From contig CAIOMN010000092.1 in NCBI GenBank assembly GCA_903859415.1, forward strand, positions 1 through 35,365: a DNA stretch of 35,365 nucleotides, in the 5' to 3' direction. A model generated the notes under the pieces. That model saw only the letters and a list, made by a program, of their open reading frames with translations, searched no databases and was not told where the DNA came from. Of the stretch, positions 1-35,365 are shown one piece after another (within the stretch, counting starts at the first letter, position 1; every line of letters begins with the position of its first letter). The position numbers were made by a program, and so were the translations under genes. Source of the stretch: an uncultured Methylococcaceae bacterium (lineage in GTDB: Bacteria; Pseudomonadota; Gammaproteobacteria; Methylococcales; Methylomonadaceae).

Positions 1-2007
1 CACTCTAACAATATCACCTTCATTCAAACGATCACTGACTTTATCAACGTGTTCATCTGAAATTTGGGAGATATGAACCAAGCCATCTTTACCCGGCAGA
101 ATAGTAACAAAAGCACCGAAGTCCATCAGTCTAACGACTTTACCTTCATAGGTTTTACCGACTTCAACTTCAGCAGTAATTTCTTCGATAAGACGACGCG
201 CTTCTTCGCCAGCCGCTTTATCAACAGACGCAACTTTAACGATACCATCATCAGTCAAATCAACGCTAGCACCGGTTTGTTCTGTGATGCTACGAATAGT
301 TGCACCACCTTTACCGATAACTTCACGTATTTTGCTAGGATCAATTTTGAAAGTAATAATACGCGGTGCAAAATCAGACATCTCATCACGAGTGCTTGAT
401 AACGCCTTATTCATTTCATCAAGAATATGTAAACGACCTTGCTTGGCTTGTTCCAGCGCCGTTTTCATAATCTCTGCAGTGATACCATCAATTTTGATAT
501 CCATTTGCAGTGCAGTGATGCCGTTGACTGAACCAGCCACTTTGAAATCCATATCACCTAAGTGATCTTCATCACCCATGATATCGGATAAAACTGCGAA
601 GTTATCACCTTCTTTAATCAAACCCATTGCAATACCAGCAACCGGTGAACTAATAGGCACGCCAGCATCCATTAAGGCTAAGCTACTGCCGCAGACAGAA
701 GCCATAGAGCTTGAACCGTTTGATTCAGTAATCTCAGAAACCACACGAATGGTATAAGGAAACTCATCCATGTTGGGTAGAACCGCAGCAACGCCGCGTT
801 TGGCTAATCGACCATGACCAATTTCACGACGTTTAGGCGAACCTACAAAACCTGTTTCCCCTACGCTGTAAGGAGGAAAATTGTAATGGAGCATGAAGGG
901 TTCTTTATATTCACCGGCTAATGCATCAATAATTTGTGCATCACGCGCAGTACCTAAGGTTGCAACAACCAAGGCTTGAGTTTCACCGCGTGTAAATAAA
1001 GCAGAGCCATGTGTTCTTGGTAATACACCCGTTCTGATAGTGATCGGTCTAATTTTGTCCAATGGACGACCATCAATGCGTTTACTTTCATCAAGAATAG
1101 CATTACGTACAATACGGTACTCTAAGTGCTCGATAATACCGCGAATGTCATTTTCAGCATAATTCTCTGATAACTTCTCAATGACCGCATTACGAATTCC
1201 TTTCAGTTGCTCTTGGCGAACCAATTTTTCTGCAACGGTATAAGCTTCTTTAATGCCTGCTTCAACTTCGTGAGTCACCAATTCAATCAGTTCTGCATTA
1301 GCGGCTGGAGCGACCCACTCCACTACGCCGGTTCCAGCTGATTGAGCAAATTCATTAATTGCAGTAATAGCCACTTGCATTTGCTCATGACCAAATAAAA
1401 CGGCACCCAACATTACTTCTTCAGACAGTTCTAATGCTTCTGATTCAACCATTAATACGGCTTGAGAAGTACCCGCTACGACGAGAGTAAGCTGAGACTC
1501 TAGTAATTCAGCTGGAGAAGGATTTAATAAATACTCACCGTCTTTATAACCTACACAAGCGGCGCCAACTGGGCCGTTAAAGGGTAAGCCTGAAACGGCT
1601 AAAGCTGCAGAAGCGCCTAAAAGAGCGGCGATTTCAGGATCGACATCAGGATTTAAAGAAATCACTGTGGCAACAATTTGAACTTCGTTAGTATAACCTT
1701 CTGGAAAGAGCGGTCGAATCGGCCGATCAATCAATCTTGATGTTAACGTCTCTTTTTCGCTGGGACGACCTTCTCTCTTAAAAAAACCGCCCGGGATTTT
1801 ACCCGCTGCATAAGCTTTTTCTTGATAATTAACTGTTAGTGGAAAAAAGTCTCCTCCATTAGCTTCTTTTTTACCAACGACGGTAACCAGTAATGAGGTT
1901 CCATCTATATCGATTATGACAGCGCCATCGGCTTGACGCGCTATTTCACCAGTTTCTAAAGTAACAAGTTTATCGCCGTACTGAAATTCTTTCCTAATAG
2001 GATTCAC
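1..2007 (-). CDS. pnp: polyribonucleotide nucleotidyltransferase (PNPase), partial, C-terminus off the left edge
   Basis: PNPase is the phosphorolytic 3'-5' exoribonuclease of mRNA decay and a degradosome component. The frame reads from a GTG at 2007 (N-terminus [10 protein letters not shown], typical of the family) without a stop to base 1, giving 669 codons of the usual ~700. Two RNase PH-like domains, a KH domain and most of the S1 domain are present; the last codons read ([16 protein letters not shown], then LNEGDIVRV) are S1. The GTG is preceded by AAAGGA eight bases upstream, and no ATG fits the family N-terminus. It follows rpsO on the same strand after 251 bases, the conserved rpsO-pnp order. 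The missing end is caused by the window edge, not by a mutation. Confidence 0.97.
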
Positions 2008-2047
2008 TATTGGGTTCCTTTGTTTAAATATTATTTAAAGGCTTGTG

Positions 2048-2071
2048 CTGGGTTAATTTACATTAACCCAG
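2048..2071 (-). promoter_or_regulatory. stem-loop in the pnp leader
   Basis: A perfect 10-bp inverted repeat (CTGGGTTAAT / ATTAACCCAG) with a 4-base loop lies about 40 bases upstream of the pnp start. A second, AT-only palindrome is at about 2024-2040. No U-tract follows, so it does not look like a terminator. In E. coli the pnp leader folds into a stem cleaved by RNase III for autoregulation. A similar role here is inference from position only. Confidence 0.45.
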
Positions 2072-2258
2072 ACTACAGTTGTACCATTTTTAGCTCTGAC
2101 TTAAGCTACGGAAAATCAAAACTACTGATAGCCGTACTCATTCTAATTTGAAGAGTGATTAAAATCGCTAATAACTCGATTAATTCAACACGAGTGACTT
2201 AATCAATACTACTTGCATCTTAATATCTTAAAGACCAGAGCGATTAAGCAAGAAATTT

Positions 2259-2528
2259 TTACTTACGTAAACCTAGACGCTCAATTAATGAACGGTAACG
2301 GTTGCTATCTTTGTTTTTTAGATAATCTAACAACTTACGACGTTGGTTAACCATCCGTAATAATCCACGACGTGAATGATTGTCTTTTTTGTGGGCTGCA
2401 AAGTGCGGTGTTAAGTGCAAAATATGCGCTGTTAACAGTGCAACCTGTACTTCAGGTGAACCGGTGTCAGTTTCTGATTGACGATACGCTTCGACAACCG
2501 CTTTTTTTTGTTCTGCTGTAAATGGCAT
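2259..2528 (-). CDS. rpsO: 30S ribosomal protein S15
   Basis: An 89-residue protein, the exact usual length of S15, which binds the central domain of 16S rRNA and bridges to the large subunit. The conserved stretches [27 protein letters not shown] and RRKLLDYLK are all present. The start ATG at 2528 has AGGGA six bases upstream. It lies between truB and pnp on the same strand, as in most gammaproteobacteria. S15 commonly represses its own mRNA through a leader structure, and a hairpin is visible upstream at 2561-2576. Confidence 0.99.
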
Positions 2529-2540
2529 TTATAATCCCTA

Positions 2541-2576
2541 AGATTAAAATTAAAATTAAAATCGTCTCATGACGAC
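2541..2576 (-). promoter_or_regulatory. hairpin plus U-rich tract in the rpsO leader (S15 control site or attenuator)
   Basis: Read on the minus strand, a GTCGTC/GACGAT stem (one G-U pair, 4-base loop, 2561-2576) is followed by a U-rich tract built from three ATTAAA-like units (2541-2560). It ends only 12 bases before the rpsO start codon. It has the form of a weak intrinsic terminator, but that position also fits a translational operator for S15. Which of the two it is cannot be told from sequence alone. Confidence 0.4.
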
Positions 2577-2644
2577 TTTGGGTACACTGATTTCCACGAT
2601 AGGGAGTAGAAACCAATATCTGTACTAACAATCCACTTGAATTG

Positions 2645-3598
2645 TTAGTGATTAGTCATATTAAATAACTTTTTCGGGGCTATTTTACCATCTAATCCCA
2701 TTTCCCCCAACCCCAAAAAGACATCTGCATGATACATTCTAATTGCACCTTGCGAGATTATCCCGTTGATATTAGAGGAGCCTGGGCAGTTTATGGCTTG
2801 TCCATAATTTATAGAGGCCGCTTCTGCTTCCGATAACTGAGCAGATGGCAAAAACTCTAAAGGCTTATCGACCGCAATTAATGAAGCAAATAATGCCTGC
2901 TCATCCATTGCAGTTAACTGCTCAATCGTTTTAGCTTGTTCAATACTAAATTGCCCCGCTTCTAGCCTACGTAAAACCTTAACGGTTCCGCAAGTACCTA
3001 AAGCATGAGCAATGTCCTCTGCCAGTGATCTTATATAAGTGCCTTTAGAACAGTGCACTTCTAATGCCAGTTGATCTGGACCACTTAACGTGACACCTTC
3101 AAGCTGAACACCTTCCAACAAGTTCAATTCAAAGATAGTAATATGCCTTGCTTCTCGCTCAATTGTTATACCTTCTCTCGCTAATTCATAAAGCTTTTTA
3201 CCATTGTGCTTCAAAGCCGAATACATGGGTGGAACCTGATCAATTTCACCTATGAATTGCTGCAAACAAGTTTTAAGCGATGCCATAGAATAATCAGGAA
3301 CAGGCTTTGTTAAAATCACTTCACCCTCGGCATCCCCTGTATCTGTCATAACGCCCAATTGGACAACGACCCGATAACGCTTATTATCATCCAGCATTAA
3401 TGAGGAGACTTTAGTCGCCTCGCCAAAACAAAGTGGCAACAAACCAGTCGCTAATGGATCTAAACTGCCGGTGTGTCCCGCTTTATTGGCATTAAATAAA
3501 CGCCTTACTTCCTGCAAGGCTTTATTTGAGGAGACCCCTAAACGTTTATCTAACAGTATGATGCCGTGAACATTGCGTCCAGACTTACGTTTACTCAT
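2645..3598 (-). CDS. truB: tRNA pseudouridine(55) synthase TruB
   Basis: A 317-residue TruB, the enzyme that makes pseudouridine at position 55 of the T-loop of all tRNAs. The catalytic motif GSLDPLATG is at residues 44-52, with the nucleophilic aspartate at 47. The KLYELAREG and SKGTYIRSLAEDI motifs of the family follow, and a PUA-like C-terminal region is present. Its ATG overlaps the rbfA stop by 4 bases (3595-3598), a sign of translational coupling. A 9-bp inverted repeat (2624-2649) sits on its stop codon. Confidence 0.98.
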   Translation of the reverse strand: MSKRKSGRNVHGIILLDKRLGVSSNKALQEVRRLFNANKAGHTGSLDPLATGLLPLCFGEATKVSSLMLDDNKRYRVVVQLGVMTDTGDAEGEVILTKPVPDYSMASLKTCLQQFIGEIDQVPPMYSALKHNGKKLYELAREGITIEREARHITIFELNLLEGVQLEGVTLSGPDQLALEVHCSKGTYIRSLAEDIAHALGTCGTVKVLRRLEAGQFSIEQAKTIEQLTAMDEQALFASLIAVDKPLEFLPSAQLSEAEAASINYGQAINCPGSSNINGIISQGAIRMYHADVFLGLGEMGLDGKIAPKKLFNMTNH

Positions 3599-3969
3599 AG
3601 TTCCTTTTGTTCTAAATCATGCTTTTCCACTTCACTTAATAACTCAGCGACGCGCATCCCTTTATCAAAAGAATCATCGTAATAAAAACGTAGCTCTGAA
3701 ATATGTCTTAACCGCATTCTTTTAGCCAACTGATGTCGAATAACTGGCGATAGCTCATTCAACAACTTAACATTAGCTCGTTTACCTTGCTCATCTACAT
3801 TGAGAACAGTGACATACACTTTTGCAACGGCAAGATCCTTGGTTACCTCAACTTCATTGATAGTAATAAAACCTAACCTTGAATCATCAATATCGCGTTG
3901 CAAAATATAAGATAGCTCTTTTTGCATCTGGGATGAAACGCGGGCATTACGGCCAAATTCATTTGCCAT
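3595..3969 (-). CDS. rbfA: 30S ribosome-binding factor A
   Basis: A 124-residue KH-fold protein that binds late 30S assembly intermediates and is needed for 16S rRNA 5'-end maturation and cold adaptation. The N-terminus (MANEFGRNARVSSQMQKELS), the DLAVAKVYVTVL strand-helix region and the LRHISELRFYYDDSFDKG segment are family hallmarks. Only 4 bases separate it from the infB stop, and its end overlaps truB, so the three genes are almost certainly co-translated. Confidence 0.97.
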   Translation of the reverse strand: MANEFGRNARVSSQMQKELSYILQRDIDDSRLGFITINEVEVTKDLAVAKVYVTVLNVDEQGKRANVKLLNELSPVIRHQLAKRMRLRHISELRFYYDDSFDKGMRVAELLSEVEKHDLEQKEL

Positions 3970-3973
3970 TAGC

Positions 3974-6724
3974 TTACAGTTCCCGCTTGATTTCTATGCG
4001 CTCAAAGACTTCGATTTGATCGCCAGGTCTGACATCGTTGTAATTTTTCACACCGATACCACATTCCATGCCCATTTTAACTTCAGAGGCATCATCTTTG
4101 AAACGACGTAAAGATTCCAGTTGCCCTTCATAAATAACCACGTTTTCACGTAATACACGAATAGGCAAGTTTCTCTTAACAAAACCATCGATCACCATAC
4201 AACCGGCAATCGCGCCGAATTTAGGTGATTTAAAGACATCACGTACTTCGGCAAGACCCACAATCTGCTCTTTAATTTCAGGTGCCAACATGCCGCTAAT
4301 CGCTTTCTTGACTTCATCGATTGCATCGTAAATTACACTGTAGTAATGCAAATCAATGTTTTTCTCTTCGATCATTTTTCTAGCGGTTGCATCGGCTCGA
4401 ACATTAAAACCAATTAAAATAGCACCAGAAGCTAAGGCTAAGTTAGCATCACCTTCATTAATACCACCCACGCCACCAAAGATAACTTTAACTTCGACTT
4501 CGTCATTGGACAGACTGACTAAAGAGCCACGTAAAGCTTCCAGACTACCTTGTACATCCGTTTTAATAACCAGATTGACACTGGCTATCTCACCCGTCGC
4601 CATTCTTGAGAAAACCTCATCCAGTTTTGATGCTTGTTGTGCTGCATGTTTACTGAATTTTTTACGGTCTTCACGATGCTTCGCTAAATCTTTGGCAATA
4701 CGTTCATTTTGCACAACCAAAAACTCATCGCCTGCATTCGGAGTACCCGATAAGCCAAGAATTTCAACGGGAACACAAGGTCCTGCCTCTTTAATCGCTT
4801 TACCGTTTTCATTAAACATGGCACGAACACGACCGTATTCTTGTCCACATAAAACCATTTGACCACTTTCTAAAGTACCCTTTTGGACCATAATAGTGGC
4901 AACGGCTCCACGCCCTTTATCTAATCTTGATTCAATAACCAGACCCGATGCTGCACCTTCAACTGGCGCTTTTAACTCTAAAATCTCAGTTTGTACAATT
5001 AATGACTCAATTAAATCATCAATACCCTGTCCGGTTTTAGCTGAAATTTTAAGAAACTGTACATCACCACCCCATTCTTCAGCCAACACATTAAGAACAG
5101 AAAGTTCTTGCATGACTTTTTCTGGGTTTGCGTCAGGCTTATCCATTTTATTGATTGCGACAATAATGGGCACATTAGCTGCTTTCGCATGCTCAACCGC
5201 CTCTTTAGTTTGTGGCATCACCCCATCATCGGCCGCAACAACAACAATAACAACGTCAGTTATATCAGCACCACGCGCTCTCATTGCTGTAAATGCAGCG
5301 TGACCAGGAGTATCTAAAAACGTTACCGAACCGTGATCGGTCTTTACTTGATACGCACCAATATGTTGTGTAATACCGCCTGCCTCACCTGCTGCAACAC
5401 GTGTTTTACGAATGTAATCCAGCAATGAAGTTTTACCGTGATCAACGTGACCCATAATGGTAACAATAGGCGCACGAGGCAATTCAACACGATTATCTTC
5501 AATTTGAGCTTCAGCTAACATTTCTTGCTCAAGATCATCATCGCTTTGCATAATCGCTTTATGCCCCATCTCTTCAACTAAAATGACCGCCGTTTCCTGG
5601 TCGATACTTTGGTTGATGGTTGCCATAATACCTAGCTTCATCAAATGCTTAATAACCAATGCGGCCTTTACGCTCATTTTTTGAGCCAAGTCAGACACAA
5701 TAATCATTTCAGGTATAGTAACCTCATGAACGATTGGCGCTACCGGCATTTCAAATTGATGTTTTCCATCAGATTGAACGTTATTACGTTGAGGAGGCTG
5801 CTTACCTTTTTTCTTACCTTTTTTTGCATCTTTTCCAGATGAACGTGATGAGCCACCTTCGTCCTGTTTTTTTCTATGCAATGTTTCTTGTTTAACAGCT
5901 GCCTGTTGCCTTACTTTATCAGCATTTTTTCTAATCGACTCTTCTAGACGGCTTTCTTTTTCTTGCTGTTTTTTTCTAGCATCTTCCGCTTCTTTAGTTT
6001 TTATAGACTTTTCCTGTTTAATTTTCTTTTCTTCTTTTATTTTTAATGCTTCAAATTTAGCTTCGGACTCAACCGCGTCAACAGGCTCAAGCTCTATGTC
6101 AAGATCAATATCAAGAATAGGTGAAATTTCAATCTCTGGCTCTGGCTCTGGCTCTGGCTCAATTTTTGGCTCGGACTCAGAAACTGCAATTGCAACTGTA
6201 TCGATAGTATCAGCCTCTTCAACTATTCTTTCAGTTGCTGAAACAGTGACTTCAATCTCAATAACCGGTTCAACAGCAGGCTCAATTTCTTCAGTAGTTA
6301 ATAATTTTTCAGGCAATTCTAGATTCAAATTATCGCCTGTTTTTTGTTCGGCTAAAATTGGTGTAGCGACGACTTCGTTTAGTTTCTTTGCTTCCTGTTC
6401 ATCAATTTGACTACGTTTGATATACGTTTTCTTTTTACGAACTTCAACGCTAATAGTCTTCGTAGAACTACCAGGTACACTGGCTTGTTTTATTTCAGTA
6501 ACCTTTCTACGTTCTAAAGTAACTCGTCTGGGAGAATTTGCTGATTCGCCGTCCGCCTTTCCATGACGCTTACGCAAATGCGCAAGCAATTGCATTTTCT
6601 CATCCTCATTAATAAAATCATCTGGCGAGCTAGCCGATAAACCTGCCTCTTTTAGCTGCTCCAATAAACGTTCCAGAGGTATTTTTACTATCTCTGCTAA
6701 TTGCCTTACCGTCTTATCACTCAT
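3974..6724 (-). CDS. infB: translation initiation factor IF-2
   Basis: A 916-residue IF-2, the GTPase that brings fMet-tRNA to the 30S subunit. In order: an IF-2N helical domain (residues 1-50), a long low-complexity charged linker (about 60-330) rich in Lys/Glu with a PEPEPEPE run, a second IF-2N-type domain (about 340-395), the G domain with GHVDHGKTS (about residue 423), DTPGH and NKMDK, then beta-barrel domains II-IV that bind initiator tRNA. The ATG at 6724 has AAGGGG six bases upstream. It lies 30 bases after nusA in the conserved nusA-infB order. The length is within the normal long alpha-form range. Confidence 0.99.
6135..6158. repeat. 6-bp microsatellite (TCTGGC)x4 inside infB
   Basis: Four exact copies of TCTGGC encode the alternating Pro-Glu run in the IF-2 linker. 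A change in copy number would keep the reading frame and only change linker length. Confidence 0.85.
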
Positions 6725-6754
6725 CTTAAACCCCTTAATTACTCGCTATGTGCC

Positions 6755-8254
6755 TTAAGCAAACCAAGGCTCACGCGCCTTCATAATTAATTTTGCCGCC
6801 CGCTCTTCATTAATACCTGAAAAATTAAGCAAATCATCAACTGATTGTTCTGCTAAATCATCCATTGTAATAATACCTTGTCCTGCCAACTCATAAGCCA
6901 AATCAGAATCCATACCGTCCATTTCTAACAAATCTTTTGCTGGCTCGGCTGAATCGATTTTTTCTTCCAGTGCAATAGCACTAATTAACAAGGCATCTTT
7001 TGCTCGACTTCTTAATTCATTAACAAGAGCCTCATCAAAGCCATCAATTTCAAGCATTTCATTGACTGGAACGTAAGCAATTTCTTCTACGCTGTTAAAA
7101 CCTTCTTCAGCAAGAATTAGTGCAATGTCTTCGTCAACATCTAATTGGTCAATAAACATTTGCTTTATTTTACCAACTTCAGCCTCTGCACTTTGCTCTG
7201 CTTTAGACGCATCAATAACGTTTAACTCCCAACCGGTCAGTTGGCTCGCTAAACGAACATTTTGTCCGCCTCGGCCAATCGCTTGGGAAAGATTATCAGA
7301 ACTCACAGCCAAATCCATGCTGTGTTTATCTTCATCCACCACGATTGACTGAATTTCTGCAGGTGACATCGCATTAATAACATACTGGGCTTCACTAGGA
7401 TTCCAAAGAATAATATCAACCCGCTCCCCTGCCAATTCATTGGTCACTGATTGCACTCTCGACCCTCTCATACCAACACAGGCTCCCACAGGATCCAACC
7501 TTGGATCATTACTCTTTACTGCCAATTTAGCTCTAGACCCAGGATCTCGGGATGCGCCAATCACAGAAATTAAGCCTTCACCTACTTCAGGTACCTCTAA
7601 ACGAAATAGAGCAATTAATAATTCTGGTGCAGTTCGGCTTACAAATAATTGCGGTCCACGAGGCTCTGATCTTACATCCTTTAAGTACCCTCTAACCCTG
7701 TCGCCGATTCGAACAGATTCACGCGGGATCATGTCTTCTCTAGCAATATAAGCTTCAATATGACCACCCAAATCTAAATAGATACTTCCTTTTTCAATGC
7801 GTTTGACAACACCTGTAATCAATTCGCCCACGCGACTTTTGTAAGCTTCTACAATTTTACTACGTTCAGCTTCTCTTACTTTATGAATAATGACCTGTTT
7901 AGCTGTTTGAGCAGCAATACGTCCAAAATCAACCGATTCAATCTCTTCTTCAATAATGGCTCCTACTTGTATAGCTGGGTCATCTAGTTGGGCTACCTCT
8001 AACAAAATTTGAGTCGTAGGTGATTCAACATCTCCGTCACATGCCAAATTAGCAGCGACAACCTCCCATTGTCGAAAAGTAACGTAATCCCCTGTTTTTC
8101 TGTCAATCGCAACACGCGCTTTAATTGTATTAGCATGTCGTTTAATGGTAGCAGCTTCTAATGCAGATTCTATAGCCTGAAAAACAACTTCCTTTTCAAT
8201 TTCTCTTTCATTAGAAAAAACCTCAACTACTAACAAAATTTCTTTATTTGCCAC
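6755..8254 (-). CDS. nusA: transcription termination/antitermination factor NusA
   Basis: NusA binds RNA polymerase and nascent RNA, promoting pausing, intrinsic termination and rRNA antitermination. The 499-residue protein has the N-terminal polymerase-binding domain (ANKEILLVVE...), an S1 domain (about 130-200), two KH domains (GACVGMRGSRVQ; SQAIGRGGQNVRLASQLTGW) and two C-terminal helix-hairpin acidic repeats, like E. coli (495 residues). The start is the GTG at 8254: a perfect AAGGAGG lies 5 bases upstream and the family N-terminus follows. A TTG 18 bases further out would place this site inside the gene. It overlaps the rimP end by 11 bases. Confidence 0.97.
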   Translation of the reverse strand: MANKEILLVVEVFSNEREIEKEVVFQAIESALEAATIKRHANTIKARVAIDRKTGDYVTFRQWEVVAANLACDGDVESPTTQILLEVAQLDDPAIQVGAIIEEEIESVDFGRIAAQTAKQVIIHKVREAERSKIVEAYKSRVGELITGVVKRIEKGSIYLDLGGHIEAYIAREDMIPRESVRIGDRVRGYLKDVRSEPRGPQLFVSRTAPELLIALFRLEVPEVGEGLISVIGASRDPGSRAKLAVKSNDPRLDPVGACVGMRGSRVQSVTNELAGERVDIILWNPSEAQYVINAMSPAEIQSIVVDEDKHSMDLAVSSDNLSQAIGRGGQNVRLASQLTGWELNVIDASKAEQSAEAEVGKIKQMFIDQLDVDEDIALILAEEGFNSVEEIAYVPVNEMLEIDGFDEALVNELRSRAKDALLISAIALEEKIDSAEPAKDLLEMDGMDSDLAYELAGQGIITMDDLAEQSVDDLLNFSGINEERAAKLIMKAREPWFA

Positions 8255-8729
8255 TTCGGCCTCCTTTGTCAATTAAGTATTCAGGTACCAAACGCGCTTT
8301 ACTCATAGCGTCAAAGGGTACCTCATAGTTCTGCTCGCCTTCTTGAAGGGTAATAACATCATCTTCAACCTTTTTTATCAGGCCGGTTATCTTCCTTCTA
8401 CCATCTATTGCTCTAAACAAATTAACCGTGACTGTTTCGTCAAGGTATTCCTCAAACTGACTGACTTTAAAAAAGGGTCGATCAGATCCTGGAGAAGATA
8501 CTTCTAACTGATAGTTGCCTTGTATAGGATCTTCTACATCTAATACGCCACTAACCTGGTGACTGACCTTAGTACAATCTTCGACTAAAATTCCGTTTTC
8601 ACTGTCTATATAAATTCTTAATAAGCCATGTCTTGGATGTGGGTTATAGTCAATACCAACACACTCATAACCTAAACCTTCTACAATGGGCTCGATTAAG
8701 ATAAGCAAATGCTCGGGAGCCTGTTTCAT
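8244..8729 (-). CDS. rimP: ribosome maturation factor RimP
   Basis: A 161-residue RimP, needed for 30S maturation. Family motifs GYECVGIDY, LRIYIDSENGI, DCTKVSHQVSGVLDVEDPI and LEVSSPGSDRPFF are present. The ATG at 8729 is chosen because GAGGAAA lies just upstream and the length matches the ~150-residue family. A longer frame to 8786 would translate straight through an intrinsic terminator (8753-8776), so its extra 19 residues are an artefact. It is the first protein gene downstream of the initiator tRNA, and the nusA ribosome-binding site lies inside its last codons. Confidence 0.97.
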   Translation of the reverse strand: MKQAPEHLLILIEPIVEGLGYECVGIDYNPHPRHGLLRIYIDSENGILVEDCTKVSHQVSGVLDVEDPIQGNYQLEVSSPGSDRPFFKVSQFEEYLDETVTVNLFRAIDGRRKITGLIKKVEDDVITLQEGEQNYEVPFDAMSKARLVPEYLIDKGGRSGK

Positions 8730-8752
8730 GGTTTCCTCACTTATTTTCGCAC

Positions 8753-8776
8753 AAAAAAAAAGAGCCAAAGGCTCTT
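8753..8776 (-). terminator. intrinsic terminator upstream of rimP
   Basis: Read on the minus strand: AAGAGCC, loop TTT, GGCTCTT, then at least eight T. It lies between the initiator tRNA and the rimP ribosome-binding site and is the second of two stacked terminators. Confidence 0.85.
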
Positions 8777-8820
8777 CCATTAACAATCAAATTTTAAGCT
8801 CCCACAAACCGAAGCCCAGA

Positions 8821-8845
8821 AAATAAAAAACCCCAAAAAGGGGTT
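8821..8845 (-). terminator. intrinsic terminator just after the initiator tRNA
   Basis: Read on the minus strand: AACCCC, loop TTTTT, GGGGTT, then a T-rich tract (TTTTTATTT). It starts nine bases after the tRNA CCA end. Confidence 0.85.
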
Positions 8846-8853
8846 CTAAAATA

Positions 8854-8930
<77 letters not shown>

Positions 8931-8943
8931 ATTGATTCAATGT

Positions 8944-8971
8944 ATTATAAAGACTTATTAATAATAAGCAA
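8944..8971 (-). promoter_or_regulatory. sigma70-type promoter of the initiator tRNA
   Basis: A perfect TATAAT (8944-8949) lies 16 bases from TTGCTT (8966-8971). The -10 is 13 bases upstream of the tRNA 5' end. It is probably also the main promoter for read-through into rimP-nusA-infB. Confidence 0.75.
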
Positions 8972-9033
8972 GCACTTTGTTTAACTTATTCAACAATAAG
9001 CTCAACTAATTAAAAATCGTTCTAAAATCATAG

Positions 9034-9069
9034 GGGGGCTCAAAATTTCGTACAAATAATAAAGCCCCC
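9034..9069 (-). terminator. GC-rich stem-loop downstream of the small winged-helix gene
   Basis: A 7-bp stem AGCCCCC/GGGGGCT with a loop of 22 bases lies about 50 bases beyond the stop at 9120. Neither side has a clean U-tract (the plus side reads GTTTTAC), so a terminator or mRNA 3'-end stabiliser is only likely. Confidence 0.4.
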
Positions 9070-9119
9070 GTTTTACAAACTTCCTGACAATCTAAATAAT
9101 CTCAAAAAATACAATTCAA

Positions 9120-9317
9120 CTATATCAATGAAATCGTTTCCGCCCGGTTAATTATATCGATTGAAACCTTTCCCTCTTGAGCTAACCAGCCAATACCTCT
9201 CTGAATAGTTTTCTCGTCACTCTCAATTTCCTTAATTAACTTAGCGACGCTAATAGGCCCATTTTTATCAAGAAAATTCCAGATCTCACCTGCTGTAGCA
9301 CCAACTATCTCTGACAT
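9120..9317 (-). CDS. small winged helix-turn-helix domain protein
   Basis: A 65-residue protein forming one winged-helix unit (GEIWNFLDKNGPISVAKLIKEI, then EKTIQRGIGWLAQEGKVSI), like the small DUF2582-type winged-helix family. The likely role is DNA or protein binding; no partner is known. The ATG at 9317 has AAGGTGA just upstream. A GTG at 9326 overlaps that site and is less likely. It follows lysC on the same strand, 66 bases away. In many gammaproteobacteria csrA occupies the place after alaS-lysC; it is not seen here. Confidence 0.8.
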   Translation of the reverse strand: MSEIVGATAGEIWNFLDKNGPISVAKLIKEIESDEKTIQRGIGWLAQEGKVSIDIINRAETISLI

Positions 9318-9382
9318 ATTTATCACCTTGAGTTATTTTATTTAGTTACCGTTATATTACATGACACTTTGCTTATCAACAA

Positions 9383-10612
9383 CTAGGCTTCTGCAGTAAT
9401 TTGATCCAGCTCAAATGCTGCATGCAAAGCCCTGACGGCTAACTCCAAATATTTCTCATCAACCACCACAGAAATTTTTATTTCTGATGTTGCAATCATA
9501 CGAATGTTAATACCTTCTGAAGCCAGTGTTTTAAACATCATACTTGCAATACCTGCATGTGAACGCATACCAACACCCACAATTGAAACTTTAACAATTG
9601 CATTGTCCCCTGTCACTTTTCTAGCGCCTAATTCAACACAAGACTCTTCCAATATCGCTTTTGCGCGCTGGTAATTATTTCTGTCCACAGTGAATGTAAA
9701 ATCAGTAGTGGCATCATCAGCAATATTTTGCACAATCATATCCACTTCAATATTAGCATCAGCTATAGGGCCTAAAATTTTATAAGCAACACCTGGTAAA
9801 TCCGGGACGCCAGTAATTGTTAATTTAGCCTCGTCCCGGTTAAAGGCAATACCAGAAATTAAAGCACTTTCCATTTGTGATTCCTCGTAGGTGATGAGTG
9901 TGCCACACCCTTCTTTAAATGATGACAGTACACGTAAAGCTACATTGTATTTACCGGCAAACTCTACCGATCTGATTTGTAAAACTTTTGATCCTAAACT
10001 GGCCATTTCCAGCATTTCTTCAAAAGTAATATGATTAAGCCGACGGGCTTTCGGCTCAACTCGTGGGTCAGTGGTATAAACCCCATCAACATCCGTATAG
10101 ATATGACACTCATCCGCTTTTAAGGCCGCTGCTAACGCTACCGCAGTTGTGTCCGACCCTCCTCGACCCAAAGTAGTAATATTGCCCTGTTCATCAACTC
10201 CCTGAAAACCTGCGACAACAACGATTTTACCTCCATCAAGATCAGCCCGGATCTTAATGTCCTCAATCTCGCGAATTCGAGCTTTGGTAAACGCACTATC
10301 CGTTAAAATTTTAACCTGAGTCCCCGTGTATGAAGTGGCCTTACAACCCAGTTCATGCAATGCCATACAAAGTAAGGCTACAGTGACTTGTTCACCCGTC
10401 GATATTAAAACATCCATTTCACGATCAGTTGGCTGCGTCTGCATTTGTTTTGCCAAAGCAATTAATCGATTCGTTTCGCCGCTCATAGCGGACAATACAA
10501 CGATAATTTGATCACCTTGATCTTGTACTTTTTTTACTTTTTCAGCGACCGACTTAATGCGTTCAACAGAACCCACCGACGTTCCGCCGAACTTATATAC
10601 GTATAATGCCAT
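9383..10612 (-). CDS. lysC: aspartate kinase
   Basis: A 409-residue monofunctional aspartokinase, which makes beta-aspartyl phosphate for lysine, threonine, methionine and diaminopimelate. The catalytic KFGGTS is at residues 7-12, STGEQVTVALL and GRGGSDTTAVALAAAL form the substrate/ATP site, and two ACT domains occupy the C-terminal third (about 265-405), where lysine/threonine feedback acts in this class. It starts 16 bases after alaS and is probably co-transcribed with it. Its pathway also yields aspartate semialdehyde, the co-substrate of the carboxy(nor)spermidine dehydrogenase encoded at 18823-20205. Confidence 0.96.
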   Translation of the reverse strand: MALYVYKFGGTSVGSVERIKSVAEKVKKVQDQGDQIIVVLSAMSGETNRLIALAKQMQTQPTDREMDVLISTGEQVTVALLCMALHELGCKATSYTGTQVKILTDSAFTKARIREIEDIKIRADLDGGKIVVVAGFQGVDEQGNITTLGRGGSDTTAVALAAALKADECHIYTDVDGVYTTDPRVEPKARRLNHITFEEMLEMASLGSKVLQIRSVEFAGKYNVALRVLSSFKEGCGTLITYEESQMESALISGIAFNRDEAKLTITGVPDLPGVAYKILGPIADANIEVDMIVQNIADDATTDFTFTVDRNNYQRAKAILEESCVELGARKVTGDNAIVKVSIVGVGMRSHAGIASMMFKTLASEGINIRMIATSEIKISVVVDEKYLELAVRALHAAFELDQITAEA

Positions 10613-10628
10613 TCAATAAAACCTATTA

Positions 10629-13241
10629 TTAAGCGCCTAATTGCGCTTGTATCCAAGCAGGAACACCCGCCAACGCTTCAGATAATCCAGATGGATTATT
10701 ACCACCTGCCATTGCTAAATCAGGTTTTCCGCCTCCTTTGCCACCCACTTGAGTCGCTACAAAGTTAACCATATCCCCTGCTTTTATTTTTCCTACATAG
10801 TCTTTTGAAACCACAGCAATCAAACTGACTTTATCACCTTCAACGACGGACAAAACAATAGCACAACTACCTAATTTATTTTTCAATTGATCTGCAAGAT
10901 CTCGTAAGGCTTTAGAATCCACATCATTCAACTTAACAGCTAACACTTTAATACCCAGCACATCAATCGATTGAGCAATAAGCGAATCACCCGCAGCACT
11001 TGCCAACTTCGAGTTTAAACGCTCAATTTGCTTCTCTAAGGAACGGGTCTTTTCAAGTAACTGCTCTACTTTTTCAGCCGCTTTATCTGTTGAGCTTTTC
11101 AAAATTCCTGCAATACTACTTAACGCAGCATCACGACTGATAATCCATTCAACGCCACCACCACCAGTAACCGCTTCAATCCGTCTGACCCCAGCAGCAA
11201 CACCGGTTTCAGAAATAATTTTAAAGCAACCAATATCCCCTGCTCTTTTAACGTGCGTACCGCCGCAAAGTTCAGTCGAGAACTCGCCTATCTTTAATAC
11301 TCTGACTTCATCACCGTATTTTTCGCCAAATAAGGCCATAGCGCCGGCTTGAACCGCTAAATCCTTAGCCATAACTTCTGAGGTAACTGGGTTATTTAAA
11401 CGAATTTGCTCATTAACCAAACGTTCCAGAGTCGTAATTTGTTCTACCGTCACAGGTTCAAAATGAGAAAAGTCAAAACGTAACCGCTCAGGATTGACTA
11501 ACGATCCCTTTTGGCTCACATGCTCACCTAAAACCTGTCTTAAGGCAGCATGCAATAAATGCGTCGCCGAATGATTAAGTTCGGTCGCTTTTCGATCTTC
11601 AGCATTGACCTTTGCATGACATAACAGATCTAGACTCAAAGTACCTGACAGCACCTTACCTTTGTGTAAAAATAAATTGCCTCCCTGCTTTTGTGTGTCC
11701 GATACCTCAAAGACAGCACCTGAAGCTATAATTTGACCGTTATCACCGACCTGACCACCGGACTCGCCGTAAAAAGGCGTTTTGTCTAAAACGACCAAAC
11801 CTTCCTGTCCTGTCTGTATACTGGAAACTGTTTGCCCATGACTATACAAAGCAATAATCTGAGCCTCATCATCCAAGCGGTCATAACCCGTAAAATCAGT
11901 CTGACTATCCAGTTTAATGTCTTGGTTGTATTCTGCACTAAAACTACTGGCAGACCGCGCTCTATCTCGTTGCGCGCTCATCGCCACTTCAAAGCCTGCT
12001 TGATCAACCGTCAAATTGTTTTCACGAGCAAAATCAGCCGTTAAATCTACCGGAAAACCATAGGTATCATATAACTGAAAGACAGTTTCACCGGGAATAA
12101 CTGTGCCTTGTAATTTGGCGACACAGGCTTCGAGAATTTTCATACCTTGTCCAAGCGTTTCTGCAAAACGCTCCTCTTCTTTCTTTAAAACCCGCTCAAC
12201 CTGCTCTTGTGCGGCTTTAAGCTCAGGAAAAGCAGACCCCATTTCAGCCACTAAAGGTGCAACTAATTTGTAAAAGAACACCTCTTGAATACCTAAGCGG
12301 TATCCATGACGAATAGCACGTCGAATAATACGACGTAACACATAACCTCGACCTTCATTAGACGGCATCACACCATCCGCGACCAAAAAGGCGCAGGAAC
12401 GAATATGATCGGCAACAACCCGTAAAGAACTCAGTGTTAAATCAGATGTCCCTACTATTTGAGCGGCTGCTTTTAAAATGCCTTGAAATAAATCAATTTC
12501 GTAATTGTTATGTACACTTTGAAGCACTGCGCTAATGCGCTCAAGGCCCATCCCTGTATCAACTGAGGGCTTTGGCAACGGTGTCAACGTACCATCTGCA
12601 GCTCGATCATATTGCATGAATACTAGATTCCACACTTCGATATATCGGTCACCCTCTTCATCGGGTGAACCCGGAGGCCCCCCCGGAATATTTTCACCAT
12701 GATCGTAGAATATCTCTGTACAAGGACCACAAGGCCCCACATCGCCCATAGACCAAAAATTATCTTTCGCACCTATCTTGGATAGCCTATCCTCTGGTAT
12801 ACCTATATCATTTAACCAGATATTAGCTGCTTCTACATCTTCTTCAAAAACAGTCACCCATAATTTACTGGCAGGAATTTCTAATTCTTTCGTTAAAAAA
12901 TCCCAGGCATAATGAATGGCATCTTTCTTAAAGTAATCACCAAAGCTAAAGTTACCCAGCATCTCAAAAAAAGTGTGGTGCCTAGCCGTGTAACCCACAT
13001 TTTCTAAATCATTATGCTTGCCGCCGGCTCTTACACAACGTTGAGTCGTTGCAGCCTTATTGAAGTTACGCTGTTCTCTACCTAAAAACACGTCCTTAAA
13101 CTGAACCATCCCTGCATTAGTAAATAATAAGGTTGGATCGTTACCTGGAACAAGAGAACTAGAAGGTTCTATGGAATGCCCTCGCTGACTAAAAAAGGCT
13201 AGGAAGGCAGTGCGCAACTCGGCGCTTGTCATTTTTTTCAT
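10629..13241 (-). CDS. alaS: alanyl-tRNA synthetase
   Basis: An 870-residue class II synthetase. The N-terminal catalytic core has [16 protein letters not shown], motif 2/3 segments and GMGLERI. The editing domain has the zinc-site [11 protein letters not shown] and CGGTH motifs, followed by a coiled coil (about 725-755) and the C-Ala domain ending [16 protein letters not shown]. All hallmarks and the usual length are present. It sits in the common recA-recX-alaS-lysC order. The ATG at 13241 has no strong ribosome-binding site; an in-frame ATG three codons later is an alternative. Confidence 0.98.
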
Positions 13242-13277
13242 GGTAATAAGTGATTTTTAAAAGGTGCTAACAACACC

Positions 13278-13757
13278 CTACAATTTAATATTTAAATGAT
13301 CAAACAAAGTACTAATCATCGAGCCAGGAAAACCGCGCTGAATTAAGAAACGGCTACGTTTTGCCCATTCATTACGATCAACATGTGCATCATGCCCATA
13401 TTTCTTAATATAAACCTGTTCAAGCAAGGTCATCCAACTACCGATAGTCTTTTGTACAGTCTCGTCAAGGGAAAACCCGCTAATCCCATTTCTCTTTAGC
13501 TCATAAGCCAGATAAATAGGGCCATAGCCCTTTTGAATACGATAACGGGCATAACTCTCTGCATATCTTAAATCGCTTTGCCAGCCTTGTAGAGCCAAAT
13601 CTTCAATAACAGCTAAAATTTCGTCTTTTTCAAAGCCCTTTGCCAATAACTTGTTCAATAATTCAATTTGGCTATGTTCTCTCATTGCCAGAAGACGGAT
13701 ACCAGTTTGTTCAATCTGCTTAAAGCGACTCTTTTTCCCGTCTTTACTCTCAACCAT
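13278..13757 (-). CDS. recX: regulatory protein RecX
   Basis: A 159-residue all-helical protein with three tandem RecX-type helical repeats (AMREHSQIELLNKLLAKGF..., LRYAESYARYRIQKGYGPIYLAYELKRNGIS, RSRFLIQRGFPGSMI). RecX binds RecA filaments and limits filament growth. It starts 28 bases after recA on the same strand, the standard arrangement. A short GGTG/CACC hairpin followed by TTTT just after its stop (13262-13279) may give partial termination before alaS. Confidence 0.93.
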   Translation of the reverse strand: MVESKDGKKSRFKQIEQTGIRLLAMREHSQIELLNKLLAKGFEKDEILAVIEDLALQGWQSDLRYAESYARYRIQKGYGPIYLAYELKRNGISGFSLDETVQKTIGSWMTLLEQVYIKKYGHDAHVDRNEWAKRSRFLIQRGFPGSMISTLFDHLNIKL

Positions 13758-13785
13758 TTACATTAGATGTAATAAATTACTCGCC

Positions 13786-14826
13786 TTATATCTCGTCAAT
13801 TTCAGCGACATCAATCAAGTCAACAATAGGATGCAACTTACTAAAAGCTTCAGTTCTTATTTTAACTTCAATTTCTTTGGCTTTCTCAGGATGTTCTTTT
13901 AAAAACAACTTAACATTCTCTTTGCCCTGGCCAATTTTCTCATCTCCATAACTGTACCATGATCCTGATTTTTGAATAAACCCATAGCTCACACCCAAAT
14001 CAACAATTTCACCCAGAAAAGATATACCTTCTCCATATAAAATTTCAAATTCTGCCTGTCTAAAGGGCGGAGCTACTTTATTTTTGACAACTTTTACCCT
14101 GGTTTCGTTACCGATAACCTCATCGCCTTTTTTCACCGAACCAATCCGACGAATATCTAATCGCACTGAAGCATAAAACTTAAGCGCATTACCACCTGTG
14201 GTCGTTTCAGGACTGCCAAACATAACCCCAATTTTCATTCTGATCTGATTGATGAAAATAACTAATGTATTCGAGCGCTTGATATTACCCGTTAATTTCC
14301 TTAAGGCTTGAGACATCAAACGGGCCTGCAAACCCATATGAGAATCGCCCATATCACCTTCAATTTCAGCCTTGGGTGTTAACGCAGCGACCGAATCAAT
14401 AACCACTATATCAACTGCACCAGAACGCACCAACATATCTGTAATTTCTAAAGCCTGCTCACCTGTATCAGGCTGAGAAACTAATAACTCATCAACATTA
14501 ACCCCAATTTTCTCCGCATAACCGGGATCCAGAGCATGTTCAGCATCAACAAAGGCAGCCGTACCACCTAACTTTTGCATTTCGGCAATCACCTGCAGCG
14601 TCAAGGTAGTTTTACCGGATGATTCTGGGCCATAAATTTCAACAACCCGCCCCCTAGGCAAACCGCCACAACCTAGAGCAATATCCAAACCTAGAGAACC
14701 CGTAGAAACAACATCAATATCACGAGAAGCCGCTACATCACCCATCCGCATTACGGAACCTTTTCCGAATTGCTTCTCTATCTGCATCAGTGCTGCACCT
14801 AACGCTTTCTTTTTGTTCTCATCCAT
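13786..14826 (-). CDS. recA: recombinase A
   Basis: A 346-residue RecA, the ATP-dependent strand-exchange protein and co-protease for LexA. Walker [10 protein letters not shown] is at residues 66-74, followed by [31 protein letters not shown] (L2 and surrounding) and GEGISFLGE. Length and order are normal. AAGG lies 8 bases before the ATG. An E. coli-type LexA box (CTGT-N8-ACAG) is not apparent in the 87 bases upstream. Confidence 0.99.
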
Positions 14827-14913
14827 TATAAATACCTTGTAGGTTTGAAAAATGCCGATTAAGTAATCTGATTATTATCACATAGACCTATTAGCTTCGG
14901 GTAGTTCAACTGC

Positions 14914-15666
14914 TTAAAAACTGTCCGCTTTTGCTCTGGCTTCTTTACCACCATTAATATCACCCTGTACTTCACGGGCCCTGGCAATCAACAACCAACT
15001 GTGTTTTTTCATATTAGCATCGTTAGACGCTAATAACGCGGCTTTTTTTGCCAGATCTTCTGCTAAACGGGGTTTTGACTGCTTTAGTTTTAATAAAGCC
15101 AACTTATAATACAAAGTAGCATTACGAGGTTCGATTCTAATCGCTCGTTCTATGGTGGTTGTTGCTGCTTCAATATTCCCTGATTGACTACTTTGATTAG
15201 CCGCTGATGCTAAAGCCCCTACTGCAGGAGACAAAGGCGCAAAGTTTTGTAAGGGCTCAAAATCAGGTGGCTTAATGACGACCGGCTCGGGTTTGAGTTC
15301 ATGTACCATGGATTCTGGAGGTTGTTGGGCTGGATTTGAAGCTTCTTGTTCAGAAGTTGCTGATGTCCCTTCCGGCGCTTCATTTTGCAATTCCGGCGCC
15401 ATAAACTGAGGCTGCAACTCTTCTAACTTTGGTCCAAGGCTTTCTACATCGCTGAGCGGTTTAGTTTCTACTATTTCAGGAGTAGGTTGGGGTATCGGTT
15501 CGGGTACAACTACCGGTGCAGGAGTTTTTGGCTTTTTCAACAGGGGAGGCATTGTTTGGCTACGAACAACAGCACCACTTCCATATACTGGAGCAGGTAC
15601 CTGGGTCGCACAACCAACCACCAATAGGGTCAATGTGCCAAGTAAAATGAGTCTTAGAATTAGCAT
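14914..15666 (-). CDS. TPR-repeat lipoprotein
   Basis: A 250-residue exported protein. It has a lipoprotein signal peptide (lipobox VVGC, cysteine 19), a long proline-rich linker (about 20-140; PAPVVVPEPIPQPTPEIVE), then a C-terminal tetratricopeptide region (about 145-250; NIEAATTTIERAIRIEPRNATLYYKLALLKLKQ, then PRLAEDLAKKAALLA). The design suggests a membrane-anchored TPR domain held away from the membrane for envelope protein-protein contacts. It lies between ssb and recA on the same strand. The exact function is unknown. Confidence 0.8.
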   Translation of the reverse strand: MLILRLILLGTLTLLVVGCATQVPAPVYGSGAVVRSQTMPPLLKKPKTPAPVVVPEPIPQPTPEIVETKPLSDVESLGPKLEELQPQFMAPELQNEAPEGTSATSEQEASNPAQQPPESMVHELKPEPVVIKPPDFEPLQNFAPLSPAVGALASAANQSSQSGNIEAATTTIERAIRIEPRNATLYYKLALLKLKQSKPRLAEDLAKKAALLASNDANMKKHSWLLIARAREVQGDINGGKEARAKADSF

Positions 15667-15710
15667 ACTTATATTTAAAGGGTTGTCATAAAGGTGATTA
15701 AATGCCTCAC

Positions 15711-16205
15711 CTAAAAAGGGATGTCGTCATCAAAATCTTCATAAGCTGGTGGCGATGGTGGCATACCGCCATCCGTATGGCTTGGAGGCACAGATGATTT
15801 AGATTGATACGTTGACTTTGAAGAAGGAGCAGAATACCCAGAAGCTGCTTGATCAGCACCAAAATGGGCTGTACCTCCTGTACGACTATCTAACATTTGC
15901 ATTTCTGTCGCAATAATTTCAGTCGTATAACGATCCTGACCATCCTGAGCTTGCCATTTGCGAGTTTGTAAACGTCCTTCTACATACACCTGACCGCCTT
16001 TTTTTAAATATTCACCAGCGATCTCAGCTAACCGATTAAAAAATACCACTCGATGCCATTCAGTAGATTCTTTTTTTTCACCCGACTTATCTTTCCATCT
16101 AAAATTAGTCGCTAACGTTATATTGGCTACAGCACCACCCGAAGGCATATAGCGAACCTCAGGATCGGCACCCAATCTTCCAATCAATGTAACCTTATTA
16201 AGCAT
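15711..16205 (-). CDS. ssb: single-stranded DNA-binding protein
   Basis: A 164-residue SSB. The N-terminal OB fold ([23 protein letters not shown]..., [31 protein letters not shown]) spans about 1-110, followed by a Gly/Ser/Pro-rich linker and the acidic tip DDDIPF that recruits replication and repair partners. AGGAG lies about 5 bases before the ATG. uvrA, often divergent from ssb in gammaproteobacteria, is not beside it here. Confidence 0.98.
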
Positions 16206-16312
16206 GTATTCTCCTAAATTTTATTCGGTTTAATTAACATTTAAAACGATATAGGCATATAGTACCCGATCATCGTTATTAAATTAAGCAAATTACACGA
16301 TTAACTCTGTAG

Positions 16313-17263
16313 TCATTGAGACTCTGCTAAAATCTGGATGACATCCCCCATCTTTTTAGTTGCTTTCCATCCCAGCTTTTCAAATGCCTTACGTGGGTTA
16401 CCCTGACTCCAAGGAATTTCATTGGGTCTCATAAATTGAATATTTTGTATGACGTGATCCTTCCAGTTAAGTCCGTAATGCGCAAAAGACTGAGCAACAA
16501 ACTCTTGTAATGAATTAGCCTCTCCAGTAGCAATTACAAAGTCTTCTGCTTTTTCAGCCTGAAGAATTCGCCACATAGCATCGACATACTCAGGCGCCCA
16601 CCCCCAATCTCGAACTATACTTAAATCACCCAAATTAAGCTTGTCTTTTGATCCCTTCGATATTTTATATGCAGAACGAATCACTTTTTGAGTAACAAAT
16701 CGTGCCGGTCTCAAGACAGACTCATGATTAAACAAAATTCCATTGACTGCAAATATATTGTAAGCTTCACGATAGTTTTTTACTAACCAATGTGCAGATG
16801 ACTTAGCAATCGCATAAGGACTGACCGGTTTAAATGACGTATACTCATCAGCAGAAACACCTTGAGAATCACCAAAACATTCACTAGAACTTGCATGATA
16901 AAACCGCGCTGGCAATTTAAGAAACCGCATGGATTCCAAAACATTCAAAGTACCAATTATGATACTTTCAATGGTTTCCGACGGCTGTTCAAAAGATAAG
17001 CCCACAGATGTTTGACCAGCCAAATGATATATTTCATCGGGTAAAACTTTAGAAATTACCGTCAGGGTACTTTTAAAATCATGTGGCGCCATAGATAACA
17101 AACTAACATCATCAGCAATACCCAATCGCACAAGGGAAGAAAAATTTGAAGCCTCTGCATCTCTTGAAGTCCCGTAAACTGTGTAACCCTTATTTAACAA
17201 AAATTGTGCTAGATAGGCACCATCTTGTCCACCAACCCCAGTAATAAGTACTTTTTTATTCAC
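16313..17263 (-). CDS. gmd: GDP-mannose 4,6-dehydratase family protein
   Basis: A 316-residue extended short-chain dehydrogenase. The NAD(P)-binding GVGGQDGAYLAQFLL motif (residues 10-24), SSSECFG (catalytic region), SPYAIAKSSAHWLVKNYREAY (YxxxK) and the NHES...ARFVTQKVI substrate loop are those of GDP-mannose 4,6-dehydratase. This enzyme makes GDP-4-keto-6-deoxymannose for deoxyhexoses such as rhamnose, fucose or perosamine in surface glycans. The GTG at 17263 has AAGGA 5 bases upstream. It is somewhat short for GMD, so a related NDP-sugar dehydratase is possible. No other glycan gene is adjacent. Confidence 0.8.
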   Translation of the reverse strand: MNKKVLITGVGGQDGAYLAQFLLNKGYTVYGTSRDAEASNFSSLVRLGIADDVSLLSMAPHDFKSTLTVISKVLPDEIYHLAGQTSVGLSFEQPSETIESIIIGTLNVLESMRFLKLPARFYHASSSECFGDSQGVSADEYTSFKPVSPYAIAKSSAHWLVKNYREAYNIFAVNGILFNHESVLRPARFVTQKVIRSAYKISKGSKDKLNLGDLSIVRDWGWAPEYVDAMWRILQAEKAEDFVIATGEANSLQEFVAQSFAHYGLNWKDHVIQNIQFMRPNEIPWSQGNPRKAFEKLGWKATKKMGDVIQILAESQ

Positions 17264-17423
17264 TTTTATCCTTTAAGTAAGTTGGTTCAGTCCAATTATC
17301 GGATGATAAGACAATGCCGTTATGAATCATGCTTACAATTTTTAAACAAGTTGAGAATACCTAGCGATCCAATCAGAAAATCATCAAGATCAATGTGGTA
17401 TGTTAAAACACTTGCAGTACCCA

Positions 17424-17711
17424 TTAGCCGCCAATCAAAACGGTGGGTAACCCTAAAACGATAGTACCACCGTGAACTGTTGAGTCACCCAGTCTGGCAG
17501 CTGGCAAATTATTAATTAATACAGTTGAAGAGCCTTTAATAATTACATCAGGTGGTCCTACGCAAGTTGCCTGATCAAACAATCGAGCAGCAGGTAAACT
17601 ACCTATCAATACGGTGACACCTCCTGGTGGAAGAATGGGGCCACCGACATGAGGAACCGGGCCCGTAAACATTGGACAAACATGCATATCTGTTATACGT
17701 GCAGCGGGCAT
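17424..17711 (-). CDS. PAAR-domain protein (type VI secretion spike tip)
   Basis: A 95-residue protein that is almost entirely a PAAR domain: MPAARITDMHVCP at the start, then repeated short beta units GGVTVLIGSLPAARLFDQ, IIKGSSTVLINNLPAARLGD and GTIVLGLPTVLIGG. PAAR proteins cap the VgrG spike of type VI secretion systems and carry effectors. AGGAGG lies 10 bases before this ATG and 4 before another ATG at 17717; a TTG further out would swallow the site and is rejected. No C-terminal toxin extension is present and no other T6SS structural gene is nearby. The upstream neighbour is the arginase gene. Confidence 0.85.
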   Translation of the reverse strand: MPAARITDMHVCPMFTGPVPHVGGPILPPGGVTVLIGSLPAARLFDQATCVGPPDVIIKGSSTVLINNLPAARLGDSTVHGGTIVLGLPTVLIGG

Positions 17712-17755
17712 TCCCATAGCACCTCCTATTGACAATCAATTTCTTAATTTTTCTG

Positions 17756-17780
17756 TTTATGCCTTATTGTTTGGCATAAA
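17756..17780 (-). other. stem-loop between arginase and PAAR genes
   Basis: An 8-bp perfect stem TTTATGCC/GGCATAAA with a 9-base loop lies directly after the arginase stop codon. No U-tract follows on the minus strand, so it may protect the 3' end or weakly terminate the transcript. Confidence 0.4.
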
Positions 17781-17784
17781 ACGA

Positions 17785-18717
17785 TTATTCTAGACGATTA
17801 TTTACTTTTAAAATATCGACTGCTGTTTCCAAGAGGTGAAAAACGATATTAATCGTTGTACTATTAATATCCAAACTAGGATTAAGCTCCGTAATTTCGA
17901 AACAGACAACTCTTTCATCACGTAAAATAACACCGATGAGATCTGCTGCTTCCTTGGGCATAATACCATTCTCAACAGGTAGTCCTGTACCTTTTGATAT
18001 AGAGCCATCTAAACAGTCTGTATCAAAGGAAAGATAAATCTCCGTACACTCTTTCAGATACTCTAAAATCTGCTCACCTAGTGGCATTGCTTTCCTATCA
18101 TGTAATTCCGCAGTTGAAAAGTTTCGTATGCCTAATTTTTCAATAAGATAAGCTTCTTGTTCTTCTAAATCACGGACCGATACATATACCACATCCGAAG
18201 GCCTGGTTTTTTCGAATACCCCCCCGATTAATTTTAACTGACTCCAAAACTCTTGAGTCATTTTATCAGGGTCTCTGAATAGACAGGCTAAATTATCTAC
18301 CCCTAAAGCTGCCGCTACCGGCATTCCATGCATGTTTCCAGAAAAAGAGGTAAACGGCGTATGCAAATCTGCATGTGCATCAACCCAAATAACACCTAGC
18401 CGTGATTCGGGGTTAGCCTTTTTAATGCCTGCTATTGTTCCTGCTGCACTACTATGATCACCTGACAATACAATTGGAAAATGACCAGAGACCCGTGAGT
18501 CACACACCACCTCACAAACGGATTCAGAGATATTAAGAACCTGTTCAATGTGCTTGGCATACTGAGAGCTAAAACCTTCTGGAAAAGCGACAACACACGC
18601 GGTGGTCTTTAACTGATCAAACTGACGGGATTGCTTGGCTAAATTTAACAACGCATTGATGCCTTGATCAGCGCCTCTAACCCCTGCCCCTATGTCAGAG
18701 CAAACTGTAATAATCAC
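17785..18717 (-). CDS. arginase family ureohydrolase, probably arginase
   Basis: A 310-residue manganese ureohydrolase. Metal ligands lie in GDHS (His88), DAHAD (113-117) and SFDTDCLDG (about 230). SGNMHGMP (126-133), right after DAHAD, resembles the arginine-binding loop of true arginases more than that of agmatinases, so arginine to ornithine plus urea is favoured. The GTG at 18717 has AGGGAG six bases upstream. It follows the two polyamine genes but is separated from them by an intrinsic terminator (18757-18796), so it may be partly independent. Ornithine would feed putrescine and then carboxyspermidine synthesis. Confidence 0.85.
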   Translation of the reverse strand: MIITVCSDIGAGVRGADQGINALLNLAKQSRQFDQLKTTACVVAFPEGFSSQYAKHIEQVLNISESVCEVVCDSRVSGHFPIVLSGDHSSAAGTIAGIKKANPESRLGVIWVDAHADLHTPFTSFSGNMHGMPVAAALGVDNLACLFRDPDKMTQEFWSQLKLIGGVFEKTRPSDVVYVSVRDLEEQEAYLIEKLGIRNFSTAELHDRKAMPLGEQILEYLKECTEIYLSFDTDCLDGSISKGTGLPVENGIMPKEAADLIGVILRDERVVCFEITELNPSLDINSTTINIVFHLLETAVDILKVNNRLE

Positions 18718-18756
18718 AACTAACTCCCTAAACCTATTACTGTTTATGATTATTCT

Positions 18757-18796
18757 AAATAAAAAAGGCTGTTCCTCGAAATGCAGAAACAGCCCC
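18757..18796 (-). terminator. intrinsic terminator after the carboxy(nor)spermidine dehydrogenase gene
   Basis: Read on the minus strand: GGCTGTT, a 14-base loop, AACAGCC, then TTTTTTATTT. It sits between the stop at 18823 and the arginase start at 18717. Confidence 0.8.
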
Positions 18797-18822
18797 CATC
18801 ATTTACTATTCAGATAATGTTA

Positions 18823-20205
18823 CTATTTATCTTTTTTCTTGTCAGATTTCTTCTTTTTATCTGAATCCGCTTTTTTAGGTGTAACCGCAATCATGGGATT
18901 AGCTGCAGACACTGTCACAGTTGCAGTTGAGTGCTGAAGCTCTTTCTCAAGGGACCTAACATAACCATCAAATGAATGCTTACTATCAGGCTTAATTTCT
19001 TTAATCTCAGTTGGCAAGCCAATTCGATCAAGAATTTCAATAAACGGCTCTGGATCAAGCTCTTCAACATTGACCATAGTTTTTGCATCCCAAACCCCAT
19101 TAGCCACTAACATAGCCGCCGCTACAGGTGGTACACCCGCCGTATAACTGATACCTTGAGACTCAATCTCTTCATAACATTGCTTATGGTCAGAGACTTG
19201 ATAAATCAGAATCTCACGCATTATTCCATCTTTTGAACCTTTAACAAAGGTTCCAATACAGGTTTTACCGGTATAGCCAGGTGCCAAAGTCATAGGGTCT
19301 GGCAGAAGCGCTTTAACAACCTTTAACGGCACCACTTCTTGCCCAGTGGTTAAGGTAACCGGCAGATGCGACAGGAAGCCCAGTGTACGCAATACCGTAA
19401 ACACGTTAATATAATGATCACCAAACCCCATCCAGAATCGAATACTGTTTGCATCGATATTTTTAGACAAAGAATGCAACTCATCATGACCATTCAAATA
19501 AACTGGTTGATGACCCACCACAGGAAAATCATATTCTCGTTTCACAGAATGAGTAGGAAACTCTTGCCACTGACGATCTATCCAGGTCCAAACCTTAACG
19601 AACTCACGGAAATTGATTTCAGGATCAAAGTTAGTTGAGAAATACCGACCATGACTTCCCGCATTAACATCCAGGATATCAATCGTATCAATCGTGTCAA
19701 AATAACGTTTAACCGCAAGCGCACAGTAAGCATTAACAACTCCCGGATCAAAACCTGCACCCAAGATAGCCGTAACGCCTTTTTCAGCACAACGGTCTTT
19801 ACGTTTCCATTCATAGTTAGCATACCAAGGTGGCTCTTCACACACCTTATCCGGATCTTCATGAATGGCTGTATCAATATAAGCAACACCTGTTTCAATA
19901 CAGGCTTCCAATATCGACATATTCAGGAAGGCCGATCCAAGATTAATTACAATTTCGGTCTTGGTCTCATTGATCAACTTAATGGTCGCAGGAATATCCA
20001 GAGCATCCAGTTGAGCAGAATACAGTCTACCTTCTGGATTTTTTAAGTGACCTTTACGAAGTACACTTTCAATAATTGCATCGCATTTAGCTTGCGTCCG
20101 CGATGCGATACAAATGTCACCAAGAACATCATTGTTCATAGCCGCCTTATGAGCGGCAACGTGTGCTACGCCGCCTGCTCCGATAATCATTACGTTTTTT
20201 TTCAT
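18823..20205 (-). CDS. carboxynorspermidine/carboxyspermidine dehydrogenase (saccharopine dehydrogenase family)
   Basis: A 460-residue reductase of the Lys1/saccharopine dehydrogenase fold. The N-terminal Rossmann motif is IIGAGGVAHVAAHKAA (residues 7-22), followed by a central catalytic domain with GAGFDPGVVNAYCALAVK and DVNAGSHGRYFSTNFDPEINFREF. It reductively condenses a diamine with aspartate semialdehyde to carboxyspermidine or carboxynorspermidine. The partner decarboxylase gene nspC lies 20 bases upstream, which settles the pathway. Oddity: about 35 residues at the C-terminus form an added tail ending in a lysine/aspartate-rich stretch (KKADSDKKKKSDKKKDK). AGAGGA lies upstream of the ATG. 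Confidence 0.9.
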   Translation of the reverse strand: MKKNVMIIGAGGVAHVAAHKAAMNNDVLGDICIASRTQAKCDAIIESVLRKGHLKNPEGRLYSAQLDALDIPATIKLINETKTEIVINLGSAFLNMSILEACIETGVAYIDTAIHEDPDKVCEEPPWYANYEWKRKDRCAEKGVTAILGAGFDPGVVNAYCALAVKRYFDTIDTIDILDVNAGSHGRYFSTNFDPEINFREFVKVWTWIDRQWQEFPTHSVKREYDFPVVGHQPVYLNGHDELHSLSKNIDANSIRFWMGFGDHYINVFTVLRTLGFLSHLPVTLTTGQEVVPLKVVKALLPDPMTLAPGYTGKTCIGTFVKGSKDGIMREILIYQVSDHKQCYEEIESQGISYTAGVPPVAAAMLVANGVWDAKTMVNVEELDPEPFIEILDRIGLPTEIKEIKPDSKHSFDGYVRSLEKELQHSTATVTVSAANPMIAVTPKKADSDKKKKSDKKKDK

Positions 20206-20225
20206 ACTTATGGATCCTCTTCTTA

Positions 20226-21332
20226 TTATGATAGACAGCCAATGTAATCGTTATAGTCAAAACTGCGTACCCGTTCTATCGTTCCATCCAACCTTCGCAC
20301 CACAATAGCAGGCATTGCGACCCCATTAAACCAGTTCTTCTTTACCATTGTATAACCCGCAGCATCTGCGAAGCGTATTTCGTCACCCACCTTTAAGGGG
20401 TGATCCAGCTCATAACTGCCAAACAGATCACCCGCCAAACAAGTTCGTCCAGCAATCATAATAGGGTAAGCGCCCTCCTCGGGTGATGAAACTCTCGGAT
20501 TTGTTTGGTAAATCAAATGATCCAGCATATGTGCTTCAACAGACGCATCAATAATTGCAATATCTACTTCGTTATGAACAATATCAAGCACAGTAGTCAC
20601 CAACTCGGCACTGTTCGTAATGGCCGTTTCACCGGGTTCAAGGTAAACCTGTACGCCATAGTTCTTTGCAAAATCTTTTAGGACCTGGCAGAATTTTTCC
20701 AAGGGATAACCCGCCTTAGTAAAATAAATGCCGCCACCAAAACTAACCCAAGCCATCTTTTTTAACAGACTCGCGTAATTGATGCCGATTTGCTCAATGG
20801 CTTCGGTAATATTATCCACATCATCATTTTCACAATTAAAATGAAACATCAAACCGCTTAATTTATCAGCAACCGACTCCAGATCTTGAACATTACAGAC
20901 GCCAAGTCTGGAACATCGCCGTGCAGGATCAGCCAAATCAAAATGAGAATAACTGATACCGGGATTGGCTCTAAGTCCTAGCTTTAAATGGCTGACCCGA
21001 CCGTAAAATCGGATTAACTGGGATACAGAATTAAATATCACCTTATCGGCAAACTTAGAAACTTCATCGATCTCGTCAGATGAATAGGCGACGCTGTAGG
21101 CATGAACTTCTTTCCCAAACTTTTCGTAACCCAATCTGGCTTCGAAAAGTGAACTGCTGGTTGTACCATCCATGTATTGACGCATCAGGTCGAAAACACT
21201 CCACGTTGAAAAACATTTTAGTGCCAGGACGGATTTGGCTCCGGATTGCTCCCGTATGAACTGGATGATTTCAAGATTTTTTTTAAGTGCGACTTCGTCA
21301 ATAAGATAATACGGGGTGTGTAACTGCGACAA
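20226..21332 (-). CDS. nspC: carboxynorspermidine/carboxyspermidine decarboxylase
   Basis: A 368-residue PLP enzyme of the alanine racemase-like fold. The PLP lysine lies in SVLALKCFSTWSVFD, followed by DGTTSSSLFEARLG, HFNCEN, SFGGGIYFTKAGYP, EPGETAI and RTCLAGDLFG near the C-terminal active site. It releases CO2 from carboxy(nor)spermidine to give (nor)spermidine. The start is the TTG at 21332: CGAGGT lies about 7 bases upstream and SQLHTPYYLIDE matches the family start. An ATG at 21380 lies inside the spacer of the promoter (21368-21396) and cannot be on the transcript. It heads the polyamine run. Confidence 0.93.
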   Translation of the reverse strand: MSQLHTPYYLIDEVALKKNLEIIQFIREQSGAKSVLALKCFSTWSVFDLMRQYMDGTTSSSLFEARLGYEKFGKEVHAYSVAYSSDEIDEVSKFADKVIFNSVSQLIRFYGRVSHLKLGLRANPGISYSHFDLADPARRCSRLGVCNVQDLESVADKLSGLMFHFNCENDDVDNITEAIEQIGINYASLLKKMAWVSFGGGIYFTKAGYPLEKFCQVLKDFAKNYGVQVYLEPGETAITNSAELVTTVLDIVHNEVDIAIIDASVEAHMLDHLIYQTNPRVSSPEEGAYPIMIAGRTCLAGDLFGSYELDHPLKVGDEIRFADAAGYTMVKKNWFNGVAMPAIVVRRLDGTIERVRSFDYNDYIGCLS

Positions 21333-21367
21333 ATTTAAAACCTCGTAAAATGTTATATACAAAAAAC

Positions 21368-21396
21368 AGCATAAAGTCATCGTTACGGTTTGTCAA
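21368..21396 (-). promoter_or_regulatory. strong sigma70 promoter of the nspC operon
   Basis: A perfect -35 TTGACA (21391-21396), a 17-base spacer and -10 TATGCT (21368-21373) predict a transcript start near 21361. This leaves a leader of about 30 bases to the TTG start and excludes the upstream ATG at 21380. Confidence 0.85.
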
Positions 21397-21537
21397 CCCA
21401 GTGAAATTTAAACTGGAAGTTGCAATTATTTAATCAAACTTTCATAATTTTTTAGTAATATTCAAGTAATTTGAGTTAAATTTAAGCTTCTAAACTAATC
21501 AAACACAGCTTTTTAAGTTAAAAGTCGCGAGACATAC

Positions 21538-21543
21538 TATAAT
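21538..21543 (+). promoter_or_regulatory. -10 element TATAAT for the small membrane-protein pair
   Basis: A perfect TATAAT lies 54 bases upstream of the 32-codon gene. The -35 region (AAGTTA-like) is poor, so an activator may be needed. Confidence 0.5.
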
Positions 21544-21596
21544 ACTCTTGCATACTTTCCTTACAACACGCTAAATATAAACCTTGAGGTATTCTC

Positions 21597-21695
21597 ATGA
21601 GCGTTGCAGATACTTTTTTCCCTTGGATCATATTAATTTGTTTTATCGCAACAACCTACATCGGTTATCTAATCGGTAAGAGACAAAAAAACTAA
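21597..21695 (+). CDS. 32-residue single-span membrane peptide
   Basis: A short frame with ATG, 32 codons and TAA. A GAGG site lies 7 bases upstream. The peptide has one hydrophobic segment (about residues 7-26: FFPWIILICFIATTYIGYLI) and a basic tail GKRQKN, so a small inner-membrane protein with its C-terminus in the cytoplasm is likely. It ends 7 bases before the next membrane-protein gene, which has little ribosome-binding site of its own, suggesting translational coupling. I do not recognise a family. Confidence 0.65.
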   Translation: MSVADTFFPWIILICFIATTYIGYLIGKRQKN

Positions 21696-21702
21696 AGCAA
21701 CA

Positions 21703-21984
21703 ATGTTCTGGCTAATAACAACTTTACTACTTTCCATTGTAAACGGTGCATGGATTCTAAATCGTATCGAACAGGCACATTATCCAGTTTGGCAAGATTT
21801 GGGTAAGCCAACCGTATTACTTAGTACAGGTTTCCGTCCACGCATGGCTTTAATAAAATATATCTGGTCTCTAAGATTCAAAAAACTGAAAGACCCTTCC
21901 CTATGCCTATCAGGTTATACAGCAATCACTTTAGAGATACTGCTCATCATTCAATTTCTTGTTCTTGCTGTTGCCATCTTATAA
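21703..21984 (+). CDS. small two-span membrane protein, unknown function
   Basis: A 93-residue protein with an N-terminal membrane span (about 1-19), a basic central part (GFRPRMALIKYIWSLRFKKLKDP) and a C-terminal span (about 71-93). This layout is broadly like UspB (span, basic YIW segment, span), but I see no sequence match strong enough to name it. It probably depends on the 32-codon gene just upstream for translation. Confidence 0.65.
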   Translation: MFWLITTLLLSIVNGAWILNRIEQAHYPVWQDLGKPTVLLSTGFRPRMALIKYIWSLRFKKLKDPSLCLSGYTAITLEILLIIQFLVLAVAIL

Positions 21985-22027
21985 AACAGTTCAATCGAAA
22001 AAATTATATTCATTGACCCAGCCCCAA

Positions 22028-22059
22028 TCGGCTCACACATTTTAAAATGTGTGAGCCGA
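22028..22059. repeat. 32-bp perfect palindrome upstream of the P450 gene
   Basis: The half-site TCGGCTCACACATTTT meets its exact reverse complement with no spacer. No T-tract follows on either strand. It lies 44 bases after the 93-residue protein gene and about 135 bases before the P450 gene, so it may be an operator, a cruciform/REP-like element or an mRNA end. Confidence 0.8.
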
Positions 22060-22070
22060 GAACATTCTCC

Positions 22071-22094
22071 TATAATCCTGTTTATAATCCTGTT
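22071..22094 (+). repeat. tandem 12-bp repeat containing TATAAT
   Basis: Two exact copies of TATAATCCTGTT lie in the P450 upstream region. Each contains a perfect -10 hexamer. Confidence 0.75.
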
Positions 22095-22193
22095 TCTTGC
22101 CATTACAATAAACCAGTCAGCAACAGTTCACTTTTCATTGGCTAAAATGAAGACTGATCAAACTATTTTTTGAAACAACTACCCCTATTGATT

Positions 22194-23540
22194 ATGTCGC
22201 ACAACAAAACTATACCAAAGGTCAAAGGCGATTTTTTATTAGGCAATTTAAGACAAATTGCAACCAATCCGTTTAAAGCCCTTCGAGGTTGGCACCAAAG
22301 TAATGGCGATCTAGTTAGCTTTAGATTAGCGACTCGCAAATTTTATTTAGTAAGCCACCCAAAACTTATTGAACAGGCATTAATCAAACAAAGCGATATT
22401 TTTAATAAAATCTACAACCCTAAAAAACCAACGGGCCTTTCATTAGTTTTAGGTGAAGGTTTAGTTACAAGTAAAGGCGATATTTGGCAGCGACAAAGAC
22501 GCTTAATGCAGCCAGTTTTTCAAAGAAGTAATATAACAACGCTATTACCGCAAATTGTCATTGCTGGTAATAATATGTTAAGTAGATGGCAACTACTAGG
22601 AGAAGGAGCTCAAGTTAACCTGTCAAAAGAAATGACGCAATTAACATTAGAAGTCATCACACAGACCATGTTTAGCACCAGTGTTCTGGACAAGGTAGAG
22701 CAGATTTCTCCAGCATTAGATACCTTACTAAAATATGCGACTAAAACCATCATCAATCCGTTTACTCTGCCATTATTGATTCCGACTTCGGCCAATCAGA
22801 AATTTAAACGGGCATTAGAAGTCATCGATAATGTCATTTACGAAATTATCGAGCAACGCCGGACCACATCATCAGTGCACAATGACTTGTTGGAAATGTT
22901 CCTACAAGCTCGCGATGAAAAGACTGGTGAAAAAATGACAGATAAGCAAATTCGCGACGAGGTTATTACCATTTTTAGTGCTGGCCACGAAACCACCTCA
23001 AATTTATTGAGTTGGACCTTATATTTACTCGCTAGACATCCAGAAGTGCTGGCTAAACTTCATCAAGAACTAGAATGTGTGCTTCAGGGAAAAAAACCAA
23101 ATGCAGAATATTTACAACAGCTTCATTATACAAAAGCTATATTGAATGAGTCGATGCGCTTCCGTCCACCTGTTGGACTTATGTTACGCAAGATTAACAA
23201 GGATACAGAAATAGATGGCTATCTTTTAAAGGAGGGAAGGTTTGTAATATTCAGTATTTACAATATCCATCACCATCCTGATTTTTGGCAACAGCCAGAA
23301 CAGTTTGACCCTGATCGGTTTTTAACGCCTGAAAATCGAAGATTTTCTTTTATGCCATTTGGAACTGGAGAGCGGGTCTGCATAGGTAATCATTTTGCTT
23401 TAATAGAAAGCCAACTGCTTTTAGCTATGATTGTTCAGAATTATGATTTACAGTTACTTCATAATGATGAAATTGAGATTGAAATGGCGGTATCCTTAAG
23501 ACCAAAAGGTGGAGTTCCAGTCCGTCTAAAGAGACGATAA
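22194..23540 (+). CDS. cytochrome P450 monooxygenase
   Basis: A 448-residue soluble-type P450. The oxygen-binding I-helix AGHETT lies near residue 263, the K-helix ESMR follows, PEQFDPDRF is present, and the heme loop FMPFGTGERVCIG carries the cysteine thiolate near residue 396. The closest look is to bacterial CYP102/CYP4-like fatty-acid or alkane hydroxylases, but the substrate cannot be read from the sequence. No ferredoxin or reductase gene is adjacent and no reductase domain is fused, so electrons must come from elsewhere. No good ribosome-binding site marks the ATG at 22194; a TTG at 22170 is the alternative start. Confidence 0.93.
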   Translation: MSHNKTIPKVKGDFLLGNLRQIATNPFKALRGWHQSNGDLVSFRLATRKFYLVSHPKLIEQALIKQSDIFNKIYNPKKPTGLSLVLGEGLVTSKGDIWQRQRRLMQPVFQRSNITTLLPQIVIAGNNMLSRWQLLGEGAQVNLSKEMTQLTLEVITQTMFSTSVLDKVEQISPALDTLLKYATKTIINPFTLPLLIPTSANQKFKRALEVIDNVIYEIIEQRRTTSSVHNDLLEMFLQARDEKTGEKMTDKQIRDEVITIFSAGHETTSNLLSWTLYLLARHPEVLAKLHQELECVLQGKKPNAEYLQQLHYTKAILNESMRFRPPVGLMLRKINKDTEIDGYLLKEGRFVIFSIYNIHHHPDFWQQPEQFDPDRFLTPENRRFSFMPFGTGERVCIGNHFALIESQLLLAMIVQNYDLQLLHNDEIEIEMAVSLRPKGGVPVRLKRR

Positions 23541-23595
23541 AATCAAATAACTTTTTGAGTTATCGATTTATTAATTTAAATAAGGTGAAAGTAAG

Positions 23596-23880
23596 ATGAG
23601 AATAATTTTGGTTTGTATGTCAGTGTTTGCATTGGTCTCCTGTGCAGAGTACCCCTATCGCGGTAATTATTATGGCAATAATCGTTACGTGACTACACCT
23701 TATTATGGTGGTTATAGCGGATATGGTGGAAATGGCGGATATGGTGGCGGTTATCGAAGCGGGAATCGAGATCATGATGATTTCGGTGGAGGCAATCGCG
23801 GTGGTTATGGCGGCGGCTTCGATAGGGGTGGTTTTCGCGGTGACGGTGATGGAGGGTTTCGTGGCGGTGATCGTCGATAA
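23596..23880 (+). CDS. glycine-rich lipoprotein
   Basis: A 94-residue protein with a lipoprotein signal (ALVSC, cysteine 16) followed by a low-complexity mature part rich in Gly, Tyr, Arg and Asp (YSGYGGNGGYGGGYRSG, RGGYGGGFDRGGFRGDG). An AAGGTG site lies before the ATG. It is probably an unstructured envelope-anchored protein; function unknown. It starts 55 bases after the P450 gene, and a weak ATAACT/AGTTAT hairpin lies between them. The opposite strand also has a long open frame, but it is a shadow of the GGN codons. Confidence 0.75.
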   Translation: MRIILVCMSVFALVSCAEYPYRGNYYGNNRYVTTPYYGGYSGYGGNGGYGGGYRSGNRDHDDFGGGNRGGYGGGFDRGGFRGDGDGGFRGGDRR

Positions 23881-23925
23881 TTTTGCTGGATTTGTGATCG
23901 AAACTTAACTTCTTAGGTAAATCAA

Positions 23926-24675
23926 ATGAATTTAAAAAGCTTGTTGTTAATATCCTGCATTGGTTTTTCACCTTTTCTATGGGCAGATCAACTGAGTGAT
24001 TTAAAGCAACGCGCAGAAGAAGGGGACGTGAGCGCCCAAACTGAATTGGGTGTGGAATATGTTTTGGGTATTGATGTACCGAAAGACTATTCACAAGCCT
24101 ATAAATTGTTATCAGCAGCGGCTCAAAAAGGTAATAAATTAGCGCAATACAACTTAGGCTTAATGTACGATTTGGGTGAAGGTGTTGTTTTAGACAAACA
24201 AGCCGCTGCAAAATGGTTTAGAAAATCGGCAGAACAGGGAGATGTACCCGCGCAGTTTAACTTAGGCTTAATGTATGCACATGGTGAAGGGGTTGTCAGA
24301 CATTATGAAGAGGCTTTTAAATGGTTTCATAAGGCGGCAGAACAAGGACATACATTGGCACAAGTTAATTTAGGTTTAATGTATGTACGTGGTGAAGGTG
24401 TCGTAAAAGACTTGGAAGAAGCGTTTAAATGGTTTAAGACTTCTGCTGAAAAAGGTGATGTAATCGCTGAATACCATTTAGGTTTAAGTTATTTAGAAGG
24501 TGAAGGTGTTAAAAAAGACTTAAGTGAAGCCTATTTCTGGCTGGCAATCGCCTCTGCGCATGGCGATCAGCATGCACATCAATTGATCAATGAGCTTGAA
24601 GCTGAATTAACGGCAAAAGAAGTAATAGATTTGCAAAAAAGAGCGTCTGAATGGAACCTTAAGTTCTTAAAATAA
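23926..24675 (+). CDS. secreted Sel1-repeat (SLR) protein
   Basis: A 249-residue protein with a signal peptide (cut after about residue 20, LWA) and five 36-residue Sel1 repeats, each built as G-D-x-x-A-Q-x-x-L-G-x-x-Y-x-x-G-x-G-V (units begin near residues 33, 69, 105, 141 and 177), then a partial sixth. Sel1 repeats form a solenoid of paired helices used for protein contacts in the envelope. The middle repeats are similar even in DNA, so recent duplication is likely. An AGG site precedes the ATG. The partner is unknown. Confidence 0.88.
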   Translation: MNLKSLLLISCIGFSPFLWADQLSDLKQRAEEGDVSAQTELGVEYVLGIDVPKDYSQAYKLLSAAAQKGNKLAQYNLGLMYDLGEGVVLDKQAAAKWFRKSAEQGDVPAQFNLGLMYAHGEGVVRHYEEAFKWFHKAAEQGHTLAQVNLGLMYVRGEGVVKDLEEAFKWFKTSAEKGDVIAEYHLGLSYLEGEGVKKDLSEAYFWLAIASAHGDQHAHQLINELEAELTAKEVIDLQKRASEWNLKFLK

Positions 24676-24709
24676 GGCCTCTAGTGAAAACATAACTGCG
24701 TTTAATTTA

Positions 24710-25357
24710 ATGACATCAAATCTATCTCTTTTGGCAATTATTATCTTATTACTGAGTGGTTGCACAGCGCCAGCTCGATCAATTATCGACATTTCATTGC
24801 CCTATTCAACACAGCCATCAAATCCTAATGAAAAAGAAGTTTATATTAATTCCTTGGTAGATGATCGCTCATTTGAAGCTCAACCTACAGACCTGAGTAC
24901 CCCATCACTTAACCCGAACGCAGAACAGGGAAACAACATTAACGCCCGTGCAATTGCCCGTAAAAGTGGTAGTGATGGCAAAGGATTAGGCGACATTTTA
25001 TTACCAGAGGGTAAATCAGTAGAGTTGCTTGTTACAAACGTTCTAAAACAAGAATTGATAGCCAATGGCTACAAAATCATTTCGGATAAAGAACTAATCA
25101 CTGATAAGACCTCAATTGTGGACGCCAAAATAGATAAATTTTGGGCCTGGATGAACCAAGGACTACTTGCTTCATCCATAACCTCGCAAATATCAACAAA
25201 TGTAGTCATTAAAAACAGTAATAACACTGAAAAAAGAACTACTTCGGTAAAACAATCTGATACATTCCAGTCAACGTCAGATAATAATTGGAAAGAAATT
25301 ATTGAAAAGGTTTTAAACGTATACGCAGTTAAATTGAGCTCTCAACTCAAATTATAA
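24710..25357 (+). CDS. YajG-like lipoprotein, function unknown
   Basis: A 215-residue protein with a clear lipobox (LLSGC, cysteine 18). The mature part has the pattern of YajG/Lipoprotein_16-type proteins: a beta strand with VYINSLVDDRSFE, a helix with LVTNVLKQELIANGYKII, then VDAKIDKFWAWM and a C-terminal helix. The family match is tentative. It follows the Sel1 gene by 34 bases and could be co-transcribed with it. No ribosome-binding site is evident. Confidence 0.65.
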   Translation: MTSNLSLLAIIILLLSGCTAPARSIIDISLPYSTQPSNPNEKEVYINSLVDDRSFEAQPTDLSTPSLNPNAEQGNNINARAIARKSGSDGKGLGDILLPEGKSVELLVTNVLKQELIANGYKIISDKELITDKTSIVDAKIDKFWAWMNQGLLASSITSQISTNVVIKNSNNTEKRTTSVKQSDTFQSTSDNNWKEIIEKVLNVYAVKLSSQLKL

Positions 25358-25420
25358 TCTCACCTTGTAGGAATTTTCCGCTTGGAGCAAAAAGATGGTG
25401 AAAAAATGCGTATCAACGTA

Positions 25421-28219
25421 TCAACCAGTATTCCTCATCCCCGCAGCGATAGCATTAATGGACCGCAACAGTGGCTTCATCCAGGGACTTTCGGCCGGAT
25501 TAGTTGAATCAATTTCTCGCACCTTACGGAGTAAATACACCTGCAGATAATTGAGCGGCCCAAGATAGGCATCTCGGCGATGTAATGAATCTGCCAATAC
25601 CGGGTTCTCCGACAACAATCTATCCGTATCTGCAACTTTTAGAATCCAGTCCACAGCTAGCCGGTGTTCGCTCGCAATTAACCCATAAACAAGCTGACTA
25701 GTCTCAGTATCGAGACACAGACTGGCATATTCCTTGGCGATATCCATGTCCGATTTGCTGAGCGCCATCTGGGCGTTACTCAACAGATTACGAAAAAATG
25801 GCCAATCCCGGTACATTTCCTGCAACTTTTCCAGACGCTCTGGCCTGCCGTCACACCAGGTCGACAGACTTAAGCCAATCCCGTACCAGGCTGGAAAGGT
25901 TTGCCGTGACTGCGCCCAAGAGAATACCCAACCAATCGCACGCACCGAATTTTTGGAGCGATCACCCTTTTTACGGTGTGACGGGCGTGAACCGATATTA
26001 AGACCACCGATTTCGCTGGTCGGGGTAGCTTCGTAAAAATAATCCAGAAAGCCGGATGAGCGCTCAGTCAGGTCACGATATCCTTGCTCACCGATCCGTG
26101 CCAACTCATCCATCACGGCCAAATTCTCCGAACGATCGCATTGCACGGGTTGCACCAGACTGATACTGGACTTGAGCAAACCGGTCACGCCCATCGTCAA
26201 TTCATAAACGGCGGTTTCCATATTATTGTAACGGTAGAACAGCACTTCGCCCTGTTCGGTGAATTTGATCTGACCGCGCACCGTATCAGGTGGCTGCGCC
26301 AGAATTGCCTCATGAGTTGGACCGCCGCCCCGCCCTACCGTACCACCTCGACCATGAAACAAACGGCACTTAAGTCCGTGCTGTTCTGCGATAGCAATAA
26401 TTTGCCGCTGTGCTCGTGACAGTCCCCAGGATGAAGCTAAAATACCGCCGTCTTTACAGGAATCAGAATACCCCAGCATAATTTCCTGGCTATCACCAGA
26501 AACTCGCAATAATTCCCGATACACTGGAGTATCAAACAGCCGGGTAAGCACCTCTTCTATCCGGTTGAGATCATCTATGGTTTCGAATAAAGGACTCACC
26601 CCGATATGACAATGCCAATGGCCACCAATACGCCCAACCAGACAGGTTTGTGCAGCCAGTAACATCACCTCCATGACATGACTGGCATTGTGCGTCATGG
26701 AAATTACATATTTACCAAAACAATCCGAACCAATTTCTCGTTTCATTCGAGCCATAACTTCAAATGTTTCTAAGGTCTCGCGACTGGTCGAAGACAAAGA
26801 ACTGAGATCAAACATCAGCCCACCGGGAACAGCGATGGCCTCGCTTAGCAGATCGAGGCGCTGCCCTTCATCCAAAGCGCGATAATCCACTCCCAGTGCA
26901 GCCGCCAAAATATCCGCCACCGCCTCGGTATGCCGTCCCGATTCCTGGCGCACATCCAATTGCATCAAATAAAAACCAAACGTTTCAGCAAGACGAATTA
27001 AATCATGCAGTTCTAAATCGGCAATTGCTGCATCACCGTGGCCGCGTAAGGAAGCATCAATTTGCCTTAGATCGTCCAAAAACGCATTTATACCCGGATA
27101 GGCATGACGATTCGGCAGGTCCGGTTCGCCCCTCAGATTTTGTTGAACTTGCAGAAGAGCACACTCCATCCGGTACTTCATCAATGCTAGTTTGTGTCGG
27201 TAAGGTTCCTGCAAATAGGGTTTTTCTAGCTCCGCTACCGAAGCGCCCAGCATAACCCGATCGACTTCGAGGCTGGCTAAAAAATCCGTCGATAGTTCGC
27301 AAAAGCCCTCAGAATGGGAAAGCTGTCCGCGCAATTCATCAAGTCGATTAATGTATTCCTGTAAGATAGTTTGGGCCTGCATACGCAAAGCCAAAACCGT
27401 CGTTTCCGAGGTAACATTGGGATTACCGTCGCGATCACCACCAATCCAGGAACCGAATCCTAAAAAGCTGGGGACACGGATTTTCCGTGCCACTTCTTCA
27501 CCATAGACATCACTCAGAGACCGTTCAAAATTCCGATAAACGCGAACAGTTGCCTGAAACAGAGACAGTGGAAAATAGAACAGCCCAGCGTCAATCTCGT
27601 CTGCCACCCCTAACTTACGTGCACGCACCTCATCAGTCTTCCAGAGCATTTGAATCTGACATTGCAAACGTTCGAGCGCTACTTCATGAAAATAGCCTTT
27701 CATGCGATTATTGCTCAACGCTTCCAGCGTAAGAAACACATTCCGCAGGGCACTCTTGACCGTACGCCGTTTAACCTCTGACGGATGGGCTGTTATCACC
27801 GGGAGATACAATAGTTCATCCAGCAGCACCTGGAGCTTGTCTGCGGTAACCCCTGACTCCTTGAGCGTCAATAAGGTGTCGTGAAAAGAGCAAGGCCAAT
27901 AGTGACCACCTTGTTCTGCTTTATGCCGACGTATACCGAGGTAATGAGATTCTTCGGCAATATTGAGCAAGCTAAAATAGAGATTAAATGCACGCACCAC
28001 TTCACCAAGGGCATCAGAATCCAGGCCATCTACAACATTCTCCAAATGCCAACGCTTGGACAAACTGCCGTCACTTAGTGATCCGGCAAAACGCTTTTGC
28101 AATTTTTCAACCGTATCGACCGTTTCAGGCCGAGCCTGAGTTTTTAATACCTGCTTCAATACGGAGTCCATCTGGTGAATCGTGTCATCGAGTTCTTTAT
28201 CTTCAAAGGGTATGTTCAC
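25421..28219 (-). CDS. ppc: phosphoenolpyruvate carboxylase
   Basis: A 932-residue PEP carboxylase, which fixes bicarbonate onto PEP to give oxaloacetate. Catalytic motifs: ITAHPSEVKRRT (catalytic His; the usual HPTE reads HPSE), GSWIGGDRDGNP, LGYSDSCKDGG, FHGRGGTVGRGGGPTHEAI and the C-terminal MRNTG. The start is the GTG at 28219, with AAGGAG 7 bases upstream; a longer frame from 28249 runs over that site. By hand count the gene is richer in GC than its neighbours (33/60 at 26101-26160 against 24/60 inside the P450 gene). It is the third gene of a bestrophin-carbonic anhydrase-ppc run. Confidence 0.98.
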   Translation of the reverse strand: MNIPFEDKELDDTIHQMDSVLKQVLKTQARPETVDTVEKLQKRFAGSLSDGSLSKRWHLENVVDGLDSDALGEVVRAFNLYFSLLNIAEESHYLGIRRHKAEQGGHYWPCSFHDTLLTLKESGVTADKLQVLLDELLYLPVITAHPSEVKRRTVKSALRNVFLTLEALSNNRMKGYFHEVALERLQCQIQMLWKTDEVRARKLGVADEIDAGLFYFPLSLFQATVRVYRNFERSLSDVYGEEVARKIRVPSFLGFGSWIGGDRDGNPNVTSETTVLALRMQAQTILQEYINRLDELRGQLSHSEGFCELSTDFLASLEVDRVMLGASVAELEKPYLQEPYRHKLALMKYRMECALLQVQQNLRGEPDLPNRHAYPGINAFLDDLRQIDASLRGHGDAAIADLELHDLIRLAETFGFYLMQLDVRQESGRHTEAVADILAAALGVDYRALDEGQRLDLLSEAIAVPGGLMFDLSSLSSTSRETLETFEVMARMKREIGSDCFGKYVISMTHNASHVMEVMLLAAQTCLVGRIGGHWHCHIGVSPLFETIDDLNRIEEVLTRLFDTPVYRELLRVSGDSQEIMLGYSDSCKDGGILASSWGLSRAQRQIIAIAEQHGLKCRLFHGRGGTVGRGGGPTHEAILAQPPDTVRGQIKFTEQGEVLFYRYNNMETAVYELTMGVTGLLKSSISLVQPVQCDRSENLAVMDELARIGEQGYRDLTERSSGFLDYFYEATPTSEIGGLNIGSRPSHRKKGDRSKNSVRAIGWVFSWAQSRQTFPAWYGIGLSLSTWCDGRPERLEKLQEMYRDWPFFRNLLSNAQMALSKSDMDIAKEYASLCLDTETSQLVYGLIASEHRLAVDWILKVADTDRLLSENPVLADSLHRRDAYLGPLNYLQVYLLRKVREIDSTNPAESPWMKPLLRSINAIAAGMRNTG

Positions 28220-28270
28220 AGCTAGGCTCCTTCTGGTTAATAAATGCAATTTTTTTACATGCGTCTGATA

Positions 28271-28918
28271 CTAAGGGTTATTAATAATTAACGTATCTTC
28301 ATAAAAACTGACTTCACCTGTTGAAATGTCGTGGATGCCTCCAACAATCGCAATTGCGCCCGTTTCAATCATGTCCTTTAAAATAGGGCTGCGTTCAATA
28401 ACAGCCTGTACCGTTCTTTTTACATTGATGGTAGACACTTTTTCTACAAATTCTTTATTGCCTGAATGTCTATTTTCAGTTTCGGTTTTTTCATCATAAA
28501 CCGCCGGCTGAATCTTACTTAACAGTGCGGTCAGGTTGCCCATTTCCACATGGTCACAAGCACCTTTTATAGCGCCACATTTGGTATGACCTAACACCAC
28601 TATAATTTTTGACCCCGCCACTTTGCAACCAAATTCCATACTACCCAGAATATCTTCGTTAATAATATTACCAGCAATCCGCACACTAAATACATCCCCC
28701 AATCCCTGGTCAAATATCAGCTCAACCGAGGTACGGGAATCAATACAACTTAAAATAACCGCAAACGGATGTTGTCCGTCAGACGTTTCATTAGCCTGTT
28801 GCAGCAAATTACGGTTTACTTTAAGGTTATTGACAAAGCGTTTGTTACCTTCTTTTAATAACTCCAATGCCATTGCAGGCGTAATGGCGGCTTGCATCTC
28901 TTTGGTTAAAGTTTTCAT
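28271..28918 (-). CDS. beta-class carbonic anhydrase
   Basis: A 215-residue beta-carbonic anhydrase, interconverting CO2 and bicarbonate. Zinc ligands are Cys58, His111 and Cys114 (HTKC). Asp60/Arg62 in CIDSR form the catalytic dyad, with Ile at the usual Ser position of CSDSR. No signal peptide is seen, so it acts in the cytoplasm. The ATG at 28918 has AAGG 7 bases upstream; a TTG at 28948 is rejected. It lies 65 bases after the bestrophin gene and 51 before ppc, whose substrate is bicarbonate. No terminator is seen in either gap. Confidence 0.95.
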   Translation of the reverse strand: MKTLTKEMQAAITPAMALELLKEGNKRFVNNLKVNRNLLQQANETSDGQHPFAVILSCIDSRTSVELIFDQGLGDVFSVRIAGNIINEDILGSMEFGCKVAGSKIIVVLGHTKCGAIKGACDHVEMGNLTALLSKIQPAVYDEKTETENRHSGNKEFVEKVSTINVKRTVQAVIERSPILKDMIETGAIAIVGGIHDISTGEVSFYEDTLIINNP

Positions 28919-28983
28919 TTTTATGCCTTGAAAAGTGTTATGTTTCAAACCGGTTTATAATTGTTTAATCGTTCTTTAAGAAT

Positions 28984-29907
28984 TCAACTGAGTTGCCGCT
29001 GTTCCAACAACGTCAGGCAATTTAGTTTGATACTGTCGCAAATAGAGTGCAAAGGTAAGTGACTTAAATTTTTAGTGCTGAAAGGATTTTGTAGCTCGAT
29101 ACCAATTCTATCTAAAGATAACAATGGATAAGCGACTAAAAAATAAATAAATACGGCACTGAACTCCAAATTTTCAATTAATGAAAACGGCAGTAATAAC
29201 AAAAAAATAAAAATAAATCGTCTAGCTTTAATAGCATAAACCAATGGCATAGGTGTTTTAAGAATTCTTTCACAGCCGCCAATGTGGTCAATCAGCAAAA
29301 TACGTTGCCCTTCTAGTTTTTCAAAAACAAAGCCATCTATCTGATGAGTAACCCGAGCCTGTTGTAATAAAAACGCCAGTTTGTTGGCAACAAATAGCGG
29401 CATGTGACCAGAAGACCTCAGTGCCTCAAGCTCCTGCTGACTGAGTAAATCGGTTAACTCATCTAAGTTCTTGCTATTGCGTAAGTATTCTCTGGCCGCA
29501 AAAGAAAAGGCAACCGTCCACTTCACCATTTCTTTACACCACTGCCTGTCTTGAGGATTGTCATTTAAATCTTTACTGTAATTTAAAGCCTGAATGACGA
29601 GGTTTCTGCTTTGGTTATTTATACCCCCCCATAATTTTCGAGCTTCCCACCAGCGTTCGTGACCGGTATTTGTTCGAAATACCAGAACCATACCAAGTAC
29701 TACGCCAGTATATTCAAATGGAGTCACAGCAAGATGTGATAATGGTCGCCAGTATTGATCTAGGGCAACTATTAGTAAACAGTAACAAGTCAATAACAGC
29801 AGACTGGGTAATATGCGTGGTGTAATCGAACCTCGCCACATGACGGCGCCACGCAAAAAACCCGATGATTCATCTTTATTGCTATGTAACTCTATAGAAT
29901 TTTTCAT
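28984..29907 (-). CDS. bestrophin family ion channel
   Basis: A 307-residue membrane protein of the bestrophin (UPF0187) family. It has an N-terminal span SLLLLTCYCLLIVAL, the signature EYTGVVLGMVLVFRTNTGHERWWEARKLWGGI, and paired spans near the end (FIFIFLLLLPFSLIENLEF, AVFIYFLVAYPLLSLDRIG). Bacterial and algal members form pentameric channels; some algal ones carry bicarbonate. The ATG at 29907 has GAGG 9 bases upstream; a TTG at 29922 overlaps that site. First gene of a run with carbonic anhydrase and ppc, and divergent from a TetR-type regulator. A bicarbonate role is inferred from these neighbours. Confidence 0.92.
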   Translation of the reverse strand: MKNSIELHSNKDESSGFLRGAVMWRGSITPRILPSLLLLTCYCLLIVALDQYWRPLSHLAVTPFEYTGVVLGMVLVFRTNTGHERWWEARKLWGGINNQSRNLVIQALNYSKDLNDNPQDRQWCKEMVKWTVAFSFAAREYLRNSKNLDELTDLLSQQELEALRSSGHMPLFVANKLAFLLQQARVTHQIDGFVFEKLEGQRILLIDHIGGCERILKTPMPLVYAIKARRFIFIFLLLLPFSLIENLEFSAVFIYFLVAYPLLSLDRIGIELQNPFSTKNLSHLPLHSICDSIKLNCLTLLEQRQLS

Positions 29908-29999
29908 AGTGTTTATCCTCAAACAAAAATACTATTGGCCAACTTTCTTTAGCGTTTCTTTTTATAAGTCAGTACAAAAATAGTAAATAAATCTTGGAT

Positions 30000-30029
30000 G
30001 ATAGTAACACTATCTTTGCAAATTGCAAA
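30000..30029. promoter_or_regulatory. two adjacent inverted repeats, candidate TetR-family operator
   Basis: GATAGT-AAC-ACTATC (30000-30014) is directly followed by TTTGCAA-A-TTGCAAA (30015-30029). Both are perfect. They lie between the divergent bestrophin and regulator genes, and the second overlaps the -35 of the regulator promoter. Confidence 0.6.
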
Positions 30030-30044
30030 ACTTTCGGTTATGCT
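30016..30044 (+). promoter_or_regulatory. promoter of the TetR-type regulator
   Basis: TTGCAA (30016-30021), a 17-base spacer and TATGCT (30039-30044) predict a transcript start at about 30051, which is the ATG itself. The mRNA may therefore be leaderless. Confidence 0.6.
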
Positions 30045-30050
30045 TTTTCC

Positions 30051-30722
30051 ATGAACATACAATTAAAAATTAATATGAATGATAAATTATTCATCAGGGA
30101 CCCAGAGCAATCCGAACTGGGAAAAAAAATCATTCTGCACAGTATTCAGTTAATCCACAAAAACGGATTTGAAGCCTTTACCTTTAAAAAACTGGCCTTA
30201 GACATTGGAACGACAGAAGCAGGTATTTACCGATATTTTGAAAACAAGCATCGGTTGCTGATCTACCTGACCGCCTGGTATTGGAGCTGGCTTGAATATC
30301 AGGTTACTTTTCAGACCAACAATATCAAGGACCCGGCTGTTAAGCTCAAGCAGGTAATTAAATTATTGGCTACTACAGTGGAAGACGATAACAGCACGCT
30401 TTATGTCAACGAAAGTATCCTGCATCAAATCATTATTACCGAAGGCACCAAAGCCTATCTAACCAAACGGGTATCCGAAGATAACAAAGATCATTTGTTT
30501 AAACCCTATAAAGATCTTTGTGCATTAATCGGCAATATGATTTTGGAGTGTAATCCCGACTACACATACCCGAAATCATTAGCGTCCACTATTATTGAAA
30601 TGGCGCATTTCCAGAATTTCTTTATGAACAACCTACCCTCACTGACTGACTTTGGGCAAGATAAAAATGAGGCAGAGATTGTGAAGTTTCTGGAGGATTT
30701 GGTGTTTTCAAGTATAAAATAG
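30051..30722 (+). CDS. TetR family transcriptional regulator
   Basis: A 223-residue regulator. The N-terminal helix-turn-helix (IHKNGFEAFTFKKLALDIGTTEAGIYRYFENKHRLLIYLTAWYW) is typical of TetR, followed by an all-helical ligand/dimer domain with no recognised ligand class. It is divergent from the bestrophin gene, and the shared region holds two inverted repeats. It probably controls itself and the bestrophin-carbonic anhydrase-ppc run (inference). The start is uncertain: the ATG at 30051 coincides with the predicted transcript start, an ATG at 30075 is an alternative, and neither has a ribosome-binding site. Confidence 0.88.
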   Translation: MNIQLKINMNDKLFIRDPEQSELGKKIILHSIQLIHKNGFEAFTFKKLALDIGTTEAGIYRYFENKHRLLIYLTAWYWSWLEYQVTFQTNNIKDPAVKLKQVIKLLATTVEDDNSTLYVNESILHQIIITEGTKAYLTKRVSEDNKDHLFKPYKDLCALIGNMILECNPDYTYPKSLASTIIEMAHFQNFFMNNLPSLTDFGQDKNEAEIVKFLEDLVFSSIK

Positions 30723-30783
30723 GCTAAAACTCACTATTCCTGCACTAAAAGATATTCAATATAGGTTACTCACTAACAAGTTT

Positions 30784-30797
30784 TTGATATCAATCAA
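30784..30797 (+). promoter_or_regulatory. FNR/Anr-type binding site upstream of the porin gene
   Basis: TTGAT-atca-ATCAA is a perfect match to the FNR consensus TTGAT-N4-ATCAA. With a TATCAT -10 candidate at 30818-30823, its centre lies about 40 bases upstream of the predicted start, close to the class II activator position (-41.5). Confidence 0.7.
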
Positions 30798-30851
30798 AAT
30801 GACCCATCATAAAAAATTATCATCGACTTAATTTAACCCATGGAATTGAAA

Positions 30852-32579
30852 ATGGAAAAATTACGCCTTGCCTACATTTTAACAGCTTTGCTTTTTACGC
30901 AAACTTGCCTGGCAACGGACAAAGCCTTACTGGACATATTGTTAAACAACAAAGTAATTGGCCAGGAACAATACAATACTTTGATCAAATCGGGTACAGG
31001 CGATGTCAACCCTACGCTGTTGGAAGTGCTCAAACAAAACGGTGCGATTAACCAGGATCAATATAACAAATTGGCAAAAGAACAAGAATCCACATCTGAA
31101 ACTACTGAGATATCGACAGCAAATCAGAATGCCTTTTCTGTCAATAATCAAAGCCAGGGGAATAATGACATCCTTCACATGCACCCGGGTATCAATGAGG
31201 GTGGCGCGCCGGAACCTCATCGAGTAGGTACGGAAGTTTTTCCTGGCGTTCATGCAACGTTCGGCGGCTTTATCGAGGCTGCTGGCATTAATCGCTCAAA
31301 AAATGAAAGTCAGGATGTAAATTCCAATTCCAATACATTTATCCCTTTTAATAACAGCACTAACGCCTATCAGTCGGAGTTTAGGGAGTCAGCTCGTCAA
31401 TCACGAATTTCTTTGTTAATGGAAGGGAAGTATCAGGAAGACATAAAATTGGCCAGTTATCTGGAAATGGATTTTCTGGGTGTCAGTTCTGCGAATTCGA
31501 TTCAGGCTAGCCCCTACTCGCCACGATTGCGACTAGGCTATGCCACTATCGATTGGATAGAAGAAGGTTGGCATTTTCTAGGAGGGCAATCATGGAGTTT
31601 GGTGACGACCAACAAAGTCGGCATTAGTCCGCGGACGGAAAACCCGCCATTAACGATAGATGGGGGATTTATTCCAGGTTTCAATTATGCACGCAGTTCA
31701 CAACTCCGATTAGTGAAAGATTTTGCCGACCACACCATTTGGGCCGCTCTATCCCTCGAAAGTCCACAAGCGAATTTACTGGGCCTAACCGTACCAGGAA
31801 CCGCCTATAACAGCAGTGCTGCTGTTACAGCGAATAATCCCGGAGGTGGCTCATTGAGCCCTTCCGTCAATTATTCAACTGATGTCGCACCTGACATTAT
31901 TACCAAGCTGGCTTTCGATCCGGGTTGGGGGCACTATGAATTATTCGGCATGACACGTTTTTTCCATAGCACTATCAATAATGCCGCCAACACCCAATTG
32001 TCCAATCATACCGTAGAAAGCCTCGGAGGCGGTTTCGCCGCGTTGCTGCCAATTGTGCCCAAACTTTTGGATGTGCAATTGAATGTTATGGGTGGTAGCG
32101 GCATAGGTCGTTACAGCACTGCCCAACTTCCGGATGTTGCGTTTTCCACGTCCGGTGCGCTAATGCCTTTAACCCAATATACTGCTTTATTGGGCATCAT
32201 TGCACATCCTGATCCGAAATGGGATTTTTATACCTATTGGGGGGGTGAAGTCGTTAATCGCTATAACCAATCCGTCACCGGAAATATGCCTTCATCGACA
32301 ATACCTATGGCGGCCGCCTACGGTTACGGAAACTCTAATCTGAACAATTACGGTTGCGCTGTGTTAGGAGGCGCTTGTTTTGCTCAAACATCAAGTGCAT
32401 GGCAAATTACGCCCGGTTTTTGGACGACGATTTACGGTGGTAATGCGGGTACAGTTAAAGCCGGTTTGCAATATGCATACACCAGAAGAAATGCTTTTAG
32501 TGGTCTGGGCGGTTATGCGCCTCATACCGATGAGAATGCGTTTTTGTTTTCATTTCGTTACTATCCTTTACAAAAATAA
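30852..32579 (+). CDS. outer-membrane beta-barrel porin-like protein
   Basis: A 575-residue exported protein. The signal peptide is cut after CLA (residue 21). Then come two copies of a short helical motif (LLDILLNNKVIGQEQYNTL and LLEVLKQNGAINQDQYNKL), a Ser/Asn/Gln-rich linker, and a long series of amphipathic beta strands (HATFGGFIEAAGINRS, SRISLLMEGKYQED, RLRLGYATIDW, VKAGLQYAYTRRNAF) ending in FSFRYYPLQK, as in porins. The substrate is unknown. ATG 30852 is preferred because GGAA lies upstream; ATG 30840 is possible. A perfect FNR box upstream suggests control by oxygen. Confidence 0.8.
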   Translation: MEKLRLAYILTALLFTQTCLATDKALLDILLNNKVIGQEQYNTLIKSGTGDVNPTLLEVLKQNGAINQDQYNKLAKEQESTSETTEISTANQNAFSVNNQSQGNNDILHMHPGINEGGAPEPHRVGTEVFPGVHATFGGFIEAAGINRSKNESQDVNSNSNTFIPFNNSTNAYQSEFRESARQSRISLLMEGKYQEDIKLASYLEMDFLGVSSANSIQASPYSPRLRLGYATIDWIEEGWHFLGGQSWSLVTTNKVGISPRTENPPLTIDGGFIPGFNYARSSQLRLVKDFADHTIWAALSLESPQANLLGLTVPGTAYNSSAAVTANNPGGGSLSPSVNYSTDVAPDIITKLAFDPGWGHYELFGMTRFFHSTINNAANTQLSNHTVESLGGGFAALLPIVPKLLDVQLNVMGGSGIGRYSTAQLPDVAFSTSGALMPLTQYTALLGIIAHPDPKWDFYTYWGGEVVNRYNQSVTGNMPSSTIPMAAAYGYGNSNLNNYGCAVLGGACFAQTSSAWQITPGFWTTIYGGNAGTVKAGLQYAYTRRNAFSGLGGYAPHTDENAFLFSFRYYPLQK

Positions 32580-32668
32580 GTTCAATAGCTCTAAATACTG
32601 CTGGGAATGAACAATTTCTTGCCTTAACCCAACTTAAAAAACAAATAAATCAGCTGCGAGGTTATAGA

Positions 32669-33115
32669 CTATTTGGCTATTGGAAAACATTTTTCATCCA
32701 ATGGTATATGTATTTTATCCAATTCCAAACCTTTTGAGCTAATTGTTAATGCTCCCGAAAACGTCTGGCTTTGCCATTGAATCTTACATGCCCTTAGATC
32801 TACAACATAAAGGGTATTCAGACTACCCGAATAGGTGGGCACATACAAAAAGTGCCCATCAGCAAGCTTCAGTGGTTGTTCGATTATACCGATATCAAGA
32901 CTGCAATAACCAAACACCAGCGGTCCTTGCCATGCTGTAGGACGCATGGCGTCGTCAGCAACACCTAGTTTGATCGTCAACTCATTAGCATGAATTTCAT
33001 CTCCCTTTGGAGTTAAAGTTTGCAGCTTACATTCCGCCTGAATCACGGCACTGAAGAACAGGCAGGAGAAAATAAGGCTTCCGCAAAATATACATTGCGT
33101 AAGCCTGTTCATCAT
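32669..33115 (-). CDS. exported protein, probable immunity protein of the Tae1-type amidase
   Basis: A 148-residue protein with a strong signal peptide (hydrophobic to residue 27, VIQA) and a mature part with four cysteines (AEC, GYC, RAC, EKC) that could form two disulfides in the periplasm. The mature part is beta-rich (LVFGYCSLDIGII, HFLYVPTYSGSLNTLYVVDL). Its ATG overlaps the amidase stop by 4 bases (33112-33115). Periplasmic immunity proteins encoded directly after the effector are standard for T6SS amidase pairs (Tae1-Tai1). Assignment rests on position and export; I see no motif alone that proves it. Confidence 0.7.
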   Translation of the reverse strand: MMNRLTQCIFCGSLIFSCLFFSAVIQAECKLQTLTPKGDEIHANELTIKLGVADDAMRPTAWQGPLVFGYCSLDIGIIEQPLKLADGHFLYVPTYSGSLNTLYVVDLRACKIQWQSQTFSGALTISSKGLELDKIHIPLDEKCFPIAK

Positions 33116-33516
33116 TTCACCGCATAAAAGTGCACATTGGGCAGATCGGCATGAGACCAGCTCCAATTTATTGTGGCATTTTTTCGGCCCGTTCCACCCA
33201 AACGCCCCCAATAAGCCACAGGGTAATTCTGTGGGGGCGATTTGACAACGACTACAACATGGCCGTTGGGAGTGGATTTTAGTCCTCCAATAACAAAATA
33301 ACCTTGAGACGCATACTTTATGGCTTTTTGACTATCAGCGCCCAAGTTTTCCCACATAGCAGAAGAATCCAGAAAATCAATAATGCTGTTAGCTTGTCCT
33401 GTTAATGAGACACCTATATCTTTAGCGACAGCTTTTACAAAACCGCTACAGTCGCTCTTCCAAGCATCCCATTCTGATTCGCAAAAACTTATTATCTGAT
33501 CTGCGGTAATTGCCAT
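33112..33516 (-). CDS. tae1: Tae1/Tse1-type peptidoglycan amidase, probable type VI secretion effector
   Basis: A 134-residue papain-like (NlpC/P60-type) cell-wall hydrolase. The catalytic cysteine is Cys23 in DCSGFVKAVAKDIGV and the histidine is His86 in GGLKSTPNGHVVVVVKSP. The order and spacing (DCSGF, then ASQGYFVIGGLK, GHVVVV, YPVAYWG, and WSWSHADLPNVHFYAV at the end) follow Pseudomonas Tse1/Tae1, which cuts the D-Glu-mDAP bond of target peptidoglycan. No signal peptide is present, as for T6SS cargo. The ATG at 33516 has a weak GGGGTG site; an ATG four codons earlier (33528) is possible. A promoter lies at 33564-33592. Confidence 0.85.
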   Translation of the reverse strand: MAITADQIISFCESEWDAWKSDCSGFVKAVAKDIGVSLTGQANSIIDFLDSSAMWENLGADSQKAIKYASQGYFVIGGLKSTPNGHVVVVVKSPPQNYPVAYWGRLGGTGRKNATINWSWSHADLPNVHFYAVK

Positions 33517-33563
33517 ACAACACCCCATACTTGTTTAGTTATTTAGTTAAAGGATTCCTTCTA

Positions 33564-33592
33564 ATTATCGGCCACCCTGTAGAAATAGACAA
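33564..33592 (-). promoter_or_regulatory. sigma70-type promoter of the amidase-immunity pair
   Basis: TTGTCT (33587-33592), a 17-base spacer and GATAAT (33564-33569), reading toward the amidase gene. The predicted start is near 33557, about 40 bases before the gene. The palindrome at 33604-33645 lies just upstream. Confidence 0.6.
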
Positions 33593-33603
33593 TACAATAG
33601 CTT

Positions 33604-33645
33604 CGTTTTACTTTACTGAGTAAATTTACTCAGTAAAGTAAAACG
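33604..33645. repeat. 42-bp perfect palindrome between the unknown protein gene and the amidase promoter
   Basis: Two 21-base halves meet with no spacer; the left half starts CGTTTTACTTTAC and the centre is GTAAATTTAC. It begins 12 bases upstream of the amidase -35 and 40 bases after the end of the upstream gene. It may terminate that gene or bind a dimeric protein; no T-tract beyond the stem is visible. Confidence 0.85.
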
Positions 33646-33684
33646 CATCTCGGTTGATGAAGAACCCGCCATTGCCAATAATAA

Positions 33685-34386
33685 TTATACGCCTAACAGA
33701 ACGGACTGAATGTTACTCCATTCTCCATGGGCGACACTTTTATCCCACCAGCGTAAGCGGTATTCTCGCGTTTCATGGGTATTGCCTTCTGCAAGCGGGC
33801 TCTCATCGTAATAGGGCTTAAGTGTATCAATAGCTAAAAAAGTCCACTCCCCGCCATTAATACGAACCTCGATCAAGACACCATCATGACCATATTTATT
33901 AAAATTGATGGCAACACGCTGTCCAGACTCACCCAGTTCAACCAACACAGTAGCAATAGGCGTTAAATGTTCAATTGTATTGGATACAGCAATAATACCT
34001 AAGTCATGACCAATAGCTTCGGTATATTTAGAACTTGCTTTAATACGGACAACCTGACTAATCAAACGTTTTTGAATACCCGGTGCTGGCGCAGGCGGAG
34101 CATCAGGAAATACAGTGGGCTGAGGGTAATTAATACTGCTATCACCAGAAATAGTATCAGAAATCATCATTATTTTATAAGCAGTTGACTCCTTGGCATC
34201 ACGTTGAATGCTGGGGTGCCAGTGTTGCAGCATCCAGATATAATAGGCAAGATCCGTCTGGGTACTGGCTAACTCTTGATCTGTAATACCACAACTGGTG
34301 CCATAAATCGGCAGTTTTAAATTGTAATGAGAAAGCCAGACGATTTGGCCGTCCTGCGTGTTAGGAAAATAGGATTTAGAAGACAT
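33685..34386 (-). CDS. unknown protein with a fibronectin III-like C-terminal part
   Basis: A 233-residue cytoplasmic-type protein without signal peptide or membrane span. An N-terminal helical part (QIVWLSHYNLKLPIYG, ELASTQTDLAYYIWMLQHWHP), a proline-rich hinge (YPQPTVFPDAPPAPAPG, about 88-104) and a C-terminal beta-rich unit ending REYRLRWWDKSVAHGEWSNIQSVLLGV, which looks like a fibronectin III strand pattern. I do not recognise a family. It is the same strand as the amidase pair and lies 170 bases before it, but the palindrome and a separate promoter come between. The ATG at 34386 has no ribosome-binding site. Confidence 0.6.
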   Translation of the reverse strand: MSSKSYFPNTQDGQIVWLSHYNLKLPIYGTSCGITDQELASTQTDLAYYIWMLQHWHPSIQRDAKESTAYKIMMISDTISGDSSINYPQPTVFPDAPPAPAPGIQKRLISQVVRIKASSKYTEAIGHDLGIIAVSNTIEHLTPIATVLVELGESGQRVAINFNKYGHDGVLIEVRINGGEWTFLAIDTLKPYYDESPLAEGNTHETREYRLRWWDKSVAHGEWSNIQSVLLGV

Positions 34387-34689
34387 GATAAAGAAAAATT
34401 ACGGCAAGATCATGCTACATGCTCAACATGATTATGAATGCTGAGATGAGTTACGAGAAAATAAAAGCAACTTTCTTATATTTTCTAAGGTACAAGCTAC
34501 TCGCCTTATGCAATAACTGCAATGTAAATTAAATATTTCTATTTTCTTACTGTGAAAGTTCGTCAATTTTCACTAATTATCTGTTTTTGTGATATATGAA
34601 AAACTTTCATTTGCTGGGGTGATGCCGAGCCTTCATGATCGTTAGGTTATATCTGCCCTACCTTTAACCCAATAAGAAAGTGGATCAAA
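34387..34689. other. intergenic region, no gene seen
   Basis: AT-rich, stops in all frames. The only structure noticed is an 8-bp inverted repeat TGAAAGTT/AACTTTCA with a gap of 41 bases (34553-34609). It should contain the promoter of the gene ending at 33685, but no clear -35/-10 pair stands out. Confidence 0.5.
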
Positions 34690-34941
34690 CCTCAAGGATT
34701 GTTCTTGAAGCCTGGAGCACAGTGCTTTGAGTTCCTAGCCGTTTCTATGGCACTTACAGCAACAAGGGTGGAATTTAAATCGCTAGGCTTCAGACTCTTA
34801 GCCCGTGAGTTGGAGGTGTTAACCCGATTTCTGGAACTCCCAAAAACATTGCCCAAGCTTGGAGGTAAAGCCCTGAACCTTCTAGCGCAAGCGGGCGGTC
34901 TTCTATTGCACACACCCAGACTGTGGGTGCGCTCACTAAAA
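34690..34941 (+). repeat. degenerate 21-bp tandem repeat array, plus orientation
   Basis: About twelve 21-base units in register (for example starting at 34795, 34816, 34837, 34858, 34879, 34900, 34921), with a loose consensus around CTTCTAGGTAAAGCC-CTG. Units are diverged but keep phase, with CTN TTA/CTA at the start of most. One plus frame stays open across it and reads as a 7-residue leucine repeat, but it lacks start signals. Confidence 0.6.
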
Positions 34942-34962
34942 GCATCAATACCAGATTATGAC

Positions 34963-35151
34963 AATTAACTAGACCACTAGAACTCTGAGCGCTTTCCCTA
35001 GGACATCGGCTGCCTTACCTAAAGCTTCGGCTGCTTTACCTACGACATCGGGCGCACTACCTGTAACCCTCAGCGCTTACACTGGGAGGTTAAGCGCTTG
35101 CGTTAGAACATCGGCTGCACGCTATAGAACTGTAAGGAACTACCTTAGGAG
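34963..35151 (-). repeat. degenerate 21-bp tandem repeat array, minus orientation
   Basis: Nine 21-base units in exact register on the minus strand (boundaries at 34983, 35004, 35025, 35046, 35067, 35088, 35109, 35130, 35151), consensus near GTTCTAGGTAAAGCG-CCC-GAT. Translated, the best units read VLGKAAD/ALGKAAE, but in-frame stops occur in the units ending at 35088, 35130 and 35151. It is the same unit as the plus array just to the left, in the opposite direction. Confidence 0.7.
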
Positions 35152-35365
35152 AGAAACTTATGGCGTAAAAAAGAGCTGTGGGACTAAATATCCTTGAAGC
35201 AATTCTCGAAAACCTGGTAGAAATACAGCAATTCAGAGCATTCTAGTTCCATCTACAAATCAATCAGTTGCTGAGTATTGAAATTTAATTTTTCCGGTTG
35301 TTTTAGTGAATAATAAGCAATTTTCTATTAACTTCACCTTTAAAAACCATACTCCCGATGAAAAA
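35152..35365. other. window end, no gene seen
   Basis: AT-rich sequence. The 21-base phase fades out after about 35172. On the minus strand a 15-codon frame preceded by GGGAG occurs near 35350-35306, too short to call a gene. Confidence 0.4.

Follow-up and report, generated by a model that had tools for sequence, protein, structure and literature searches.

In a 35,365-nucleotide stretch of DNA from an uncultured Methylococcaceae bacterium (hereafter the window), genes for a bestrophin, a beta-carbonic anhydrase (CA), and a phosphoenolpyruvate carboxylase (PEPC) share the minus strand, with a divergent gene for a TetR-family regulator on the plus strand. On balance, and with slightly better than even confidence, we read this locus as a TetR-controlled operon for inorganic carbon and anaplerosis in a RuBisCO-less methanotroph, whose bestrophin would pass bicarbonate, more probably outward. 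The joint function and regulation of bestrophin, CA, and PEPC, put forward in the original prediction for this DNA, are well supported by a conserved gene group, the divergent TetR gene, an operator-like palindrome, and bicarbonate-themed partners (SulP, CA, PEPC, and pyruvate carboxylase), and we hold this part of the reading with high confidence.

The bestrophin frame runs from ATG 29907 to 28984 and the CA frame from ATG 28918 to 28271, both on the minus strand, followed by ppc, the PEPC gene, at 25421–28219. The intervening gaps are 65 bases (28919–28983) and 51 bases (28220–28270), such that profile matches and coordinates confirm the predicted arrangement of three same-strand genes and a divergent TetR. 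A terminator scan returned no minus-strand terminator-like site within either gap, in agreement with the claim that none separates the genes, and the 65-base spacing is equal in loci L205, L206, and L207. The 51-base gap presumes that PEPC starts at GTG 28219 rather than at ATG 28171 or TTG 28249; the PEPC of a relative (L291) begins VNISSDDKEL at the position matching GTG 28219. The TetR gene (30051–30722) most likely starts at ATG 30051 rather than TTG 29994, because the starts of its orthologs point there. Between the divergent genes lies the palindrome GATAGTAACACTATC (30000–30014, unstranded), the proposed TetR operator. Genes were called with our own crude caller (longest non-overlapping ORFs). 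The promoter scan gave 13 promoter-like sites versus 13.0 by chance, and hence no promoter can be assigned.

PEPC matches PF00311 over the entire profile (948.8 bits in the Pfam scan, positions 1–919 of 919, above the curated cut-off) and passes the NCBIfam equivalog NF000584 (875.5 bits versus a cut-off of 815). CA, of the PRK15219 subfamily, scores 136.2 bits with Pro_CA (PF00484) in the Pfam scan and passes NF011765 (253.6 bits versus a cut-off of 221); its closest solved chain is 2a5v (103.8 bits). Residues C58, H111, and C114 and the pair D60/R62, which we take to be the zinc ligands and catalytic dyad, are intact and invariant across 13 aligned CAs. A search of the genome for RuBisCO (PF00016) gave no match (0/1), with controls positive in 5/14. 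The “fixation” of the predicted cassette is thus to be understood as anaplerotic carboxylation, and a RuBisCO-based carbon-concentrating mechanism finds no support.

The regulator carries an N-terminal helix-turn-helix (TetR_N, PF00440, 34.1 bits) and has a palindromic site in its divergent intergenic region. An ortholog search of 151 sampled genomes of the family recovered it in 38, one copy per genome; fragments excepted, the orthologs, 27 of which were aligned, are 74–95% identical. Among the 34 orthologs having upstream sequence, 30 carry the palindrome GATAGTnnnACTATC, with no more than one mismatch, in the 300 bases upstream, and 4 have no good palindrome there. These 30 are every GATAGTnnnACTATC site of such quality in the 540 kb of those loci, the same loci from which the motif was derived. 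The exact form occurs once in the 3.72 Mb of the window's genome, at 30000–30014; a reversed control pattern occurs 0–2 times per genome among the matches listed and not at all in the window's genome. Counting exact sites with any spacer, TetR is present in 25 of 40 site-bearing genomes (p = 1.8e-9), the fairer figure since the AAC/AAT (GTT/ATT) spacer subset, with TetR in 23/23 genomes (p = 1.8e-17), was picked after TetR-linked sites had been seen; both p values overstate the association because related genomes are not independent. Further exact palindromes in G080 (C231) and G022 (C8) lie within called ORFs and look like chance occurrences; G080 also has two sites with other spacers. The top fold matches of the regulator's structure model are FadR, QacR, and AibR (E about 2e-4 to 3e-4), and its score against NCBIfam FadR is 28.4 bits, far below the cut-off of 200. 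We set aside a ligand assignment from structure, as the model is too weak (pLDDT 68.4).

The gene standing first across the palindrome differs among the 38 TetR genomes: SulP in 14, CA in 7, bestrophin in 6, a type I secretion operon in 5, and in the remaining 6 none clear, a contig end, or an unexamined locus (TetR fragment locus L197, G121). We made these assignments, and likewise the pyruvate carboxylase and bestrophin-context counts, by visual inspection of the loci. The bicarbonate theme offers no explanation for the secretion genes; in G044, a 149-aa gene of unassigned kind separates them from the palindrome. The linked CA (or a CA fragment) comes next in 11 of 14 SulP cases and 4 of 6 bestrophin cases, and is 80–92% identical in ten relatives, where bestrophin, SulP, or no carrier precedes it. 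Downstream of TetR, pyruvate carboxylase A/B is found in 12 genomes and PEPC in 2. Within the genus, G263 and G281 have the window's gene order, G264 and G265 have TetR-palindrome-CA-PEPC, and G240 has TetR-palindrome-SulP followed by a broken CA and an interrupted PEPC. Locus L250, from a cultured relative, a strain of Methylobacter tundripaludum, reads pyruvate carboxylase-TetR-palindrome-bestrophin. An exact palindrome also precedes a bestrophin-CA pair in G144, on a contig without TetR, and in G042 and G065 the bestrophin faces the palindrome with no CA adjoining. The window locus has no SulP beside CA; the bestrophin holds the place that SulP has in relatives. Conservation of the neighborhood had been named beforehand as a point on which the original prediction could fail, and the outcome favors the prediction: the genes are grouped in relatives together with TetR and the palindrome. 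Slot counts, palindrome, and TetR therefore describe a module that couples inorganic-carbon handling to anaplerotic carboxylation, with the bestrophin in the SulP slot.

The linked SulP passes the PF00916 cut-off, whereas in NCBIfam it scores too low for BicA (114 of 880 bits), for DauA, and for sulP; it is a possible bicarbonate carrier, judging by family membership. The two SulPs of the window's genome score 375 and 370 versus 882–974 for four full-length linked SulPs, and the TetR-locus SulP seems to have no ortholog in that genome. PF02436 has matches in 146 of 151 genomes, which seems to reflect a second paralog, OadA-like and common in the sample. The idea that a genome has either PEPC or pyruvate carboxylase and never both was dropped, as several genomes seem to hold both PEPC and a PycB-sized match, PycB and OadA-like proteins being told apart by match length alone among the matches listed.

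The pairing of bestrophin with CA extends beyond this locus and exceeds chance. In the family sample, 12 of 25 clade bestrophins (24 loci read by eye plus fragment L104) have a CA adjoining or one gene away, and 6 adjoin suf genes and no CA; genomes with a Pro_CA match carry only 1 to 8 such matches each. In a wider set of 76 bestrophins, one per locus (L242, L254, L258, L274, and L282 of 80 loci were omitted, with no bestrophin called by profile), 32 adjoin a CA, in several phyla; such pairs occur in Planctomycetota, Melainabacteria, and Bdellovibrionota. The other 44 have no CA neighbor, meaning that our own CA profile found no match at a distance of up to three same-strand genes spaced by no more than 300 bases, contig ends counting as none. 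Bestrophin-CA, CA-PEPC, and bestrophin-PEPC pairs recur in shuffled order, and PEPC also pairs with CAs from a second subfamily (the one member aligned is 26% identical). A small number of loci from other phyla have the bestrophin next to DabA or SulP. The bestrophin near PEPC in G039 (L056) was left out of the count: it is encoded on the opposite strand and is a member of a divergent group (279 bits), lacking the glutamate.

The window bestrophin matches PF25539 (Bestrophin_2; 246.8 bits versus a cut-off of 27; residues 21–302, profile 8–286 of 288). The Pfam scan at E 0.001 returned this family only, without PF01062, and a genome search for PF01062 gave no match, with controls equally silent. 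KpBest is the closest solved relative by sequence (133.6 bits) and the top Foldseek match (E 3.3e-13, target TM 0.88, 27% identity) of the AlphaFold2 monomer model (pLDDT 89.0). The model has the bestrophin fold: the best 50 matches listed all come from KpBest or carry the title “membrane protein” in the same series. By alignment, the neck consists of V69, M73, and F77, with glutamate E65 one helical turn outside; this V-M-F neck departs from the I-F-F rule for eukaryotic-type anion bestrophins (PMC8496536, section 12). The middle neck residue is M, L, V, or I, and never F, in the 76 bestrophins. The outer glutamate is present in 73 of these 76, a count biased because TPFEYTG served as a search seed, and, less biased, in all 23 full-length clade members from an HMM search, in which 4 divergent bestrophins have none. 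The earlier argument from algal bestrophins finds no support in a PF25539 protein with KpBest as its nearest solved relative, a V-M-F neck, and an outer glutamate. The pore chemistry, with a non-aromatic neck and an acidic residue outside it, leans toward cations.

In the model we prefer, a TetR dimer on the palindrome at 30000–30014 would repress both the promoter of its own gene and the operon of bestrophin, CA, and PEPC until a metabolite ligand frees it. Methane oxidation yields ample CO2, which CA would bring into equilibrium with bicarbonate; PEPC would consume the bicarbonate in making oxaloacetate, which enters the TCA cycle. In place of the SulP carrier of relatives, the bestrophin would let bicarbonate cross the membrane down its gradient; that the protein conducts bicarbonate at all we rate at even chances. 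Where the cell interior is electrically negative, the potential drives anions out through a passive anion channel. Given this membrane potential, an outward relief route would be favored over uptake, and the bicarbonate uptake originally proposed is not well supported; we consider net uptake via the bestrophin unlikely.

Gene context and pore chemistry are in conflict, and a second reading leaves operon and regulator unchanged while making the bestrophin a channel for Na+ or another cation that balances charge, pH, or turgor during fast CA and PEPC activity. Its occupancy of the SulP slot, with the same palindrome and the same CA, speaks against this, as the SulP family has known bicarbonate transporters according to the accessible part of PMC11423575. 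The bestrophins adjoining DabA or SulP in other phyla weigh in the same direction. A Na+ leak would, moreover, counteract a Na+-driven bicarbonate symporter. For a cation channel stand the non-aromatic neck, the glutamate that is conserved across the clade but missing in the 4 divergent bestrophins, and reports that KpBest is a Na+ channel and that hBest1 I76E favors Na+ (PMC8496536, section 12). We regard this reading as a serious contender of distinctly lower probability.

Net import of bicarbonate feeding PEPC, in the manner of an algal carbon-concentrating mechanism, would explain the grouping of bestrophin, CA, and carboxylase. It also accords with the proposal, in the portion of PMC6708349 available, that Chlamydomonas BST1-3 bring HCO3− to a CA, and the SulP of the slot could itself be an importer, both import and export having been proposed for M. 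capsulatus in the accessible text of PMC11423575. However, the algal step is driven by a pH gradient with an acid lumen (PMC6708349, same portion), methane oxidation already supplies CO2 inside the cell, the family is PF25539 rather than PF01062, and the electrical gradient favors efflux; import of this kind is improbable. Far less probable still is that TetR controls itself and a chance neighbor, with bestrophin, CA, and PEPC adjacent by drift. The secretion genes across the palindrome (5/38) and the clade bestrophins beside suf genes without CA (6/25) would fit drift, but the three gene pairings recur with their order shuffled, PEPC pairs even with the second CA subfamily, and conservation in relatives largely refutes a chance neighborhood.

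The preferred reading, a bicarbonate-passing bestrophin in a TetR-controlled operon, supplies a concrete hypothesis for the role of bacterial bestrophins, namely inorganic-carbon handling with CA, and the exchange of SulP for bestrophin under one regulator and palindrome is a natural swap. In gammaproteobacterial methanotrophs, a group that matters for methane conversion, TetR would link PEPC or pyruvate carboxylase to the supply of bicarbonate; in the literature searched we found no description of such a regulator. More tentatively, and at somewhat below even odds, this bacterial clade may comprise inorganic-carbon channels with their own beta-CA partnership, parallel to the algal pairs and displacing SulP under the same regulator, with the acidic ring at the mouth allowing bicarbonate conduction by an unfamiliar selectivity mechanism, for example a pH-gated one.

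Among known systems, KpBest of Klebsiella pneumoniae (PDB 4wd7 and others) resembles the window bestrophin in its non-aromatic middle neck residue, and differs in its I-I-F rather than V-M-F neck, in a serine aligned with the outer glutamate, and in that the window protein belongs to a CA/PEPC operon. Some distant bestrophins lie close to components of the DAB (DabA/DabB) complexes that accumulate inorganic carbon: at L272 both DabA and a Proton_antipo_M protein resembling DabB are nearby, and at L283 DabA adjoins; the Pfam scan found no DabA among the five window proteins scanned. Chlamydomonas BST1-3 with CAH3 likewise join bestrophin and CA in inorganic-carbon handling, but as far as the available part of the source describes them (PMC6708349), they reside in thylakoids, alongside a CA in the lumen and RuBisCO, whereas the window has a bacterial Bestrophin_2, a beta-CA, and PEPC, and its genome no RuBisCO match. 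The CA3-SulP pair of M. capsulatus, in the section of PMC11423575 at hand, is another methanotroph case in which a beta-CA and a membrane carrier are neighbors. The SulP-CA pairs of relatives share the window's regulator, palindrome, and CA ortholog, with the bestrophin standing in the window where they have SulP.

Profile matches bore out the predicted same-strand order of bestrophin, beta-carbonic anhydrase (CA) and PEP carboxylase (PEPC) with a divergent TetR-family gene. The bestrophin starts at 29907 on the minus strand (PF25539, Bestrophin_2, 246.8 bits) and is followed on that strand by CA (PF00484, 136.2 bits; over the cut-off for NCBIfam subfamily PRK15219) and a full-length PEPC (PF00311, 948.8 bits), while the regulator reads in the plus direction from ATG 30051. 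The spacing of 65 and 51 bases also held, with no terminator-like site in either gap. Profile searches of the host assembly (3.72 Mb, 99.94% complete, 2.48% contamination) gave two matches to PF02461 (AMO/PmoA) and none to RuBisCO. Among the matches listed, the named bestrophins closest to the window's are 98, 93 and 92% identical and belong to metagenome assemblies of Methylococcaceae; Methylobacter records start at 83% and go down from there. From the PF02461 matches and these identities, we infer that the host is methanotrophic and belongs to Methylobacter or a near relative. In this genome only the CA of the window gives a strong beta-CA match; the other match scores 42 bits.

Several other features of the window and its genome were noted in passing. 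After TetR, a plus-strand ORF of 579 aa (30840–32579) has a signal-like N-terminus and, judged by eye, repeated 'LL..LL.N..I.Q.QYN' type segments; it has no Pfam or NCBIfam match and is possibly an outer-membrane protein. Three minus-strand genes adjacent to one another (17785–21380) resemble, by eye, agmatinase, carboxynorspermidine dehydrogenase and carboxynorspermidine decarboxylase. Elsewhere in this genome (G000, contig C97, locus L303, 5280–8613), a tandem SulP pair precedes a 708-aa membrane protein and genes resembling, by eye, hydrogenase-4/NDH-type subunits, possibly a further inorganic-carbon system.

Of 151 family genomes, 30 have a PF25539 bestrophin, 50 a PEPC and 149 a Pro_CA match. 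One clear TetR ortholog each was found in 38 of them (74–95% identical, fragments aside), with no second match at E 1e-15 except for a gene split in two in G048; in an order-wide sample of 301 genomes, which overlaps the family sample, all 50 genomes with TetR belong to the same family. A palindrome, typically AAAGATAGTAAYACTATCTTT, lies upstream of these genes. Of 35 orthologs in fetched loci, 34 had 300 bases of upstream sequence, and the core was present there with at most one mismatch in 30 and exactly in 22. The entire 540 kb of fetched loci holds just 30 and 22 such sites, respectively, and therefore none outside TetR upstream regions; four orthologs (L177, L183, L187 and L188) have only sites with 2–4 mismatches. 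The exact core occurs once in the window's genome, at 30000–30014. With any spacer it occurs in 40 of the 151 genomes, 25 of which are among the 38 with TetR (p 1.8e-9).

We read the first gene across the site by eye from locus maps of the 38 TetR genomes. It encodes SulP in 14, CA in 7 and bestrophin in 6. In another 5 this place is taken by a type I secretion ABC operon (preceded by a 149-aa gene in G044), and the remaining 6 show nothing clear, a contig end or unread neighbors. A CA or CA fragment follows SulP in 11 of 14 cases and bestrophin in 4 of 6, and in ten relatives aligned the linked CA is 80–92% identical to that of the window. In the other direction, TetR is followed by the genes for pyruvate carboxylase A and B in 12 genomes and by that for a divergent PEPC in 2. 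All of these partners except the secretion genes are consistent with a bicarbonate theme, as users, producers or possible carriers. The ABC-HlyD-OEP operons facing the palindrome in L181, L182, L192, L193 and L195 are not accounted for by this theme.

Conservation of the neighborhood, which the original prediction had set as a check, is evident within the window's genus: TetR-palindrome-bestrophin-CA-PEPC recurs in G263 (PEPC truncated by the contig end) and G281. G264 and G265 carry TetR-palindrome-CA-PEPC, and G240 has TetR-palindrome-SulP ahead of a broken CA and an interrupted PEPC with other small ORFs interspersed. In another genus, G049 has TetR-palindrome-SulP-(partial CA)-PEPC. Against a profile of the TetR-linked SulP, two SulPs elsewhere in the window's genome score 375 and 370, versus 882–974 for four full-length linked proteins. 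The linked SulP scores too low to reach the cut-offs of the NCBIfam models BicA, DauA and sulP, so bicarbonate is only a possible cargo for it. In G144, SulP lies opposite TetR at a site with one mismatch, and a bestrophin-CA pair sits on a separate contig behind its own exact site, an arrangement that suggests regulation in trans. G057, where no TetR ortholog was found, combines SulP, bestrophin, CA, PEPC and a SulP-CA fusion in a single run.

PEPC also pairs independently with CA. Seven PEPC genes (G133, G076, G103, G009, G007, G095 and G108) have directly upstream a lower-scoring CA (248–254 bits versus 361–380 for most linked CAs); the one aligned, from L054, is 26% identical to the window CA.

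A wider comparison covered 76 bestrophins, comprising the window's and 75 from 80 named loci out of 175 relatives. A CA lies within three same-strand genes of 32 (12 downstream, 20 upstream) and not of the other 44, and this label requires 15 changes on the bestrophin tree versus a shuffled mean of 28.5. Bestrophin-CA pairs occur in Planctomycetota, Melainabacteria, Bdellovibrionota, one deltaproteobacterial record and Methylococcales. Six of these loci were scanned, and in each the small gene close to CA encodes a regulator of the ArsR type. DabA immediately precedes bestrophin in L283 (Planctomycetota), and a DabB-like protein and DabA precede it in L272 (Legionellaceae) with a DUF6671 gene between. 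L216, a 13-kb Candidatus Nitrotoga contig, unites a Methylobacter-type TetR, a one-mismatch palindrome, bestrophin, CA and SulP; its bestrophin nests among those of Methylobacter, reflecting either horizontal transfer or contamination.

Two further associations were seen. The window's bestrophin clade lies beside suf (Fe-S cluster assembly) genes in several genera, often between SufB and SufC (family loci L083, L084, L085, L088, L095, L096, L097, L098 and L104, of which L083, L096 and L098 also have CA; by gene sizes, L220, L231 and L234). A DUF6671-type protein, identified by scan in L172 and L272, occurs near CA/bestrophin in Methylobacter-type loci (L172, L174, L092) and near bestrophin in Legionellaceae (L272, and L271 with a P-II-like protein); it is possibly an unrecognised inorganic-carbon accessory protein.

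Which ion the bestrophin carries, and in which direction, is the testable point. Gene context says bicarbonate, because SulP occupies the same slot and, in other phyla, a few bestrophins have DAB or SulP genes as neighbors. A passive anion channel at an inside-negative potential would favor exit, so bicarbonate uptake through the bestrophin, as originally proposed, is the least likely version of a joint function. The predicted pore chemistry leans away from bicarbonate. Alignment to KpBest, the nearest solved relative, gives V69-M73-F77 as the neck, with glutamate E65 a turn outside it; this glutamate is present in 23/23 full-length clade members (HMM search) and absent from four divergent bestrophins. 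According to the review PMC8496536, KpBest is a Na+ channel whose I66F substitution moved selectivity towards Cl−, and hBest1 I76E favored Na+; the review also stresses the joint action of several residues. Because E65 does not belong to the neck positions, the pore argument is a lean rather than proof.

We propose that TetR, acting at the site they share, would repress both its own gene and the bestrophin-CA-PEPC operon. Relief of this repression would raise CA and PEPC jointly, so that internal CO2 would be converted to bicarbonate and then oxaloacetate, and the bestrophin would equilibrate an ion between cell and outside. The bicarbonate/anaplerosis module is real and conserved, with bestrophin in the carrier slot, and TetR is likely its dedicated regulator. 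Among the matches listed in open-licence literature, at the level of titles and abstract beginnings, we found no description of a bestrophin-CA-PEPC-TetR module. It belongs with known CA-plus-carrier operons, of which a bestrophin as the carrier is a variant.
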